Of a DNA stretch of 64,000 nucleotides, positions 1 to 64,000 are shown one piece after another. The notes under the pieces are model-generated. The model did no database searches. It worked only from the letters and a program-made list of their open reading frames with translations, and had not been told where the DNA came from. Position numbers and translations under genes: made by a program. Source of the stretch: Synechococcus sp. CC9311 (GTDB lineage Bacteria > Cyanobacteriota > Cyanobacteriia > PCC-6307 > Cyanobiaceae); the NCBI RefSeq assembly GCF_000014585.1, contig NC_008319.1:1364001-1428000 (forward strand), written 5' to 3'. The stretch's first letter is position 1, and each line of letters opens with the position of its first letter.

Positions 1-7
1 GGCATAT

Positions 8-445
8 TCAAATCCATGACTCAAGCTGAGTGAAATCAAGAGTGTCTTGTTGAGGCAGCTCTGAGTTGCGACCAAAAAGAAAAATCTTGTCAGAGCTGAG
101 ATTAAACCGTTCCAATTACTGCAGGATCCGAGGCTCGATCCCATCGGCATCACCCGTTGTGGTCGGTTTGAACTGTTGGGCCTCAACGAGCAACAAACAG
201 TCCACTGAAAATGGCAGCTCCTGCTGACCTAAGAGGGAAAGATCTTGCAGCTGCGGAATTTGATCGCACAAACACGTGCGATCAATCCCTGCATTCATAG
301 CCGCCTCTAAGCCTTCATGACTACATCCATCGAGCCGCAAATAGGCACACAAACCATGATGCTTCAGCAGGATTTCGCGGATCCAATTGGTTTTTCCGCA
401 ACCGGCGGGGGGGGGGGGGCCAGCGATTAATCAGGTCTGCTGCAT
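8..445 (-). pseudogene. decayed CobW-like P-loop GTPase gene
   Basis: Reading leftward from ATG 445-443, one frame stays protein-like to a final TGA at 8-10, but it is broken by TGA at 431-433 and TAA at 116-118. The frame contains a Walker A-like segment AGCGKTNWIRE directly after a run of prolines encoded by a 13-base C tract (G at 407-419 on the plus strand), then a region beginning CAYLRLDGC. The order of start, LIAGPP and GCGKT resembles short G3E/CobW-type NTPases of cyanobacteria. The first stop sits where TLLIAGP would be expected, so a single substitution could explain it. Sequencing error at the homopolymer cannot explain both stops. Family assignment is inference; the disrupted frame is seen directly. 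Confidence 0.5.
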
Positions 446-749
446 GGGCCTGAATTTAACGAGAGCATTCTCAGCAAAGGCCAATGCCAACAATGAGAAT
501 GAATCTCGTGATGGGCATCAAATGGCACTTGTGCCTGTAACCAGCATTCAGATCTACAACGTTAAGGCCGCATTGGTACCAGAGGAGGGATGAGAAGACA
601 CGACCAAGCAAATGCCTGCCTCGGACAACGGATTCAAAGGTCAAAAATTCCACGAAGCGGTTTAGCCATGAATTTCAGATATTGATTGAAGATTGGGAAC
701 CTGTAGAGGAATGCTCAATATGCTGAGACTGCGTCTGCGATAACTGGCC
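446..749. other. intergenic stretch without a supported gene
   Basis: This stretch lies between the decayed P-loop gene and the MscS channel gene. Short open frames exist on both strands, but none shows a recognisable domain, a good ribosome-binding site or coding-like composition. It presumably holds the promoter of the MscS gene; no clear -35/-10 pair was recognised. Confidence 0.4.
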
Positions 750-2993
750 TTGAAAAGGAACAATCTGGTGTTGTCTTTTTTAGTTGGTCTTTGCTGCGTC
801 TTGATTGTGTCTGGGCTGCCCTCCTTTGCAGAGCCACCAAGCAGTGACCATCAACCACTGAATCTCAGACATGAAAGTTCTCTGCCAGTGATTCCACTGG
901 AGAATCAACCCTTTTATCCGGAGCTCGTACAAAGAGCCGATCTTTGGCTACACACTCCTTTAGGTCAGGTCGTTGGCGATACGCCAAGAGACACATTGCT
1001 GAACTTCTATGCCGTGATGGCAGATGTTGGGCTTCTCATTGATCAGGTTACAGAAAACCATTTGAATGATCCAGGTCTGTTCTGGACTCGTCAAACACAG
1101 ACCGAGATGGAAGAGGCAGAAGCTTTGTTTGATGCAGCTGTGTCTGCTTTAGATGGATCATCCTTCCCACTAGGTGTGCGCTCCTACCTTAAAGATGAAG
1201 CGGCCATTCAACTAAAACAGGCACTTGATTTCATTTTCCACAACAGCCGCCAAATAATCACCATTCCAGACGCCAGTGGAATGAAGGCACTGAATGAAAA
1301 TCGATCAAAGCAGACACAATCATGGACACTACCTGGCTCATCGATTGAGCTCAGCAGTCAGCTGCCTGAGAATCCAATCAATAGCAATTTTTTCTTCTCG
1401 GCTTCAACAGTTGCCAATGCATCCAACATCTACGAGCAAGTAAAGGATCAATTTGAATATATAGAAGGCCAAAAATTTGCAACAACTACTTTTTACCAGG
1501 ACTTTATCCATACACCCGGACATCTCTTTCCACCGAAGTGGTATTTGAAGTTACCTAGTAGAATTAGAAGTACGATAGAAACAGAAATCCTATTTGGTGA
1601 AACCCTATTTCAAGTTACTTTAGCGGCTATTGCACTTAGCATCTTTGCACTTGTCACCGCAATACTCTTTCATCAATTAATTCAAACCTACAAGAAGAAA
1701 TCAGAGGATCCATCTAGGGCTTGGCTGATGGATTCGCTTGCCTGGAAACGAGCAGCGCTAGTTCTGCCATTGGTTCCCTTAGCAAAATTAACCGAAGTAT
1801 TCATTGATGAATACCTGAACTTCACAGGCTTACCACTGATGATATTCACAATCATGTTTGAAGTTACGTATTTCAGCTTCCTCGTGATTCTAGTATTTCT
1901 CTTTTTTGAAGCGTTCGGACGATCAACATCAGAAACTCTTGTTCGAATGTCTGGGAGTCACGAGGTCTGGGAATTGTCAAGAACCAGCAATCGGATCATG
2001 CCCATTTGTCGCGTTCTTTCCGGTGTTGTCGCAATCGCACTGATTTACCGGATGCTGCTCCAACTCGGACTATCACCAGCCGTTGTTCTTGCCCTATCTA
2101 CAGTCCCTGGTTTAGCAATTGGCCTAGGCGCATCCAAGTTGCTAGGTAATTTATTTGCGGGTCTATCACTACAGACCGATCGGCCCTTACGCGTAGGCGA
2201 ATTCTGCGCACTTGGAGATGACCAGGGTTTCATCACCAAAATTGGTTTGCGTTCTGTCGAGATAGAGACTGCAACGGGAATCATCACCATTCCCAATGCA
2301 GTTGCTGAAGACTGCGTAGTAAACAATCTGTCAAGGCATCAATTCAAGTCCAATACATCGATGATGCAAGGACTGGAATTAAAACTTGATCTTGAAGGTC
2401 AATCACCATTCAGTCCAGATCAGATTTCGGATTTGCTGTTGCTGTCAAGGACCTTTGCCAACAATCGCGTAGACCTCAGTCATCCTTGTCTCACTGTTGA
2501 ACTTCAAGCAGGAGGTGAGCAAATCCTTCGCTGCATCGGGCTCATCAAGGTATCAAACTGGCGAGACTATATCGAGTTAACTGAATCACTCACATTGGCA
2601 CTTAATCAACTCATTGTTCAAGTTGAAAAATCTCATTTTGTGTTATCAGTATCCTACGCCACAACAGATTCAAAGCTATCCACAATCCCGGGAATTCTAC
2701 AAAGCATCATTGACGACGTCCCTGGCTTCGAGCTAAAAGCCTGCCGTTTGATGGATATCTCTGAATTCAGCTACGATTTCATATGCCATACCTTCTCTCA
2801 AGGTCTGACATATACACAGTTCAAAGACTCAATCGATCTGATCAACCGCAAAATACTTAAAGCGATGGCGGATGCAGAGATTGTGATTCCCTTCCCAACA
2901 GCAATTGAACTGGAATCACAACCCGAACGCTTCTCAAAGCAGAATGATCAATATGCTGAAGGTGGAACTAGCACCCAAAAAATCATTGATTAA
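750..2993 (+). CDS. large MscS-family mechanosensitive channel
   Basis: 747-residue protein starting at TTG. It has an N-terminal signal peptide (cleavage near residue 27, after SFA), a periplasmic helical domain to about residue 280, then four hydrophobic segments near 286-310, 333-350, 363-390 and 419-441. The MscS pore helix and beta domain follow at about 445-525: a glycine/alanine-rich stretch PGLAIGLGASKLLGNLFAGL, then DRPLRVGEF and the TATGIITIPNA turn typical of MscS-like channels. The family releases solutes on hypo-osmotic shock from the inner membrane. The long N-terminal domain resembles the larger MscK/YnaI-type members, so a signalling or regulated role is possible. No operon partner is seen. 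Confidence 0.88.
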   Translation: MKRNNLVLSFLVGLCCVLIVSGLPSFAEPPSSDHQPLNLRHESSLPVIPLENQPFYPELVQRADLWLHTPLGQVVGDTPRDTLLNFYAVMADVGLLIDQVTENHLNDPGLFWTRQTQTEMEEAEALFDAAVSALDGSSFPLGVRSYLKDEAAIQLKQALDFIFHNSRQIITIPDASGMKALNENRSKQTQSWTLPGSSIELSSQLPENPINSNFFFSASTVANASNIYEQVKDQFEYIEGQKFATTTFYQDFIHTPGHLFPPKWYLKLPSRIRSTIETEILFGETLFQVTLAAIALSIFALVTAILFHQLIQTYKKKSEDPSRAWLMDSLAWKRAALVLPLVPLAKLTEVFIDEYLNFTGLPLMIFTIMFEVTYFSFLVILVFLFFEAFGRSTSETLVRMSGSHEVWELSRTSNRIMPICRVLSGVVAIALIYRMLLQLGLSPAVVLALSTVPGLAIGLGASKLLGNLFAGLSLQTDRPLRVGEFCALGDDQGFITKIGLRSVEIETATGIITIPNAVAEDCVVNNLSRHQFKSNTSMMQGLELKLDLEGQSPFSPDQISDLLLLSRTFANNRVDLSHPCLTVELQAGGEQILRCIGLIKVSNWRDYIELTESLTLALNQLIVQVEKSHFVLSVSYATTDSKLSTIPGILQSIIDDVPGFELKACRLMDISEFSYDFICHTFSQGLTYTQFKDSIDLINRKILKAMADAEIVIPFPTAIELESQPERFSKQNDQYAEGGTSTQKIID

Positions 2994-3418
2994 TTTTTAA
3001 ACCTTTGATGGGATGAGAGAAAGCACAGCAGTGCATGTGATTTAGACATATAGATGCATTATATTAACAATCCCCTGATGAGCATTATAGGCACAATATC
3101 AAAGCATTCTGGGTTTTCTGGAAATGAGAAGTGATGGCCTCCGGCTTCTATTGGAAAGATCTCTCGCAAAGAATTAGGAATCTGGGTGTGAATCCAGCAT
3201 TGACTCGCTTATGGGACCACGCTATTTACACCAACAATAATCTAGGTTGGAATTCGAATGCGGGTGATTAAGTCACGTCAATCCTGGGTGCTGATGTGAA
3301 TAGGTCCGAAGTATTTTGCAACACGTCACGGGCCAAAAAGCCAAAAAAGAGAAGGAAGGCTACGTCGCAGCGGATCTGACAAAACAGTTGAAAATCAATT
3401 TTTAAATTCAGCACTCAA
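2994..3418. other. intergenic stretch, mostly empty
   Basis: About 425 bases between the MscS gene and the ABC ATPase. Apart from the 45-residue frame listed separately (3134-3271) nothing recognisable is present: no strong hairpin, no repeat and no tRNA. Confidence 0.4.
3134..3271 (+). CDS. possible 45-residue small protein
   Basis: ATG-initiated frame of 45 codons with protein-like composition (aromatic-rich, few rare codons), containing KDLSQRIRNLGVNPALTRLW. No family is recognised and no clear Shine-Dalgarno sequence precedes it. It may be a genuine small gene, a fragment of a lost gene, or chance. Confidence 0.22.
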   Translation: MASGFYWKDLSQRIRNLGVNPALTRLWDHAIYTNNNLGWNSNAGD

Positions 3419-3475
3419 GTGGAAACATCACTAAACCAGATTGCTACAATTGTCATCAGCATAATATCGGAAATC

Positions 3476-4261
3476 ATGAAAGATATATGGTTTGACGCCA
3501 ATCACGTAGAAGCTTGGCTTGGTGGCCGACCAGTTATTCACGATCTTTGCTTACAACTAAGAATTGGAGAATCAACTACGATACTAGGACCTAATGGCGC
3601 AGGCAAAAGCACCATAGCAAACCTCATCAATCGCAACCTTTACCCATTAGTGAGGCCCAATTCTCATCTCAAACTGTTTGGTCAAAGCACGATCAATATT
3701 TGGCAGTTGCGCTCATCACTTGGACTTATAAGCAGTGATTTAGAGACGCGTTTTTCACCACAAATTTGCGCTAAAGAACTTATTTTAAGCGGTTTTTTTG
3801 GATCTACAAGACTGGGGCGAGACCAGATCCCTAATCCACAACAACTAGAAAAGTGTAAATCGCTTCTGCAGCAGTTGGATCTTGTTTCGTTTGCGGAGCA
3901 ACCCTTCGGACAATTATCAGATGGCCAGCGTCGTCGGCTGATGATTGCAAGAGCACTCGTGCACGATCCCAAGGTCTTAGTGCTTGATGAACCCTGTAGA
4001 GCTCTCGATCTCAGGGCATGCCATCAACTCTTAGGAACCATGAGGAAGCTATGCCATCAAGGCACCACTCTCCTTGTGATCACACATCGCATCGACACCA
4101 TCATTCCGGAAATGAGCAGAATTTTGTTCGTTGAAAATGGAAGACTCTGTGCGGACGGAACTCCTAAACAATTACTGCTGGATCATAAGTTGAGCAATCT
4201 GTTCGCCACTCCCTTACATGTCTTTGAACACAAGGGTTACAGACAGGTTCTGCCAGGATAA
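3476..4261 (+). CDS. ABC transporter ATP-binding protein
   Basis: 261 residues from the ATG at 3476; a GTG at 3419 would add 19 residues of no obvious function. It has Walker A GPNGAGKST, a Q-loop region, the signature LSDGQRRRLMIARAL, in which the usual LSGGQ has Asp at the third position, and Walker B VLVLDEP followed by the H-loop VITHR. The layout is that of a stand-alone nucleotide-binding subunit. No permease or binding-protein gene flanks it, so partner and substrate cannot be named. It could be an orphan import subunit or a ModF/YlmA-like non-transport ATPase. Confidence 0.8.
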   Translation: MKDIWFDANHVEAWLGGRPVIHDLCLQLRIGESTTILGPNGAGKSTIANLINRNLYPLVRPNSHLKLFGQSTINIWQLRSSLGLISSDLETRFSPQICAKELILSGFFGSTRLGRDQIPNPQQLEKCKSLLQQLDLVSFAEQPFGQLSDGQRRRLMIARALVHDPKVLVLDEPCRALDLRACHQLLGTMRKLCHQGTTLLVITHRIDTIIPEMSRILFVENGRLCADGTPKQLLLDHKLSNLFATPLHVFEHKGYRQVLPG

Positions 4262-4589
4262 AAATCAATGCTTGCTCGATTTCAACACCATACTGTTGTT
4301 CTCAAAACGCTATGAACGCAACGACCCTCTAGGCAGAGCCGTTGCCATTGATTATCTCCAGCCATAAAGCAATAAGCCTATTGCAATCCCACCTTGACTC
4401 ATAAAAGCATCAGATGATTAAGCCATCAATTAATACCCTTTCCAGAAATGACCCCATCAAATGTACATTTGTTACCTCAAGGGTGGAGCATTGTTGCATT
4501 TTGGAAACTTTACGATGAGATTTGTGTTTAGATTTAATGATTCCTTAAATCCACATTCTTCTCACATCATGTTCGCTCATAGTGAAGAC

Positions 4590-5123
4590 ATGTCATTGAT
4601 GGGTGAAATGGAGAAAGACAGTTCAGCCAATCAAGAGGAGTTACCGTTCAAGGAGCCTAATGCAGTCTCGCCGATCGAGCTGAATTCAGCGGAAGGAGAA
4701 CAAGCTCAATCGCTTCCGGAGACAGTTATAGATGTTGCTCCAGAAGCTGGTCAACTTGGTGCTGTTTCATCCCAGGACCTGGACAGCAAAGAGATTGCAC
4801 CAAACGCTTCTCAGCTTTTTGAGTATCTCCAACAAGGGATGGAGACGTTACGAGGGCTTAATCTAGAAGGTTTTAAGCAGATCTATCCAGTGTTTCTCTC
4901 CATTTTTGGAGCATTCCTGCTTGGTTTAGCACTTTTAATGACGTTCAATCTGCTGCAATCAATGAATCAGCTACCTCTTTTTGGTGGTGTACTTCAAGGT
5001 GTTGCAGAACTTGTTGGGATTGTTGCGTTGGTTCGATTTGTGACAGTCAATCTATTGAAGCAACAAAAGAGAGCTGAATTATTGACGCGTATTGCACTTT
5101 TAAAAAAGAAACTTCTTGGTTGA
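4590..5123 (+). CDS. CAAD/CURT1-domain membrane protein
   Basis: About 177 residues from the ATG at 4590; in-frame ATGs at 4461, 4569 and 4599 are alternatives. An acidic, disordered N-terminal region of about 75 residues is followed by an amphipathic helix (QLFEYLQQGMETLRGL) and two closely spaced transmembrane helices with a short loop, then a basic C-terminal helix rich in Lys/Arg. This is the layout of the CAAD domain shared by some cyanobacterial aminoacyl-tRNA synthetases and CURT1 thylakoid-curvature proteins. A free-standing member most likely acts in thylakoid membrane shape or anchoring. It is convergent with the following gene. Confidence 0.72.
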   Translation: MSLMGEMEKDSSANQEELPFKEPNAVSPIELNSAEGEQAQSLPETVIDVAPEAGQLGAVSSQDLDSKEIAPNASQLFEYLQQGMETLRGLNLEGFKQIYPVFLSIFGAFLLGLALLMTFNLLQSMNQLPLFGGVLQGVAELVGIVALVRFVTVNLLKQQKRAELLTRIALLKKKLLG

Positions 5124-5140
5124 ACGTCTTAATAATGGAA

Positions 5141-5710
5141 TCAAGCCAAAGAACAGGTGTGAATGGTGATGAATGCAGCAATATCTGCCGGGCCGCTGAT
5201 CGTTAGCGGATGAGTAACTGCGCTGATCCGCTCAAACAACAGTGGACCTTCTGGAAGCGGAAGTCGCTGAGCAAGCTCCTGCCTTCGCTCAAGAGTGTCT
5301 TTGCAATACAGCAAGCTCAGGTGCGGATCAAGTCGGTAGCCGAACTCAGACGCTGAGCGCTGACGCAACTGGCTGAACCAGGGAAGTAGTTCCGTCCTGG
5401 CGCTCGCGTTGAAGCGCAGAACAAGACTCTGCGTGTAAATCCGAGTGGCTTCAATGGTGCTAGGCCAAAGCTGAACAGGCTTACGGCAATCGGCGAGCTG
5501 CTGGAGGCGATCGACAACTTGCTTTTGGCTGGTGTCATGTTCGCCATCGAGAGGCTCGCTGTAGAGCGTGATATGCGGAGGCAATGTGCAAGCCCCAACC
5601 GCCTGACAGGCCAGCGCCGAAAGCTGATCCAATGCCGCCTGATCCTCCCGGCCGGGAAGCAGCCAATACGACACGGCTTGTGCAGACGTTATCAATCCTG
5701 GTGGGAGCAA
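5141..5710 (-). CDS. 2H phosphoesterase (cyclic phosphodiesterase / RNA 2',3'-cyclic type)
   Basis: 189 residues with the two H-x-T/S motifs that define 2H phosphoesterases: H46-I-T-L within PPHITLYS, and H130-L-S-L within DPHLSLLY, about 84 residues apart as expected for the two-lobed fold. The family hydrolyses 2',3'-cyclic or 2'-5' phosphodiester bonds of RNA-derived nucleotides. The protein is cytosolic with no signal peptide. The gene ends 17 bases from the convergent CAAD gene. The substrate cannot be told from sequence. Confidence 0.72.
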   Translation of the reverse strand: MLPPGLITSAQAVSYWLLPGREDQAALDQLSALACQAVGACTLPPHITLYSEPLDGEHDTSQKQVVDRLQQLADCRKPVQLWPSTIEATRIYTQSLVLRFNASARTELLPWFSQLRQRSASEFGYRLDPHLSLLYCKDTLERRQELAQRLPLPEGPLLFERISAVTHPLTISGPADIAAFITIHTCSLA

Positions 5711-6360
5711 CAGATGTGGGCAGTGGTGTTCTGTTGACCTAAGAACAATCCCTTAAGTAGGGACCAGCTGGCAAGGGTCAAACGGATCGCAGCTTGGATC
5801 CCAGTTTCAATCATCGTCAAATCGCTCCGATTGCTGTTTCAACCAATCGAGTAGGTGCTGATTGGGAATTCCGATCGTGTGCCTATGCCACCAGGCAGAT
5901 GCAGAAGATTGAAAGAAGATAAATTGCAGAGCTACAAATCAACAACACTCTCTGGATCTTGACAACTAGCAAAGTCACCCATCATCTACAACGAAACAAA
6001 GTGATCTCATAATTCAAATCCCTCAACCAAACCAACACCAGTCGCACGTGTTTAGAGATCTACACCTCCAAAAATTTGCCAAATCAGAAAGAGAAAGAAT
6101 TGCGCAAAAAGGATCGAAATAGCACTTGAATCAAAAGATCATTATCAGAAAAGAATAAGTCTGTGATGAGTTATTTGAATGAATGAGCGAGCAGAAATAA
6201 ACGCATAACGGCGAGGAGTTAAGAGAATCCGAGACAGATCATTTCAAACGAATCAAAAAAAAGAAAGGTGGGCTGATGCCATCAATGCTGAACAAAAGAA
6301 AGCTATATCAGCATCCACCACGAAACCGTCATTAAAACGTGAGAACTGGCTCATAAGTTC
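5711..6360. other. 650-base AT-rich intergenic region
   Basis: This region lies between the start of the 2H phosphoesterase gene and the start of the multicopper oxidase gene, so it should contain divergent promoters. It is AT-rich with scattered A-tracts. No open frame with recognisable content, no strong hairpin, and no copy of the Fur/Zur-type operator found elsewhere in the window was seen. Confidence 0.4.
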
Positions 6361-7965
6361 GTGCTTCGTCGTTCCTTTTTGCAATTGGGCATGCTGAGCG
6401 CTCTTGTGGGCAGCGTCAGCCTGGAAGCATTCAGGACAACCAGAGCCAAAGTTCGCTCGGCATGGGAGCGTTTCATCAGCCAGCCGACGTTCCAGCGGCC
6501 CCGCAATCCAGAGACTGTTGTCCTTGAAATAGCAACGGCGCCCATTACTGTTTTGGGGAAATCCGTTGTTCGCGGCTGCATTCGTCAGCTGGATGGCAAG
6601 CGGGGATACACCACCTCACAAGACAAAGGCGTCAATCTCGAACTGATCAACCAATTACCGGTACCCACAACGGTGCATTGGCATGGGTTGATTCTTCCTA
6701 ATTCCATGGATGGAGTGCCGTTTGTCACGCAGCCTCCAATTCCGCCTGGACAACGCCAACGAATTCACTACCCGCTAGTGCAAAACGGCACCTTCTGGAT
6801 GCACTCGCACTATGGCCTTCAGACCCAAAACTACGTGGCTGAGCCTTTTGTGATCCTCAATGAGGAGCAAGAACGTTGGGCTGATCGAACGATCACCGTG
6901 ATGCTGCGTGATTTCAGTTACACGCCCGCTAACCAAATCCTCAACAACGTCGTTGCTGGCGAGCGCGGTGGCGGGACTGCCATGGCAAAAAACTTGGCAG
7001 ATTTCGCTTGGCATCAGCCGCGAATGCTGCTCACCCAGCATTGGGATCAAGCAAATCAACGCTTCTGTTGGAAACGTGAGCAAGGGGTCTTGATGATGGC
7101 CCCGGATGTTGTTTATGACGCGCTGCTGGCGAATGAACGCAGCCTCGATGCTCCAGAAATCATTGATGTGGAGCCTGGTGAAACCGTGGCGATCCGTTGG
7201 ATTGCAGGTAGTGCCTTCATGAGCTTTTTCCTCGACCTTGGTGATCTCGAAGGCGAGCTACTGCGCACCGATGCCAATCCCGTGGAGCCGATCAACGGCT
7301 CGGTGTTTCAACTCGCTACGGCTCAGCGTTTGACGCTACGCGTCAAGGTGCCGGATGCACCTGGAGTTTTTCCATTACTGGCCTTAGGTGAACGCAGCAA
7401 TCTGCGCTGCGGCGTTGTGCTGCGTAGCAACCCGAAGCTCAGCGCGCCCGAGTTGGAACCGCAAACGGATCAGTGGACCGGTCGCCTCGATTTCAACCAG
7501 GACAAGCAGCTAAGGGCACAAAAACCTCTGACTGATCGTGCTGCTGACAACACGATCCCCATTGCTCTGACAGGACCTGCTCCCAAATACACCTGGGGGC
7601 TAAACCATCGTTTTTACCCCTACCGCGATCCTTACTGGGTTGAAGAAGGCCAAAGGGTGGAAATGGTGTTTTCCAATCCCACCCCGATGGGGCATCCCAT
7701 GCATCTGCATGGCCACGAATTCCAAATTGTTGAAATTGATGGCGAGCCCTTGGCCGGAGCCATGCGCGACACCGTTTATGTGCCCAAAGGGGGGACTTGC
7801 CGCATTGCCTTCGATGCCAATAATCCAGGTATTTGGGCCTTCCACTGCCACATCAGCTATCACCACGTGCGCGGCATGTTCAACGTGGTGGCATATCGCT
7901 CCGCTGATTTGAGCTGGTGGAATACAACTGGCTTCAGCCACGAACACCTGCGTTTTGAAACTTAA
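6361..7965 (+). CDS. multicopper oxidase, Tat-exported
   Basis: 534 residues from GTG. The N-terminus LRRSFLQLG is a twin-arginine export signal, so the folded copper enzyme is likely sent to the periplasm. All four copper-binding motifs are present in order: HWHG (about 106), HSH (about 148), HPMHLHGHEF (about 444) and HCHISYHHVRGM (about 495), which supply the T1 and the T2/T3 trinuclear copper ligands. Length and spacing fit three-cupredoxin laccase/CueO-type oxidases. These enzymes couple oxidation of Cu(I), Fe(II), Mn(II) or phenols to oxygen reduction. No Met-rich insert like that of CueO is apparent, so the physiological substrate is open. The gene appears monocistronic. Confidence 0.9.
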   Translation: MLRRSFLQLGMLSALVGSVSLEAFRTTRAKVRSAWERFISQPTFQRPRNPETVVLEIATAPITVLGKSVVRGCIRQLDGKRGYTTSQDKGVNLELINQLPVPTTVHWHGLILPNSMDGVPFVTQPPIPPGQRQRIHYPLVQNGTFWMHSHYGLQTQNYVAEPFVILNEEQERWADRTITVMLRDFSYTPANQILNNVVAGERGGGTAMAKNLADFAWHQPRMLLTQHWDQANQRFCWKREQGVLMMAPDVVYDALLANERSLDAPEIIDVEPGETVAIRWIAGSAFMSFFLDLGDLEGELLRTDANPVEPINGSVFQLATAQRLTLRVKVPDAPGVFPLLALGERSNLRCGVVLRSNPKLSAPELEPQTDQWTGRLDFNQDKQLRAQKPLTDRAADNTIPIALTGPAPKYTWGLNHRFYPYRDPYWVEEGQRVEMVFSNPTPMGHPMHLHGHEFQIVEIDGEPLAGAMRDTVYVPKGGTCRIAFDANNPGIWAFHCHISYHHVRGMFNVVAYRSADLSWWNTTGFSHEHLRFET

Positions 7966-8156
7966 GCGATCAGCTCTTTAGCAATTCAACTGAGTGAATC
8001 GCCAATTCACAGCCTCAATCAATTGGAGTTGTTGGTATCGTTTTGCTGGGATAATACCATCGATTTAGGACGATCAACACTAGCAAAAGTGAGGCTAGGG
8101 ATCAATCCATTCAAAAGATAGCAAGCAACTTGAAATCAATGCAGCGGCTTAATCCA

Positions 8157-8837
8157 TTAGCGCACTAAAAAATAATTGATGATGGCATTTGCGCGCTCTT
8201 CTCCGCAAAGCATTTTAACCATTGCAATTGCGTATTCAATTGCTGTTCCTGGCGTTTGCGAAAGCACGATTTGTTGCTCTTCATCGCTGATTACCCTGAA
8301 CGTTGCATCAAACCGATCTCCGAGAATGCTTGTGAAATGGTCAGCAGGCCAACTTTGTTCTGGAGTCTTAATTGCTAAGGGATTGCCAGTAACTATTTTC
8401 ATCTCATCTAAAACACCTGCTGGCTTGAGTACCAGTGCAGGTGACAAGCAAATCGCCCCTATGATGCCTTTGTTTTTATGTTGCAGACGTAGCCTTTCGC
8501 GCAGCAGCGTTGATGCTGCAAGGTTCATTGCACCTGGAATACCACCTGCCATTGCAATTAAATCCCATTGCTGATGAACAACATTCACGAGAGGCTCATC
8601 CACAACAAGGCGGCTGCCCTTCATCAGTGTAACTGTCTCTTCATTATTAACACTAGCAATCACAACATCAATATCAGCACGTCGAAGCACATCTATCATT
8701 GCTATCACTTCGAGATCCTCGTTGCCATTGGCGACAGGAATCAATGCTCTGTATCTGCCCTGGAAAGCTTGTTTTTTCATACTTTTTGATGGTTTAAACA
8801 TTCCCATAAAACATGACTGGACATTGGACAATGTCAA
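8157..8837 (-). CDS. DJ-1/PfpI (YajL-like) family protein
   Basis: 226 residues if started at the leftmost codon. The conserved domain begins at about residue 29, so ATG residue 11, 13 or 20 may be the true start. The nucleophile elbow GAICLSPA places Cys130, and GNEDLE supplies the partner Glu40; both are hallmarks of the DJ-1/ThiJ/YajL group rather than PfpI proteases. Members are linked to oxidative and electrophile stress, with reported chaperone, glyoxalase or deglycase activities. The gene lies 68 bases downstream of a 32-residue micro-ORF on the same strand, itself below a perfect Fur/Zur-type palindrome at 9089-9105, so metal control is possible. Confidence 0.82.
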   Translation of the reverse strand: MTLSNVQSCFMGMFKPSKSMKKQAFQGRYRALIPVANGNEDLEVIAMIDVLRRADIDVVIASVNNEETVTLMKGSRLVVDEPLVNVVHQQWDLIAMAGGIPGAMNLAASTLLRERLRLQHKNKGIIGAICLSPALVLKPAGVLDEMKIVTGNPLAIKTPEQSWPADHFTSILGDRFDATFRVISDEEQQIVLSQTPGTAIEYAIAMVKMLCGEERANAIINYFLVR

Positions 8838-8905
8838 AAAAAATTGTTAGATCAGCCCAGCTTCTACACGCTAATTGATCGTTTCACGTCATGCCATTAT
8901 TAGTC

Positions 8906-9004
8906 CTAGAAGTTGGAAAAGCTGATCTGAAAGCCGATTGCACCGAGGCCTGCAAAGAACCAAGCGAAGAATTCTCGCCTGTTCAGCAGAGCCATAGACG
9001 TCAT
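8906..9004 (-). CDS. possible 32-residue hydrophobic micro-protein
   Basis: ATG-to-TAG frame of 32 codons encoding a short N-terminal stretch with NRRE, then one hydrophobic segment rich in Phe, Gly and Ala, ending FSNF. The size and single membrane-spanning stretch resemble photosynthetic micro-subunits, but no family is recognised. No strong ribosome-binding site is visible. It lies between the Fur/Zur-type palindrome and the DJ-1 gene, all in the same direction, so it could be the first gene of a small regulated unit. Confidence 0.3.
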   Translation of the reverse strand: MTSMALLNRREFFAWFFAGLGAIGFQISFSNF

Positions 9005-9087
9005 CGAAAATCATTAAGGAAACGATTTTCATTTCACCTGTGATTGCGATGCAACACCTCGGCCAAAATCAGTGCGTCTCCATAACG

Positions 9088-9106
9088 GGAAATGATCATC
9101 ATTTCA
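9088..9106. promoter_or_regulatory. Fur/Zur-type operator (palindrome)
   Basis: GAAATGATCATCATTTC at 9089-9105 is a perfect 8-1-8 palindrome that shares the core AATGA-NN-ATCRTT with three other sites in the window. Leftward it faces the micro-ORF at 9004 and the DJ-1 gene. Rightward there is only a decayed DUF4336 fragment. Which Fur-family protein binds is not determinable from sequence. Confidence 0.55.
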
Positions 9107-9267
9107 GTTCGAAGGAGTTTTTAGGATCGCCACCAGCTCCTTGTTGTTGAAGGTCTCTAGCGGTAGTGGTAGTGGTAGTGCCTGAATATCCCCAATCAGG
9201 AGACTTTCAGGGGTGGCATCAGCTCAACATCAAACTTCACTTGCAGGATAGTTCTGCAATCACGAAC

Positions 9268-9440
9268 CAATGTACTTATCCCAAAAGGCAATTCAGAGAG
9301 GATCAAGGTTGTCAAATGAATGCCATGAATCTGAGCGTATAAGCGAGATCAATGCTGGCCTTGGTGGTCGCTGCAGGAAATATTGAAATTGCAATTTCAC
9401 GGGAGAACTTATCCGCAAGCAGTCCCTAGATCTTGGTTCA
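9268..9440 (+). pseudogene. decayed fragment of the DUF4336 gene's 5' region
   Basis: Positions 9301-9336 match 44123-44158 at 32 of 36 bases without gaps, 9354-9374 match 44219-44239 at 20 of 21, and weaker similarity extends both ways (from about 9268, and in AGAACT-ATCC further right). The spacing between the two blocks is about 44 bases shorter than in the intact gene. The copy has stops in frame and is clearly not functional. Confidence 0.6.
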
Positions 9441-9621
9441 ATTGGTCTTAGATATCATCAAAATTTCGATCTGAAGTCCGCCCTCTCAGCAACGGGTGAT
9501 TAGAGTTATAGAATTCTTTAACTGGCCCATCTTTTAGGACTAATTGCAACTCTGGAGATCGAAACGGATGACCACCATCCAGGGACAGCTGATCCTTTAG
9601 ACATTGCCATATGGATAGCCA

Positions 9622-11328
9622 TTAGTCAGTTAACGCCGATTTAGGAGTCGTCGTCTGGTGAAAGATTTCAATGACCTCCTCCGCTAGGGGCTGGCTCTCT
9701 TCAGCAGGAATGACCACTTCGAGGTAAGCAGCTCCTTGATGAGCACTGATTGCGGCCAATGCTTGCTCCAGTTCCGCAACGGTTGCAGCCCGTCCACTCC
9801 ACCAATCCTTACAGCCAAGGGCAGCAGGAATGTTTGCGTAGTGCCAAGGGGGCAAATCGTTGTAAGCATGACCCGTTTCACTGATCAACGCCTCTATCCC
9901 GTGGAGACCATTGTTCAGAACGATCACTACAGGATTGACCCCAGTGAAGCCCATCACCCCGATCTCCTGCACGGTGAGCTGGTGGGCGCCATCACCGGTG
10001 ACCAAAACGACCCGACGCTCGGGTTCAGCTAAAGCGCATCCAAGAGCTGCCGGTGTGCCCCATCCGATTGATCCCCAGAGGGTTTGACTTTCCATAGTCA
10101 CGCCGTCCGGTAGTCGGATGGCGTTGAGTTTCAACAGGCATGTGCCTGTATCGGATAGCAACAGGTCGTTGGGGCGCAGAAATTGCTGCAAGCGGGGGTA
10201 GAAGCTTGCTGAATCGGTGGGTTGATCTGGCTCTCCAAGAAGGGGAAGCATGGGAGCGGGCCGTACTGGTCGATGCTCTCCCCAGTAAGAGAGGCGTTTC
10301 GACGATGTCTGAAAGCGTCTCGTTAGTCCTGCCAGGACATCACTGATGCTGACACTGGTGAACACCTGATGACCGGCTTGGACCCAGTCGGCATGCAAAG
10401 CAACGATTCGGTTGGGATCGAGTGACCCACTCCATAGGCCTGTGTTCAGATCCTCCAAAACCAGCCCCCCTATATCAACCACCAGATCGGCTTCCTCCAC
10501 AACGCTTTGCAGGGCAGCTGGGGTTGACCGACCGCCGTTGTACATCCCAAGGAAAGCGGGGTGTTGCTCACTGAGCAGTGCCTTGTCCATGGGTGTCGTT
10601 GCATAGGCCAGGCCAGAGGCCTTCAGGAATTCCTCGAATGCATTCACAAGACCGAAACGCTTGAGGGTGATTGTGGGGAGCACGACGGGACGTGATGCTG
10701 AGGCAATTCGTGACTCCAGGAGATCAAGTACAGCCTCAAGTTCCGCGGAAACACTGTCGTGTTGATCGATCACACCAAGAGGAGAACCCTGGATCGGCGT
10801 ACCGGTGATCGGCATGAGAGCCAGATCCATCGGAAAGGTGAGATAAGCAGGCCTGGATTGCTCCAGAGCTTTGTCAATCACCCGTTCCAATTCGATAACG
10901 GCGTTTTCGGGAGTGAGCCTGGCGCTGACACAACTTGCAGAAGCGGAGATGGCCTCGAAGCGGTCATAGTTTCGATCGCCAAGGGTGTGATGACAGATGA
11001 GTCCTTGTCGCACGATCCGAAGACTGGGAGTGCCAACCAGATGAAACACGGGCAGACGTTCAGCCATTGCTCCCATCAGGCCATTAAGAGCACTCAGTTC
11101 GCCCACTCCATAAGTGGTGCAGACGATGGCAGCTCCTCGACGGCGGGCGTAGCCATCAGCGGCGTAAGCCGCATTCAGTTCATTTGCTGATGGCACCCAT
11201 CTCAGACGGGGATGCACCTCCACCGCATCGTTGATTGGAAAGGAATAGTCACCCGGTACACCAAACACATGGCCGATACCGAGATCTGCTAAACGATCTA
11301 GGGCATACGTCACGACAGAAGGAGTCAT
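9622..11328 (-). CDS. thiamine-diphosphate 2-keto-acid decarboxylase (pyruvate/indolepyruvate type)
   Basis: 568 residues from the ATG at 11328. Catalytic residues fall where Zymomonas pyruvate decarboxylase has them: Glu50 in SANELNAAYAADGYAR and the His113-His114 pair in ICHHTLGD. The ThDP/Mg motif GDGAHQLTVQEIGVMGF ends in LNN at about 440-470. The enzyme decarboxylates a 2-keto acid to an aldehyde in the cytosol. Pyruvate, phenylpyruvate, indolepyruvate or branched-chain keto acids are all possible, so the name should stay generic. The start codon overlaps the TGA of an upstream 48-codon frame (TGATG), suggesting translational coupling. Confidence 0.87.
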   Translation of the reverse strand: MTPSVVTYALDRLADLGIGHVFGVPGDYSFPINDAVEVHPRLRWVPSANELNAAYAADGYARRRGAAIVCTTYGVGELSALNGLMGAMAERLPVFHLVGTPSLRIVRQGLICHHTLGDRNYDRFEAISASASCVSARLTPENAVIELERVIDKALEQSRPAYLTFPMDLALMPITGTPIQGSPLGVIDQHDSVSAELEAVLDLLESRIASASRPVVLPTITLKRFGLVNAFEEFLKASGLAYATTPMDKALLSEQHPAFLGMYNGGRSTPAALQSVVEEADLVVDIGGLVLEDLNTGLWSGSLDPNRIVALHADWVQAGHQVFTSVSISDVLAGLTRRFQTSSKRLSYWGEHRPVRPAPMLPLLGEPDQPTDSASFYPRLQQFLRPNDLLLSDTGTCLLKLNAIRLPDGVTMESQTLWGSIGWGTPAALGCALAEPERRVVLVTGDGAHQLTVQEIGVMGFTGVNPVVIVLNNGLHGIEALISETGHAYNDLPPWHYANIPAALGCKDWWSGRAATVAELEQALAAISAHQGAAYLEVVIPAEESQPLAEEVIEIFHQTTTPKSALTD

Positions 11329-11474
11329 CAAGCCGACATAAGGATCACTTCTTGAGTCTGATCGTGGTCATACCGGTAGGCCATGAGATAGCCCCCTATT
11401 CGGTATCGATGCAGACTTTCCATAGCGATGAACTGAGGCAGCTTTTTATGAATGGCCTTGGTGTTGGTGCCCAC
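11328..11474 (-). CDS. possible 48-residue small protein coupled to the decarboxylase
   Basis: A GTG-initiated frame of 48 codons ends in TGA at 11330-11328, whose last base is the first base of the decarboxylase ATG (TGATG). An internal ATG lies at codon 18. Composition is protein-like (IHKKLPQF, LHRYRIGGYLMAYRYDHD). No family is recognised; the basic-aromatic pattern faintly recalls RelE/ParE-type C-termini, but this is too weak to claim. The one-base overlap is the best evidence that it is translated. Confidence 0.38.
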   Translation of the reverse strand: MGTNTKAIHKKLPQFIAMESLHRYRIGGYLMAYRYDHDQTQEVILMSA

Positions 11475-11712
11475 GGTCTTGCGGCTGGTGCACTAAGAAA
11501 CCGAGCACTGCTTGGCATCAGCTTTATGCCGAATCGTGGAATCTGCCATTGAATTCTTGGCTACAGGCGGAATCAAACCAGGTGACCAACACTTGCCTAG
11601 GTGGACGCTGAAGCCACACAGGACTTCAAGCTGTCGTTGGTTTGAAGTTGTGAACCCTGAACTGTCTCCAGATTCTTGTGCGACTGATGTTGATTATGTT
11701 TCATCGGAATTT
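11475..11712. other. intergenic stretch
   Basis: This stretch lies between the anti-sigma factor gene's 3' end and the start of the coupled small ORF and decarboxylase. Nothing recognisable was seen; it should contain the decarboxylase promoter. Confidence 0.35.
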
Positions 11713-12426
11713 TTAGATTGCGCCGGTCAGCACAAGTTCGTCTGGTTGAGAATCCGACTCTTCGCGAGATGAAAGGGGGTCGAGGCTGATCAGCAGTTTT
11801 GTTGCTGATCCGGTGGGTTGTGGTGGGATGGTCATCACCACATTTCCTCCCTGATCCGGAAGAAAGTGAACGCAGCCTTTAACTCCTTCAGGCGTCACAG
11901 CCCAGAGGCGGTAAAGCCTTCCTTCAGGTGCCTGCGGTAATTGGTTCAAGGTGAGGAGGTTGCTTGCCTGACCAGGACGAATGAGAACCTCCCCATGGGC
12001 GTTTTGCATCTTTCCTGCTTTCGTGGCATGCAGCGCCACCATGTGGTCACCAGGATGTAGAGAGATTGCGGAAGTTTCTCTTCTCTCAGAAGCGATCTGC
12101 AGTTTGGATTGATATAGCTCACCGCCAGTAATAGCGAGGATCAGAAGTAAGGCTCCAATCAACCAGTTCTGGGGGTTGGAGGTGCTTTTTTTCTTCGACG
12201 AATTCAGAAGCCTGTCTCTTACTGCATCAGAAAGTGGCGGTGCAGAATGCTTCTCAATTCGGCTGTGTGTTGTTTTCAGTTTTTCGAGAAGAGTTTGATC
12301 TTCTGGTGAAAATGATTCAGTCGCCAAAGCTTTTTCCTCCTCGGGACTGAGGTTGCCCAGCACACTGCCGGCCAACAGTTCATCCCGTTTGCTGAATTCA
12401 TCGTTCGGTTGAGAGCGCGAAGTCAT
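11713..12426 (-). CDS. anti-sigma factor, RskA-like, single-pass membrane protein
   Basis: 237 residues. The N-terminal cytoplasmic part (about 1-85) is acidic/helical with NLSPEEEKAL typical of sigma-binding domains. One membrane helix (NWLIGALLLILAITGGELY) is followed by a periplasmic beta-rich RskA C-terminal domain with LYRLWAVTPEG. The H-x3-C-x2-C zinc motif of ZAS anti-sigma factors is absent, so redox sensing through bound zinc is unlikely; release by regulated proteolysis is the usual RskA mechanism. It lies two bases after the ECF sigma gene and is surely co-transcribed. Confidence 0.8.
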   Translation of the reverse strand: MTSRSQPNDEFSKRDELLAGSVLGNLSPEEEKALATESFSPEDQTLLEKLKTTHSRIEKHSAPPLSDAVRDRLLNSSKKKSTSNPQNWLIGALLLILAITGGELYQSKLQIASERRETSAISLHPGDHMVALHATKAGKMQNAHGEVLIRPGQASNLLTLNQLPQAPEGRLYRLWAVTPEGVKGCVHFLPDQGGNVVMTIPPQPTGSATKLLISLDPLSSREESDSQPDELVLTGAI

Positions 12427-12428
12427 TG

Positions 12429-12980
12429 TTAGTTTTCCTCTTGTGATGAAAGTGCATTACGGAGTTTGAGCAATGCCCGACGACTGATCGTCTTAACTGT
12501 TCCCAGTGGCAGATGTAGCGATTCTGCAATGTTGCTTTGACTGATGTCTTGGTGATAATTCATGGCAAGGATCTGTTGTTCACGTGATGAGAGCTGAGCC
12601 AGGGCCCGTTCAAGTTGGTATCGGGCATCAACTGACTGGAGATCCATAGGATCTTGCTGAGAGTGAGCTGGCCGGAATCGTTCGAGGATTCGGCGACGAT
12701 TGCGATGTTTGTTAATTCTGTTGATGCCCATCGATCGGGTCAGCAGCAAAAGGTACTGACGGATTTCCCCACGATTCGAATCGAAGCCCCCACGTTGCAA
12801 GCGTAAGAAGACATCGTGAGTGAGATCTTCAGCCTCCTGTCGCTGTGAGAGAAGGCTGAAGGCGAGCCGATGCACAGCTGCTGAATGTTCGTCGTAGAGG
12901 AGGGCTAGCTCCTCTGGACTAATGGCTTCATGAGAGCTCACGTGTGACCCTGCAGCACCAGATCCTGGAACCCAGTCCAA
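12429..12980 (-). CDS. ECF (group 4) RNA polymerase sigma factor
   Basis: 183 residues with region 2 at about 25-95 (QRQEAEDLTHDVFLRL is the conserved region 2.2-type segment) and region 4 at about 125-175 (LSSREQQILAMNYHQDISQS, then the helix-turn-helix LPLGTVKTISRRAL). No region 1.1 or 3, as usual for ECF factors. Its first 43 bases overlap the 3' end of the ccdA gene, and the anti-sigma gene follows at once. It should direct polymerase to a stress regulon that likely includes this operon. Confidence 0.88.
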   Translation of the reverse strand: MDWVPGSGAAGSHVSSHEAISPEELALLYDEHSAAVHRLAFSLLSQRQEAEDLTHDVFLRLQRGGFDSNRGEIRQYLLLLTRSMGINRINKHRNRRRILERFRPAHSQQDPMDLQSVDARYQLERALAQLSSREQQILAMNYHQDISQSNIAESLHLPLGTVKTISRRALLKLRNALSSQEEN

Positions 12981-13786
12981 AGGTAGATCCCACCAAATGT
13001 CAGCAGAACCATGGCACTGATTCCCGTGATCTGATCACCTCGTTTGAGCAGCTGGCGGCGAAGACCACCGAGTTCAACACCTAACCCTGCTAGCAAAATC
13101 ACCATGCTGTATCCAATGGCATACAAGACCATTGCTGCGACTGCCAAAGGTGGGGAGCTTGTGGCTGCAGATGCACTGAGTACGGCGGCAAGAACAGGGC
13201 TTGCGCAGGGAGATGTGACCAAAGCGAAGGTAAATCCAATCAAGAAAGGACCTGCAGGGACCCTGTTGATCAATCCCGGCGCAGCAATGGCTCCAATGTC
13301 TAGGCGATGCCAGGGAAACCGTGGTCCCCAACCTTTCAACTGCAAAGCCATGGCGATCACGATCACGCCTGCAGTGATGAACAATCCACCTCGGTAATCA
13401 ATGATTAGTGCTCCTGCCAAGGATGTGAACAATCCAAGAATGCTGTAGGCCGTCACCACTCCAAGGCTGAACTGGATCACCTTGCCAGGGTTCGGGCGTT
13501 GCTGCTTTTGAGCACCCAGATAAGAGAGCTGTACGGGGAGCAACGCGAGCACGCAGGGAGACACACTGGCAATCAATCCGCCTCCGAAGGCCAGCGCTGG
13601 CAAACCCAAAACAGCCCAGTCATTTGTTCCAGTCCAACGTGTGAGCCAGTCGGCATAGCTCTGACTGACGGACAGAACAGCTGACTCAAGCTGTCCTGCA
13701 GAAACGACAACGACCGCTGCGGTCAGGACGAGAACTAAGAGTGGTGCGCGGCGTGATATCCAGTGATTTTTGCTGAAAGTTGACAT
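12938..13786 (-). CDS. ccdA: CcdA/DsbD-type thiol-disulfide transmembrane transporter
   Basis: 282 residues with an N-terminal membrane segment plus the six-helix DsbD core. The two redox cysteines lie in the symmetric motifs SVSPCVLALLPVQ (about residue 77) and TSPCASPVLAAVL (about 190). It carries reducing equivalents from cytoplasmic thioredoxin across the membrane, to c-type cytochrome maturation or to other exported thiol proteins. The gene starts 6 bases after the thioredoxin-like gene and overlaps the sigma factor gene, forming one unit. Confidence 0.86.
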   Translation of the reverse strand: MSTFSKNHWISRRAPLLVLVLTAAVVVVSAGQLESAVLSVSQSYADWLTRWTGTNDWAVLGLPALAFGGGLIASVSPCVLALLPVQLSYLGAQKQQRPNPGKVIQFSLGVVTAYSILGLFTSLAGALIIDYRGGLFITAGVIVIAMALQLKGWGPRFPWHRLDIGAIAAPGLINRVPAGPFLIGFTFALVTSPCASPVLAAVLSASAATSSPPLAVAAMVLYAIGYSMVILLAGLGVELGGLRRQLLKRGDQITGISAMVLLTFGGIYLWTGFQDLVLQGHT

Positions 13787-13792
13787 TTCCCC

Positions 13793-14314
13793 TCAGCGAC
13801 CAATCATGGAACGAGTTTTCTTGATGGCCTGGAGGTAAGGATCAAGCTTGGGCTGCGCACGGAACGTTTTGACTACAGCACCGGTTTCTGGATTGAAGAT
13901 GCTCACCAAACTGGTTTGACTCCGATTGCTTTTAAAGAATTGGCCTAGGCCGAGTTTCTGTGCTCGAGCAGCTGAGTTCTGAGCAGCAGTGGAGTTTGAG
14001 ACATCGAATCGCACCCAGTGCACTGTGTTCCCTTCTTTTTGGCGTAGGGAGTTCAGGACCGGCTTGATTTTCTGGCAAGCGCTGCACCAAGTTGCATATA
14101 CCTCAACCATCACTGGTTTCCCTTGTAGAGACGTGGCGAGAGGGCTTGCTGCTTTTGCTGGTTTTAAGAGAGAGAGCGCCACGGGTGTTTCTGGAAGTGG
14201 TGCCAGAGTTGCAGCGATAGGAACAAAAGCAGCACCCAGCAGGGTGATGACCAAAGCACGTTGTTTCAAAGTGAGAGTTGAATCACTGGATATCCATACC
14301 GGCCGAGTGCTCAA
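13793..14314 (-). CDS. membrane-anchored thioredoxin-like protein
   Basis: 173 residues with an N-terminal uncleaved signal/anchor (about 17-40) and a thioredoxin fold carrying the active site YATWCSACQKIKP, a WCxxC motif at about 80-84. It most likely faces the lumen or periplasm and receives electrons from the CcdA protein encoded next. The gene is the first of four tightly packed genes (thioredoxin, ccdA, sigma, anti-sigma). It is similar to HCF164/TxlA-type proteins of the cytochrome-assembly route; a specific target is not shown. Confidence 0.82.
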   Translation of the reverse strand: MSTRPVWISSDSTLTLKQRALVITLLGAAFVPIAATLAPLPETPVALSLLKPAKAASPLATSLQGKPVMVEVYATWCSACQKIKPVLNSLRQKEGNTVHWVRFDVSNSTAAQNSAARAQKLGLGQFFKSNRSQTSLVSIFNPETGAVVKTFRAQPKLDPYLQAIKKTRSMIGR

Positions 14315-14399
14315 TCGGATTCAAAAAAGAGCAAAGTTCATCCCAACACCAGCTAAGAGCCCCCTGCAAAGCAACTGACGTTCAAAAGATGGACTTTTC

Positions 14400-15236
14400 T
14401 CAAGTGGGGTCCAAATTTGAACGTATACGGCTATTTAGTAACAACGCAAGCAAGAAACCTAGAAACTGAACCATCACCACTGAAGGTCCTGAAGGAAGAT
14501 TTGATAAACCTGAAAACAAAAGTCCTAGCAAGGCACACCCACCACCAATAGCAGATGAAATCATCACATAAACAGGAAAACTTCGGCTAAGTAGTTTACC
14601 AGCACAAGCAGGAATCACAACAAAGGCTGAAATAAGCAAAACACCTACTGCTTTAATTGATATCGCAACAACAACTGCTAAAAGAATGATAAATGCTAAA
14701 CCATGCCAACGGGTACGAACTCCCATCGCACCCGCCAAATCTTGATTGAGTGTGAGCAATACTTGAGCCCGCATACTGAGACCTAGATAGATCACACTTG
14801 CAATAAGGAAACCCGCAATAACAACAACATCAAGCCGACTAATCCCGAGGATGTCCCCAAACAACAGCTGTTGAATTCCTCCACGGTAGGTGTCTACACG
14901 GCTGAGCGCCAAGATTGCTATTGCCAATGAACTTGAATAAACAATGTTCAACAGGGCATCCGTGGGAAGAGCGCTGCGCTCGACCAGCTGACTGACAAGC
15001 AATGCGAACAAAACAGCAAAAGGAATCAACACAAGGGTGGGATTCACACCAAGCAAAATGCCTAAAGTGATTCCTAACAGTGATGAATGGCCTAAGGCAT
15101 CGCTGAAAAAGGACAGCTGCCGAAGAACGGCAAAGCTGCCGAGTACTCCGCCAAGGGCACCAGTCAACATGCCGCCGAGCAAGGCGCGTTGCATAAACGG
15201 CTCAGACAGGAGGCTTAAAAAATCGACTTCAGCCAT
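14400..15236 (-). CDS. znuB: zinc ABC transporter permease
   Basis: 278 residues, mostly hydrophobic, with eight or nine membrane helices and the ABC-3 family pattern (LGGMLTGALGGVLGSFAVLR near the N-terminus, DALGHSSLLGITLG, VRTRWHGL). This is the inner-membrane channel of a Zn/Mn-type importer. The start overlaps the end of the ATPase gene by 8 bases. It is the last gene of the znuACB order. Zinc rather than manganese is inferred from the His-rich binding protein and the operator upstream of porin A. Confidence 0.87.
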   Translation of the reverse strand: MAEVDFLSLLSEPFMQRALLGGMLTGALGGVLGSFAVLRQLSFFSDALGHSSLLGITLGILLGVNPTLVLIPFAVLFALLVSQLVERSALPTDALLNIVYSSSLAIAILALSRVDTYRGGIQQLLFGDILGISRLDVVVIAGFLIASVIYLGLSMRAQVLLTLNQDLAGAMGVRTRWHGLAFIILLAVVVAISIKAVGVLLISAFVVIPACAGKLLSRSFPVYVMISSAIGGGCALLGLLFSGLSNLPSGPSVVMVQFLGFLLALLLNSRIRSNLDPT

Positions 15237-16008
15237 AGATCTGTTGGCGCTGAGACGCCATATTCAGCCCATATAGCTCGCCCACACGCTCCTCACTGAG
15301 GGTTGCCTCAGGACTACCACTGCAGCGCAAACTTCGGTTTAAGCAAAGCACCTGATCGCTGCTTCGACGAACCATCTCAAGGTCGTGAGACACCTGCAAG
15401 ACAGTCCAGCCTTCCTGACGGCGTAATTCCAGTAGTTGTTGTTGAAACTGCTCATTGGAATGAACATCTAAACCTGCTTGCGCTTCATCAAGCACCAGCA
15501 ATCGTCGAGGACGAACCAGACAAAAAGCCAGCAGCACCCGTTTCAGCTGTCCACCAGAAAGCTCTGTCAACAGGCGATTGCGTAGATCACAGGTTTGAGT
15601 TCGCTCCAAAGCCGTAAACACGGCTTCCATTCTCTGTTTTCCTGAACTCCAGGGCAGGCGGGGCCCTGGCAAATCAAACCCGAAGCCCACAAACTCAGCA
15701 ACAGAGAGAGGCAATAAACCTTGAACCACAAGGTTTTGTGGAACATAAGCGATCTGGGCACGTACAGAACGCGGCAAAGAACCATGTGCATCAAGGGGCT
15801 GACCCAACAACTCAACACGACCAGACGCGTGAGGAAGCAGCCCTAACAAAGCGGAAACAAGCGTGCTCTTTCCTGCTCCATTAGGACCAACGAGGGCCGT
15901 GTCACTTTCAGCGGGGAGGGCAAATGAAACGCCCTCTACTGCCAAACGTCCGGAACGTTCGACGCTGAGATCATGAACCGTTAGGACTGCTTCTTTCACA
16001 CTCATCAC
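15229..16008 (-). CDS. znuC: zinc ABC transporter ATP-binding protein
   Basis: 259 residues with Walker A GPNGAGKST, signature LSGGQLKRVLLAF, Walker B LLVLDEAQAGLD and H-loop VSHD. This is the nucleotide-binding subunit energising metal import through the permease encoded next. Its ATG overlaps the stop of the binding-protein gene by one base and its end overlaps the permease start by 8 bases, so the three genes are translated from one message. Confidence 0.87.
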   Translation of the reverse strand: MMSVKEAVLTVHDLSVERSGRLAVEGVSFALPAESDTALVGPNGAGKSTLVSALLGLLPHASGRVELLGQPLDAHGSLPRSVRAQIAYVPQNLVVQGLLPLSVAEFVGFGFDLPGPRLPWSSGKQRMEAVFTALERTQTCDLRNRLLTELSGGQLKRVLLAFCLVRPRRLLVLDEAQAGLDVHSNEQFQQQLLELRRQEGWTVLQVSHDLEMVRRSSDQVLCLNRSLRCSGSPEATLSEERVGELYGLNMASQRQQIYG

Positions 16009-16991
16009 TAGACGCCGAAAGCCTTGATGAGAGAGGCCACGTTGTTCTTCATCACCTTAAAATACGTATCGGGTTGTTTCGACGCTTCTTCCGAACCAGT
16101 TTCCAGTGGGTCAAAGGTCACCACATTGACTCCAAGATCCTCTGCTACAGCGTTAAAAGAGCGAGCACCTTCCTGGGGTTCACTCAGCAGAGCCTTGAGC
16201 TGAGACCGCTCCACTTGATTGGACACTCGTTGGAGATCCGCTGGAGTGGGGTTCATCTCGGGAACGTCAACGACAAACTCAGCTTTGATGTCATAACGCT
16301 CTGCGAAATAGGGAGCAAAGTCATGGAAGGCGATGAAGGTCTGGCCACGAAAAGGCTTGAGCTGGGTGGCAAAGGTTGCATTCAACTCCTTCAGCTGATC
16401 GCTATATGCTGCCGCCCGTTGCATATAACCGTCAGCGCAATCTGGATCGGCCTTCACCAAACCATCACGGATGTTTTCGACCTGTTGGACAGCGCGTAGT
16501 GGATCTAACCAGATGTGTGGATTGACCTCACCATGATCACCACCATGATCACCACCATGATGGTGATGATGATGACCTCCCTCCTCCTCAGCCGACTGAA
16601 TCACAGCTACACCGCGACTGGTGTCAATCACCTGAAGCGTGTCGTTCTCAGCTGAGTCGGTCAATTTTTCAAGAAAATATTCGATACCCAAACCATTCTT
16701 AACCAAGACAGCAGCATTACTTAGAGCAGCGATATCAGATGGTGTGGCCTGAAAATCATGGGGGCCAAGATTAGGTGGAATCAGTGCCGTAACAGTGGCA
16801 CATTCACCCGCAACCGCTTCCGTAAAAAGAGTGATCGGCAAAAACGTTGTCACAACATTTAGTTTGGATTGATCACTGGCGCCATCTGATTTTTGTGGAG
16901 TGCCACAGGAAACGAGAGCCGCCATAAGCAGCAGAGCTCCTGGGATAGAAAAAAAGATTTTGGAACGAAAGGACGTAGGCAATAAAGACAT
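16008..16991 (-). CDS. znuA: zinc-binding periplasmic lipoprotein of the ABC importer
   Basis: 327 residues. Lipobox ALVSC gives a lipidated Cys29. Cluster A-I (ZnuA/MntA) features: His78 in GPHDF, a mobile loop with six consecutive histidines at 140-145 plus His149 and His153, His159 in NPHIWLDP, and FIAFHDFAPYFAERY. The His/Asp loop is characteristic of zinc-specific members. It binds Zn2+ in the periplasm and delivers it to ZnuB. The ATG lies only 37 bases after the stop of porin A, with no visible promoter or terminator between, so it probably shares the porin transcript and its Fur/Zur-type operator. Confidence 0.9.
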   Translation of the reverse strand: MSLLPTSFRSKIFFSIPGALLLMAALVSCGTPQKSDGASDQSKLNVVTTFLPITLFTEAVAGECATVTALIPPNLGPHDFQATPSDIAALSNAAVLVKNGLGIEYFLEKLTDSAENDTLQVIDTSRGVAVIQSAEEEGGHHHHHHGGDHGGDHGEVNPHIWLDPLRAVQQVENIRDGLVKADPDCADGYMQRAAAYSDQLKELNATFATQLKPFRGQTFIAFHDFAPYFAERYDIKAEFVVDVPEMNPTPADLQRVSNQVERSQLKALLSEPQEGARSFNAVAEDLGVNVVTFDPLETGSEEASKQPDTYFKVMKNNVASLIKAFGV

Positions 16992-18605
16992 AACAGAATA
17001 ACGAACAGAAATGTATGTAAAAAGTGTCTTAGAATTTGAAGGTTGTTTTTACCAATCCACCAAGCTGACTTAAAGTATCATCGCCACCATTTAGATCAGT
17101 ATTCTGACCTTCAGGACGACTTAAATAGAACAATGCGGGCGTAACGCTAATGTTGTCAGTGACCTGGAATTGATACCACCATTCCCATACATAGTTGCCA
17201 TCTGCAGGAACTTCATCGCCCTTCAAATCTGTAGCAAATACGGGTTGACCTACGGCCATGCCTGCATTGTTGCCCTTCAGGAAGACGTCACTCCATTCCA
17301 AGCCAAGATTCCATGATTGACTTGTTGTGACATCACCAACATTCTTAGCATATAAAGCATTGTATCCATATCCTGCAGAGATTGATGGAATCCAACCACT
17401 CTCTTGTGGCTGCCAAGAGCCGCCAATACCCCAAGCATTCATAAAGGCTTTTCGGCCAGAAAAGTAGTTGTCTGCAGCGAATGTAGTGCCGAATCCACCA
17501 ACTAATTCAGATGGACTTTGAACGCCTGACCAAATAGCGGCAATGTTCCAGTTTTCTGATTCATAAGCAAGTTGTACCGTGCCTGAAGCCTCAGAGAATT
17601 CAGTTCCTATACCACCAGCATTAGGGTCTGAACTCGAACCTTGAGCAGCAACATAATTTGCAGAGATACTGAAACCGCTATCAGTAGACCAACTAACACC
17701 GGCTCCTGGTCCCAGGTTTTTGTTGTAAGCAGCTGGAGCACCATTGAGGGTTGTGACATCCAAGATTGGATCACTTGGATAAGCACTAGGCCAAACAGCA
17801 AGCATGTCTTCCTGACCAACACGGGCTCCAAGCGTGAAAGTCAGCGAGTTAGCGACGGGGAATTGATAGTAAAGCTTGTCGATACCAACAGAGTTGGCAC
17901 CAGAATCTTCCTGAAATGCTGTTTCTAGGGTTGATAAGCCGTTTGGATTGCCACCGAATACAGAGTTCTCACCAAAATTGCCTGACCTTAAGATTGTAAT
18001 TAATAAATCTTTTCCAGTGAAACTAGTTTCAAGGCTTAATTGGAGGTCATAATTAAATGTAGTGGCACCAAAGTCTCTGTTCGCAGGATCGGCTTTCGAT
18101 TTGGTTCCAGAAAAATTATTCGCACCAACAACAAACGTTGCCAATCCAGAAAGCTTGGTGGTGGTGGAGAACTGAGTTGCTTCCAGTTCACCAACGCGGG
18201 CTTCAAGTCCGTCAACACGGCCCTTGAGGATGGCGAGTTCCTTTTCGAACTCCTTCATCAGGCGCTTCAGCTCGTCGGTCACTTCGGTGACGCGGTCGAG
18301 ACAGGCGTTCAACAGAGCAGCCGCTTCAAAGCGGGTCATTGCCCTGTTACCGCGGTAGGTGCCGTTGGGGTAACCGGCCACACAGCCGTAGCGCTCGATC
18401 AGGTTGCTAAGAGCCTGATAAGCCCAATCGGTTGGGTAAACGTCAGAAAACTGAGTGATGCTGGTGACTTGCTCGCCAGAGGCGGCGTAGTCAGACACAC
18501 CATTGATATTGAGCTCAGTGGCGTTTGCAGCCAAAGGTGCCAAAAGGCCCAATGCAGCTGGAGCCACCAACAGTTGTTGGAAAAGTTTCAAAACGGGCCT
18601 CACAC
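16981..18605. repeat. tandem duplication, copy A (porin + start of znuA)
   Basis: Copy A repeats copy B (18721-20345) at an offset of exactly 1740 bases. By eye the two are identical from 16981 to 18533 and differ at only a few positions up to about 18605. The left edge lies inside znuA (its first 11 bases are in the repeat) and the right edge is just upstream of the porin start. Confidence 0.93.
17029..18603 (-). CDS. SLH-domain outer-membrane porin, copy A
   Basis: 524 residues from GTG; TTG at 18591 would give the usual picocyanobacterial start KLFQQLLVAPAALG. A signal peptide ends at ANA-TE. An SLH domain (about 45-100, FSDVYPTDWAYQALSNLIER) binds the cell wall, a coiled coil follows (about 105-140, ELKRLMKEFEKELAILKGRV), and the remainder is an OprB-type beta-barrel ending in KTTFKF with a terminal Phe for outer-membrane insertion. 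The context (operator at 18618-18636, znuABC 37 bases downstream) suggests zinc passage, but substrate selectivity is not shown. The mature protein is identical to copy B. Confidence 0.9.
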   Translation of the reverse strand: MRPVLKLFQQLLVAPAALGLLAPLAANATELNINGVSDYAASGEQVTSITQFSDVYPTDWAYQALSNLIERYGCVAGYPNGTYRGNRAMTRFEAAALLNACLDRVTEVTDELKRLMKEFEKELAILKGRVDGLEARVGELEATQFSTTTKLSGLATFVVGANNFSGTKSKADPANRDFGATTFNYDLQLSLETSFTGKDLLITILRSGNFGENSVFGGNPNGLSTLETAFQEDSGANSVGIDKLYYQFPVANSLTFTLGARVGQEDMLAVWPSAYPSDPILDVTTLNGAPAAYNKNLGPGAGVSWSTDSGFSISANYVAAQGSSSDPNAGGIGTEFSEASGTVQLAYESENWNIAAIWSGVQSPSELVGGFGTTFAADNYFSGRKAFMNAWGIGGSWQPQESGWIPSISAGYGYNALYAKNVGDVTTSQSWNLGLEWSDVFLKGNNAGMAVGQPVFATDLKGDEVPADGNYVWEWWYQFQVTDNISVTPALFYLSRPEGQNTDLNGGDDTLSQLGGLVKTTFKF

Positions 18606-18610
18606 GGAAA

Positions 18611-18643
18611 GGCGCTTGAAAATGATAATCGTTCTCAAGCGCC
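18611..18643. promoter_or_regulatory. Fur/Zur-type operator nested in an inverted repeat, porin A promoter
   Basis: Bases 18618-18636 (GAAAATGATAATCGTTCTC) form a 19-mer matching itself at 7 of 9 paired positions, with the shared core AATGA-NN-ATCRTT. It is enclosed by the arms GGCGCTTGA (18611-18619) and TCAAGCGCC (18635-18643). A TATAGT hexamer lies just upstream on the minus strand (near 18648-18655), so a repressor bound here would cover the start region of the porin A transcript. Confidence 0.65.
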
Positions 18644-18659
18644 TTCGACTATAGAGGCT

Positions 18660-18731
18660 TTAGTGCCTTGTTGCCATTACAGAAACAGGGCAAAGAGATT
18701 TGGAGTCGAGAATGGAAGGAAATAAAGACAT
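18660..18731 (-). pseudogene. remnant of a second znuA start
   Basis: A 23-codon frame whose first four codons lie inside the duplicated block. It begins MSLFPSILDSK, compared with MSLLPTSFRSK in intact znuA, then degenerates to a stop. It is the stub left in front of porin A when porin plus znuA were duplicated. It has no likely function. Confidence 0.6.
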
Positions 18732-20345
18732 AACAGAATAACGAACAGAAATGTATGTAAAAAGTGTCTTAGAATTTGAAGGTTGTTTTTACCAATCCAC
18801 CAAGCTGACTTAAAGTATCATCGCCACCATTTAGATCAGTATTCTGACCTTCAGGACGACTTAAATAGAACAATGCGGGCGTAACGCTAATGTTGTCAGT
18901 GACCTGGAATTGATACCACCATTCCCATACATAGTTGCCATCTGCAGGAACTTCATCGCCCTTCAAATCTGTAGCAAATACGGGTTGACCTACGGCCATG
19001 CCTGCATTGTTGCCCTTCAGGAAGACGTCACTCCATTCCAAGCCAAGATTCCATGATTGACTTGTTGTGACATCACCAACATTCTTAGCATATAAAGCAT
19101 TGTATCCATATCCTGCAGAGATTGATGGAATCCAACCACTCTCTTGTGGCTGCCAAGAGCCGCCAATACCCCAAGCATTCATAAAGGCTTTTCGGCCAGA
19201 AAAGTAGTTGTCTGCAGCGAATGTAGTGCCGAATCCACCAACTAATTCAGATGGACTTTGAACGCCTGACCAAATAGCGGCAATGTTCCAGTTTTCTGAT
19301 TCATAAGCAAGTTGTACCGTGCCTGAAGCCTCAGAGAATTCAGTTCCTATACCACCAGCATTAGGGTCTGAACTCGAACCTTGAGCAGCAACATAATTTG
19401 CAGAGATACTGAAACCGCTATCAGTAGACCAACTAACACCGGCTCCTGGTCCCAGGTTTTTGTTGTAAGCAGCTGGAGCACCATTGAGGGTTGTGACATC
19501 CAAGATTGGATCACTTGGATAAGCACTAGGCCAAACAGCAAGCATGTCTTCCTGACCAACACGGGCTCCAAGCGTGAAAGTCAGCGAGTTAGCGACGGGG
19601 AATTGATAGTAAAGCTTGTCGATACCAACAGAGTTGGCACCAGAATCTTCCTGAAATGCTGTTTCTAGGGTTGATAAGCCGTTTGGATTGCCACCGAATA
19701 CAGAGTTCTCACCAAAATTGCCTGACCTTAAGATTGTAATTAATAAATCTTTTCCAGTGAAACTAGTTTCAAGGCTTAATTGGAGGTCATAATTAAATGT
19801 AGTGGCACCAAAGTCTCTGTTCGCAGGATCGGCTTTCGATTTGGTTCCAGAAAAATTATTCGCACCAACAACAAACGTTGCCAATCCAGAAAGCTTGGTG
19901 GTGGTGGAGAACTGAGTTGCTTCCAGTTCACCAACGCGGGCTTCAAGTCCGTCAACACGGCCCTTGAGGATGGCGAGTTCCTTTTCGAACTCCTTCATCA
20001 GGCGCTTCAGCTCGTCGGTCACTTCGGTGACGCGGTCGAGACAGGCGTTCAACAGAGCAGCCGCTTCAAAGCGGGTCATTGCCCTGTTACCGCGGTAGGT
20101 GCCGTTGGGGTAACCGGCCACACAGCCGTAGCGCTCGATCAGGTTGCTAAGAGCCTGATAAGCCCAATCGGTTGGGTAAACGTCAGAAAACTGAGTGATG
20201 CTGGTGACTTGCTCGCCAGAGGCGGCGTAGTCAGACACACCATTGATATTGAGCTCAGTGGCGTTTGCAGCCACAGGTGCCAAAAGGCCCAGGGCAGCTG
20301 GAGCCACCAGCAGTTGTTGGAAAAGTTTCAAAATGATCCTCACAC
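18721..20345. repeat. tandem duplication, copy B
   Basis: This is the second unit of the 1740-base-period tandem repeat described for 16981-18605. It is identical in the shared block except for a few bases near the porin start, and it carries an unrelated upstream promoter region. Confidence 0.93.
18769..20343 (-). CDS. SLH-domain outer-membrane porin, copy B
   Basis: 524 residues from GTG at 20343, or 520 from TTG. It encodes the same signal peptide, SLH, coiled-coil and OprB-type barrel as copy A; in the shared part the visible changes are in the leader (for example LAPVAANA instead of LAPLAANA, and RII instead of RPV at the start). Unlike copy A it has no Fur/Zur-type operator. Its leader contains the palindrome GACGCATTTTGCGTC and is identical for 56 bases to that of the third porin at 62.7 kb, so it is probably expressed under different conditions from copy A. 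Confidence 0.9.
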   Translation of the reverse strand: MRIILKLFQQLLVAPAALGLLAPVAANATELNINGVSDYAASGEQVTSITQFSDVYPTDWAYQALSNLIERYGCVAGYPNGTYRGNRAMTRFEAAALLNACLDRVTEVTDELKRLMKEFEKELAILKGRVDGLEARVGELEATQFSTTTKLSGLATFVVGANNFSGTKSKADPANRDFGATTFNYDLQLSLETSFTGKDLLITILRSGNFGENSVFGGNPNGLSTLETAFQEDSGANSVGIDKLYYQFPVANSLTFTLGARVGQEDMLAVWPSAYPSDPILDVTTLNGAPAAYNKNLGPGAGVSWSTDSGFSISANYVAAQGSSSDPNAGGIGTEFSEASGTVQLAYESENWNIAAIWSGVQSPSELVGGFGTTFAADNYFSGRKAFMNAWGIGGSWQPQESGWIPSISAGYGYNALYAKNVGDVTTSQSWNLGLEWSDVFLKGNNAGMAVGQPVFATDLKGDEVPADGNYVWEWWYQFQVTDNISVTPALFYLSRPEGQNTDLNGGDDTLSQLGGLVKTTFKF

Positions 20346-20350
20346 AAGAT

Positions 20351-20365
20351 GACGCAAAATGCGTC
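20351..20365. promoter_or_regulatory. palindrome in the leader of porin B
   Basis: GACGCA-TTT-TGCGTC (minus-strand reading) is a perfect 6-3-6 dyad ending 8 bases upstream of the GTG start. The same 15 bases occur at the same distance before porin C (62656-62670). It could be an operator or an RNA hairpin that masks the start. Confidence 0.5.
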
Positions 20366-20383
20366 ATGGAAATAATAACCAAT

Positions 20384-20726
20384 CAGATTGAATTACTAGA
20401 AACATTTACTACAAAAAACGAGTGGAAATGCATTTTTCGCATATTTTGGCAGAAATACAAGATTTGCAAAACATCCGTAGCGGCCACATCAATTTGTCAG
20501 CAAATTCTCAGCCATTTAAACAAAGCAGAAATTAAATTAAAAAAAAATTCAAATAAAAATATACCGCAAACTGAGCAATACAATTAATTCATAAAGAAAT
20601 CGGCGAGGCCGACAAATTAGTGATCATTGAAAACATCCAGGTGAATCAAAAGAAACAAAAACATGAATCTTAAATCATTATTTCGGCGCTAGGCAGACCA
20701 TATTGAAGATAATTGATTTTTATTTC
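20384..20726. other. AT-rich divergent promoter region
   Basis: About 340 bases between porin B (leftward) and the imelysin gene (rightward). It is strongly AT-rich with A-tracts (20535-20575). No gene and no clear copy of the Fur/Zur core were found, although ATCATTATTT at about 20676-20685 is a weak half-match. Confidence 0.4.
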
Positions 20727-21734
20727 ATGCACCAACGTTCAGGACTTCTTTCAGCACTAGTTGCAGCGGCCTTGTCAGCAACGGTCACTAGTGCCTGCAC
20801 TTCTCAATCGCAGGCTGGTCCAACAGATCAGGATGTCAGCTCAGCTTTAGTTAATGATGTGGTAATTCCTAGCTATAAAAAGTTAGTTAGTGGGACTAAA
20901 AAGCTTAATCAGGCTCTTCAAGTGCTAGTCAAAGATCCAAACCCTGCCAATCTTAAATTAGCTCGTGATGAGTGGAAAAAATCACGTAACACTTGGGAAG
21001 TAACGGAAACGTGGGCTTACGGCCCTGCTGAAACGGAAGATTTTGATCCTAAACTTGATGACTGGCCTGTGAGTGATAAGGAATTAGCAGAGGCACTATC
21101 GGAAAAAGATTTCACAAAAGAGAAATTTAATGCTCTAGATACAACAGGAAGAGGATTCCACGGCATTGAATATGTAATTTTTGGTAACGGCGATACTCCT
21201 GTTGAAGCATCTGATTTAACCACTCAGCAGCTAGCTTATTTAAGGATTGCGGGTGAAAATTTAAAATCCAATGCAAAACAGCTTCTGGCCGCATGGAGTG
21301 GACCAGAAGGCTTTGGTAAGGCTGATGTTGAAGCAGACCCTGCCAAAACAGTGAATGACATCCTTGAAGGAATGGCAGGATGCCTTGATGAGGTAAGTAA
21401 TACTAAATTGGGAGAAGCACTTGCTAGTGGAAAGGGGGAATTAGAAAGTACCTTTAGTGGCAACACCGGTGCTGATGTTTTGTCAAACTTACAAGGTGTT
21501 CAGCTGGCCTGGGAGAAGTCAAAAATTCAAGAATACGCCAAAACAAAGGATGCAGAGTTGTCCAATCAGTTGACCGTAGAATTGCAGACAGCGCTGGCAC
21601 AGGCTAAAGAACTACCAACACGTCTCAATGATAAACTTGATAATGGTGATACCCAAAAGCAAGTTAAAATGCTGATGGAAGCAATTTCGAAAGCATTTGA
21701 TACAACTGAGGCATTGAAGTCAAAGATTGGATGA
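20727..21734 (+). CDS. imelysin-family (IrpA-like) lipoprotein
   Basis: 335 residues from ATG 20727; an upstream TTG at 20703 is less likely. Lipobox SATVTSAC marks a lipoprotein. The imelysin (M75) signature GxHxxE appears in RGFHGIEYVIFG, and the N-terminal helix contains DEWKKSRNTWEVTETWAYGP. Imelysins are periplasmic four-helix proteins of iron uptake; cyanobacterial IrpA is iron-regulated. The di-heme cytochrome gene follows after 53 bases, the classic irpA-irpB arrangement, so a role in iron acquisition is likely though the mechanism is unsettled. Confidence 0.83.
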   Translation: MHQRSGLLSALVAAALSATVTSACTSQSQAGPTDQDVSSALVNDVVIPSYKKLVSGTKKLNQALQVLVKDPNPANLKLARDEWKKSRNTWEVTETWAYGPAETEDFDPKLDDWPVSDKELAEALSEKDFTKEKFNALDTTGRGFHGIEYVIFGNGDTPVEASDLTTQQLAYLRIAGENLKSNAKQLLAAWSGPEGFGKADVEADPAKTVNDILEGMAGCLDEVSNTKLGEALASGKGELESTFSGNTGADVLSNLQGVQLAWEKSKIQEYAKTKDAELSNQLTVELQTALAQAKELPTRLNDKLDNGDTQKQVKMLMEAISKAFDTTEALKSKIG

Positions 21735-21787
21735 TTTACTCAGAAAGCTTTAATATGATTAAGGGTGTTGTCTGAGAGGATGTAAAG

Positions 21788-23125
21788 ATGAGACATTCTC
21801 TTTCAAAAATTCTTGTCGGATTCCTAGCCCTGCTCTTGACAGTAGGGCTTGGGAATTTTTTTAACTTAGAAAGACCCGTGTGGGCAAGAATTGGAGATCC
21901 CCAAAAGGCTGCGGGGCAGATGACAATCTTTAATCGAGCTTTCACCGCATTTGCAACCCCTGCTGACGGTCTCAGTGAGGCGGAACTTGATCGACATGTG
22001 GAAACAGATCCACTTTTTGAGCAAAGCCATATTCCATTAGTGGGTCATGCTGGAGCTGGTTTAGGTCCTATTCACAACGCTAAATCATGTGCGTCCTGCC
22101 ATGTTTTGAATGGTCGAGGACGTCCCGTTACTGGTCAATCTCTGTTTCGCATAGCGATGCGAGAAGGAGAAGGCGACCAACCTGTACCTGGACTAGGGTT
22201 TCAATTGCAAGACAAGGCCATTTATGGCCACAGCCCGGAAGCAACTGTTGAAAGGGTATGGATTGAAGACAATGGTTTACGGAGGATGCAAGCCAAACTT
22301 ACAAAACCAGATGGATCTGACATCTCACCAATCACCGTTGCAAGTTCATTAAGGATCGCTCCACCAATGATTGGTCTGGGATTACTTGAGGCGATCCCTG
22401 AATCCAATCTCATTGCAAATGCAGATCCTGATGATGTCAATAAAGATGGAATTTCAGGACGTCCTGTTTGGGTTGATGATGAAAATGGAATACGTCGAAT
22501 CGGTCGTTTCGGATGGAAATCCACGTCTGCAAGCGTCATTGAACAAAGTGCAGATGCATATCAGCAGGATATGGGGCTTACAACAGCCACAGGTCCTAAC
22601 AGTGTGTTAGCTGCTGATGGCAAACCCGCAGACATCAGCTGGAACGAACTCGTTGGTGTGACCTATTACACACAGACGCTAGGATCTCCTGCGACGGCAA
22701 AAAAAGCATCTAGCAAAGTAGTAAGACGTGGTTCACTTGTGTTTGACCAATTGGAATGTGCTAAGTGTCATGTTCCAAGTCAACAAACTGGCTTTAATGC
22801 TGGGGCAGTTGCTGGTGTAATTAATAACCAAGAAATCTGGCCATACACAGATCTTTTAGTTCATGACATGGGTCCTGGACTGGATGATGGTGTCGCAGAA
22901 AAAGGACTTAGTTTGTCATCTGAATGGAGAACAGCACCACTGTGGGGACTTGGAATGACACAACCAGTCAATCGTGGAGCAGGTTTTCTACATGATGGTC
23001 GTGCAAGGACAATTGACGAAGCCATACGTTGGCATGGCGGTGAGGCACTACAAAGTAAAAATGCATATCTTGAATTATCGCAAAAACGTCGAAACGATTT
23101 ACTCAGCTGGCTAAATCAACTTTAA
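21788..23125 (+). CDS. di-heme c-type cytochrome (COG3488, IrpB-like)
   Basis: 445 residues with a signal peptide (about 1-31) and two heme c motifs: CASCHVLNGRGRP (about residue 101) and CAKCHVPSQQTG (about 323). The fold is that of di-heme cytochrome c peroxidase relatives annotated as thiol oxidoreductases. C-terminal features include LWGLGMTQPVNRGAGFLHDG and RWHGGEA. It likely acts in the periplasm in electron transfer to iron or its chelates together with the imelysin protein encoded just upstream. Confidence 0.85.
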   Translation: MRHSLSKILVGFLALLLTVGLGNFFNLERPVWARIGDPQKAAGQMTIFNRAFTAFATPADGLSEAELDRHVETDPLFEQSHIPLVGHAGAGLGPIHNAKSCASCHVLNGRGRPVTGQSLFRIAMREGEGDQPVPGLGFQLQDKAIYGHSPEATVERVWIEDNGLRRMQAKLTKPDGSDISPITVASSLRIAPPMIGLGLLEAIPESNLIANADPDDVNKDGISGRPVWVDDENGIRRIGRFGWKSTSASVIEQSADAYQQDMGLTTATGPNSVLAADGKPADISWNELVGVTYYTQTLGSPATAKKASSKVVRRGSLVFDQLECAKCHVPSQQTGFNAGAVAGVINNQEIWPYTDLLVHDMGPGLDDGVAEKGLSLSSEWRTAPLWGLGMTQPVNRGAGFLHDGRARTIDEAIRWHGGEALQSKNAYLELSQKRRNDLLSWLNQL

Positions 23126-23371
23126 AGCAAGGCGAGAACACAATTAAGTATCAAAAAGGTCAAACCAACCAAATACCGATCAAAACAACTGGAATCAGTA
23201 TCGGCACACTGAATTAAGCTATTACTGAAAGGTGATAAGTCGCACGTCAAGAGAATACCGATAGACTTCAGTTTCGGAAATCATATATAATCACAAAGCA
23301 TCTTAGTCTTAAGTGTTCCAAAGGGTTGCAGGAGTTAGATTTAAGAGATGACATAGGACAAGCCAAAACCA

Positions 23372-24271
23372 ATGAATGTTGCATCAACGAAGAAAACAAT
23401 CCGCCTGGGCGGAACTATCGATGAAATTCGGTTTTTATACTCAGGAAAAAACATTAAACTGGTTGTTGAACATCAAGGCCCAGAGGATGCCCCGATGCTG
23501 CTCTTACTACCAGCACTAAGCACTGTGTCTAGCAGGGGTGAATGGCGAAATTTTGTCGAATCTATTCAGGATGAATACCACGTCATTAGCTTTGATTGGC
23601 CTGGCTTTGGAGATAGTGATAGACCAAAATTGAAATACAATATTGATATTCTAAGTAGATCACTGTCGGCCATTTTTGATTACCTAAAGCGATACAAGCA
23701 AGACAAGCTTACTGTCATAGCGGCTGGTCACAGTGCTTGTGTTGTATTAAGTTTGGCTGATGACTATTCAGAGAAGTGGGAGCAACTCGTTCTTGTTGCA
23801 CCAACATGGAGAGGCCCATTACCCAGCATGAGCAGTTGGCATCCAAAATACTTTAGCTGGCTACGTTGGATTGTCTCCTGTCCAATAATTGGCCCAATAC
23901 TCTATTACATCAATACAAGTCGAGGAATCTTGAAATATATGTTGCGAAGACATGTTTGGTCCGATATTGAATTATTAACGCCAACAGAGATTCTTGAGCA
24001 ACAAAAGTTGAGCCGAAAACCTGGGGCGAGATTTGCGAGCGTTTCATTTGTTAGTGGTGGCTTTGATCCATCAGGAGAGCGATCTTGGTGGTTGAAGAAA
24101 GTAAGACATCTCAAATGCAGATTGCAGGTAGTGGTAGCGATGGAAGCACCAGCGCGCTCAAAGAGAGAAATGCAAATTTTGGCAGAACATGCTCAACAGT
24201 TCTTGCAAATAAACGGTCGCTTAGGATTACACCAAGAGTTTGGAACATTCTTATCAAACAGAATTCTCTAG
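23372..24271 (+). CDS. alpha/beta hydrolase
   Basis: 299 residues with the alpha/beta-hydrolase pattern: oxyanion-region strand MLLLLPALST, FDWPGFGDSDRP, and the nucleophile elbow AAGHSACVVL. In the elbow the usual G-x-S-x-G has Cys at the last position but Ser123 is present. A C-terminal His is plausible in GLHQEFG. No signal peptide. It appears monocistronic in an AT-rich area. Substrate unknown. Confidence 0.72.
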   Translation: MNVASTKKTIRLGGTIDEIRFLYSGKNIKLVVEHQGPEDAPMLLLLPALSTVSSRGEWRNFVESIQDEYHVISFDWPGFGDSDRPKLKYNIDILSRSLSAIFDYLKRYKQDKLTVIAAGHSACVVLSLADDYSEKWEQLVLVAPTWRGPLPSMSSWHPKYFSWLRWIVSCPIIGPILYYINTSRGILKYMLRRHVWSDIELLTPTEILEQQKLSRKPGARFASVSFVSGGFDPSGERSWWLKKVRHLKCRLQVVVAMEAPARSKREMQILAEHAQQFLQINGRLGLHQEFGTFLSNRIL

Positions 24272-24600
24272 AATTAACACAGACATCTGAACAACAAAAA
24301 CAATTAGAACACACAAGTTTCAAATATGGCGAGTCTAATGCTCCTAAGGACAGTAATTGGCAACACACACCGACGAAGGAGAAGCCGCCTGGCAAACAAT
24401 CCTTAGTCGGATCAATAGATCAATCAAATACATTCAAAAGCCGTCAATCTCGGTCATATCGGCGTTTATTTGCCAGGCAATACTGTACAAGCATTCGGCT
24501 CGATTCATGAACAATATATTTATTACAAATGTCCTGATGCTGCAGATTGATTCAACATTTTTCATATACTGACATTAGCTTTTCAACTATTTCATAAGCT
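24272..24600. other. AT-rich intergenic stretch
   Basis: About 330 bases after the hydrolase gene. Open frames here overlap the hydrolase in other frames and lack recognisable content. No hairpin or repeat stands out. Confidence 0.35.
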
Positions 24601-24858
24601 ATGGCTTCATTCTTATGGAAGGAATCAAACCTAACAGCTGACTGTCTTACTCTTGAGGAGATGGCAAGAAGATTCGAAGAAACTGCTCTACTGATGCATA
24701 GACTTCATCGTTGTGGCTTTGAGCTCAATCGCATCAAAGGCGAACAAAGCATTAGCCATAAAAACATTAGAACATTTTCAAGATTTGGGTTTGTTATTGA
24801 CAAAGTATTAGCAAATATAGAACAACGCTCCTTGAAGATAAATCAAGACAAAACATAA
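24601..24858 (+). CDS. small hypothetical protein
   Basis: 85 residues with helical, charge-rich composition (LEEMARRFEETALLMHRLHR) and one Cys. No domain is recognised, no signal peptide is present, and the upstream region shows no clear ribosome-binding site. It could be a genuine strain-specific small gene; the low GC matches the surrounding accessory region. Confidence 0.35.
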   Translation: MASFLWKESNLTADCLTLEEMARRFEETALLMHRLHRCGFELNRIKGEQSISHKNIRTFSRFGFVIDKVLANIEQRSLKINQDKT

Positions 24859-25108
24859 TACTGGCGATTCTCTTCTGCTACTAATAAAGCGCTAAATACA
24901 AAACACATGTCAAGTATTAAGGCGAATAGCGTCAAAGAGATCAAATGATTTAAGGCTAAATCAACATAGCTACTGAAAACACATCAAGTTGAAGCGACAA
25001 TATTCTCCAAGAAAAAGCTAATCAATAATGGGGAAACTTGATAGTCAATCTTCTCAGGTTTTGAATGAGAGAGTAATTATTGGTTGTAGAGGAAATTATT
25101 TTGGCTAC

Positions 25109-25804
25109 CTACCCGTTTGGCTGAAGGGAAGAGTGATGGTGGGAAATTTTCCATTCTCCATCTTCAAGCATATAGATAAAACTATAGCGAGCCTCTGCCG
25201 TTGTTCCATCCTCAAAGTTAAAGCTATAGAGTCCTGCATCCTGAAGCATATTGCAACCGATAATAATCTCACGTTGATCAATGGAACCTTTGGGACTTTT
25301 CTCTAAAAAATGCTTGAAGTAGTCGACTATTGTGGCATGGTCTGTGCGTGGCAAGTCGGACAGTGTAGGGAGCAAGATTGCATCACGGCTATATAATTTT
25401 GCAACTTGTTCAGGATCTTTGGTTTGCAATGCTGCATTCCACCTCTCAAAAAGTTGTTGCACTTCATTTTGAGAGATAAGCGCACATCCGGTGACACCAT
25501 CTTTGAGCAATTCACCGCATTGACGATCTAGCAATTCAAGATTGAGCCAAATCAGGCTATTTCTCGGAATCAGCGAGCTGTAGGACAAGCAACTGGGACG
25601 GTCCCGCGGTCCGAGACGCCATCGATACTGCTGTCCTACGGAACTACCAAGAAGTTCTGATTCAATCCAATGAGGAAGATTGCCTTGCCCGACAGCCATT
25701 GAAAAAATCTGACGCCCCGTGGTGAGCCTCTCATTCAAATCGGTTGCCTGCATGGAAACCGTCAGTACCGTTTTGGAGCCAGAGGAGCCGGTGGAGTGCA
25801 TCAT
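25109..25804 (-). CDS. FKBP-like / NTF2-like (SgcJ/EcaC) fusion protein
   Basis: About 231 residues from ATG 25804, chosen because GAGGAGAG lies about 12 bases upstream and because the Fur/Zur-type operator at 25852-25870 would otherwise be inside the gene; an open frame does extend to 26002. The N-terminal half (about 10-105) resembles an FKBP/SlyD core: GRQIFSMAVGQGNLPHWIES followed by ELLGSSVGQQYRWRLGP. The C-terminal half (about 110-231) is an NTF2-like domain of the SgcJ/EcaC type (VQQLFERWNAALQTKDPEQV, DHATIVDYFKHFLEKSPKG, ISHHHSS). There is no signal peptide. SlyD-like folds include metallochaperones; with the operator this suggests a metal-linked folding or binding role, which is inference. 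Confidence 0.62.
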   Translation of the reverse strand: MMHSTGSSGSKTVLTVSMQATDLNERLTTGRQIFSMAVGQGNLPHWIESELLGSSVGQQYRWRLGPRDRPSCLSYSSLIPRNSLIWLNLELLDRQCGELLKDGVTGCALISQNEVQQLFERWNAALQTKDPEQVAKLYSRDAILLPTLSDLPRTDHATIVDYFKHFLEKSPKGSIDQREIIIGCNMLQDAGLYSFNFEDGTTAEARYSFIYMLEDGEWKISHHHSSLQPNG

Positions 25805-26383
25805 CAGCTGTTCGAGTCTCTCCTCGTGGTGGCTTTGCATTAAGATTACATGAGAATGATTATCGTTCTTTACCCATCCGCGGAGTTGGTAGAGATCAGA
25901 GCGTCTAGGTCGAATCCGTACCGGATCTAGCCAGGTCAACAAAATCAGTAACTCTGCACAAGCCTCATCCAGATCAGCGGCGAAAGAAGAACACCTAAAC
26001 AAGTTAGAGCTCTAGGGCTCATTACAGAAGTGTTCTTCAAAGTTAAAAGAGTAATTATTTAATCTAAACCTAACTAAAAATCACAAGAAAATGATTAAAG
26101 GCCCATCTGGCAAAATCAGTAATAATTGCCAATGATTCATTTTGAATCCATGTCAGAACGCATCCATCCCGCCGCCAAGGCGAAGAACGATCCAATGCCA
26201 AAAAAGCAAATGAAATTCACGATTGTGACAATAATTGTACTTTTTAAACCTTGCAAAACAATTATAAACGCCCTAAATCCTATCCATAAAAAATAATTAG
26301 TTAAGTGCGCATGCCTATGAGAAGCATCTGAAGCGAGAAGCCTGTAAAGAGAAACCAACAGAACGCCGGACGACCTGTCAAAA
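25805..26383. other. regulatory/intergenic region between two operator-controlled genes
   Basis: It contains the operator at 25852-25870 and an in-frame upstream extension of the fusion gene (to 26002) that probably is not translated. A 73-codon hydrophobic frame on the minus strand (26137-26358) has one or two possible membrane segments but no recognisable family and no ribosome-binding site. Confidence 0.4.
25852..25870. promoter_or_regulatory. Fur/Zur-type operator before the FKBP-NTF2 gene
   Basis: GAGAATGATTATCGTTCTT pairs with its own reverse complement at most positions of the 17-base core AGAATGATTATCGTTCT (7 of 8 pairs) and shares AATGA-NN-ATCRTT with the other three sites. It ends about 48 bases before the chosen start at 25804. 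Confidence 0.6.
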
Positions 26384-26402
26384 TGGAATGAGAATCATTC
26401 TC
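26384..26402. promoter_or_regulatory. Fur/Zur-type operator before the COG0523 GTPase
   Basis: TGGAATGAGAATCATTCTC contains the shared core AATGA-NN-ATCRTT and a perfect GAGAAT-C-ATTCTC dyad. It lies immediately before the ATG at 26406; an ATG at 26388 falls inside it. Binding here would block transcription or, if the site is transcribed, overlap the ribosome entry region. Confidence 0.6.
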
Positions 26403-26405
26403 GCA

Positions 26406-27467
26406 ATGACGAGCTCCACTGCTTCTCAAGTGCCTGTCACCATCCTCAGTGGATTCCTGGGTGCCGGAAAGACCACGTTGCTCAACCACATTCTCAGCAA
26501 TCAGGTAGGTGTAAAAACTGCGGTGCTGGTCAACGAATTTGGTGAAATTGGGATTGATCATGATCTGATCGTTTCGACCAACGAAGACATGGTGGAATTG
26601 AGCAATGGCTGCATCTGCTGCACGATTAACGATGAGCTCAAAGATGCTGTCGAGAGAATACTGAACAGACCAGAAAAAATGGACTACATCGTGGTCGAAA
26701 CCACCGGACTTGCGGATCCTCTCCCGGTCGCAATGACATTCGGGGCCACTGAATTACGTGACTCCACACGTCTCGATTCGATCATAACTTTAATCGACGC
26801 CGAGAATTTTAATGATGAAATACTGCACACGCAGATAGGCCGTGCACAGGTGATTTACGGCGATATCTTGTTGCTCAACAAAACTGATCTCGTCTCTAGG
26901 GAACGTCTTGAAGAAGTTGAACAGAAGCTGCGTCATATTAAGACTGATGCCCGAATCATGCACTCAATTCAAGGTGAAGTGCCCCTGGCTCTGCTACTGA
27001 GTGTGGGTTTATTTGAGTCTGACAAAATCGTCAATCAGAGCGATCACAGCCATCACGACCACAGCCATTACGACCACAGCCATCACGACCACAGCCATCA
27101 CGACCACGGCCATCACGACCACGGACATCACGACCACGGACATCACCATGGGAGCCATCAAGAGAATGAAGCAATCGAGGGGTTTACCTCCCTATCGTTT
27201 GAAAGCGATGGTCCTTTTTCATTACGCAAGTTTCAGAATTTTCTAGATAACCAGTTACCCAAGGAGATCTTTCGTTCGAAGGGAATTCTCTGGTTTCAGG
27301 AGAGTGAACGCCGTCATGTGTTCCACTTAACTGGTAAGCGCTTCTCTATCAATGACAGCGATTGGACTGGAGAACGCAAAAATCAGATTGTCATGATCGG
27401 ACGTGACATCAATCACGACTCCTTGCGTCAACAACTGAAGGATTGTGTTGCCAAAAAGCTGGATTAA
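26406..27467 (+). CDS. COG0523 (CobW-family) GTPase with His-rich loop, probable zinc chaperone
   Basis: 353 residues from ATG 26406; ATG 26388 would add six codons overlapping the operator. Walker A is GFLGAGKTT, the COG0523 metal motif NGCICCTI (CxCC) is at about 69-72, the switch is VVETTGLADP, and the guanine motif is NKTD. A loop of about 36 residues holds repeated HHDH units and ends HHHGSH, before a CobW C-terminal domain. COG0523 proteins hydrolyse GTP to deliver metal to client enzymes; members with CxCC, His-rich loops and a Zur-type site are usually zinc-starvation proteins (ZagA/ZigA/YeiR type). No cobalamin genes are nearby, which argues against a B12 role. Confidence 0.85.
   Translation: MTSSTASQVPVTILSGFLGAGKTTLLNHILSNQVGVKTAVLVNEFGEIGIDHDLIVSTNEDMVELSNGCICCTINDELKDAVERILNRPEKMDYIVVETTGLADPLPVAMTFGATELRDSTRLDSIITLIDAENFNDEILHTQIGRAQVIYGDILLLNKTDLVSRERLEEVEQKLRHIKTDARIMHSIQGEVPLALLLSVGLFESDKIVNQSDHSHHDHSHYDHSHHDHSHHDHGHHDHGHHDHGHHHGSHQENEAIEGFTSLSFESDGPFSLRKFQNFLDNQLPKEIFRSKGILWFQESERRHVFHLTGKRFSINDSDWTGERKNQIVMIGRDINHDSLRQQLKDCVAKKLD
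27043..27150 (+). repeat. 15-base tandem repeat encoding the His/Asp metal loop
   Basis: About seven imperfect copies of a 15-base unit of the type CATCACGACCACAGC, each adding a (S/G)HHDH pentapeptide to the GTPase. Copies differ by single bases (CATTACGAC, GGC/GGA for AGC), so copy number may vary between strains. It is a coding repeat, not a CRISPR array. Confidence 0.8.
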
Positions 27468-27815
27468 GCAACAACTAAATACCTGTACATAGCTTGGATA
27501 CCAAGTTTTATTGCGACTACTTTATGCATGATCCACTACGACAAATGAAATTCCTAGAAACCCCTAGCCCAGCAAACAAGGGAATCAGAAGCGTCAGAGC
27601 AAGATCAAAACTGTCGCTGATGTCAGCTACTGACACTGCAAACTGTCTGATTGCAGTAATTTAAGAGGGGCGTTCGTTACTTGTCCCTGAGATTTTGTGC
27701 AATAGAGAACAACGATGTGCAACTCAGGCTTCTCCTTCAAGAGCTACGTAGGCCAGCTAAGGCTGCTGCCTCATCTGCAGTGTGGAGCTTGTTATCTACC
27801 AAAAGTCATCAGACA
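27468..27815. other. intergenic region with a DUF4336-gene relic
   Basis: About 350 bases between the GTPase and the adaptor gene. Bases 27561-27600 match 44170-44209 at 33 of 40 positions without gaps and in the same codon phase (PLAQQTRESEAS against PLPQQTNESNAS), so this is another decayed piece of a DUF4336 gene. The remainder shows nothing recognisable. Confidence 0.45.
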
Positions 27816-28430
27816 ATGAACTCTCAACTTTCCTTTGGGCACATGCGCGCATTTGTTCTGAGCTGTGCTCTTGTCTGCGGGGGTGTTCAGGGGCTCGCCG
27901 TTCCATTCGTGCTGGCCCATTCCGGCCATGGTGATGAGTTCGTGCAGAACGGAGCCGTGGGACAGGTGAAGTCATCACCTGAGCAAGATCAGCTCTTGGG
28001 CATTACCACAGCACAACCCCAGAGTGGGCCTGATGGTCAGTTGACGGTGCCAACCGTGGCCATCGCCGATGCAGAGGGGAAGCCTCTGGTGTTTGTGCGC
28101 AGCGGAGACACCTACGACCCGGTGTTTATTCGTCTTGGGCCTGCAACTGACGATCGCACAGTTGTTCTGGAGGGCGTGAGCGCGGATGAACAGGTGGTTG
28201 TCTCAGGAGCTCTTTCGCTCTACGCGGAGTCGCAAAAGAAGGTTCGTGTTCCGGTTGAAAAGAGTCCTATAAGCTCCACTGACGGCGAACAGGTTCAAGC
28301 TGAGGTTGAGCCGGCTCCAGGCACATCGCCTGGATGGCTACTCCCCGGAGGCATCGGGGCAGCTGCGTTGGTCGTGATTGGTCTGGTTCTTGTGCTTCGC
28401 GGCCGTGGCCCTGGATCAAAACAGGGCTGA
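27816..28430 (+). CDS. short RND membrane-fusion (adaptor) protein
   Basis: About 204 residues from ATG 27816; ATG 27843 is equally possible and an upstream TTG frame to 27681 lacks a signal-like start. A hydrophobic signal/anchor is followed by HSGHGDEF, then the beta-barrel/membrane-proximal part of CusB/CzcB-type adaptors (LTVPTVAIADAEGKPLVFV, VLEGVSADEQVVVSGA), and a C-terminal membrane helix (about 180-198). The lipoyl and coiled-coil hairpin domains of ordinary adaptors are missing. It ends 12 bases before the RND pump gene and surely works with it. Confidence 0.72.
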   Translation: MNSQLSFGHMRAFVLSCALVCGGVQGLAVPFVLAHSGHGDEFVQNGAVGQVKSSPEQDQLLGITTAQPQSGPDGQLTVPTVAIADAEGKPLVFVRSGDTYDPVFIRLGPATDDRTVVLEGVSADEQVVVSGALSLYAESQKKVRVPVEKSPISSTDGEQVQAEVEPAPGTSPGWLLPGGIGAAALVVIGLVLVLRGRGPGSKQG

Positions 28431-28442
28431 ATGTAGAGAGAG

Positions 28443-31400
28443 ATGTTGAACAAACTGCTCAACGCCATCCTGCGCGGCTCGATTGCTCGCCGTTGGCTCG
28501 TTGTTTTGTGTTCGCTCGTCATCAGTGTCTGGGGCGTTCTGAACGTTGTGCAGATGCCTCTGGATGTGTTTCCTCCCTTCGCTCCACCGCAGGTGGAGAT
28601 TCAAACGGCAGCCCCTGGCCTCACGCCGGAACAGGTTGAGCGGCAGATCAGTGAGCCCATTGAGGCTGCAGTGAATGGGCTGCCTGGAGTGAATGTAGTG
28701 CGATCCGCATCCAAGCCCGGGCTCTCGATGGTGCAGGTGGTGTTTCGTGATGCATCGAAGTTGCAGAGCGCTCGCCAGTTGGTGTCTGAACGTCTGCAGC
28801 AGGTTCTCCCTCAACTGCCGACGACGGCTGATGCACCTGAAATATCTCCTCCCCTCTCGCCCCTCGGCACAGTTCTTCAATACGCCTTCACGCTGCCTGA
28901 GTCGGCACCGACAGATCAACAATTTCAGTTGCGCTCGTTGGTTCAAACCACCTACGAGAACGCTTTACTCGCCATACCTGGCGTGGCTCAGGTCACCATC
29001 TATGGCGGTGACCTACCTGAGACTCAGGTTCAGCTGAACCTGAAGGCGCTTCTGCAGCAGAATCTCGCCCTTTCTGATGTTGTCGAGGCGACCCGTGACG
29101 CACAGTTCAAGGGACGCGGTGGTGTGCAGATTGCCGGTGGCCAGGAACGTCTGATTCTCCCTCCCACCTCCAGTACCGCCAGCGCTGATCTCGAACGTGC
29201 AGCGATGAGCTCCTCCACTGGCCAAATCATCGCTCTGGGGGATGTTGCTGAGATCCGCCCTGGTGCAGCCATGCGGCGTGGAGAAGCCACGTTCAATGCC
29301 AAGCCGGCTGTGGTGTTGATGATCAACAAGCAGCCGGATGTGGACACCCCAAGGCTGACGAAAGCTGTGGAAGAACGGGTTAAGCAGCTGAACGCATCCC
29401 TGCCGAAGGATGTGGTGGTGACTCAATCGTTTCGTCAGGCCGAGTTCATCGACATTGCCATCCGCAATGTGAGCGAATCACTGCTGCTGGGCGTCGTGAT
29501 CGTGGCAGCTGTGCTGTTGCTGTTTTTGATGAACTGGCGCACCGCTGTGATCACCCTCAGCGCCATCCCGTTGTCGTTGCTGGTGGGTTTGTTGCTGATG
29601 CGGGGGCTCGGTCTCCAGCTCAACACGATGACGCTCGGTGGTCTGGTGGTAGCCATCGGATCGGTGGTTGACGATGCAATCGTCGACATGGAGAACTGCT
29701 ACCGCGGGCTGCGCCGGAACAAGCAGTTGCCGTCGCCCCAAAACCCCTTGGAGGTGGTGTTCCGCACCTCGGTGGAAGTTCGCCAGCCGGTGCTGTTTTC
29801 CACCCTGATCATCGTGGTGGTGTTTGCCCCGGTCTTCACGCTCACGGGCGTAGAAGGCCGCATTTTTATGCCAATGGGCATCGCTTATGTGTTGTCGATT
29901 GTGGCTTCGACCCTCGTGGCTCTGACTCTTTCACCAGCTCTCTGCGCCCTACTGCTGAGTCGGACACCGCTGCCTGTCGACAACTCTTGGGTTGAACGCT
30001 CTGCGGAGCGGCTCTACAAGCCGATTCTCAACCTCGCTCTGACCACACCACGTCGCGTGTTGGCTCTTGCACTGGCATCTGTGGTGGCTGCTGTCTTGAT
30101 CCTTCCTGGGCTCGGACGCGTTTTCCTGCCGGAGTTTCGTGAGCAGGCGCTTTTGAACTCGATGGTTCTCTACCCCGGTGTGTCGCTCGAGATGACGAGC
30201 CGAGCAGGCACAGTTCTCTCGGAACGTCTCCAATCCAGCGATGACGTCGACTGGATTCAGGTGCGCTCGGGCCGTGCCCCCGGAGATGCCGATGGTGCAG
30301 GGGTGAATATCGCCCACGTGGATCTGGAACTAAGTGATCAGGCCATGGCTGATCGCACCTCTGCCATCGCTCGCATCCGGAAGGCTTTTCTTGCTTTGCC
30401 TGGTGTGGCACCAAACATCGGTGGGTTCATCTCCCACCGGATGGATGAGGTGCTTTCTGGTGTACGGAGTGCCATCGCGATCAAAATTTCTGGGCCCGAT
30501 CTCAACGAACTGCGCCGTCTTGGTGAGCAGGTCCGTGACGTGGTGGGTGAGGTGTCTGGAGTGGTGGATCTACAGCTCGAGCCCCAGCTGCCGGTGCCCC
30601 AGCTGCAACTGAGGATTGATCGGGAACTGGCGCTGCAGGAAGGGGTTAGCGTTGCAACGCTTGCGCAGGCCTCGGAAGTTGCCCTGCACGGTGCGCTCAT
30701 CAGTCCTGCTGAATCCGCGAGTGGTCGCAATGCCGTGGTGGTCACTCTGCCTCCCGAGCAACGGAGCAACTTGAACGCTCTGCGTCGTGTACCGATCAGA
30801 ACGGCCTCGGGTGCGCTCAAACCGCTCGGCGACTTTGTGATGGTGGAGTCGACTCATGGCCCGAATGAGATCTACCGCGAGGATGTGGCTCGCCGAATCG
30901 TGGTGTCAGCCAACGTTGCCGAACGCCCCCTGGGGTCCGTTGTGAACAACATTCGCAGCCTTGTGGACAAGTCAGTGACGCTGCCTGCCGGTTACACCAT
31001 TCGCTACGGAGGCCAGTTCGAATCGGAGCAACGAGCCACCCGTGCCTTGCTGATCTACAGCGTTTTAGCAGCTGTGGTGATCGCCTTCTTGATGGTGATT
31101 GCGGTGCGCTCTTGGCCTGCCACGGCAGCGATTCTGGTCAATTTGCCCCTGGCCCTGGTTGGTGGTTTAGTCGCAGTTCTGCTTAGTGGCGGGGTGCTGT
31201 CGGTGGCGTCGCTCATTGGGTTCATCACCCTATTCGGGGTCGCCGTTCGTAATGGTCTTCTGCTGGTAGACAACTTCAATCGTCGCCATCAAAGCGGTGA
31301 GCCGTTGATGGAGTTGATCCGCAACGGAAGCCTTGAGCGGCTGAATGCGATTTTGATGACGGCACTCACCTCTTCACTGGGCATGTTGCCACTGGCCCTT

Positions 31401-31547
31401 GCCTTTGGTGCTGGCAATGAGATCCTTCAGCCACTTGCCATCGTTGTGCTCGGAGGACTGATCACCTCCACGCTGCTCACGCTCGTGGTGATTCCTGCTC
31501 TGTACGCCCGTTATGGGCGCTGGCTTCTCCACGCTTCAACTCGATAA
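28443..31547 (+). CDS. heavy-metal RND efflux pump (CusA/CzcA family)
   Basis: 1034 residues with the RND layout: TM1 near 18-38, a large periplasmic loop, TM2-6, a second loop, TM8-12. The N-terminus PLDVFPPFAPPQVEIQTAAPG is typical of heavy-metal RND proteins. The TM4 segment VAIGSVVDDAIVDMENCYRG carries the acidic relay residues and resembles the cyanobacterial HME5-like pattern rather than classic CzcA (DFG..DGA) or CusA (from memory). It pumps cations from periplasm or cytoplasm outward using the proton gradient. Metal not determinable. A strong hairpin follows the gene. Confidence 0.88.
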   Translation: MLNKLLNAILRGSIARRWLVVLCSLVISVWGVLNVVQMPLDVFPPFAPPQVEIQTAAPGLTPEQVERQISEPIEAAVNGLPGVNVVRSASKPGLSMVQVVFRDASKLQSARQLVSERLQQVLPQLPTTADAPEISPPLSPLGTVLQYAFTLPESAPTDQQFQLRSLVQTTYENALLAIPGVAQVTIYGGDLPETQVQLNLKALLQQNLALSDVVEATRDAQFKGRGGVQIAGGQERLILPPTSSTASADLERAAMSSSTGQIIALGDVAEIRPGAAMRRGEATFNAKPAVVLMINKQPDVDTPRLTKAVEERVKQLNASLPKDVVVTQSFRQAEFIDIAIRNVSESLLLGVVIVAAVLLLFLMNWRTAVITLSAIPLSLLVGLLLMRGLGLQLNTMTLGGLVVAIGSVVDDAIVDMENCYRGLRRNKQLPSPQNPLEVVFRTSVEVRQPVLFSTLIIVVVFAPVFTLTGVEGRIFMPMGIAYVLSIVASTLVALTLSPALCALLLSRTPLPVDNSWVERSAERLYKPILNLALTTPRRVLALALASVVAAVLILPGLGRVFLPEFREQALLNSMVLYPGVSLEMTSRAGTVLSERLQSSDDVDWIQVRSGRAPGDADGAGVNIAHVDLELSDQAMADRTSAIARIRKAFLALPGVAPNIGGFISHRMDEVLSGVRSAIAIKISGPDLNELRRLGEQVRDVVGEVSGVVDLQLEPQLPVPQLQLRIDRELALQEGVSVATLAQASEVALHGALISPAESASGRNAVVVTLPPEQRSNLNALRRVPIRTASGALKPLGDFVMVESTHGPNEIYREDVARRIVVSANVAERPLGSVVNNIRSLVDKSVTLPAGYTIRYGGQFESEQRATRALLIYSVLAAVVIAFLMVIAVRSWPATAAILVNLPLALVGGLVAVLLSGGVLSVASLIGFITLFGVAVRNGLLLVDNFNRRHQSGEPLMELIRNGSLERLNAILMTALTSSLGMLPLALAFGAGNEILQPLAIVVLGGLITSTLLTLVVIPALYARYGRWLLHASTR

Positions 31548-31635
31548 CGTATCGAGAACAGCGACAGCTGGCTCGGGCTGGTCAGGCAGTGGAGCATGGA
31601 CGAGATCAATGCCCCTGCACTTTGTTCTCTTCTTA

Positions 31636-31671
31636 AATGACTGAATCCCCCAAATGGGGGATTCAGTCATT
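31636..31671. terminator. strong hairpin after the RND pump gene
   Basis: A perfect 16-base-pair stem (31636-31651 with 31656-31671) closes the four-base loop AAAT, with five G-C pairs at the top of the stem. There is no long T tract right after it, so it may act as a terminator or as an RNA-stabilising 3' structure. It overlaps the first possible ATG of the next small gene. Confidence 0.65.
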
Positions 31672-31723
31672 CGTTGCTGGATACAGACTCGTAGACAAAG
31701 CCACATCAAATCATTGGCACTGC

Positions 31724-32023
31724 ATGCATCAGATCAGTAATCAAAACTTGAAGTTGGAAGAAATCCCTGATCCGGATGGCAATTGGCAGCAATGGGTTCG
31801 TTTCGCACACATGGTCAATGGATATGAGGTTCATGGTGGATTTAAACCCTGTGCGGATTTAGCCAATGGTGGAGAGGCCAAAACACTGACTGAACTGCGC
31901 TGCGCCTTGTTCTTTGAAGCGCGGCGAGATCGCCATAGCGGTGGACGATCCACTGATGAGTCATTGATTCGTGAACTGCTTAGAGCGATTCGGAAAAAGG
32001 TAGAAGCTCATGAGTTGCATTAA
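31724..32023 (+). CDS. conserved-looking small hypothetical protein
   Basis: About 99 residues from ATG 31724. An upstream ATG at 31637 would place the first codons inside a 16-bp hairpin and is unlikely. The sequence is protein-like (IPDPDGNWQQWVRFAHMVNG, CADLANGGEAKTLTELRCAL, FFEARRDRHSGG) and I recall similar short proteins in marine Synechococcus, but no function is known to me. Cytosolic, with no signal or membrane segment. Confidence 0.55.
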   Translation: MHQISNQNLKLEEIPDPDGNWQQWVRFAHMVNGYEVHGGFKPCADLANGGEAKTLTELRCALFFEARRDRHSGGRSTDESLIRELLRAIRKKVEAHELH

Positions 32024-32557
32024 AAGCTCTCTCCAGAGTTGTGTGCCTTATAGGCCGCTGTGATAAGTAGAGATGTCAGCAATTAATTTGGCAGTGAGGC
32101 CAAATAACGGGACTTGCGCAGTAGCGAGGGTTCTTTTTCTCCTACTGATGCATCGGGACTTGTGTCAGTAGTCCCAGACAATGACGGCCACCGTTCCAAC
32201 AAACCGTACGGCAGTCCATGACGACACCATGATCAGATTGAGACACTGCCAACTTGGGGATCGGGCGGATCATTGTCATTTTCCAAAGAACGATGCAGGG
32301 AACAACTCAACTGGTGGCGGGTTGCATGTTCACTCTGGCGAAAAGAATGGTCCTAAGCGCAGGAATGTCCGTACTTGAGTCAGGTACCACCATCGCTGGA
32401 TGGACTAGTGAACATCAATATGTACAAATTGAGATCTACAGAATTTTTACGTGCCACACAGGAGCATGGAAGCATGTATATTGAGAGAGTTGGAGCAGTG
32501 ATCATAGAAAGGAGTTAAGGAAGAATTACCGCAGACTAAAAGTTGCATTAAAACTCG
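32024..32557. other. intergenic region at the left edge of the c-di-GMP cassette
   Basis: About 530 bases. Two overlapping open frames (32181-32378 and 32254-32484, plus strand) have no recognisable content. Composition shifts towards AT-rich at the right end, where the signalling genes begin. Confidence 0.35.
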
Positions 32558-34279
32558 ATGAGGCACAAGAAAAAATCAGCTTCAACGCCTATAATTAAAT
32601 CGTCAGAGAACTGCCTCTTTCAAATGAAGTTCCAGACAAAAAACTGTTGCGCCCCATTGGCGCAGATACTTGAGCTTGTTATGGATGAGCTCTTGGATGG
32701 GATTTTAATTGTAAATAATGACAACAGAAAAGTCATTTACTTTAACGATAAATTCAAGCAACTGTGGAGAATCCCTCAATCCATATCTGAAAATTCTGAT
32801 GACCATGCGCTTTTATGTTATGTCGCAACGCAACTTGAAGCACCGGATGAATTTTTAAAAAAGATAAACTTAATTCATTCAACTGATCAATCTTGGCAGG
32901 ATGAAATAAATTTCAAGGACGGCCGTGTTTTTGCAAGGAAAAGCATTTGCGTCTCAGGCATGGATAAATTTAAATCGCGTGTATGGATTTTTAGAGATGT
33001 AACAAGCGAAAAAAGTATTCACATTGATAGCCTTACTGGATGCTTAAATCGAAAAGCATGGGATTCAATTGGAACAAAAGATTGGGTACTGGGTAATTAT
33101 TCAATGCAATATTGTGTGGCCGTTGTAGACCTTAACGACTTTAAAAACATTAACGATGATTTTGGCCACGAAGCAGGTGATCGAGTCCTCAAAAGACTAG
33201 GAGTGACTTTGAAACGTCTTATTCGAAACAAGCAGGATAAAGTCTTTAGAACTGGAGGTGACGAATTCTGTATTTTACTAGAATCAAGTACCGATATATC
33301 CAGCAGTATTTCAAATCGTCTTACTAATGAACTCATTGCGGCAGGAATTAATGCTGCTACTGGTGTATGCATGTCAAAACAGAAAGAAGGAATTATTGAG
33401 GCATTTCGAAAGGCTGACGCACGAATGTTAGCTGCAAAAAAAGCTCAAAAACATTTGCAGAATAGTCTAATCCATCCATCTCACCAAGTCGCCACAAGAA
33501 AGACTAAAACAGATGAAGAAATAGACATGCTAGCAAACCTTTCAGTTGCCGTTAAAAAGAAAGAACTTGATCTAGCTTTTCAGCCAATATTTGACAGATA
33601 TGGGCAAATAGCATGGGTCGAAGTATTATGTCGCTGGACACATGAGGGGCAGAATATTCCCCCTGATATATTCATCCCTTTATCCGAATCTTCAGGACAA
33701 ATTCACAGGATCTGGGATTGGGTACTGGAAGAGTCAGTCAAAACAGTTCATATGTGGAAGGAAAAATCAAAACTTATATCATTATCAATAAACTTTTCAG
33801 CGGTTCAGGTTGAATACTATAAAAACACCGGTTTTTCATACTCAAATCAGATCAAGAGCATTTGCGAAGAATACAAGGTATCTCCAAAATGTCTAAAAAT
33901 TGAGCTTACTGAAACGTCTCTATTAACTGACTTGATGAAAGCGAAAGAATTGTTCGAAGAACTGACGGATATTGGAGTTGATCTATGTATTGATGATTTT
34001 GGTACAGGCTTTTCTTCTTTGTCAATCATGCAGGCATTGCCCATTAAATACATCAAAATTGATGGCAGCTTTATCAATGGCGTACCATTAAATTTGTCAA
34101 ATACTGCAATCACTAAGGGAACTATTTCTATGGCAAATGAGCTTGGCTTAGAAGTCTGTGCTGAATGCGTTGAAAGTTCTGAACAAATTGAATTCTTGCG
34201 ATCTTATGGTTGCCATTATTTCCAAGGTTATTTCAAATCCAAGCCATTACCTGCTGTTGAGATGGCCAAGTTGATTTAA
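32558..34279 (+). CDS. PAS-like/GGDEF/EAL cyclic-di-GMP protein
   Basis: 573 residues, cytosolic. A PAS-like domain at about 40-150 (LLDGILIVNNDNRKVIYFND, WIFRDVT) is followed by a GGDEF domain with intact GGDEF at about 234-238 and an EAL domain at about 325-570. The EAL motif itself reads EVL (VEVLCRW, about 354), but the other catalytic signatures are present: NFSAVQ, ELTETSLL, DDFGTGFSS, KIDGSFI. The allosteric RxxD site before GGDEF reads NKQD and lacks the Arg. It could make, break or sense c-di-GMP; which dominates cannot be told. Low GC relative to core genes hints at acquisition. Confidence 0.85.
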   Translation: MRHKKKSASTPIIKSSENCLFQMKFQTKNCCAPLAQILELVMDELLDGILIVNNDNRKVIYFNDKFKQLWRIPQSISENSDDHALLCYVATQLEAPDEFLKKINLIHSTDQSWQDEINFKDGRVFARKSICVSGMDKFKSRVWIFRDVTSEKSIHIDSLTGCLNRKAWDSIGTKDWVLGNYSMQYCVAVVDLNDFKNINDDFGHEAGDRVLKRLGVTLKRLIRNKQDKVFRTGGDEFCILLESSTDISSSISNRLTNELIAAGINAATGVCMSKQKEGIIEAFRKADARMLAAKKAQKHLQNSLIHPSHQVATRKTKTDEEIDMLANLSVAVKKKELDLAFQPIFDRYGQIAWVEVLCRWTHEGQNIPPDIFIPLSESSGQIHRIWDWVLEESVKTVHMWKEKSKLISLSINFSAVQVEYYKNTGFSYSNQIKSICEEYKVSPKCLKIELTETSLLTDLMKAKELFEELTDIGVDLCIDDFGTGFSSLSIMQALPIKYIKIDGSFINGVPLNLSNTAITKGTISMANELGLEVCAECVESSEQIEFLRSYGCHYFQGYFKSKPLPAVEMAKLI

Positions 34280-34541
34280 GTTCACTCTCAACTGGCCTCC
34301 GGTGTTCGGTTAGCTCTATAATTGAAGATAGCTTAAGACTAATATTCTTACAATCTTGCAAATTGTCACATCATTATTTCAATCCTCATGTAAACAGATT
34401 TACTTTGAAGTTCATCATATTGATACTATTGATAGATTCTTGCGAGCTCAATTTTATCAGTTGACGTTCTATGAGCACTGCATGAGAGTTCGCTTAATCT
34501 TCCCACTTTAGCTCTTGTCTACGCTATGATAGATAGGATTA
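34280..34541. other. AT-rich gap
   Basis: About 260 bases between the two c-di-GMP transcription units; it probably contains the promoter of the binding-protein/GGDEF pair. Nothing else was recognised. Confidence 0.35.
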
Positions 34542-35513
34542 GTGGATATCCTTCTGAAATATTCACTACATAGTCTTCCCTCGTCGATACTTACTTCTTT
34601 TGCACTGACTCTGTCGCTGTTTGGATGCAGCTTAGAGCGTGCTGATCGATTAAAGATTTCGCATTCGCAATGGCCTGGCTTCGAATATCTAAAACTAGCG
34701 GAATCTAAAGGTTACCTGCCAGGTGCGGAGATTGTCTCGTTAACAGATCAATCTGAGGTGGTAAGGGCTTATTTGCGGGGGGATCTTGACATTGTTCAGC
34801 TGACTACTGTGGAGATTCTGGAGATTTGCTCGAAACAGGCTGAGAAATGTCCTGTCATTGTTTTGGTATTGGATGAATCGGTCGGTGGAGATCAAATTAT
34901 GTCCTTGAAAATAGATTCAATTTCCAATTTGCGAGGTTCAAAAGTTGCGGTAGCTACTGATTCATTTGGGCCATTTGTTTTGCAACAGGCATTGAAGTCT
35001 ATCAACAGTTCAATCGATGATATAAGAATGATGCCTATGTTGGTTTCTGAGATGCCTAGTGCGCTCTCTAGTGGTGAGATCGATGCTGCTGTTTTATATC
35101 CTCCCAATAGTGAAATAGTAAGATCCATTGGCGGCAAAACTATTTTCGATAGCTCTGAAATTCCTGGTCAGATTTTGGATGTTCTTGCTGTTTCGCCATC
35201 TGTTTATTCGGCGCGGGCAGAAGATATTTCTGAGATCGTTTCTGGTTGGTTTAAGGCGCATGAATATGCATTGAATAATAAACAATCTGCCATTGCCTTT
35301 ATGTCTTCCAGCCTGAATCTTTCGCCCAAGGAATTGAGAAATATATTGAATGGGATTGCCTTTTACCCAACAGTCGACGGGCAACTTACGTTAATACAAC
35401 CTCAAGGTAATCTTGCGAAAAACATTGAGAAGGTGAAGCAATCGATGGAAAAATTAAACTTCATTTCGTCAGATGCGCCATCTCCAAAGGTGACTGATCG
35501 TTTCTTACCATGA
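34542..35513 (+). CDS. periplasmic binding lipoprotein (NMT1/SsuA-like), sensor partner
   Basis: 323 residues from GTG. Lipobox LSLFGC marks a lipoprotein. The mature part follows the NMT1/SsuA/NrtA binding-protein fold: ISHSQWPGFEYLKLAESKGY, LRGDLDIVQLTTVEIL, LRGSKVAVATDSFGPFVLQQ, LSSGEIDAAVLYPPN. No ABC permease or ATPase is nearby. Its stop overlaps the start of a membrane GGDEF enzyme (ATGA), so it most likely binds a small molecule outside and signals through that enzyme, as NspS does with MbaA in Vibrio. Ligand unknown. Confidence 0.8.
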   Translation: MDILLKYSLHSLPSSILTSFALTLSLFGCSLERADRLKISHSQWPGFEYLKLAESKGYLPGAEIVSLTDQSEVVRAYLRGDLDIVQLTTVEILEICSKQAEKCPVIVLVLDESVGGDQIMSLKIDSISNLRGSKVAVATDSFGPFVLQQALKSINSSIDDIRMMPMLVSEMPSALSSGEIDAAVLYPPNSEIVRSIGGKTIFDSSEIPGQILDVLAVSPSVYSARAEDISEIVSGWFKAHEYALNNKQSAIAFMSSSLNLSPKELRNILNGIAFYPTVDGQLTLIQPQGNLAKNIEKVKQSMEKLNFISSDAPSPKVTDRFLP

Positions 35514-36976
35514 TTACATTTTTTAGACAGCTTCGCCATCTATGTAGGCAGTTTGATTCTTCGTCCAACAGTGTTAGCCGGCTTGTTCTTTATATCCAAC
35601 TCGTCACAGTTGTTCTAATACTTTCATCTGTTATCTTGATTGAAGCTTTTTCAACGATCTCTTCTAAACATTTAAAAAATCAGCTCAATGCTGCTCTTCT
35701 TCAAGAAGACCAAGTTGCCTATCTTATTGGAGAATTGGCTGAAATTGATCATATAAAGGAAGATTTTCTGCTATCAGTTAACAATTCAGATCAGTCAGGG
35801 CGAGAGTTGGTTTTACTTTTACAGAAACATCTCTCAGACCTTTCTTCTGAATTCAATGTTGGTTGGATGAGGCGAGCTGACGATGGTTTGCCTACCCTTA
35901 TCACAAAAGAATTTGATTCAGCCCAATTGCGCATCTTACGTGCACAACGTGTTGTTTCTAGCTTTCTGCTTAGAAATAGTGTAGTGACCCAAGAAGATGT
36001 ACTGGATCTCTTAAGGGGATACCCATTAATGGATCTCCGTTTTGCTCACTCCAATCTTTTAGCCTCCAATAATGATCTCAATTTACTGAGCCAGGATCTT
36101 GAGCAAGAGCTTCGGAGAACTGAGAATTACTTCGAAATATTGCTTATTATCACCCTTCTTGTTGCATCAAGTGTAGCGATAGTGTCGTCTTACCTGGTGT
36201 ATAAGCGCACAATTGTGAAACCCCTGGAGTCGATCTATGCGATTACTTCAGCTGTCCCTATTCTGAATACAGCTGGTGATACCTCAGAGGGTCTTGCTGA
36301 CCTTCAAGTTGTGGGCAAGGAACTTCAATCTTCTGATAATGGAGTCCTTGAAATCAGGATGTTGCGTCAGATATTGTCTGGCCTTCTGAACCGTCTGTTT
36401 CTCTCCTGTGAAGCTCTGAATGATCTCTCGATGACAGATCCGTTATGTCAGATTGGTAATCGCAGATCTCTAGACATTTATGGAGAAAAGGCTTGGAAGC
36501 AGGCAGTGCGAACAGTTAGCCCTATAGCAATCTTGATGATTGATGTTGACAATTTCAAACAGTTCAATGACATTTATGGTCATAGCAAAGGCGATGATGT
36601 TTTGGTATCTATAGCTCAATGTTTTCCTAAAGTATTGCGACGTCCCTTGGATGATTGCTTTCGTTATGGAGGAGAAGAATTTTTGATCCTCATGTATGAC
36701 GTTTCCGCTGAAAATTTCAATCACTTTTGTCATAAGCTGCGTGATTCTGTTGAAAACCTTTCGATTGAACATCGAGGTGTAAAGACTGGACGAGTCACAA
36801 TTAGCTGTGGTGGTTGTTATGTATTCAACCCTTGCTCTTTATCCCTTGATGATGCGATTCAACACGCTGATCAAGAGCTTTATCGCGCAAAGAAGCATGG
36901 CCGCAATCAGGTTTCCATCTACTCGATTGAGCGACCTTGGTTCGTGAAACCACCGAACAATTCAATGAATATCTGA
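35510..36976 (+). CDS. membrane diguanylate cyclase with periplasmic sensor region
   Basis: 488 residues. Two membrane helices (about 22-44 and 206-229) enclose a periplasmic helical sensor region. After a cytoplasmic linker comes a GGDEF domain (about 315-475) with active-site GGEEF near 387-391 and an intact inhibitory I-site RPLD five residues before it (RPLDDCFRYGGEEF). It should synthesise c-di-GMP with product inhibition. The start overlaps the stop of the binding-protein gene by 4 bases, indicating a dedicated two-protein receptor. The frame continues after its stop into the truncated acyl-CoA synthetase, a visible recombination junction. Confidence 0.87.
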   Translation: MITFFRQLRHLCRQFDSSSNSVSRLVLYIQLVTVVLILSSVILIEAFSTISSKHLKNQLNAALLQEDQVAYLIGELAEIDHIKEDFLLSVNNSDQSGRELVLLLQKHLSDLSSEFNVGWMRRADDGLPTLITKEFDSAQLRILRAQRVVSSFLLRNSVVTQEDVLDLLRGYPLMDLRFAHSNLLASNNDLNLLSQDLEQELRRTENYFEILLIITLLVASSVAIVSSYLVYKRTIVKPLESIYAITSAVPILNTAGDTSEGLADLQVVGKELQSSDNGVLEIRMLRQILSGLLNRLFLSCEALNDLSMTDPLCQIGNRRSLDIYGEKAWKQAVRTVSPIAILMIDVDNFKQFNDIYGHSKGDDVLVSIAQCFPKVLRRPLDDCFRYGGEEFLILMYDVSAENFNHFCHKLRDSVENLSIEHRGVKTGRVTISCGGCYVFNPCSLSLDDAIQHADQELYRAKKHGRNQVSIYSIERPWFVKPPNNSMNI

Positions 36977-37531
36977 GAAAATCGGCTTGGCTCTGTAGGA
37001 AAGATGTGTCCTGGTTTTGAAGGCTGCATCCGCTCATCCGATCGACGAGAGCTGAGTGTTGGTGAGGAGGGTGTGCTTTGGGTTAAGTCGCCCACTCTGA
37101 CGGTCGGATATTGGAATAATCTCGCCGCTACAGCAGAGATCATTCAGGAGGGTTGGCTCAATACGGGTGACGCCATGCGTCTCGATGATGATGGCTATCT
37201 CTGGTTTTGTGGTCGCCGCAAACAAATCATCGTTCACGATGGATCCAATATTTGTCCTCAAGATGTAGAGGAAGCTTTGATGGAGCATCCCGCTGTAGAT
37301 CAAGCTGGTGTGATCGGGATTGAAGATGCTGTGCATGGACAACATGTGCATGCTTATGTCTCTTTCAAATCTGGTTTCGATGTCCCCACAGTTCCAGAAC
37401 TGATTGTTTTTGCGCGTGAGCGTGTTGGGTACAAGGCTCCGGAAGTTTTGCAGGTTCTTCCCTCTCTTCCTCTTAATGCTGTGGGAAAGATCAACCGTGT
37501 GGCCCTTCATGCCATGAGCTCCAGGCATTGA
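36977..37531 (+). pseudogene. 3' fragment of an AMP-forming acyl-CoA synthetase
   Basis: Only the C-terminal portion of the ANL family is present: RLGSVGKMCPGFEG, then the A7/A8 region (NTGDAMRLDDDGYLWFCGRR, IIVHDGSNICPQDVEE) and the A10 motif LNAVGKINR carrying the catalytic Lys. The first about 350 residues with the P-loop and adenylate-binding motifs are missing. The fragment begins in frame directly after the TGA of the GGDEF gene, so the upstream part was replaced by that gene. An ATG at 37004 could allow translation of about 175 residues, but without the large N-terminal domain it cannot be a working synthetase. Confidence 0.78.
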
Positions 37532-37649
37532 ACTGCTTATAATTTTAAGTATTTACTGGCAAATCATTATCCTAATCAATTACTTATATTTAAGCGGAAT
37601 CTGCATTCTTGTTGACAATTGCAAGATCAGTATCTAGTATTTTAATGTA

Positions 37650-39428
37650 TTGATTGATGTTGTCGTGAAAAAATCATTGGTTGATCTTGTCCAAACGATT
37701 AAAGCTGTTGGTCCAATATTGTTAAGCGCTATTAAAAGCGGTCAATTGTTTGTTCCTCAATGCGAACTCACTGATCCCGACCCAGACGTCTTGTGCGAGT
37801 ACGATGTAAGAATTCCTGTGAGTGAGGGATTCTCCGTCACGGCAAATATTTACCGCTCAAGAAAAGCGGCAAAGAACGGAGTGAAAGTACCTGTAGTGAT
37901 GTGCGCGCATCCATATGACAATCATCTAACCCCTGCTCTTAAGAAGACACCTTTTAACGCTGCACCTCAGCAATATCGTTTGATTCCCCAACCATCTGGT
38001 AAGCCAGCATTCTCTAAGATTACGAGTTGGGAATCTCCAGATCCAAATTTTTGGGTTTCCTCCGGATATGCCGTTGTCAATATGAATATGCCGGGCTATT
38101 CCAATAGTGAGGGACCACCAAGTGCATTTACCGAACATCAGGCCAAGTGCTATTACGAGGCTATTGAGTGGGTTGCAAAGCAACCTTGGTGTACAGGCAA
38201 AGTTGGTCTAAATGGGGTCAGCTTCCTTGCTATCTCGCAGTTTCATGTTGCGGCATGCCAAGCATATGGTGGCCCTCCTCCATCCCTCTGCTGTATTTCA
38301 CCCTGGGAAGGTCTTACAGATCCATATCGAGATATTTATGCGATTGGTGGTCTTCCAGAAGTTGGTTTTCCAGCTTTCTGGTGGATAACTGAAGTCAAAC
38401 CTGTTATCAACGGTTCACAGAAAGATTTTGTGGAGTCAGAAGGGGACATCCCCACAGATTGGGGAGACAAGCACCCTCTTTATGATGATTTTTGGAAATC
38501 TAAGGCAGCAAAATTAGAAGAGATCACGATCCCCATGCTCGTTTGCGGCTCGTTTTCTTGTCAAAGCTTGCACACAATGGGCTCTTTCCGAGCATTTATC
38601 AAAGCGCAGTCAAAACATAAGTGGATCTATACACATCGCACGGGTCAGTGGAACTCGTACTACTCACCAGAAGTACAAACTCTGACTCGTAACTTTATGG
38701 ATTGTTTCTTGAAGGGAGATGAGTCAAGTGGATTTCTAAATAGACCTAGTGTACGTCTAGAAGTCCGCTCCAGCCTTGACAAAATTCATGAGATTCGCCA
38801 TGAGAACGAGTGGCCAATTGCTCGAACTAATTATACAAAACTCTTTTTAGGGCAACAACAATCGCTTCAGTTAGAGCCTCAGGAGATTGAAACGGAACTG
38901 TCATATTCAGCAAAACATGGAAAAACAACTTTCCAATACACATTTGCGGAAGATACTGAACTCAGCGGATACATGAAACTTTGTCTTTGGGTGGAGGCAC
39001 GGTCAAGGGATGCTGGTGAAAAACAACCGGAAGACATGGCCTTTTATGTTGCTGTTAATAAGCTCGATAGTGAAAACAAACCAGTTCACTTTTATGGCTG
39101 CATTGGTACGACCAATGATATGGTGACACGAGGCTGGGGTAGGGCATCCCTTCGAGAACTTGATCCTATGGAATCTACCGATTGGAATCCTGTGCCCTCT
39201 GCTTCGCGATGGCAGTTACTTAAGAAGGCTGAAATTGTGCAGATCAATATTGCTTTGTATCCCAGCAGTACATTTTTTATGGCAGGTGAGAGCATCAAAC
39301 TTATAATTGGATCAAGCGAAATCATTTCTACTCCTCCATATATAAAAAATAGTTCTTTTAATCATGGAAAGCATATTATTCACTATGGCGGTAAATATGA
39401 CTCACATCTTCTCGTCCCAAAGATCTAG
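37650..39428 (+). CDS. CocE/NonD-family hydrolase
   Basis: 592 residues from TTG. The N-terminal alpha/beta-hydrolase domain has SVTANIYRSRK, the oxyanion region VVMCAHPYDNHLTPA and the nucleophile elbow GLNGVSFLA (Ser near 189, variant of GxSYxG). The C-terminal jelly-roll domain typical of cocaine esterase/X-Pro dipeptidyl peptidase occupies about 395-590. No signal peptide. Family members cleave esters or amides, including acyl prolines and beta-lactam side chains. The substrate here is unknown. It follows the synthetase fragment after about 118 AT-rich bases. Confidence 0.8.
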   Translation: MIDVVVKKSLVDLVQTIKAVGPILLSAIKSGQLFVPQCELTDPDPDVLCEYDVRIPVSEGFSVTANIYRSRKAAKNGVKVPVVMCAHPYDNHLTPALKKTPFNAAPQQYRLIPQPSGKPAFSKITSWESPDPNFWVSSGYAVVNMNMPGYSNSEGPPSAFTEHQAKCYYEAIEWVAKQPWCTGKVGLNGVSFLAISQFHVAACQAYGGPPPSLCCISPWEGLTDPYRDIYAIGGLPEVGFPAFWWITEVKPVINGSQKDFVESEGDIPTDWGDKHPLYDDFWKSKAAKLEEITIPMLVCGSFSCQSLHTMGSFRAFIKAQSKHKWIYTHRTGQWNSYYSPEVQTLTRNFMDCFLKGDESSGFLNRPSVRLEVRSSLDKIHEIRHENEWPIARTNYTKLFLGQQQSLQLEPQEIETELSYSAKHGKTTFQYTFAEDTELSGYMKLCLWVEARSRDAGEKQPEDMAFYVAVNKLDSENKPVHFYGCIGTTNDMVTRGWGRASLRELDPMESTDWNPVPSASRWQLLKKAEIVQINIALYPSSTFFMAGESIKLIIGSSEIISTPPYIKNSSFNHGKHIIHYGGKYDSHLLVPKI

Positions 39429-39905
39429 CGTGAAGAGCTAAGACCGTAGATGTCTAATTAGTAGCTTGACTTTCAATAATTTGCTTAGCCTATAAAGCAA
39501 AAATTGTGATCCAATCATGACTCATCATCTTTATTTTGTGATGTCTACAGGGAGAACGCAGAACTCATGAGCTGATTCAGATTTTTAAGGAATGTAAGCC
39601 GGCAAAGGCTTAACTGATGGCCAATAAAGGATGCTAATTCATTCAAGGCCGATGCAGCAACGCGACATGCTCAGTACATTCCCGTGAGCTACTACCCATA
39701 GTCAACACGGCTTGGGAAACCCATCAGGCAGCAGCGGATTCTTAGCACCTATTCATCGAACTATGGATCAACCTGCAGAAAATCGGTTGGCAACGCTGAA
39801 TACCTCCATAAGAGAAAGAATGGACTATCAGGACCAAATTTTTTTGCAGCTCAAATATCATTCAGATTAAATAAAAGCGACTCAAGCAAGAGTTTTTTCA
39901 TCTTC
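39429..39905. other. intergenic region
   Basis: About 480 bases after the CocE-type gene with no supported gene, hairpin or repeat. It starts a gene-poor, apparently decayed stretch extending to 41738. Confidence 0.4.
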
Positions 39906-40208
39906 ATGCGTGCTCTCCCGATTACTTTGTCTTTAGGTCTGGTTTTTGGCGGATTAGCTGAACGGGGACCGATCGCCCATGCTCAATCCGTTGATGTCAC
40001 AGACATCAAAGCTGAACTCAGCCCCAGTGCACTCAGGGCCTATGGAGAAAGTTCACCCAAGAAACTGAAATCTCGCCTTGGTGAACTCACATTCACCAAG
40101 GGCGGTTTTGCAACGAAGAAAACTGCCTCCAAAGTGAGCAACTTCGTAGACATCTCCCGAGCAGTCGAGCTGTTCATCAATGGAACGCCAACTCCTCGAT
40201 CGTGGTGA
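39906..40208 (+). pseudogene. truncated N-terminus of a DUF1254-type exported protein
   Basis: 100 residues with a signal peptide (cleavage near AHA-QS) followed by LGELTFTKGGFATKKTASKV and VDISRAVELFINGTPTP. This matches, from memory, the start of DUF1254/DUF1214 proteins (L-F-x-G-x-P-T...TA...DF-RAV...LN-P). Those proteins continue for several hundred residues, whereas this frame stops within seven codons of that motif. The downstream DNA contains further short protein-like frames (for example ISAGALGSAIALAVGYGIGR before 40352), but they do not restore the domain. Confidence 0.45.
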
Positions 40209-41738
40209 TGCCTTCTGCTCGCAGCTTCTGGCGTTGGCTTTGACGCATCCCCGTCACCAGGATTAAAAAGACCTTGACTCAATCAGTGCGGGGGCCCTCG
40301 GTAGTGCAATCGCGCTAGCAGTTGGCTACGGCATCGGGAGGGCGAAGCGATGAGCTACCTGAACTGTGTTTTCTGCGAGGCAGAGGTCACATCGCCCCCA
40401 GTACTCAATGACTCAACCGCCAAGGGGATTTGCGAGTTCTTCGTCGCTCGCTGTGGTCGACTCCCTCGCATGGACGAAAAAGGGATGCATATCCCGATGG
40501 GGTCGAGACGGGATCGTGAGCGACAGCTAATGTGACCGTTTTGTTATGGAGTTAATAAGCCCTTAGAGCTCATTAAAAAAGTGGGGACACCTCCAGGGTG
40601 TTCACCTCATAGCGATAGGACCGAGACCCCCTTGAGCGAACGAGCTTCCTCTCAGTGGTGAACCCCGCCAAATTGAGCAGTGCCTGGGGCAAACGGGAAT
40701 CCGCGGCAGGTCTGAGTTCAGCATGGCTTTGGTCGCGTTTGTGCTGTTGGTGAGTTGACGGCAACCGGCGTGGCGGCTGGTGCTGTTTTGTGCCGCGGTT
40801 GGTGCTTTCCCCCTGGCCTGATCCATTCGTCTGCAGAATCACTGCATTGATGGGGAGCGTGGTGTCTGAAGCTGGTCTGAATCCTTCTGATCAACGCTGG
40901 AGTTTCTGGCCGCTGCTGCCACCTCAGAGCTACTGATGGCAACCAATGCAAGAGGCGAGTCCCTGAGACGTCTCTTATTTTTTGTGCAACTGGGCAAGAA
41001 TATATGCAACTGAGTGATGTATTGAGAGTAAAAACAAAACCTCGTACTTTGTATATAAAGGTTTTCGATCCGTTACTGAAAAAGACTTTCCTCCGCATCA
41101 TGCATCTCGCTGAAGAACCACTTGATGAAAGGTATTTAAGGCTCTTGAACCCTGGTTATGGCAACGCGATCAAAGAACAAGGGCGAAAGTCCACGCTTCC
41201 CGGTCTTCTAACGGCTGGACTCTTGCGACAGCATCTCGGGTTGGGGGGTGGTGATCCTCAGTAACTAGCAATCAGGCCCAATACGACGACCAACTGGATT
41301 GCACCTGATACTGATCAGGAGGCTCCCCGCATCATCCGGATCGTTGAGAACGTTCTCTTGATGTATTACACGAGATGTCAATTGATGAGTTTGAGTTTTG
41401 CACTTGAGATTCGCTCCAGTTACAGCAGTGACATTCAGCTTTGGTTTCCACTCTCGGAGGCGATCCCAACCTTTAAGGTTGGCCTATCACTTAATGAGAG
41501 CTCTGCTGACTTCAGAGATAAATCTGGTCTAGAACTTGTCTAAACGTTGTAATTAATGATCAAAAAGGGCGTCTATAGCTCATCGATTGCTATTTAATTT
41601 TCTTTGAAGGCTTACCTCAGCGTTGAGTCTGCACTTCAGCTTTCTGTGCTGAAGCCCAGTTCAGCCCCTAAAGAAGTTGCGTTTGTATTCGATTCTTGTT
41701 GAGCCAAGCAGAGCTATCTAGTTTCAAGACGCTGTCGG
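40209..41738. other. gene-poor, decayed stretch
   Basis: This stretch holds only short frames on both strands. One (40350-40535, plus) has CxxC-like NCVFCEAE and overlaps by ATGA a hydrophobic fragment upstream. Another (minus, ending near 40573) ends with a protein-like tail. A third (41004-41264) is listed separately. None is complete enough to name. It looks like the residue of several lost genes. Confidence 0.4.
41004..41264 (+). CDS. small hypothetical protein, possibly a fragment
   Basis: 86 residues of protein-like composition (FDPLLKKTFLRIMHLAEEPL, then LLNPGYGNAIKEQGRKSTLP and GLLTAGLLRQHLGLG). No known domain is recognised and no ribosome-binding site is clear. In this decayed neighbourhood it could be the C-terminal piece of a longer ancestral gene with a chance ATG. 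Confidence 0.38.
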   Translation: MQLSDVLRVKTKPRTLYIKVFDPLLKKTFLRIMHLAEEPLDERYLRLLNPGYGNAIKEQGRKSTLPGLLTAGLLRQHLGLGGGDPQ

Positions 41739-44018
41739 ATGGCTCAAACCATGGATGTCGATCCCAGTAAGTTGCCACTAGATGACAGCAAACGTGGTGG
41801 CGGTTGGTCCGTAATCACTGGGTGGGGAAGGGCAACCTTCAGCCGCAAAGGCAAGAGGCTCTGGCAAACCTTGAATCACAAGAGCGCTTGTTTGTCCTGT
41901 GCTTGGGGGACTGGAGGCCAGAACGGTGGCTTTCGCGATGAGCTCGGGGAGCCGTTCCAGCGTTGTATCAAGAGCGTGGAAGCGATCCGGGCCGAACTGC
42001 AGCCTGCCGTTCCTCGTTCTGTTTTTAATCGTCGCAGCTTGGGGGAACTGCAGCAGTTGAATTCAGCCTCTTGTGACCGGTTAGGTCGCCTGGACCATCC
42101 CTTGATTCAGCGCGCGGGTCACGACTTCTATGAACCGATCAGTTGGGACGAGGTTCACGACCTTCTTGCCGATGCCTTCAAGACCTCGACTCCAGAGAGG
42201 CTGGCTTCATACAGCTCGGGGCGCTCTTCCAATGAAGCGGCTTACCTACTTCAGTTGCTGATGCGAGCTCGAGGTTCGAACAACCTGGCTGATTGCTCTG
42301 ATCTTTGCCATGCACCATCGAGTGTGGGACTCACTCGCGTTTTCGGAAGCGGCACCTCCAATGTGAGCCTGGAGAGTTTGCGTCAGGCCGATGGTGTGGT
42401 GCTTGTGGGTTCCAATGCTCCGGCAAATCACCCCCGCTTGATGAATGAGTTGATTCGCCTCAGAGAACGAGGGGGCACGGTGGTGGTCATCAATCCTGTT
42501 ATTGAGGGGGGGCTGCTCAAGTTTGGTTCTCCTGCCTTCCCGATCCGTTCTTTATTGCTAAGCAGTGAGATCGCTTCTCTTTATTTGCAACCGATTCCGG
42601 GATCCGATACAGCCGTATTCCTTGGGCTTCAAAAGGCCTGGTTGGAGAGTGGCGCTATCGCATGGGAGTTTGTGAAGTCTCACAGCGACGGCTGGGAGGC
42701 CTTGCAAGAACAATTGATAGGCAGCAGCTGGGAGTCGATTACCCAGTGCTGTGGCCTCAGCCGCGAAGAGTTGGAGTACACCGCTGCCCGTTTGGCAACT
42801 TGCCGTGCTGTGGTGTTTGCCTGGGCGATGGGAATCACACATCACTCCAATGGAACGACCAATGTTCAGGCCATCGCCAACTCGGCTGTTTTAAGCGGAA
42901 ATGTGGGCCGTCCTGGGGCGGGAACAATGCCAATCCGTGGTCATTCCAACGTTCAGGGTTTTGGCTCGATGGGGGTGTCAGTTCGTTTACGCAAACCGAT
43001 GCGATTGGCCCTCGAGGCTTTGCTCCAACGCCCCTTGAGCCGCACCCCAGGTTTTCACGCCAGGGATCTGATTGAGGCCGCCGATCGTGGGGAGGTGGAT
43101 GCACTGCTCTGCCTTGGCGGAAATCTGTTTGGTGCCAATCCGGACAGCACTCAGGCTCGTCGGGCTCTCGGAAGGATTGACACCATCGCCTATCTCGCAA
43201 CAAAACCCAATCAGGGCCATTTTCATGGACTGGGTGCTCGCCAGACCTTGCTCCTCCCTGTCTTTAACCGTTTTGAGACACCTCACCGCACAACGGTGGA
43301 GTCTGGTAACAACTGGGTTCGATTGAATGAGCCTGGAACTACCCATTTAAAACGAGCCAATTTAACCAGCGAAGTGGGGTTTTTAGCCGAATTGGCTCAT
43401 CGCCTCTTTGGAGATGAGCCGATCCACTGGAAACGTCTGCAGGATCCGATTTACGTGCGTGAATTAATTGCCAAGACTGTGCCGGGATATGAGGGGATGG
43501 CGGGTATTGATGCCTCCAATCGCGAGTTCGAAGTGAGTGGCAGGGTATTTTCAGTGCCCCGTTTTTCCACACAAAATGGACGGGCTCAGCTCACGCCAAC
43601 ACCGTTGCCAGAATTGAGTTTTCCCGATGTGGATCACTTTGGTGGGTTAGCCGATGGTGAGCGGGGTTTTGTGCTTAATCTCATCACCGCCCGCAGCCAT
43701 GGGCAGCACAATACGGTTGTGTATAAGGCAGCTGATCGGTATCGCGGCATGCCCCACCGACAAACATTGCTGATTAACCCTGAGGATTTACAGACTTTTG
43801 GTTTTGAGGCCCACGATCGAGTAACAGTTCAGGGTGAAGCGGGGAGCCTTGAGCAGATTGAATTAATCCCAGGATCGATCAGACAGGGGTGCGGACTGAT
43901 GTTTTTCCCGGAAGCCAATGTATTAATGCGTGGCATATCCGATCAGACCTGTGGTACGCCGGCTTTCAAGCGCGTTCCTGTTCTAATCCGAGCACAAGTT
44001 CTTGCAAGCATGAACTGA
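41739..44018 (+). CDS. molybdopterin oxidoreductase, FdhF/YdeP (formate dehydrogenase alpha-like) family
   Basis: 759 residues. An N-terminal CLSCAWGTGG (C51, C54) and ADCSDLCHAPSSVGL are typical of the YdeP/CbbBC-type branch. Cofactor-binding motifs include SSNEAAYLLQLLMRARGSNN and GNVGRPGAGTMPIRGHSNVQG, and a C-terminal Mo-bis-MGD domain has LNLITARSHGQHNTVVYKA. The enzyme is cytosolic with no Tat signal. The branch is distantly related to formate dehydrogenases, but activity is mostly unproven; some members contribute to acid or redox stress. No fdhD or partner subunit is adjacent. Confidence 0.84.
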   Translation: MAQTMDVDPSKLPLDDSKRGGGWSVITGWGRATFSRKGKRLWQTLNHKSACLSCAWGTGGQNGGFRDELGEPFQRCIKSVEAIRAELQPAVPRSVFNRRSLGELQQLNSASCDRLGRLDHPLIQRAGHDFYEPISWDEVHDLLADAFKTSTPERLASYSSGRSSNEAAYLLQLLMRARGSNNLADCSDLCHAPSSVGLTRVFGSGTSNVSLESLRQADGVVLVGSNAPANHPRLMNELIRLRERGGTVVVINPVIEGGLLKFGSPAFPIRSLLLSSEIASLYLQPIPGSDTAVFLGLQKAWLESGAIAWEFVKSHSDGWEALQEQLIGSSWESITQCCGLSREELEYTAARLATCRAVVFAWAMGITHHSNGTTNVQAIANSAVLSGNVGRPGAGTMPIRGHSNVQGFGSMGVSVRLRKPMRLALEALLQRPLSRTPGFHARDLIEAADRGEVDALLCLGGNLFGANPDSTQARRALGRIDTIAYLATKPNQGHFHGLGARQTLLLPVFNRFETPHRTTVESGNNWVRLNEPGTTHLKRANLTSEVGFLAELAHRLFGDEPIHWKRLQDPIYVRELIAKTVPGYEGMAGIDASNREFEVSGRVFSVPRFSTQNGRAQLTPTPLPELSFPDVDHFGGLADGERGFVLNLITARSHGQHNTVVYKAADRYRGMPHRQTLLINPEDLQTFGFEAHDRVTVQGEAGSLEQIELIPGSIRQGCGLMFFPEANVLMRGISDQTCGTPAFKRVPVLIRAQVLASMN

Positions 44019-44160
44019 TCGCCACTCTCATTTGCCTGCGATCGTGACCGACTCAAGCAGATCCTTTCTCTTACTTCTGGAATCAATGGCAGTGCACCTA
44101 TCCTGAGAGGTGCTTCAGCGGGGATCAAGGTCGTCAAATGAGTGTCATGGATCTGAGCTC

Positions 44161-45366
44161 ATGAGCGATCCCCTACCCCAGCAAACAAACGAATCAAATG
44201 CCTCAGTGCGCGAGCAACGCTGGCCTTGGTGGCCGCTGCTGCCGCTGTATCCCTATGGCAAGCGCGCCACCCACTTTGAAGAACTGATCCCAGGCCAGGT
44301 TTGGAGCTTTGAGCAGCTTCAGGGGGTCTATTACGTGGCGGTGCCGATCCGGCTCACCGTGGTGAAGGTGCCAGGTGGCTTGATGCTGGTGAATCCACTG
44401 CCCCCCACGACGGAATTGCTCGCAGGCCTGGCGGCACTGGAAACGGAACATGGGCCGGTATGCACGATCGTGTTACCCACCGCATCCGGCCTGGAGCACA
44501 AGCTTCCGCTTGGCCCCCTCGCTCGCGCCTTTCCCAAGGCTGACGTGTGGGTCTGCCCAGGCCAGTGGAGTTTTCCGGTGCAACTTCCTCTGAGCTGGCT
44601 CGGGGTACCGGCAACACGCACCAAAGTTTTGCTCACGGATGGTGTACCCCATCCCGAGGTGTGCCAATGGATTTCGCTTGGTCCACTCGATCTCGGTGTG
44701 GGCCGGTTTCAAGAGATCAGCTGCCTGCATCAACCCAGTGGCTCCCTGTTGATTACCGATGCCCTGGTGGGCATTCACTCCACACCACCCGCGATCTTTG
44801 ATCGCGATCCCACGCCTGTGCTGTTTCATGCGCGCGAGCGTGGTGATCAACCCCTCACTGATTCGCCAGAGGCTCGCCGGCGTGGCTGGGCACGATTGGT
44901 GCTCTTCGCCTCATATCTCAGGCCCCATTGCCTGCGAGTGCCACCCATCGCCGAGCTGTTGCGCCATGCCTTTCGCCCTGGGTTGCGGTCGTGGAAAGCC
45001 CACTTCGGGCTGTATCCGTTCGATTGGCAAGACGGGTGGCGTGACGATGCTGCGGTCTTGATGGGCGATGAGACCGCCAAGCTGCAGGTAGCCCCAGTGC
45101 TGGAACGACTGGTGTTACCGCGAGCCCAACAAGCGATCAACGCCTGGCTTCAACAACTGGAATCAAAATCGGATCTGTGCTGGTTGATCCCCGCCCACTA
45201 CAGCGCGCCGCTTGCTTTTAACGCGCAACAGGCATCGGTGTTGCGATCGGAACTACAACAAAAAAACTGGGCACCCAATGAAGGAAATTGGACCTTCCTC
45301 GGTGGCATCGATCAGCGTCTTTTAGAGCTTGGATTCGTGCCCGAGAATCCATTAAAAAAAGACTAA
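44161..45366 (+). CDS. DUF4336 protein (metallo-beta-lactamase-like fold)
   Basis: 401 residues from ATG 44161; a GTG at 44110 would add 17 residues. The sequence starts the domain at WPWWPLLPLYPYGKRATHFE and continues GVYYVAVPIRLTVVKVPGGL and LMLVNPLPPT, as in cyanobacterial and plant DUF4336 proteins. These look like metallo-beta-lactamase relatives that have lost the HxHxDH site. No signal peptide. Function unknown. Decayed copies of its 5' region occur at 9268-9440 and 27561-27600. A hairpin separates it from the convergent DUF760 gene. Confidence 0.72.
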   Translation: MSDPLPQQTNESNASVREQRWPWWPLLPLYPYGKRATHFEELIPGQVWSFEQLQGVYYVAVPIRLTVVKVPGGLMLVNPLPPTTELLAGLAALETEHGPVCTIVLPTASGLEHKLPLGPLARAFPKADVWVCPGQWSFPVQLPLSWLGVPATRTKVLLTDGVPHPEVCQWISLGPLDLGVGRFQEISCLHQPSGSLLITDALVGIHSTPPAIFDRDPTPVLFHARERGDQPLTDSPEARRRGWARLVLFASYLRPHCLRVPPIAELLRHAFRPGLRSWKAHFGLYPFDWQDGWRDDAAVLMGDETAKLQVAPVLERLVLPRAQQAINAWLQQLESKSDLCWLIPAHYSAPLAFNAQQASVLRSELQQKNWAPNEGNWTFLGGIDQRLLELGFVPENPLKKD

Positions 45367-45384
45367 TCCTTATAAAGATTAGTC
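45354..45384 (-). terminator. intrinsic terminator between convergent genes
   Basis: Arms GACTAATC (45361-45368) and GATTAGTC (45377-45384) form an 8-bp stem with an 8-base loop. On the minus strand the stem is followed by seven T residues, a canonical Rho-independent terminator for lepB-DUF760 transcripts. The same stem could also end the rightward DUF4336 transcript. Confidence 0.72.
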
Positions 45385-45451
45385 CAATAATCAAACAACC
45401 AATAATCATTCAAAAGGGAACGATTAAACCCTTTAAGCCAAGAGAAAAGCT

Positions 45452-45805
45452 TCAGAGATTGAGATCTTCGTCTGGGTTTACAGCCATTTCATCGTCAGCG
45501 AAGAGCGATTCCTCGAGTTCCTTGCGCTGCTCCATCTGACGCAAGAAATAACCAGTCATCATCGCGGAGGCCAACATGTTGGCCAGATTGTCGCGATTGG
45601 ACGTGACTTTCACCTCAAACTGCTCACCGGGGAGCATGCCCAGCAATCCCTGAACGTTGTGGCGAATGATGTCTTGAATATCGTTGCTTGCTGAACGAGC
45701 CACCCGTTGGAGCACGTCTGGCGATTGGTCCTGCAGGTATTGGATCAAGCTGTTAACGGGCTGGCCGTCCTGGCTGTCCGTGGTTAGGAACTCTGGATTG
45801 AACAT
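45452..45805 (-). CDS. DUF760 protein
   Basis: About 117 residues from ATG 45805; GTG/ATG three codons earlier is possible. It contains PVNSLIQYLQDQSPDVLQRV, IQDIIRHNVQGLLGMLP and MLASAMMTGYFLRQMEQR, the DUF760 pattern of cyanobacteria and plastids. Soluble and acidic at the C-terminus. It starts 15 bases after the lepB stop and is probably co-transcribed with it. Function unknown; plant homologues have been tied to chloroplast protein turnover. Confidence 0.75.
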   Translation of the reverse strand: MFNPEFLTTDSQDGQPVNSLIQYLQDQSPDVLQRVARSASNDIQDIIRHNVQGLLGMLPGEQFEVKVTSNRDNLANMLASAMMTGYFLRQMEQRKELEESLFADDEMAVNPDEDLNL

Positions 45806-45820
45806 CCTGCCCACCGTTCG

Positions 45821-46465
45821 TCAGTCATCAAACCTTATCGCAGCTGTGATCTGAGGCCCCTCTGAATTTTGGTGTGAGAACCGAATCGGACCGAACCGGT
45901 TCAAGGGCCAGTAGCGCCAAACCGCTGTCCCTATCACCCTTTCATCAGGAAGTGCCCCCCACACATGGGAATCGAGGCTGGCATTTCGGTTGTCGCCTAA
46001 CACCCAGTACTGCCCCTCAGGCACGCTGAGCGGCCCCTGGTCGTAATCCATCTCCGCTGGCATCCAGTCTTCCAGCACCGGTTTGTTGTTGCGCAGCAAC
46101 TGGCCGCCTCGCACTTCAATCGTGTCTCCGGGAAGTCCCACCACGCGCTTGATCAAGGCGGCATTCGCGTCATAACCAGCCTCCACAAGCTGAGGCGGTG
46201 CTGCAAACACCACAATTTGATTCAAGCCCAGCGGCGTATGGCGTTGGCGGCTCAATTTTGGAGTGATCTTTTCCACCAGGATGCGGTCTTGCAACTGCAA
46301 GGTGGGCAACATCGATCCCGAAGGAATCCAGCGGGGTTCGATCACCTGCCATCGCAGAAAGAGGGCCAACAACACCCACAACAAGAGGCCTTTCCAACTG
46401 TTGCGCTTGGGTTCTGAGTTGGGAGTGGTTGCCATGGCAGGTTCTGCGTTAGCCGAGGATCGCAT
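45821..46465 (-). CDS. lepB: signal peptidase I
   Basis: 214 residues; ATG residue 11 (46435) is an alternative start. One N-terminal membrane helix (about 25-40), the catalytic Ser51 in SGSMLPTL, the general-base Lys106 in ALIKRVVGLPGD, and the conserved YWVLGDNRNASLDSHVWG. It removes signal peptides from exported proteins at the inner or thylakoid membrane. The gene is divergent from menD, with starts close enough to overlap if menD begins at a rare start codon. Confidence 0.92.
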   Translation of the reverse strand: MRSSANAEPAMATTPNSEPKRNSWKGLLLWVLLALFLRWQVIEPRWIPSGSMLPTLQLQDRILVEKITPKLSRQRHTPLGLNQIVVFAAPPQLVEAGYDANAALIKRVVGLPGDTIEVRGGQLLRNNKPVLEDWMPAEMDYDQGPLSVPEGQYWVLGDNRNASLDSHVWGALPDERVIGTAVWRYWPLNRFGPIRFSHQNSEGPQITAAIRFDD

Positions 46466-46521
46466 TAGCCATCGCCGCTTCCCTGACGCAGGCCCTCACC
46501 AATCTGCAGGCTGCTGTCCTG

Positions 46522-48255
46522 TTGCTTCAGACCCTCCAGCAACAGGGTCTGCGCCATGTGGTGCTTTGTCCTGGCAGTCGCTCCGGCCCGTTAGCCCTTG
46601 CCGCCGCAGGCTTGATGCGCGCTGGGTTGATCACTCTCAGCACAGCAATCGATGAACGATCTGCTGGGTTTTATGCCCTGGGTCGGTCCAGCGCCTCTGG
46701 TGTTGCCACAGCCGTGATCACCACCTCCGGAACGGCGGTGGCCAACCTGTTGCCCGCCGCCGTAGAAGCGGATCGCTCAAGCCAGCCGCTGCTGCTGATC
46801 AGCGCAGATCGCCCCCTAAGGCTCAAAAACAAAGGGGCTAATCAAACCGTGAATCAGGAAGCCTTCCTAACCCCGGTGTGCCGCTGGTGCGGATCAGGAC
46901 CTTTAGATGGCCTCAGCGCAGGGCTGGATCAGGAGCTGCAAGCCCTTGCTCAGAACGCCTGGAGGCATTTGCATCAGCAGCCCGGACCTGTGCATCTCAA
47001 TCTCCCCTTTGAGGAGCCCCTGCACCCTGATCTGGATCAGCAGAGCACGTTTTGGAGCCAATGGAATAGTTCAGAGTCCGTGGCCATCACCCACAACCCT
47101 GAGCTCTGCAAACCCACCAGCCACTCCGAGGCTCCATCCCTCGATCCCGATCAACCCGGTGTCATCGTTGCCGGACCCTGGAGAGGACTGAGCGCCACGC
47201 TTGAGCCCTATCAAGCCGCCTTAATCGCCTGGCAGCAGCGCAGTGGCTGGCCAGTGCTCGCCGATCCCCTCGCAGCCATCCCAAGCAACTTAGGGGGCGT
47301 GATTCGCTCTTGGGATCTGTTGCTTCCAAACGGCTTAAGCCAGCTACCAGCAAACGCCCAGGTGCTGCGGCTGGGCTCGATGCCTGCCAGTCGTCGCCTC
47401 GAGGCCTGGATTGCGAACCAACAGGGCCCACAACTGCTGATCACAGAAGGCGATCCCCGCCCGCTAGATCCCCTTGAAATCGCCGAGCAATGGAGCGGCG
47501 GCCTGGCGCAGTGGTGGAAGCAGTTGAACCCCAGGCTGCGAGTTATTGACGCAACAAAGCCGGATATTGAGGCTCGTGGAGGGTCGCCACTGCAGGCCTG
47601 GCGCACGGCAGATCTTGAACTGCAACAGCGCCTCTATGAACTGCTGCCAGGGCATGGCCCCGCGAATGAACCGGCATTGATGTTTGCTTTGGCGCGGCTC
47701 TTGCCCGCAGAGCTGCCCGTGATGCTTGCAGCCAGCAGCCCGGTGCGCGATTGGCAAGCCTTTGCCGCAAGCGATACCGGCCGCAGGCGCTGTTACAGCT
47801 TTCGCGGAGCCTCAGGCATCGATGGCACCCTCTCCTTGGCACTGGGGATAGCGGCCGAGCTCGGTCCAACGGTGCTGATCACAGGTGACTTAGCGCTTTT
47901 GCATGACAGCAACGGCTGGCTGCTGGCCAGCGCTGCCCAGCAGCCCTTATTGGTGCTGTTGATCGACAACGCCGGAGGCGGCATTTTTGAACAGCTGCCG
48001 ATCGAAACCACCCCCAGAGATGGGTTTAACCAGCTGTTTGCGATGCCTCAACAGGTGGACCCACTGGCTTTGGCGGCCGCCCATTCAATCCCTGTTCGTC
48101 AGCTCGCCTGCCTCGACGATCTCCCCAGCGCTTTGGAATGGGGCTTGGGGAGTGCTGGACCAACACTCCTGCGGGTCTGCACCGATCGCAGCAGCGATGC
48201 CCAGCTTCGCCGGAATCTGCGTAAGGCGTTACAACAGAGCAAAAGCCTTTCCTGA
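46522..48255 (+). CDS. menD: 2-succinyl-5-enolpyruvyl-6-hydroxy-3-cyclohexene-1-carboxylate synthase
   Basis: 577 residues if TTG 46522 is used. ThDP enzyme joining 2-ketoglutarate and isochorismate in phylloquinone (vitamin K1) synthesis. Landmarks: [56 protein letters not shown] and the ThDP site [13 protein letters not shown] ending GGGIFEQLP. Homologues have about 15 more N-terminal residues; the same frame upstream (NLQAAVLLL before LQTLQQQG) looks coding, but between TAG 46450 and TTG 46522 there is no ATG, GTG or TTG, so a rare start is likely. menB follows after 5 bases. Confidence 0.92.
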
Positions 48256-48260
48256 TCGCC

Positions 48261-49136
48261 ATGCCAGAGCCCGTCATCCGACAGGTGCTCCCAGGATCCA
48301 GCGGAGTGAACTGGCAGCCATGGGGCAGCTATGAGGATGTGCTCCTGGATCGATCTGATGAGGGCATCGCCCGTCTAGCGATCAATCGACCCACCAAGCG
48401 CAACGCTTTCCGGCCTCGCACGGTCTCAGAGCTTTGTGATGCTTTTGCCCGAATCCGCGATGACAGCCGCATCGGAGTGGTGCTGCTCACCGGTGTAGGT
48501 CCTGCTGCCGATGGGGGTTATGCCTTTTGCGCCGGCGGCGATCAAAGCGTGCGCGGAGATGGGGGCTATCTCGACGAAACAGGCCTGCCACGCCTCAACG
48601 TGCTCGACCTTCAGCGCATCATTCGCAGCCTCCCCAAGGTGGTGATCGCCTTAGTAGCGGGTTACGCAATCGGTGGCGGTCAGGTGCTGCATCTGCTCTG
48701 CGACCTCAGCCTGGCGGCAGATAACGCTGTCTTTGGTCAAACCGGGCCACGGGTTGGCAGTTTTGATGGCGGCTTCGGGGCCGGCTATTTGGCTCGCGTG
48801 GTGGGGCAACGCAAAGCCAAGGAGATCTGGTTCCTCTGCAGGCAATACGGCGCTGAACAGGCCCTTCGAATGGGACTCGTCAATGCGGTGGTACCCCTAG
48901 ATGCCTTGGAGGCCGAAGGGGTGCGTTGGGCCAGAGAGGTGTTGCAGCACAGTCCCACCGCAATTCGCTGCCTGAAAGCAGCTTTCAATGCAGAAACCGA
49001 TGGCTTGGCTGGCATCCAGGAGTTGGCCGGACAAGCCACCCATCTTTTTTATCGAACCGAGGAGGGCCAGGAGGGCCGCAATGCCTTTCTGGAGAAACGA
49101 AATCCTGATTTTTCCGACACGCCATGGCTGCCATAG
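48261..49136 (+). CDS. menB: 1,4-dihydroxy-2-naphthoyl-CoA synthase
   Basis: 291 residues of the crotonase fold with MenB hallmarks: [63 protein letters not shown] and a C-terminal [12 protein letters not shown]. It closes the naphthoquinone ring of phylloquinone, the secondary electron carrier of photosystem I. It lies 5 bases after menD and clearly forms an operon with it. Confidence 0.95.
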
Positions 49137-49179
49137 CCCCAGAAGTCGCTAAAACAGGAGGCCCGATTCGCCTTGTCTG

Positions 49180-49896
49180 ATGCGTTGTCCAAAGCATGCT
49201 CCGTCGATGGGCCTGCGTACTTCGCTGCTAGCCGCCTCGCTGCTGTGCCTCGTTGGAGGAGCAGGCGTTGGAGGAGCAGGCATTGCAACAGCGCAAGAGG
49301 TTGCGGAAGAGCGTCAAGGAGAAATTAAGGGCGAGATTCTGGTGGAAGCTCCAGAGGAAGCCCCCAAGCGCAAATCCGATCCGATCCCACCACTAGCGAT
49401 CCCGTTGAGCGATACGGCCTCGTTGGCCCGAATTCCAGACGATCTGATGGAGCGCAAGGGTTTGCAGCTCGTGCTCGACCGCAAGCACCATCAACTTCTG
49501 GTGCTGAAGGATGGCCAGATGACGCGCCGGTTTCCAGCGGCAGTTGGCACCACTGGCTGGGAGACCCCTGCCGGACGCTTCCGGGTGTTTGAAAAGGTGA
49601 AAGACCCGGTGTGGACCCATCCGGTGAGCGGTGATCTTGTGGATGCTGAAAGCAAGGGAAACCCCCTGGGCTCACGCTGGATTGGCTTCTACCGCGACTG
49701 CAATGGACGCTCGGGTTGGGACGGTGAGCAATACCTGGATATCAACGGCTGCACCGTGGCCGGATTCCACGGCACACCGTATCGCTGGACAGTGGGACGG
49801 GCCGTTTCCCACGGCTGCGTGCGTCTTTATGAGGAGAACGTTCAGGAGGTCTTTGATCTCGTCAGAGTGGGAACGCAAGTGACCGTCCTGCCGTGA
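49180..49896 (+). CDS. L,D-transpeptidase (YkuD domain), exported
   Basis: 238 residues with an N-terminal signal peptide (about 1-38) and a YkuD catalytic domain from about 88: LQLVLDRKHHQLLVLKDG, TPAGRFRVFEKVKDPVW, and the active site FHGTPYRW...VSHGCVRLYEEN with catalytic Cys after HG. Family members make 3-3 cross-links in peptidoglycan or attach proteins to it. Downstream of menDB by 43 bases, but no functional tie is evident. Confidence 0.85.
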   Translation: MRCPKHAPSMGLRTSLLAASLLCLVGGAGVGGAGIATAQEVAEERQGEIKGEILVEAPEEAPKRKSDPIPPLAIPLSDTASLARIPDDLMERKGLQLVLDRKHHQLLVLKDGQMTRRFPAAVGTTGWETPAGRFRVFEKVKDPVWTHPVSGDLVDAESKGNPLGSRWIGFYRDCNGRSGWDGEQYLDINGCTVAGFHGTPYRWTVGRAVSHGCVRLYEENVQEVFDLVRVGTQVTVLP

Positions 49897-49954
49897 AAGC
49901 GATCACAACGCGGTAATGCGTCTACAGTCTCGCGGCTTACAGGTTTGATCGTCC

Positions 49955-51511
49955 ATGCGCGTGCTCTTTGCCGCCGCCGAATGCGCCCCCATGGTGAAAG
50001 TCGGTGGGATGGGCGATGTGGTCGGATCCCTTCCCCCTGCCTTGAAGGCTCTGGGTCACGACGTGCGCTTGATCATGCCGGGATACGGCAAGCTCTGGTC
50101 TCGATTGGAGATCCCTGCGGAACCGATCTGGCGAGGCCAGACCATGGGTACCGAGTTTGCGGTTTTTGAAACCCGTCATCCCACCAATGGCCTCACCATC
50201 TACCTGGTTGGTCACCCCGTCTTTGATCCAGAACGGATTTATGGCGGAGAAGATGAAGATTGGCGCTTCACATTTTTTGCCAGCGCTGCGGCTGAATTTG
50301 CCTGGAACGTCTGGAAGCCGAATGTTCTTCATTGCCATGACTGGCACACCGGAATGATTCCGGTCTGGATGCACCAGGACCCAGAGATCAGCACCGTTTA
50401 CACGATCCACAACTTGAAATACCAGGGCCCCTGGCGCTGGAAGCTGGACCGGATGACCTGGTGCCCTTGGTACATGCAAGGCGACCACACCATGGCTGCC
50501 GCCCTGCTCTATGCCGATGGCGTTAATGCGGTTTCACCGACTTACTCCAGAGAGATCCGCACCTCGGAATACAGCGAAAAGCTGGATGGGTTGCTCAATT
50601 ACATCTCCGGCAAGCTGCGCGGCATCCTGAACGGTATTGATCTTGAGGCCTGGAATCCAGCCACTGATCGCGCCTTGCCCGCCACCTTCAGTGCCGATGA
50701 TTTGTCGGGTCGCGCACGCAACAAGCAGGTGCTGCAGGAGCGAATGGGTCTTGAAGTCAGACCTGATGCCTATCTGCTGGGCATGGTGAGCCGTCTGGTG
50801 GATCAAAAAGGCGTTGACCTGCTGTTGCAAGTGGCGGATCGCTTACTCGCTTACACCGACACCCAGATCGTGGTGCTTGGCACCGGTGATCGCGGCTTGG
50901 AGTCCGGTCTGTGGCAGATGGCCTCCCGCCATCCAGGACGCGTATCCGTGTTCCTCACCTACGACGACGACCTCTCACGCTTGATTTATGCAGGCAGTGA
51001 CGCCTTCCTGATGCCCAGTCGCTTTGAGCCCTGTGGCATCAGTCAATTGCTCGCCATGCGCTACGGATGCGTGCCTGTGGTGAGAAAGGTAGGTGGTCTG
51101 GTCGATACGGTTCCACCGCACGATCCAGCCCAGCAAAGCGGTACTGGCTTCTGCTTCGATCGTTTCGATCCCGTGGACTTCTTCACAGCCCTTGTGCGCT
51201 CCTGGGAAGCCTTCCGCCATCAAGACAGCTGGCGCGAACTCCAGCGAAGGGGCATGCGGCAGGACTACAGCTGGGCCCGGTCAGCGATGGAATACGACCA
51301 GATGTACCGCGAGGTCTGTGGCCTTAAGGAACCAGGCCCCGATGCCGCTGCTGTGGAACAGTTTTCCCAGGGACAGGATGCCGATCCCTCCTTGGCCCAA
51401 GGACAACATGCAGCCCCAACCAGCCCTCCTGAACAATCCAGCGAAGACCTGTCCAAGGGACCCGGCTCACGCAACCCCCTAGCCAAACTGTTTGGCGGTC
51501 AGCGACGCTGA
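49955..51511 (+). CDS. glgA: glycogen synthase (ADP-glucose type)
   Basis: 518 residues of the GT5 family. The ADP-glucose motif with Lys15 is [23 protein letters not shown] follows, and the C-terminal GT-B lobe has [13 protein letters not shown] and [13 protein letters not shown]. It extends alpha-1,4-glucan from ADP-glucose for carbon storage. The last about 45 residues are a Gln/Pro/Ser-rich tail beyond the usual enzyme end, of unknown role. Spacing (18 bases) suggests co-transcription with the next hypothetical gene. Confidence 0.94.
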
Positions 51512-51529
51512 TGCTGCAGGCAACCACGA

Positions 51530-52357
51530 ATGCAGGATTCCTTCGAACCGCAGTCTCTTAACAAACAAAGCGACCTTCCGGCTCCTTACAACAGCCCCTG
51601 GAAGGCCCTTGGCCAAGATCTGAAGGCGGTAAGCGCCGATCTACGTCTGCGCGTCCAAGAGATCTGGCGACGGAACCGCGAGGGAGATCTTTCGGTTCCA
51701 GCATTCTGGCCCGATCAATGGGCAGCTCTGTTTTGGCCAGTGCTGCTGGGGTTCAGCCTCGCTGTGCTGATCCTGGGCGGAATTCAACTGCGTCAGGCCC
51801 TTCAAGACCAGTCGCCACCCGCACCGCCAGTGGTGGAGCGCGTCCGCACCACTGCCTTTCCTGAAGCACGTCCCTTACCCATCACCACCAACCTCGAATC
51901 CGATCTCGACCACCAAGGCACGGCGGATGCCCCAGCGGAACCGAACATCACCGAGCTCAATCATCCTGAAGAGCTCATGGCAGCTGAGGAATCCCCACCG
52001 CTGAGCGACCAGGAGGTTGAGCCTCTATCTGCAGAAACAGACGAAGACCTGTTGCGCTTTGACCCTCTCCTGGATCTTCTGGCGGAGGAAGGCAACTCAG
52101 ATGACAGCCAGGGATCAGATCTGATTGTTTCGGCCCAACCGCAACCGGAGCGGAATGCTGTGATTCTGCAAATCGATGCTGCCACTTGGCTGCAACGCTC
52201 TCCAGATCAGCGCCAACAACTGGCAGAAGCCTGGTGGAACCGGCTGGAAGACCAGGGTTACGTCGATTTGCGTCTGGTGGATGCACAACAAAACCTCTTG
52301 GCTCGACCCGCCAGGATTGGTGGAGGCATGATCGTGTTCGATCCAAAGAGGGTTTGA
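51530..52357 (+). CDS. conserved cyanobacterial membrane protein of unknown function
   Basis: 275 residues. An N-terminal cytoplasmic stretch of about 60 residues precedes one membrane helix (about 65-85, ALFWPVLLGFSLAVLILGGI), then a long acidic, Pro/Glu-rich linker, and a C-terminal folded part (about 205-275, ILQIDAATWLQRSPDQRQQ, WWNRLEDQGYVDLRLVD). No known domain is recognised. It lies between glgA and murF in one direction, with murF starting 3 bases after its stop, so it may have an envelope-related role. Confidence 0.65.
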   Translation: MQDSFEPQSLNKQSDLPAPYNSPWKALGQDLKAVSADLRLRVQEIWRRNREGDLSVPAFWPDQWAALFWPVLLGFSLAVLILGGIQLRQALQDQSPPAPPVVERVRTTAFPEARPLPITTNLESDLDHQGTADAPAEPNITELNHPEELMAAEESPPLSDQEVEPLSAETDEDLLRFDPLLDLLAEEGNSDDSQGSDLIVSAQPQPERNAVILQIDAATWLQRSPDQRQQLAEAWWNRLEDQGYVDLRLVDAQQNLLARPARIGGGMIVFDPKRV

Positions 52358-52359
52358 AA

Positions 52360-53730
52360 GTGCTGGATCTGGCTGATCTCGTTTCGCTCTGGGGGCCACC
52401 CCAACAGGCTGATGGAGCCGTACCCAACCTCCAACAACGCTTGGGCCCTGTCTGTACAGATAGCCGACTGCTCACTGCAGGCGCCTTTTTTGTGCCGTTA
52501 CGCGGTGAGCGCTTTGATGGCCATCGCTTCCTCGCATCTGCCACTGAACAAGGCATCCAGGCAGCCGTTGTAGCCCGTGATAGCGACATCCCCGTACCGC
52601 AGAGTTTGCTGCACTGGATCGTGGACGACACGCTCGAGGCCTACCAACAGATGGCCTGTTTAGTGCGACGCAACCTGAACAGCGCTGTTGTCGCCATTAC
52701 AGGATCAGCCGGTAAGACAACCACAAGAGAGCTGATTCGTGCCGCACTGGCGCCCCTTGGTGCCGTCCAAGCCAGTATCGGCAACAACAACAATGACGTT
52801 GGCGTGCCACTCACCTTGCTCGGAGTAGACGAGCAGCATGCTGCTGTGGTGGTGGAGATGGGAATGCGCGGGCCCGGTGAAATTGAACGCTTGTCTCGTT
52901 GTGCAGAACCAGAGATTGCTGTGATCACGAATATCGGCACAGCACATATTGGCCGCTTGGGCAGTCGCGAGGCAATTGCCGCTGCCAAGTGTGAAATCAC
53001 AGCAGCGCTCTCACCCGATGGCCTTGTTGTGATTCCAGCTGGAGACCCTCTCTTGGATGCAGCCCTGGCCCAATGCTGGAGTGGTCGCGTTCGACGTGTT
53101 GCACTGGTCGACGATGCCAATGACTCGGAGCATGTCGCTGATGATCTCGGCGACTACAACCCACTCACAGGTCGCATCAGCCTGGGAAATGACTCCTATA
53201 ACTGCCCCCTGGAAGGGAGGCACAATGCCCGTAATTTCATGTTGGCAATCGCCGTCGCTCGCACCCTCGGCGTTGCACCCGCAGACCTTGTACAGCTCAA
53301 GGTTGAGGTGCCAGGAGGTCGCAATCGTAAGCGGCAAATCGGTTCATTAACGATTCTCGATGAGACGTACAACGCATCACCGGAAGCCGTCTTTGCGGCG
53401 TTGGATCTCCTAGCGGCTCAGCCAGGTCGACGTTTCGCAGTTCTTGGCACGATGCTGGAGCTTGGAACAGACAGTGTTGGCTTGCACAGAGCGGTCATCG
53501 ACCATGCCGCAACGCTGAACCTTGATGGACTGGTGGTTGTAGCAACCGGCGCGGAGGCCAAGGCCATGAGCGATGCCAGTTCAAGATGGCCACAATTTCA
53601 ACAGGTGGAAACCCCCGAACAGGCTGCAGAGCCTCTGATCGAGTGGCTCAGGCCTGGAGACACCGTGCTCTTGAAAGCGAGTCGAGGAATTGCTCTTGAA
53701 CGATTGCTGCCGCTACTGCCACAGCTTTAG
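52360..53730 (+). CDS. murF: UDP-N-acetylmuramoyl-tripeptide--D-alanyl-D-alanine ligase
   Basis: 456 residues from GTG 52360, the usual family length; the open frame upstream overlaps the previous gene and is not needed. Mur-ligase motifs: CTDSRLLTAGAFFVPLRGER, ATP site AITGSAGKTTTRELI, NNNNDVGVPLTLL, EMGMRGPGEIERL, NIGTAHIGRLGS and LDETYNASPEAVFAAL. It adds D-Ala-D-Ala to the peptidoglycan precursor in the cytosol. Convergent with the small gene at 53732. Confidence 0.94.
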   Translation: MLDLADLVSLWGPPQQADGAVPNLQQRLGPVCTDSRLLTAGAFFVPLRGERFDGHRFLASATEQGIQAAVVARDSDIPVPQSLLHWIVDDTLEAYQQMACLVRRNLNSAVVAITGSAGKTTTRELIRAALAPLGAVQASIGNNNNDVGVPLTLLGVDEQHAAVVVEMGMRGPGEIERLSRCAEPEIAVITNIGTAHIGRLGSREAIAAAKCEITAALSPDGLVVIPAGDPLLDAALAQCWSGRVRRVALVDDANDSEHVADDLGDYNPLTGRISLGNDSYNCPLEGRHNARNFMLAIAVARTLGVAPADLVQLKVEVPGGRNRKRQIGSLTILDETYNASPEAVFAALDLLAAQPGRRFAVLGTMLELGTDSVGLHRAVIDHAATLNLDGLVVVATGAEAKAMSDASSRWPQFQQVETPEQAAEPLIEWLRPGDTVLLKASRGIALERLLPLLPQL

Positions 53731-53731
53731 A

Positions 53732-53926
53732 TCAGGCGACTCTCAGCGAATCAGACTGGCCTTCGCAGCGGATCAAATCGATCGCATGCGGATGATCATG
53801 GATATAGCGAATTTTCTCCATCGCTAAAACCCGAGCTTCAAAGGCATCGGCTGCATAGAAACATTCTTCTTGGTAATCACTACTCGCATCGCGATAGCGA
53901 ACGGTGAAACGCTTGTGTTCAGTCAT
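53732..53926 (-). CDS. small conserved-looking cyanobacterial protein
   Basis: 64 residues from ATG 53926; GTG/ATG codons 8 residues earlier exist. Sequence FTVRYRDASSDYQEECFYAA followed by AFEARVLAMEKIRYIHDHP is compact and protein-like, with Cys and several His. I recall short homologues in marine Synechococcus, but no function. It ends one base after the murF stop on the opposite strand. Confidence 0.6.
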   Translation of the reverse strand: MTEHKRFTVRYRDASSDYQEECFYAADAFEARVLAMEKIRYIHDHPHAIDLIRCEGQSDSLRVA

Positions 53927-54031
53927 GGGACTAACAACCTGACGCCCCACGCTTACGCATCCATGAGTGCAAGCAAGGCCAAGCTGTGAAAAAAGTCTGT
54001 TGATTTAGCTCAGCCATCAACAAACCACTGC

Positions 54032-55396
54032 TCAAGATTGAGCAGCCTGAGTGTTGCGGTCCCATCCTTCCTTAGTGAGTTGCTTCGCACGGCCGATCGC
54101 AAGCGAACCATCTGGAACAGCTTTGGTAATCGTGGATCCTGCCCCGATCGTGACATTTTTTCCGATCACAACAGGAGCGACCAACACAGAATTAGCACCC
54201 GTTTTACTGCCCTCACCAATCACGGTGAGGTGCTTGTTCGTGCCATCAAAGTTGGCCGTAATTGTGCCAGCTCCCACATTCACATTGGCACCTAATTCCG
54301 CATCACCGATATAACTGAGGTGATTCACTTTGCTGCCGGCAGCGATCACACTTTTTTTAATTTCAACGAAATTGCCAATCTTGCAGGAATCACCAACGTC
54401 CGTGGCAGGTCGGATATGGGCGAAGGGACCAATCGCAACATCGTTACCAACGCGTGCATCGCGCACCACAGATTGCACAACCGTGACATCACAACCGAGT
54501 TCGGCATTGTCGAGCAAGCTGCCTGGACCTAACCGGCAGTTGTCTCCAATACGACAGGCACCTCGCAGATGGGTTTGTGGTTCGATCACCACATCACAGC
54601 CAAAGCTGCAGTCTTCGCTGAGGGTGCAACTGGCAGGGTCAACGAAGGTCACCCCCTCATCCATCCAGTGATCACGCAACCGCTGTTGCAAAACGCCCTC
54701 ACACTGAGCCAGTTGTCTGCGGTTGTTGATTCCATTCACTTCATCGGGATCGCTCACCTCCATCTGCATCGCCACGTCTAAGAGCTGAACCGTGTCAGTG
54801 AGGTAAAGCTCGCCCTGATCGTTGTCGGTGCTCAACTGCGGCAACACCTCAGCAAGTTTTCCCCAGTTGAAGCAATAGATTCCCGCATTGGTGAGGTTGT
54901 TGGACCGTTGCTCATCGCTGCAATCGCGATGTTCAATGATTGCGCTCACACGACCATTGGCATCAGCAAAGACACGGCCGTAGCCAGTGGGATCATCGAG
55001 CCTCGCCGTTAACAAGGTCACATCTGCCTGGCTGCTTCGGTGAGTGCTCACCAGTGCTTCGATCGTTTCTGCTCGCAGAAGGGGAACATCACCATTCAGC
55101 ACCAACAACTCTCCCTGAAAACCCTGAAGGGGAGCCAACAACTGCTGGACAGCATGCCCTGTTCCGTTCTGGGGCTGTTGCAGCACGAATTCGAGCCCGC
55201 CATTGGAGCTGAGCTGAGCTTCCACACGCTCAGCTTGATGGCCAACGATCAACAGCCGGCGCTCTGGCGCGAGATTACGGGCACTAGCGAGCACGCGCTC
55301 CACCAGGGTGGCTCCCGCTAAGGGTTGCAGCACCTTCGGAAGCGCACTTTTCATGCGGGTGCCTTTCCCAGCAGCAAGAACGGCAACGGCGAGCAT
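54032..55396 (-). CDS. glmU: bifunctional UDP-N-acetylglucosamine pyrophosphorylase / glucosamine-1-phosphate acetyltransferase
   Basis: 454 residues. The N-terminal nucleotidyltransferase has the signature [20 protein letters not shown] and NGDVPLL. The C-terminal left-handed beta-helix shows hexapeptide repeats ([20 protein letters not shown] and onward) and NFVEIKKS with the acetyltransferase region [12 protein letters not shown]. It makes UDP-GlcNAc for peptidoglycan and lipopolysaccharide. Full length. Confidence 0.95.
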
Positions 55397-55797
55397 GAGA
55401 CGGGTGCAAGACCGGCGAAATCTACCGGCGAAACCTCACTCTGGGAACACGCCAACAGTGAACGGCTGCAGTCAGATCGCCACTTGACACTTGGGTATCG
55501 AGAAGAAAGCTGCGCAGGCACTCCGACCGCCGCCAGGCCAGCGACTTCAACACTAAGACCTAAAACACAGAGCCAAAACAGATATAGGAATCAACACTGA
55601 TCACACTCGTCAAACCTATGAACAGGAGAAATCAGAATCACGCTACACAGCTAAGCAAGGAATCATTGCAACAAACAAAGAGCCTGGATTCAAAAATACC
55701 GGCGGTTTCTAGCCACCACTAAACCACAGCCGGAAAGGCTCAAACACAAAACAACAAAGAAAAGATATGATAAATTCAAACAAGACAAGGAACAGAA
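55397..55797. other. intergenic region
   Basis: About 400 bases between the divergent glmU and Coq4-like genes. A short direct repeat (CCGGCGAAATCTA / CCGGCGAAACCTC near 55412-55438) and A-rich DNA towards the right are all that stand out. Open frames here are unsupported. Confidence 0.4.
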
Positions 55798-56808
55798 ATG
55801 CAAAAGAATCTGCATTGTGAAATGTTTATTGCCGGCCTCAAAGACCTAATCGATTGCGGCGATTACGGCACTGAAGAGCAATTAAGTGTTCTCAAAGCGA
55901 TCGCACTCGGAATCTTTAAAATACCTCGCGAGACTTATAACAACCTACAACCGATCAGCCAGCAGAAGCTAGGCAAGGCTGTGATTGAGCCATTTCTGAG
56001 AAGACGCTACATCCAATTCGCGATCATGCTTGAACTTTGCAGACACCCAAAATCCCATCAACAACTCAGCAAACTGGAATCATCAGCCGAATTACTCGGG
56101 CTCGGTGGAGATGCTTTAACTGTTTGCAGAACAATGATCGATTTGTCCGCACTTGAAGCAACCACAGATTACATCAGACGCTACGAACAATATTTTTTAG
56201 CCCTACAGGAACAGCATGGGGCACAGACTTTTAATCATGATGGCAGCCGCCAATATGACGAATCATTTTTCAAAACACTTGATTCATTCTCCAGCATGAA
56301 TCAAGGTAGTTTGGGTAAGGAATTTTTCAACTTCTATGAGCGCAATGGAATGCGTTTGCCGAGCAGAACATCGATCAACCCAGGCTATTATGTTTGCCAT
56401 GATATGAACCATGTGATTACGGGATACGAACCAACGGGCATTGGAGAAATTTGCTTAGGAGCTTTCAAATTGAGCATGAATGATTGTGATGCCAATTGGA
56501 TGGCATCCATGACTAATTTTTTAATCCACGAAGCCGGGGTGTTCAAACCTGGGCATAGCGCTCAATACGAACCTTTCGGAGCCAATGGAGATCCATTTGA
56601 TGGCCTTGAGGGGAAACGGGGTGTGATGACCTTGAATGGTGCTCCTGAAATGTTGGCTGACGCATTTGAAAGGGGATCAAAGTGCAACCGAGATTTCAGT
56701 ACGATTGATCACATTGAAATGGCCACGGTTCCACTGAAACAACTACGCGAAGAGTTCAACGTGATCCCTCCACTCATGAGCATTGCCGATGCAAGTATTC
56801 ACTGGTAA
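55798..56808 (+). CDS. TerB-like/Coq4-like protein with HDxxH motif
   Basis: 336 residues. The N-terminal helical part (about 1-110) resembles a TerB-like domain. The C-terminal part contains YVCHDMNHVITGYEPTGIGE with the HDxxH zinc motif near 201-205, as in Coq4, followed by ICLGAFKLSMNDCDANWMAS. Coq4 proteins take part in ubiquinone synthesis; cyanobacteria make plastoquinone, so a role in quinone modification is only a guess. Soluble, monocistronic, with an AT-rich promoter region. Confidence 0.6.
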   Translation: MQKNLHCEMFIAGLKDLIDCGDYGTEEQLSVLKAIALGIFKIPRETYNNLQPISQQKLGKAVIEPFLRRRYIQFAIMLELCRHPKSHQQLSKLESSAELLGLGGDALTVCRTMIDLSALEATTDYIRRYEQYFLALQEQHGAQTFNHDGSRQYDESFFKTLDSFSSMNQGSLGKEFFNFYERNGMRLPSRTSINPGYYVCHDMNHVITGYEPTGIGEICLGAFKLSMNDCDANWMASMTNFLIHEAGVFKPGHSAQYEPFGANGDPFDGLEGKRGVMTLNGAPEMLADAFERGSKCNRDFSTIDHIEMATVPLKQLREEFNVIPPLMSIADASIHW

Positions 56809-56935
56809 CCCATACAACAAAACGAGCACCAAACACTGCTCCAAGTAATTTTGATGGCTGCAAAGACAAGTAAAAAGTCAAATCAATTGCTACGCACGAT
56901 AGGCGCACATCACACTAGTTTTGTCAACAAATGGA

Positions 56936-57292
56936 TTAATTTTCATCCATCCTTTCAGGCCATATCGCCTTACATCCTGGGTCTCGAGCTAATGCGGCAG
57001 CCTTCACTTGCTCCACATCCAGATTGCCAAGTTGATGGGCGGTAATTAAGAGCATCAAACGTTTTAAAGCCTGACGAGCCTGATCAGGTTGGAGCCAACC
57101 AAGGCCGTAATACATGCAAGTGGCATTCAACCAACCCTGGGCCTCTCCGCGCAACTTGATCTCAAGATCGCCAAGAGCAGGCACGGCGATGGATGGAGTG
57201 GCAGTCAGCAAACACGTAGCAGCAACAACGCTCAAAAGCTTGCGCAAAGTGAAGCCTCCCAATTCCTCAGTATGAACGCTGAAATTCACCAC
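56936..57292 (-). CDS. small exported protein of unknown function
   Basis: Up to 118 residues; the start is uncertain, and a TTG about 15 codons in (before RKLLSVVAATCLLTATPSIA) would give a standard signal peptide. The mature part is about 80 residues (GWLNATCMYYGLGWLQPDQA, then RQALKRLMLL and AALARDPGCKAIWPE) with two Cys that could form a disulfide. It overlaps the end of the methyltransferase gene by 26 bases and closes the aroA-mnmC unit. Related short secreted proteins are common in marine Synechococcus. Confidence 0.6.
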   Translation of the reverse strand: MVNFSVHTEELGGFTLRKLLSVVAATCLLTATPSIAVPALGDLEIKLRGEAQGWLNATCMYYGLGWLQPDQARQALKRLMLLITAHQLGNLDVEQVKAAALARDPGCKAIWPERMDEN

Positions 57293-58214
57293 CCTGCCAC
57301 TTTCGCTGCCAAGAACTGGTACTTGGGCGATGACCTAAAGCCTGTTCTTGCTCGCGTCGCTTCAAAATCAAAGCAGCCGTATCAGTGCCTGATGTATCTC
57401 GGTAGGGGACGCCAGCACGCGTCAGCAGGTGCTCTTCCTCCATCACGCTTAAACAACGCCAACCAGCTCCGATTTCAGGTAAATGCCGATCGTCATCGTT
57501 ACTGGGTCGCAACGCCATGGTCCCAGAACTCCACCCTGCACCTTCTCCTGGCTTAGGAAGGAGCGAGCGCAACTCAAGACCGGCATCGCGCAAACTGCTT
57601 CGCACTGCTGCTGCTCTGCAATAGGTCAACAAACGTCCCCCCGGAGCAAGCAAATCTGCAAGGCTCTGTAGAAACTCCTCACTCCAGAGCTGGGGACATT
57701 TTCCAGGCGAAAAGGCATCCAGAAGAATCAAATCCAAACGCAAACCCGTTGGTAAGTGGCGGAGTTGTTGTCGTGCGTCACCCCAGAGCATCTGAACCGA
57801 CTTCTGGCGAGAGGCATCCTGCCAACACCCCTGAGTAGAAACTGCTTCTAAACAAGCCACAACATGGTCAGGCCAAAGGGCTTTGAATCTCGGCTCAGCG
57901 AGGGCCAACTGCAAAGGCGATCGATCGAGTTCTAACCCCCAACATTCCAAAGCTGGACCACCCACCTTGGGGAGGGCCGCTAGCAATGCAGCCGTGTTGT
58001 AACCAAGCCCAAAACAAACATCTAAAACGCGTAAACAACTGTCGTTGGGAAAGCGATCGAGCTGAGCGGGCAGCACAAACTTGCTGTTGGCCTCCTCAAG
58101 GGCACCGCCGGAACTATGGAAGCTTTCGGCAAAGCTGTGGCTATGCAAACTGAAGCTGCCGTCTGCCGTGAAGCGCGCACTCAGCACAGAAAGATCAGCG
58201 ACGCAATCTCTCAA
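57267..58214 (-). CDS. MnmC-type tRNA methyltransferase (methyltransferase domain only)
   Basis: 315 residues. Rossmann SAM-binding motif [16 protein letters not shown] at about 63-78, acidic residue in [33 protein letters not shown] (the DUF752/MnmC motif DAFSP-x-P-x-LW) and [18 protein letters not shown]. This corresponds to the methyltransferase half of MnmC, which finishes 5-methylaminomethyl-2-thiouridine at tRNA position 34; the FAD oxidase half is absent, as in many bacteria outside the Gammaproteobacteria. The start overlaps the end of aroA by 20 bases. Confidence 0.8.
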
Positions 58215-59565
58215 GATCGTCCCAGAAGGTGGGATAACTCACAGCCGCTGCTTCACTGCGGGTAATTCTTGAATCACCCTCAGCCATTAAGCCAGCAACA
58301 GCGAGGCTCATAGCCACACGGTGGTCTGTCTCACTATCCAATTCAGCACCTTTCAGGGAGTGGCCACCTCGAATCGTGAGGCCATCGGGATGTTCATCAA
58401 TATCGGCACCCATCGCTTTGAGTTGCCGAGCCATCACAGCCAGTCGATCCGTTTCTTTGACACGCAGCTCAGCTGCACCGCTGATTCGACTTTCTCCATC
58501 ACAAAAACAGGCCGCCACACTCAGGATTGGGACTTCATCAACCAAGCGCGGCATGATTTCTTCTCCAAATTGAAAGGCCTTGAGAGGTCCATGACTCACC
58601 TGAAGATCGCCTACAGGTTCACCTGCAACATCGCGGCGATTCAACACTTCAATGGAAGCGCCCATCATCTCCAACACTTCGAGAATTCCAGTACGGGTTG
58701 GATTTAAGCCCACATTTTCCACCGTGATCGTTGCCCCAGGAACGAGGGCACCAGCCACAAGCCAGAAGGCAGCAGAACTGATATCTCCTGGCACCACAAC
58801 ATGCTGTCCCTTCAACGTGGCGCCTGGACGCACCAAAATATGCCTGCCCATCTCACCACCAACTTCAAGGTCAGCACCAAAGGCTCTAAGCATGCGCTCA
58901 CTGTGATCACGGGAATGAGCTGGTTCGATCACACTCGTTGACCCTTCTGCCGTGAGAGCCGCCAGCAAAATGGCAGATTTCACTTGGGCGCTGGCAACAG
59001 GTGTCCCCACCACAGCACCCCTCAACCTTTGGCCTTGAACAGCAAGCGGAGCCAAATTTCCGTGATCGCGACCACGCACATTTGCCCCTAATAAGGAAAG
59101 CGGTTGTCCAACCCTGTTCATCGGCCGGCGACGGAGAGAAGAATCACCGGTCAAAACAAAATGACGACCCTCTCGGCCAGCGAGGAGACCCAGCATCAGT
59201 CTCATTGTGGTTCCGGAGTTCCCGCAATCAAGAATTTCCGAAGGTTCTTCCAAACCATCAAGACCAACGCCCTCAATGGTGACAATTTCGCCACTCTGAA
59301 TAGGCGAAATCGTTGTCCCCATCGATCGCAGACAGGCAGCCGTACTAATCGGATCCTCTGCTGGCAAGAGGCCCTCAATGGTGGTTGTGCCCTCTGCAAT
59401 GGCACCGAAAAGCAAAGCTCTGTGGGAAATAGATTTATCGCCTGGAACGCGGACACGGCCTCTTAGGCTGCCACCTGCCTTCAGATCCCTTGGGGAGCCA
59501 TTTGAACCCGACACCGTTGAACAGCCTGTGGTTGATTCAAACAATCCTATTAGCTCGATCTTCAA
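58195..59565 (-). CDS. aroA: 3-phosphoshikimate 1-carboxyvinyltransferase (EPSP synthase)
   Basis: 456 residues; the conserved part starts near residue 28 ([20 protein letters not shown]), so a later start is possible. Other motifs are [36 protein letters not shown] and [19 protein letters not shown]. It catalyses the sixth step of the shikimate pathway, in the cytosol. First gene of a leftward unit with the MnmC-type methyltransferase and a small exported protein. Confidence 0.95.
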
Positions 59566-59903
59566 ACGCCTGGCTTGAAGTTGAAGTTGTCACCAACTCT
59601 CGGGACTAACCAAAAAAAATCAAGCGGGATAACCGACAGCAGGTGGCAGTAACGACTCAAACAACTACAGAATAAACCAGTCAATTCTCGCAAAACTACT
59701 CAAAAAGGATAAATGAATAAGTTCACGCATAAGTGAATCATTCATTCATTCGAAGCAAATGAATAGTGACACGATTACCACAACTGGACCCACGAAAGCC
59801 TCCCTCAAACTTTCAATCATTTGATACAAACCCGTGATTCATATGATGACCTTCACCTCGCAAGACTTAGATATGGTACTTCGACAAGCTTGAAAGAAAT
59901 TAA
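59566..59903. other. AT-rich intergenic region
   Basis: About 340 bases between divergent aroA and a Crp-type regulator gene. It contains a run of ATTCATTC units near 59738-59755 and several TGAAT/ATTCA inverted words, possibly operator-like, but no defined site can be assigned. Confidence 0.35.
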
Positions 59904-60500
59904 TTGCATTGCCTCAAAAGGGGTCAGAGCTTAGATATCACATTCATGGATCTTGATGAGTCCAAAACCTCAAAATTCATCAACATAGAAGAAGGGGTTG
60001 TTCGGATCAGCCTCATTTCAACAATCAATTCCGAGTTGTTTCCAATCGGGTTTTTTGCATCAGAATGGTTACAACTTGAAAAGGAGAGGCTTAGAGATTT
60101 TTCATTGCGACTGGAAGCTTTGAACGAAGTCAAATTTAAAATCTCATCCAGCCATGATCCCACAAAAAAGATAGAATCCGTATTTCATTCTCACTGGTTA
60201 CTAATATTATGCATGATTAAATCATCAAATCAAGTTGAAATTCGCATTTGCCGATTAATCGCTATTTTAGTATTTTCTTTTGGAAGAAGAAATAAAGAGA
60301 GCTATACGCTTCCATTTGAGTTAAGCCACTCACAAATTGCTCTACTAGTAGGCTGCACACGCTCAACCGTCACACGTCAACTTGGGCTGTTGAAAGAGAA
60401 AAAATTAATCAGCTCCGACAAAAACAATAACAGGATTCTTGTTAGCGAAAAATTAATTATACAGGAATCAATATTTGTGGATCAACTACAATTTACCTGA
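59904..60500 (+). CDS. Crp/Fnr-family transcription regulator 1
   Basis: 198 residues from TTG, slightly short for the family. The N-terminal part is a divergent cyclic-nucleotide-binding-like beta region; a dimerisation helix follows, and the C-terminal winged helix-turn-helix is clear at about 145-185 (LPFELSHSQIALLVGCTRST, VTRQLGLLKEKKLI). There are few residues expected for cAMP binding. It is encoded just upstream of the ferritin in the same direction, with a second Crp-type regulator on the other side, so control of the ferritin is likely but unproven. Confidence 0.8.
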   Translation: MHCLKRGQSLDITFMDLDESKTSKFINIEEGVVRISLISTINSELFPIGFFASEWLQLEKERLRDFSLRLEALNEVKFKISSSHDPTKKIESVFHSHWLLILCMIKSSNQVEIRICRLIAILVFSFGRRNKESYTLPFELSHSQIALLVGCTRSTVTRQLGLLKEKKLISSDKNNNRILVSEKLIIQESIFVDQLQFT

Positions 60501-60734
60501 TCATCCCCTACCACATTTACAATGCCCACCTTTCCACTTTGAACATTTTGATTTCTTGCAACCTTTTTTCTTACTAAACAAAATCGGAATTGAAAGTTTT
60601 TTTGAAAGTTTTTCGATCCCAAGGCTTTCTTGTGAACCCTGAAGTCGCGACATCCGAACTATCTTGAGACTGACTCTCATTATACATGGTCGAAAGCGCA
60701 CAAAATAAACAGTGTTGCTTGACGACACAGTCAA
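60501..60734 (-). CDS. possible small Cys-rich basic protein
   Basis: Up to 77 residues; ATG codons further in would give about 50-60. The C-terminal tail KKKGCKKSKCSKWKGGHCKCGRG is split here as KKKGCKKSKC, then SKWKGG, then HCKCGRG. It holds four Cys plus one His among many Lys, reminiscent of a metal- or nucleic-acid-binding tail. It lies antisense in the gap between regulator 1 and the ferritin and begins inside the probable ferritin promoter region. No family recognised. Confidence 0.3.
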   Translation of the reverse strand: MTVSSSNTVYFVRFRPCIMRVSLKIVRMSRLQGSQESLGIEKLSKKLSIPILFSKKKGCKKSKCSKWKGGHCKCGRG

Positions 60735-60782
60735 TAAAGTGAATAATCGAAGTGTGCTTTTTGATTCAAAGGGGTGTTCAAT

Positions 60783-61358
60783 ATGACGTCTTCAAATTCG
60801 TCAACCCAAATGGCTACCGACGTTGCTCAGGGGCCTAACGGGCGTGCACTCGCCGAGTCCATGAATCCTGATTTACTCAGCGCAATCCAACAACACATTT
60901 CGATCGAGAGATATGCCTCGGTCACCTATTTGGCCATGTCCATTTGGTGTGCGGAGCGTGAGCTTGCTGGTTTCTATCAATTTTTCGACGGCGAAGCCAA
61001 AGACGAACAGTCCCATGCAGTGCATTTCACCCAATATTTGATAGCGCGAAGTCAGTCCAACGACCTGCAAACCTTGGACGCACCACGCCAAAACTGGGAC
61101 AGCCTAGCTTCCTTGATGGCAACAGCGTTTCAAATGGAAGCAGATACGACATCGTCGATTCAAAGTGTGTATGCCCTAGCTGAAAGAAACAGCGATACCA
61201 GAACAACCGTATTTCTAGACCCATTGATCGAAGCCCAAATTCAATCAGAAGATCAATTCGCTTACTTACTCGGACGAGTGAAATTCGCGAATGGTGACCC
61301 AACAGCACTGCTTGTCATTGATAACGAACTAAGAGCAGGTCAAACGCAGCGAGGTTGA
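60783..61358 (+). CDS. ferritin (SynFtn-like)
   Basis: 191 residues from ATG 60783, preceded 8 bases upstream by AAGGGG; counting from ATG 60810 gives 182 residues. With the latter numbering the diiron site is Glu33, Glu62, Asp65 (His in most ferritins) and Glu110, with Tyr40 beside it and Asp137/Glu141 further on. These are the residues described, as I recall, for Synechococcus CC9311 SynFtn, whose oxygen reaction gives a mixed-valent diiron intermediate. It stores iron as a 24-mer and protects against Fe/H2O2. Prokaryotic ferritin without heme site. Flanked by two Crp-type regulators. Confidence 0.94.
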
Positions 61359-61616
61359 CCTAAGCGTTGCTCGTTTGCTTTGTTCATAGAGCAAACGAGT
61401 ACTGATTGTTAGCTGCTCAATATTCAGGACATCAAAAGTCTCATAAATTTCAACGAGTCTTCTATGAATTGATTCCAAATCATCTCTCAAACGCTGTTTG
61501 AGAGATGGAGTTATTGATTTAATTGTTCTTTCGATCGCGATGCGTTGATAGCTAGATAAATGTTCTATTTCTTTGCTCAAGGCAAGAACTAAGCAATCAC
61601 TTGAGATTCTTTCCAT
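61329..61616 (-). CDS. small helical hypothetical protein
   Basis: 95 residues, charged and helical ([40 protein letters not shown]). No domain recognised. It starts 8 bases after the stop of regulator 2 on the same strand, so it is probably its co-transcribed partner. Its last 30 bases overlap the 3' end of the ferritin gene on the other strand. Confidence 0.55.
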
Positions 61617-61624
61617 ACCATTAC

Positions 61625-62218
61625 CTAAAAACCTAGTGGACTTGATTCAATCAACCTGGGAGAGAGTTTCATTGTGGCCTCGCCAGAGTTTGTGACCAAC
61701 ATCTCCCCGTTACGAAGCTTGGAAATCAAACGAGTTGATGTCACTCGTGTGGAACCAATCAATTCACCAATTCGGTCGTGCGTGAGGCGAAAAGGAAGGT
61801 TGCACCATTCTCCATAACGTTTACCCAATCGATTCACGAGAAGGCTCAACAATGCGTGAAGTCGCTGTTCTGCTTGTCCTAAGTGGCGAATTCGCAGCAG
61901 TTGCAAAGTCCACTCATTCACAGAGTCATAACCGTTCGGTGATGGCTCCAACGATTTGGTTTCGATTCTCAAAGGAGTCATGGCTTCGACGCAAATGCCA
62001 TCACTGCACAAACAATCGGTGCGGAGCTGATCGCCCGTCTGCAAGAAAGCAAGTGTCATGCCTTCTGTTTCCTCGCAAGGGCAATACACCCTGGCAATTC
62101 CCTCAAGCACATTTAATTTCATGCACTCACTGCGGCCGTGAGTGTCAACAAGAACGGTTTGCCCAGTTGGGATTTGGATTGAAGACGTGGGATCGTCAGG
62201 CAGAAAGCGGAAGCTCAC
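61625..62218 (-). CDS. Crp/Fnr-family transcription regulator 2
   Basis: About 197 residues from GTG 62218; the frame is open to a TTG at 62290. An N-terminal cupin-like sensor region with an unusual cluster of cysteines (VYCPCEETEG and CLCSDGICVEA) is followed by a dimer helix and a winged helix (LPFRLTHDRIGELIGSTRVT, STRLISKLRNG). The Cys cluster could bind metal or an Fe-S/thiol cofactor, which would suit control of iron or copper genes next to a ferritin; this is inference. Similar to small Crp-type regulators of marine Synechococcus. Confidence 0.8.
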   Translation of the reverse strand: MSFRFLPDDPTSSIQIPTGQTVLVDTHGRSECMKLNVLEGIARVYCPCEETEGMTLAFLQTGDQLRTDCLCSDGICVEAMTPLRIETKSLEPSPNGYDSVNEWTLQLLRIRHLGQAEQRLHALLSLLVNRLGKRYGEWCNLPFRLTHDRIGELIGSTRVTSTRLISKLRNGEMLVTNSGEATMKLSPRLIESSPLGF

Positions 62219-62286
62219 GGAGTGGTTTAACGCTAATGAGAATTGATAGCAACATAAACGAATCAGAGGCTTTCTGCAATCGATTC

Positions 62287-62484
62287 TCAATAGCTGTTGC
62301 TTGTTGATGGAGATTGTGTGCGATCTCGACCGTTCCTGACCAAAAACCGCTGACTTTTCGTCTGATCGCCGACAAATGAATCCCCGCCAACAATCGAATC
62401 GCGTCTTACCAGAACAAACGCAACCGCAACAAGCACTGCAAGAACAAGCAAAGATGCTCTAAGAATGAATTTGGTGAGGTTCAA
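62287..62484 (-). CDS. possible small membrane peptide
   Basis: 65-codon frame from TTG with one strong N-terminal membrane helix (ILRASLLVLAVLVAVAFVLV) followed by a polar tail. It overlaps the upstream extension of regulator 2 on the same strand. No family and no clear ribosome-binding site; could be a genuine small membrane protein or chance. Confidence 0.28.
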   Translation of the reverse strand: MNLTKFILRASLLVLAVLVAVAFVLVRRDSIVGGDSFVGDQTKSQRFLVRNGRDRTQSPSTSNSY

Positions 62485-62655
62485 TTCTCTAGAAAAATCC
62501 AGCGTTATTATCCAACGGACCAGACGGGCTCGAGCTGCTACGTATCAAATGACACGAGCACTTGTGCTTTATGCAAAAAGAGTATGTGACGTACAAGCGG
62601 GTGTAAGTGTCTTTTTTAAATTGCATTTTCCACAAAGAACAATTAAGTTTCCGTC

Positions 62656-62670
62656 GACGCATTTTGCGTC
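62656..62670. promoter_or_regulatory. palindrome in the leader of porin C
   Basis: The same perfect dyad GACGCA-TTT-TGCGTC as before porin B, ending 8 bases upstream of the GTG start. Identity with the porin B leader runs unbroken from here into the coding region (56 bases to 62711). Confidence 0.5.
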
Positions 62671-62677
62671 ATCTTGT

Positions 62678-64000
62678 GTGAGGATCATTTTGAAACTTTT
62701 CCAACAACTGTTGGTGGCTCCAGCTGCATTGGGCCTTTTGGCACCTTTGGCTGCAAACGCCACTGAGCTCAATATCAATGGTGTGTCTGACTACGCCGCT
62801 TCTGGCGAGCAAGTCACCAGCATCACTCAGTTTTCTGACGTTTACCCAACCGACTGGGCTTATCAGGCTCTTAGCAACCTGATCGAGCGCTACGGCTGTG
62901 TTGCCGGTTACCCCAACGGCACCTACCGCGGTAACAGGGCCATGACCCGCTTTGAAGCGGCTGCTCTGTTGAACGCCTGTCTCGACCGCGTCACCGAAGT
63001 GACCGACGAGCTGAAGCGCCTGATGAAAGAGTTCGAAAAGGAACTCGCCATCCTCAAGGGCCGTGTTGACGGACTTGAAGCTCGCGTTGGCGAACTGGAA
63101 GCAACTCAGTTCTCCACCACTACTAAGTTGACCGGTAAAGCCGAGTTCACCATTGGTGCTCAAAGCTATGGCGGAGATGAAACCAACAATCTGCAGGATC
63201 CAGCAACTGGTGAATACCTAGGTGATACAGGTACGGTCTTCTCTTACCGCACCACTCTCAACCTCAACACCAGCTTCACGGGCAAGGATTTGCTCTATAC
63301 CCGTTTAAGAACGGGTAATTTTGGTGATAACGGTTTCTCCGGTAAGAGTGATAGCTACACCGGAAGCCAAACTCAAATCGAGGCTTCCAAATCCAGCGCA
63401 AACAGCCTGAAGGTTGACAAGCTCTGGTATCAATTCCCCCTCGGAAATGATTTCCAAGTCTTTGCTGGTCCTCTAATCGAGAACTACTACATGCTGGCCG
63501 CCACCCCTGGCGTTTACAAGCATGTACTGAAGCAGTTCAAGCTCGGTGGCTACTACGGTGCCTATGGCGCAAGTACATCACCTGGCGCAGGTATCAACTG
63601 GATCAGCAATAGAAATGCTGACTACAGCGATCCTAAGTTCAAAGTTAGCGTCAACTACGTCGCTAAGAATGGTGCCAAGAGTGACCCCAATGATGGTGGT
63701 ATCGCAGGTGATCGTTCCAAAGGTAAGTTCCTGAGCCAAATCGCCTATGGAACACCTTCATGGCAAGTTTCTGCGGCTTACGCCTATTCACAGGCTGGCA
63801 TGACTGTGGGTGGAGCAGGTACACCACTCGGTAAATCCACTAGCGGTTACGACGATGCCAACCAGTTCAACTTGAATGCTTATTACCAGCCCCTCGATAG
63901 CGGTTGGATTCCAAGCATCAGCGTTGGCTGGAGCCTCACCAGTTTCAATTTGGAAGATGGTGCTGCTGATGGTACACGTCAGCAGGCTCAAGGTTGGCTT
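62678..64000 (+). CDS. SLH-domain outer-membrane porin, copy C (3' end beyond the window)
   Basis: The frame is open from GTG 62678 (or TTG 62690) to the last base, so the gene is incomplete here. The signal peptide, SLH domain and coiled coil are nearly identical to porins A and B through about 63125 (GELEATQFSTTTKL). The barrel then diverges (AEFTIGAQSYGGDETNN, VDKLWYQFPLGNDFQVF, LDSGWIPSISVGWSL), so its channel properties should differ. Inverted relative to copies A and B, 42 kb away. Confidence 0.9.
   Translation, partial: MRIILKLFQQLLVAPAALGLLAPLAANATELNINGVSDYAASGEQVTSITQFSDVYPTDWAYQALSNLIERYGCVAGYPNGTYRGNRAMTRFEAAALLNACLDRVTEVTDELKRLMKEFEKELAILKGRVDGLEARVGELEATQFSTTTKLTGKAEFTIGAQSYGGDETNNLQDPATGEYLGDTGTVFSYRTTLNLNTSFTGKDLLYTRLRTGNFGDNGFSGKSDSYTGSQTQIEASKSSANSLKVDKLWYQFPLGNDFQVFAGPLIENYYMLAATPGVYKHVLKQFKLGGYYGAYGASTSPGAGINWISNRNADYSDPKFKVSVNYVAKNGAKSDPNDGGIAGDRSKGKFLSQIAYGTPSWQVSAAYAYSQAGMTVGGAGTPLGKSTSGYDDANQFNLNAYYQPLDSGWIPSISVGWSLTSFNLEDGAADGTRQQAQGWL

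Follow-up and report, generated by a model that had tools for sequence, protein, structure and literature searches.

What does a protein do that joins an FKBP-like half to an NTF2-like half, and why is its gene preceded by the same operator as the zinc genes of its genome? The question was raised by a gene on the minus strand of a 64,000-nucleotide stretch of Synechococcus sp. CC9311 (referred to as a whole as the window), which the original prediction had read as a possible zinc-responsive folding factor or metal-storage protein. According to the comparative sequence analysis, the meaning of the locus probably shifts from these functions to a carbonic anhydrase (CA) of zinc starvation. The features concerned are as follows (window coordinates):

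14400..18603, minus strand: OprB-type porin, znuA, znuC and znuB (zinc uptake); porin and ZnuA identified by Pfam, znuC and znuB by place, sequence and homologues in relatives
18623..18637, minus strand: Zur-type operator of the porin-znuACB operon; consensus match
25109..25804, minus strand: FKBP-like/iota-carbonic anhydrase fusion gene, 231 aa; likeliest start ATG 25804, from homologue comparison
25112..25489, minus strand: predicted iota-carbonic anhydrase domain spanning approximately residues 106-231; carries T147, Y162, F163, F166 and H222-H223-H224-S225-S226
25520..25768, minus strand: predicted FKBP-fold domain (residues 13-95), lacking the flap insert of SlyD and without conservation of the classic PPIase residues
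25845..25850, minus strand: -10-like hexamer TGTAAT directly behind the operator; same place in 12/12 genomes
25851..25865, minus strand: Zur-type operator of the fusion gene, TGAGAATGATTATCG (coding strand CGATAATCATTCTCA), 46 bases from the ATG
26388..27467, plus strand: COG0523/CobW-family GTPase with His-rich linker, divergent from the fusion gene
26389..26403, plus strand: Zur-type operator TGAGAATCATTCTCG of the COG0523 gene; coincides with the opening codons of the listed ORF, a later start being possible

Reading frame and domain composition

Both motifs that had drawn attention to the gene lie within one minus-strand ORF that ends at 25109, and the gene is present as a single copy in this genome. 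The coding extent first assigned to it (25109-25870) was correct with regard to its end and too long with regard to its start: the in-frame stretch upstream of ATG 25804 contains a stop codon in two relatives (TAA in L004, TAG in L005), and in the 95%-identical L003 the alternative ATG at 25840 is replaced by ACG. Starts at 25870 and 25840 were therefore rejected in favor of ATG 25804, and the segment 25805-25870 consequently represents promoter and operator. Within the 297-residue reading, residues 37-91 gave a weak hint of an acylphosphatase (E=0.039); part of this segment precedes the real start, and the hint vanished with the shorter reading.

The C-terminal half matched CaMKII_AD in Pfam (PF08332, E=7.9e-13) and the "SgcJ/EcaC family oxidoreductase" TIGR02246 in NCBIfam (E=9.2e-14), in agreement with its earlier description as an SgcJ/EcaC NTF2-like half ending in HHHSS. 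What that description missed, and what changes the meaning of the gene, is the identity suggested by this motif together with the catalytic residues. The sequence "(H)HHSS" closes each iota-CA domain, and some prokaryotic homologues are annotated as SgcJ/EcaC (PMC6776030). In the fusion protein the motif occupies residues 222-226, and it was present in all 29 domains of the alignment (9 fused and 20 non-fused; the truncated fusion L011 was left out). T147, Y162, F163, F166, H224 and S226 were likewise invariant (29/29), in a spacing identical to that of T62, Y77, F78, F81, H139 and S141, the catalytic residues of the diatom iota-CA (PMC8395977). The sole confident PDB sequence match of this half was 3H51 (phmmer E=4.4e-26; next E=0.19), which Hirakawa et al. 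describe as a structural neighbor common to COG4337 proteins and iota-CAs (PMC8132391). In a Foldseek search with the full-length AlphaFold model, 3H51 ranked first and the cyanobacterial iota-CA 7C5V third (E=2.6e-4), the model itself being weak (mean pLDDT 61), with low quality in the iota-CA half. From these features we infer that the C-terminal half is an iota-carbonic anhydrase domain, its enzyme class being predicted from residues and fold.

Hirakawa et al. (PMC8132391) list an iota-CA of COG4875 type for CC9311 and WH8020 and one of COG4337 type for CC9605 and WH7805, and the fusion gene is very probably the CC9311 enzyme that they counted; neither a fusion nor an operator of this gene is mentioned in the sections of that article at hand. 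As to COG4337 versus COG4875, the closest structure was 3H51, followed by 7C5V, and it is the cited article that puts CC9311 in COG4875.

Two further observations concern the iota-CA domains of picocyanobacteria. C107 and C184 were invariant in all 29 aligned domains, fused as well as non-fused (the latter probably exported), and a disulfide or a redox switch is possible. Two genomes of the family (G215 and G114) encode a different, divergent and probably exported protein ending in HHSS (L105 and L106, respectively), perhaps of COG4337 type.

The N-terminal half gave no match to the Pfam FKBP family (PF00254) in any of the nine members scanned at E values up to 10, and profile comparison and fold search were therefore used. 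A profile-profile comparison with 27 cyanobacterial FKBPs aligned 91 columns with a score of 32.4 (E=3.7e-5, probability 71%), whereas 100 column-shuffled versions scored at most 22.2 and the reversed profile 12.1; a match between the N-terminal and iota-CA alignments was rejected as an artefact of linker columns common to both. The AlphaFold model of this half, calculated from nine sequences, had a mean pLDDT of 78.7 (about 90 over the core). Its best Foldseek match was Thermus SlyD (E=1.3e-3; no match reached 1e-3). Of the 50 titles shown, 46 were FKBP, SlyD, SlpA, MIP or prolyl isomerase, the other four being chains of 104-114 residues within larger complexes. VIA superimposed the model on Thermus SlyD over 91 residues (Z 9.6, rmsd 2.6) and returned 48 FKBP-type titles out of 50, the remaining two being ryanodine-receptor chains of 107-108 residues. 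Based on the Foldseek and VIA matches, the fold of the modeled N-terminal half is that of an FKBP. The proposed pairing of an FKBP-like with an SgcJ/EcaC NTF2-like half in one ORF was thus borne out by the family matches, the profile comparison and the predicted structure, in which an FKBP core is present.

The function that had been attached to this fold fared less well. The classic active-site residues of FKBP12, which we take to be Y26, D37, W59, Y82 and F99, fall on M, a gap, I (with W adjacent), P and L when the profile alignment is read by eye, a reading that rests on 23% identity so that single positions may shift. The insert-in-flap of SlyD is absent from the FKBP half, which comprises about 85 residues without it; no Cys or His is conserved in the half among the nine fused rows aligned, and it carries no His/Cys-rich metal-binding tail. 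Without recognisable classic active-site residues, a flap insert or conserved Cys/His, the domain probably neither acts as a prolyl isomerase nor binds metal in the manner of SlyD, and the proposals of a folding factor and of a metallochaperone or metal store found no counterpart in it. The protein thus resembles SlyD and other FKBP prolyl isomerases in the fold of its N-terminal half and differs from them in lacking insert, tail and conserved canonical residues. Most likely, the FKBP-like half would serve as a binding, oligomerisation or localisation module.

Distribution, descent and cellular location of the fusion

The fusion protein had matches in 34 of 299 genomes of the order, of which ten included the FKBP half (one of these, G173, is broken after query residue 178). 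A scan of the contigs yielded nine named fusion loci in Synechococcus and Cyanobium-like genomes and MAGs; seven of them belong to the ten genomes and two (L056 and L062) do not, which brings the fusion to 12 genomes. A codon-pattern search for the fusion junction found it in 9 of the 299. The class-wide search with the FKBP-half profile returned 4 of 388 genomes, a sample from which most other fusion genomes are presumably absent; three matches were strong and all in the genus of the window, and the fourth (E=0.006, 34 positions), weak and partial, was taken as chance. Outside the fusion gene the FKBP half was found neither in the genome scans nor in this search of 388 genomes, and a scan of viral contigs revealed no relative.

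In the iota-CA tree the nine fused domains formed one clade (support 100/100) against 20 non-fused ones; two genomes, G131 and G282, possess a non-fused iota-CA besides the fusion. Both halves are under purifying selection: dN/dS amounted to 0.07-0.17 in the FKBP half (six pairs from four sequences of the genus of the window) and to 0.03-0.08 in the iota-CA half (three usable pairs, the other three having saturated dS).

Three loci deviate from the common architecture. In L061 the iota-CA half is truncated, with FKBP half and box remaining; in L062, box and FKBP half are retained and no iota-CA half is recognisable; and in L057, which stems from the same genome as L006, the fusion gene contains an in-frame stop. 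The iota-CA half may be dispensable in these cases, or they may reflect decay or assembly error.

Fused and non-fused proteins also differed in the sequence preceding the iota-CA domain. The strongest 15-residue hydropathy stretch reached 0.67-1.35 in all ten fused proteins versus 1.86-2.69 in all 20 non-fused ones, and the N-termini of three fused proteins showed a hydropathy of at most 1.5; judged by hydropathy, the export signal typical of prokaryotic iota-CAs was not recognised in the fusion. This split suggests that the non-fused enzymes are exported and that the fusion protein is cytoplasmic, a location that we regard as probable. Within one family, the fusion clade would accordingly set the iota-CAs that have the box and are probably cytoplasmic apart from those that lack it and are probably exported.

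Operator and zinc gene neighborhood

The box consensus YGANAAYSRTTNTCR occurs at five exact sites in the whole genome (2,606,748 bases), with about 1.3 expected from base composition. Each site is found at a 5' end, namely that of the porin-znuACB operon (18623), the fusion gene (25851), the COG0523 GTPase gene (26389), a second znuA (L035; PF01297, E=1.2e-43) and a ZIP transporter gene (L036; PF02535, E=1.2e-11); at the COG0523, second znuA and ZIP genes the box overlaps the mechanically listed ORF start. The earlier claim of an operator shared with zinc genes is therewith confirmed. With one mismatch allowed, 47 sites were obtained in all versus 52 for the reversed control pattern, i.e. background, and therefore the exact sites alone stand out; among the 42 one-mismatch sites, the neighborhoods of a few were examined. 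The ZIP-type transporter gene under its exact box is split into two open frames (L036 740-1486; G000 about 2139212).

Upstream of the fusion gene the exact box was found in all ten genomes and at all nine named loci, i.e. in 12 different genomes. Directly after it, each of the 12 has a -10-like hexamer with four or five of six matches to TATAAT, where at least four matches arise at 2.8% of all window positions by chance; these 12 rows are related and not independent, but the freshwater ones have diverged to 57-64% identity with the window protein. A clear -35 element was not found at the 12 boxed genes (two to four of six matches). In contrast, none of 26 non-fused iota-CA genes had the box: 20 were inspected within 500 bases upstream and six more (the genes of the four remaining matching genomes plus the additional copy in each of G131 and G282) within 800 bases, with distances counted from the match start and not from the gene start, and the best site in each set had three mismatches. 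A short second piece in G173 (L109), with just 107 bases of sequence before it, was left out of the 26. The comparison of box and gene across picocyanobacteria, suggested at the outset as a check, thus separates fused (12/12) from non-fused (0/26) genes.

The conserved promoter box shared with zinc genes points to Zur control of the fusion gene. In Synechococcus WH8102, the box of the Zur regulon (znuABC, bmtA) overlaps or touches the promoter -10 region, and a block by Zur was proposed for znuA and znuC (PMC9337993); the arrangement described here is alike in the box at the -10 region and in the znu genes. A carbonic anhydrase is not named as a Zur target of WH8102 in the sections of that article at hand.

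The zinc genes recur at the fusion loci of relatives. Among the nine named loci, several of them cut by contig ends, znu genes were present in seven, a COG0523 gene in six and a zur-like gene in two; the full order, seen in L058 and L062, is znuB-znuC-znuA-hisI-WD40 / fusion / WD40-COG0523 / zur. Of the three Fur-family proteins encoded in the genome of the window, L049 shares 55% identity with the zur-like protein of the freshwater cluster, versus about 31% for the other two.

Some minor features of these surroundings may be added. In freshwater relatives (L056-L059, L061, L062), hisI (phosphoribosyl-AMP cyclohydrolase, Pfam-checked in L062) and WD40-repeat genes are part of the zinc cluster. 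Upstream of znuACB in the window, two OprB/SLH porin genes stand in tandem (17029-18603 and 18769-20382; proteins 99.4% identical); another porin gene, near the window end (62678-63931), encodes a protein with 59% identity over 427 residues. Beside the zinc genes, an imelysin-domain protein and then a di-haem oxidoreductase are encoded at 20703-23125; these genes have no exact Zur-type box before them, the nearest being a two-mismatch site at 20328. Elsewhere in the genome, a gene recognised by eye as ferritin-like has a one-mismatch box (L044 1501-1515) some 150 bases upstream; the types of site used by Fur and Zur may overlap.

Proposed role and competing explanations

Taken together, the sequence comparisons make it reasonably probable that the gene encodes a Zur-repressed, zinc-sparing iota-CA with an FKBP-fold module that is induced in zinc starvation. 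With zinc plentiful, zinc-loaded Zur would bind the box inside the promoter and, because the box touches the -10-like hexamer, should block the polymerase; with zinc short, the fusion gene would be released from the block along with the genes for zinc import and for the COG0523 GTPase. Its product would then catalyse CO2 hydration in the cytoplasm while sparing zinc, and would replace or relieve the zinc-dependent carbonic anhydrases. Of the latter, the genome of the window encodes CsoSCA and a beta-CA, and a substitute makes sense since their classes use zinc; the fusion protein is probably a backup CO2-handling enzyme for zinc shortage.

The metal requirement of such an enzyme has to be judged from its relatives. 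Iota-CAs of COG4337 are active without metal (PMC8132391), and the diatom COG4875 enzyme reportedly works without a metal ion, zinc inhibiting both it and the B. natans enzyme (PMC8395977). For COG4875, metal use is disputed, Mn having been reported for a diatom enzyme and Zn proposed for that of Burkholderia (PMC8132391, PMC8395977, PMC7191908); as the CC9311 gene has been placed in this group, zinc independence is not a given, and the fusion enzyme is considered likely to be zinc-independent.

With the known iota-CAs (LCIP63 of Thalassiosira, BteCA-iota of Burkholderia, and the COG4337 proteins all2909 and Bn86287) the fusion protein has the CaMKII_AD/NTF2-like domain, the HHHSS motif and the T/Y/H/S/F residues in common, with the spacing of the diatom enzyme. 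It differs from them in its FKBP-fold domain, its Zur-type box and the lack of a recognisable export signal, prokaryotic iota-CAs being described as single-domain proteins with a predicted signal peptide (PMC8132391). Carbonic anhydrases under Zur have precedents in the predicted Zur-controlled gamma-class enzymes (Cam) of proteobacteria (PMC2770081) and in ytiB of Bacillus (PMC6103462), which are alike in that a CA gene is placed under Zur with other zinc-limitation genes; Cam differs in class and fold, and both occur in other phyla with no fusion mentioned. Iota-CA and Zur-linked CA substitution are therefore known; in the titles and abstract beginnings of the matches listed, the literature search revealed neither the two combined in a Zur-controlled iota-CA nor an iota-CA/FKBP fusion. 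A conserved zinc-sensor-type box before an iota-CA gene would link the physiological role of cyanobacterial iota-CAs with CO2 fixation in scarce zinc, in marine as well as freshwater picocyanobacteria.

A more specific version of the proposal assigns a task to the FKBP-like half. If free in the cytosol, a carbonic anhydrase should short-circuit the carboxysome-based CO2-concentrating mechanism, and for this reason localisation by the FKBP-like half is an attractive idea. A metal-free carbonic anhydrase switched on in zinc starvation might be addressed by the inactive FKBP fold to the carboxysome or to a CO2-uptake complex, where it would replace CsoSCA or a Cup/Chp protein; in this detailed form the idea is speculative and rather unlikely to hold in full. 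If true, a metal-free enzyme would take the place of a zinc enzyme within the carbon-concentrating mechanism, under the control of a zinc sensor.

Among the competing explanations, that of a zinc protein comes closest to the same data. The product could be an iota-CA that contains zinc, or else a client protein that binds zinc and depends on the neighboring COG0523 GTPase; it would compete for zinc in starvation and be loaded by the GTPase. The divergent COG0523 gene under its own box, the three histidines near the C-terminus and the Burkholderia iota-CA, called zinc-specific (PMC8395977) though its own paper leaves the ion open (PMC7191908), are in line with this explanation. The catalytic set, however, fits the metal-free mechanism proposed for COG4337 enzymes, the zinc inhibition reported for the diatom and B. 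natans enzymes (PMC8395977) argues the other way, and a common regulon alone also accounts for the neighborhood, so that a zinc client appears unlikely.

Membership in the zinc-starvation response would not require catalysis if the NTF2-like half were a non-enzymatic ligand-binding or dimerisation hub. CaMKII hub domains and other NTF2-like folds were among the fold matches, and the fusion is without known activity; yet the catalytic residues are invariant in all nine fused domains aligned and purifying selection is strong, which leaves such a hub distinctly improbable.

The operator itself might instead be a binding site of the iron regulator Fur, with the gene belonging to an iron response. 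Fur and Zur boxes resemble each other, and Fur control or cross-talk is conceivable because the box is of the general Fur-family type and the ferritin-like gene has a one-mismatch version of it; all five exact genome sites, however, lie at zinc genes and the one-mismatch sites are at background level (47 versus 52 reversed), and an iron response is accordingly very unlikely. Compared with these readings, the zinc-sparing iota-CA under Zur is preferred. Least probable of all is the SlyD-type zinc-responsive folding factor or metallochaperone, to which the FKBP/SlyD fold, the zinc-type operator and the retention of FKBP half and box in L062 would lend themselves, and against which stand the canonical active-site positions not kept in the profile alignment, the missing flap insert, the non-conserved Cys/His and an FKBP half that the genome scans and the search of 388 genomes found only in the fusion gene.
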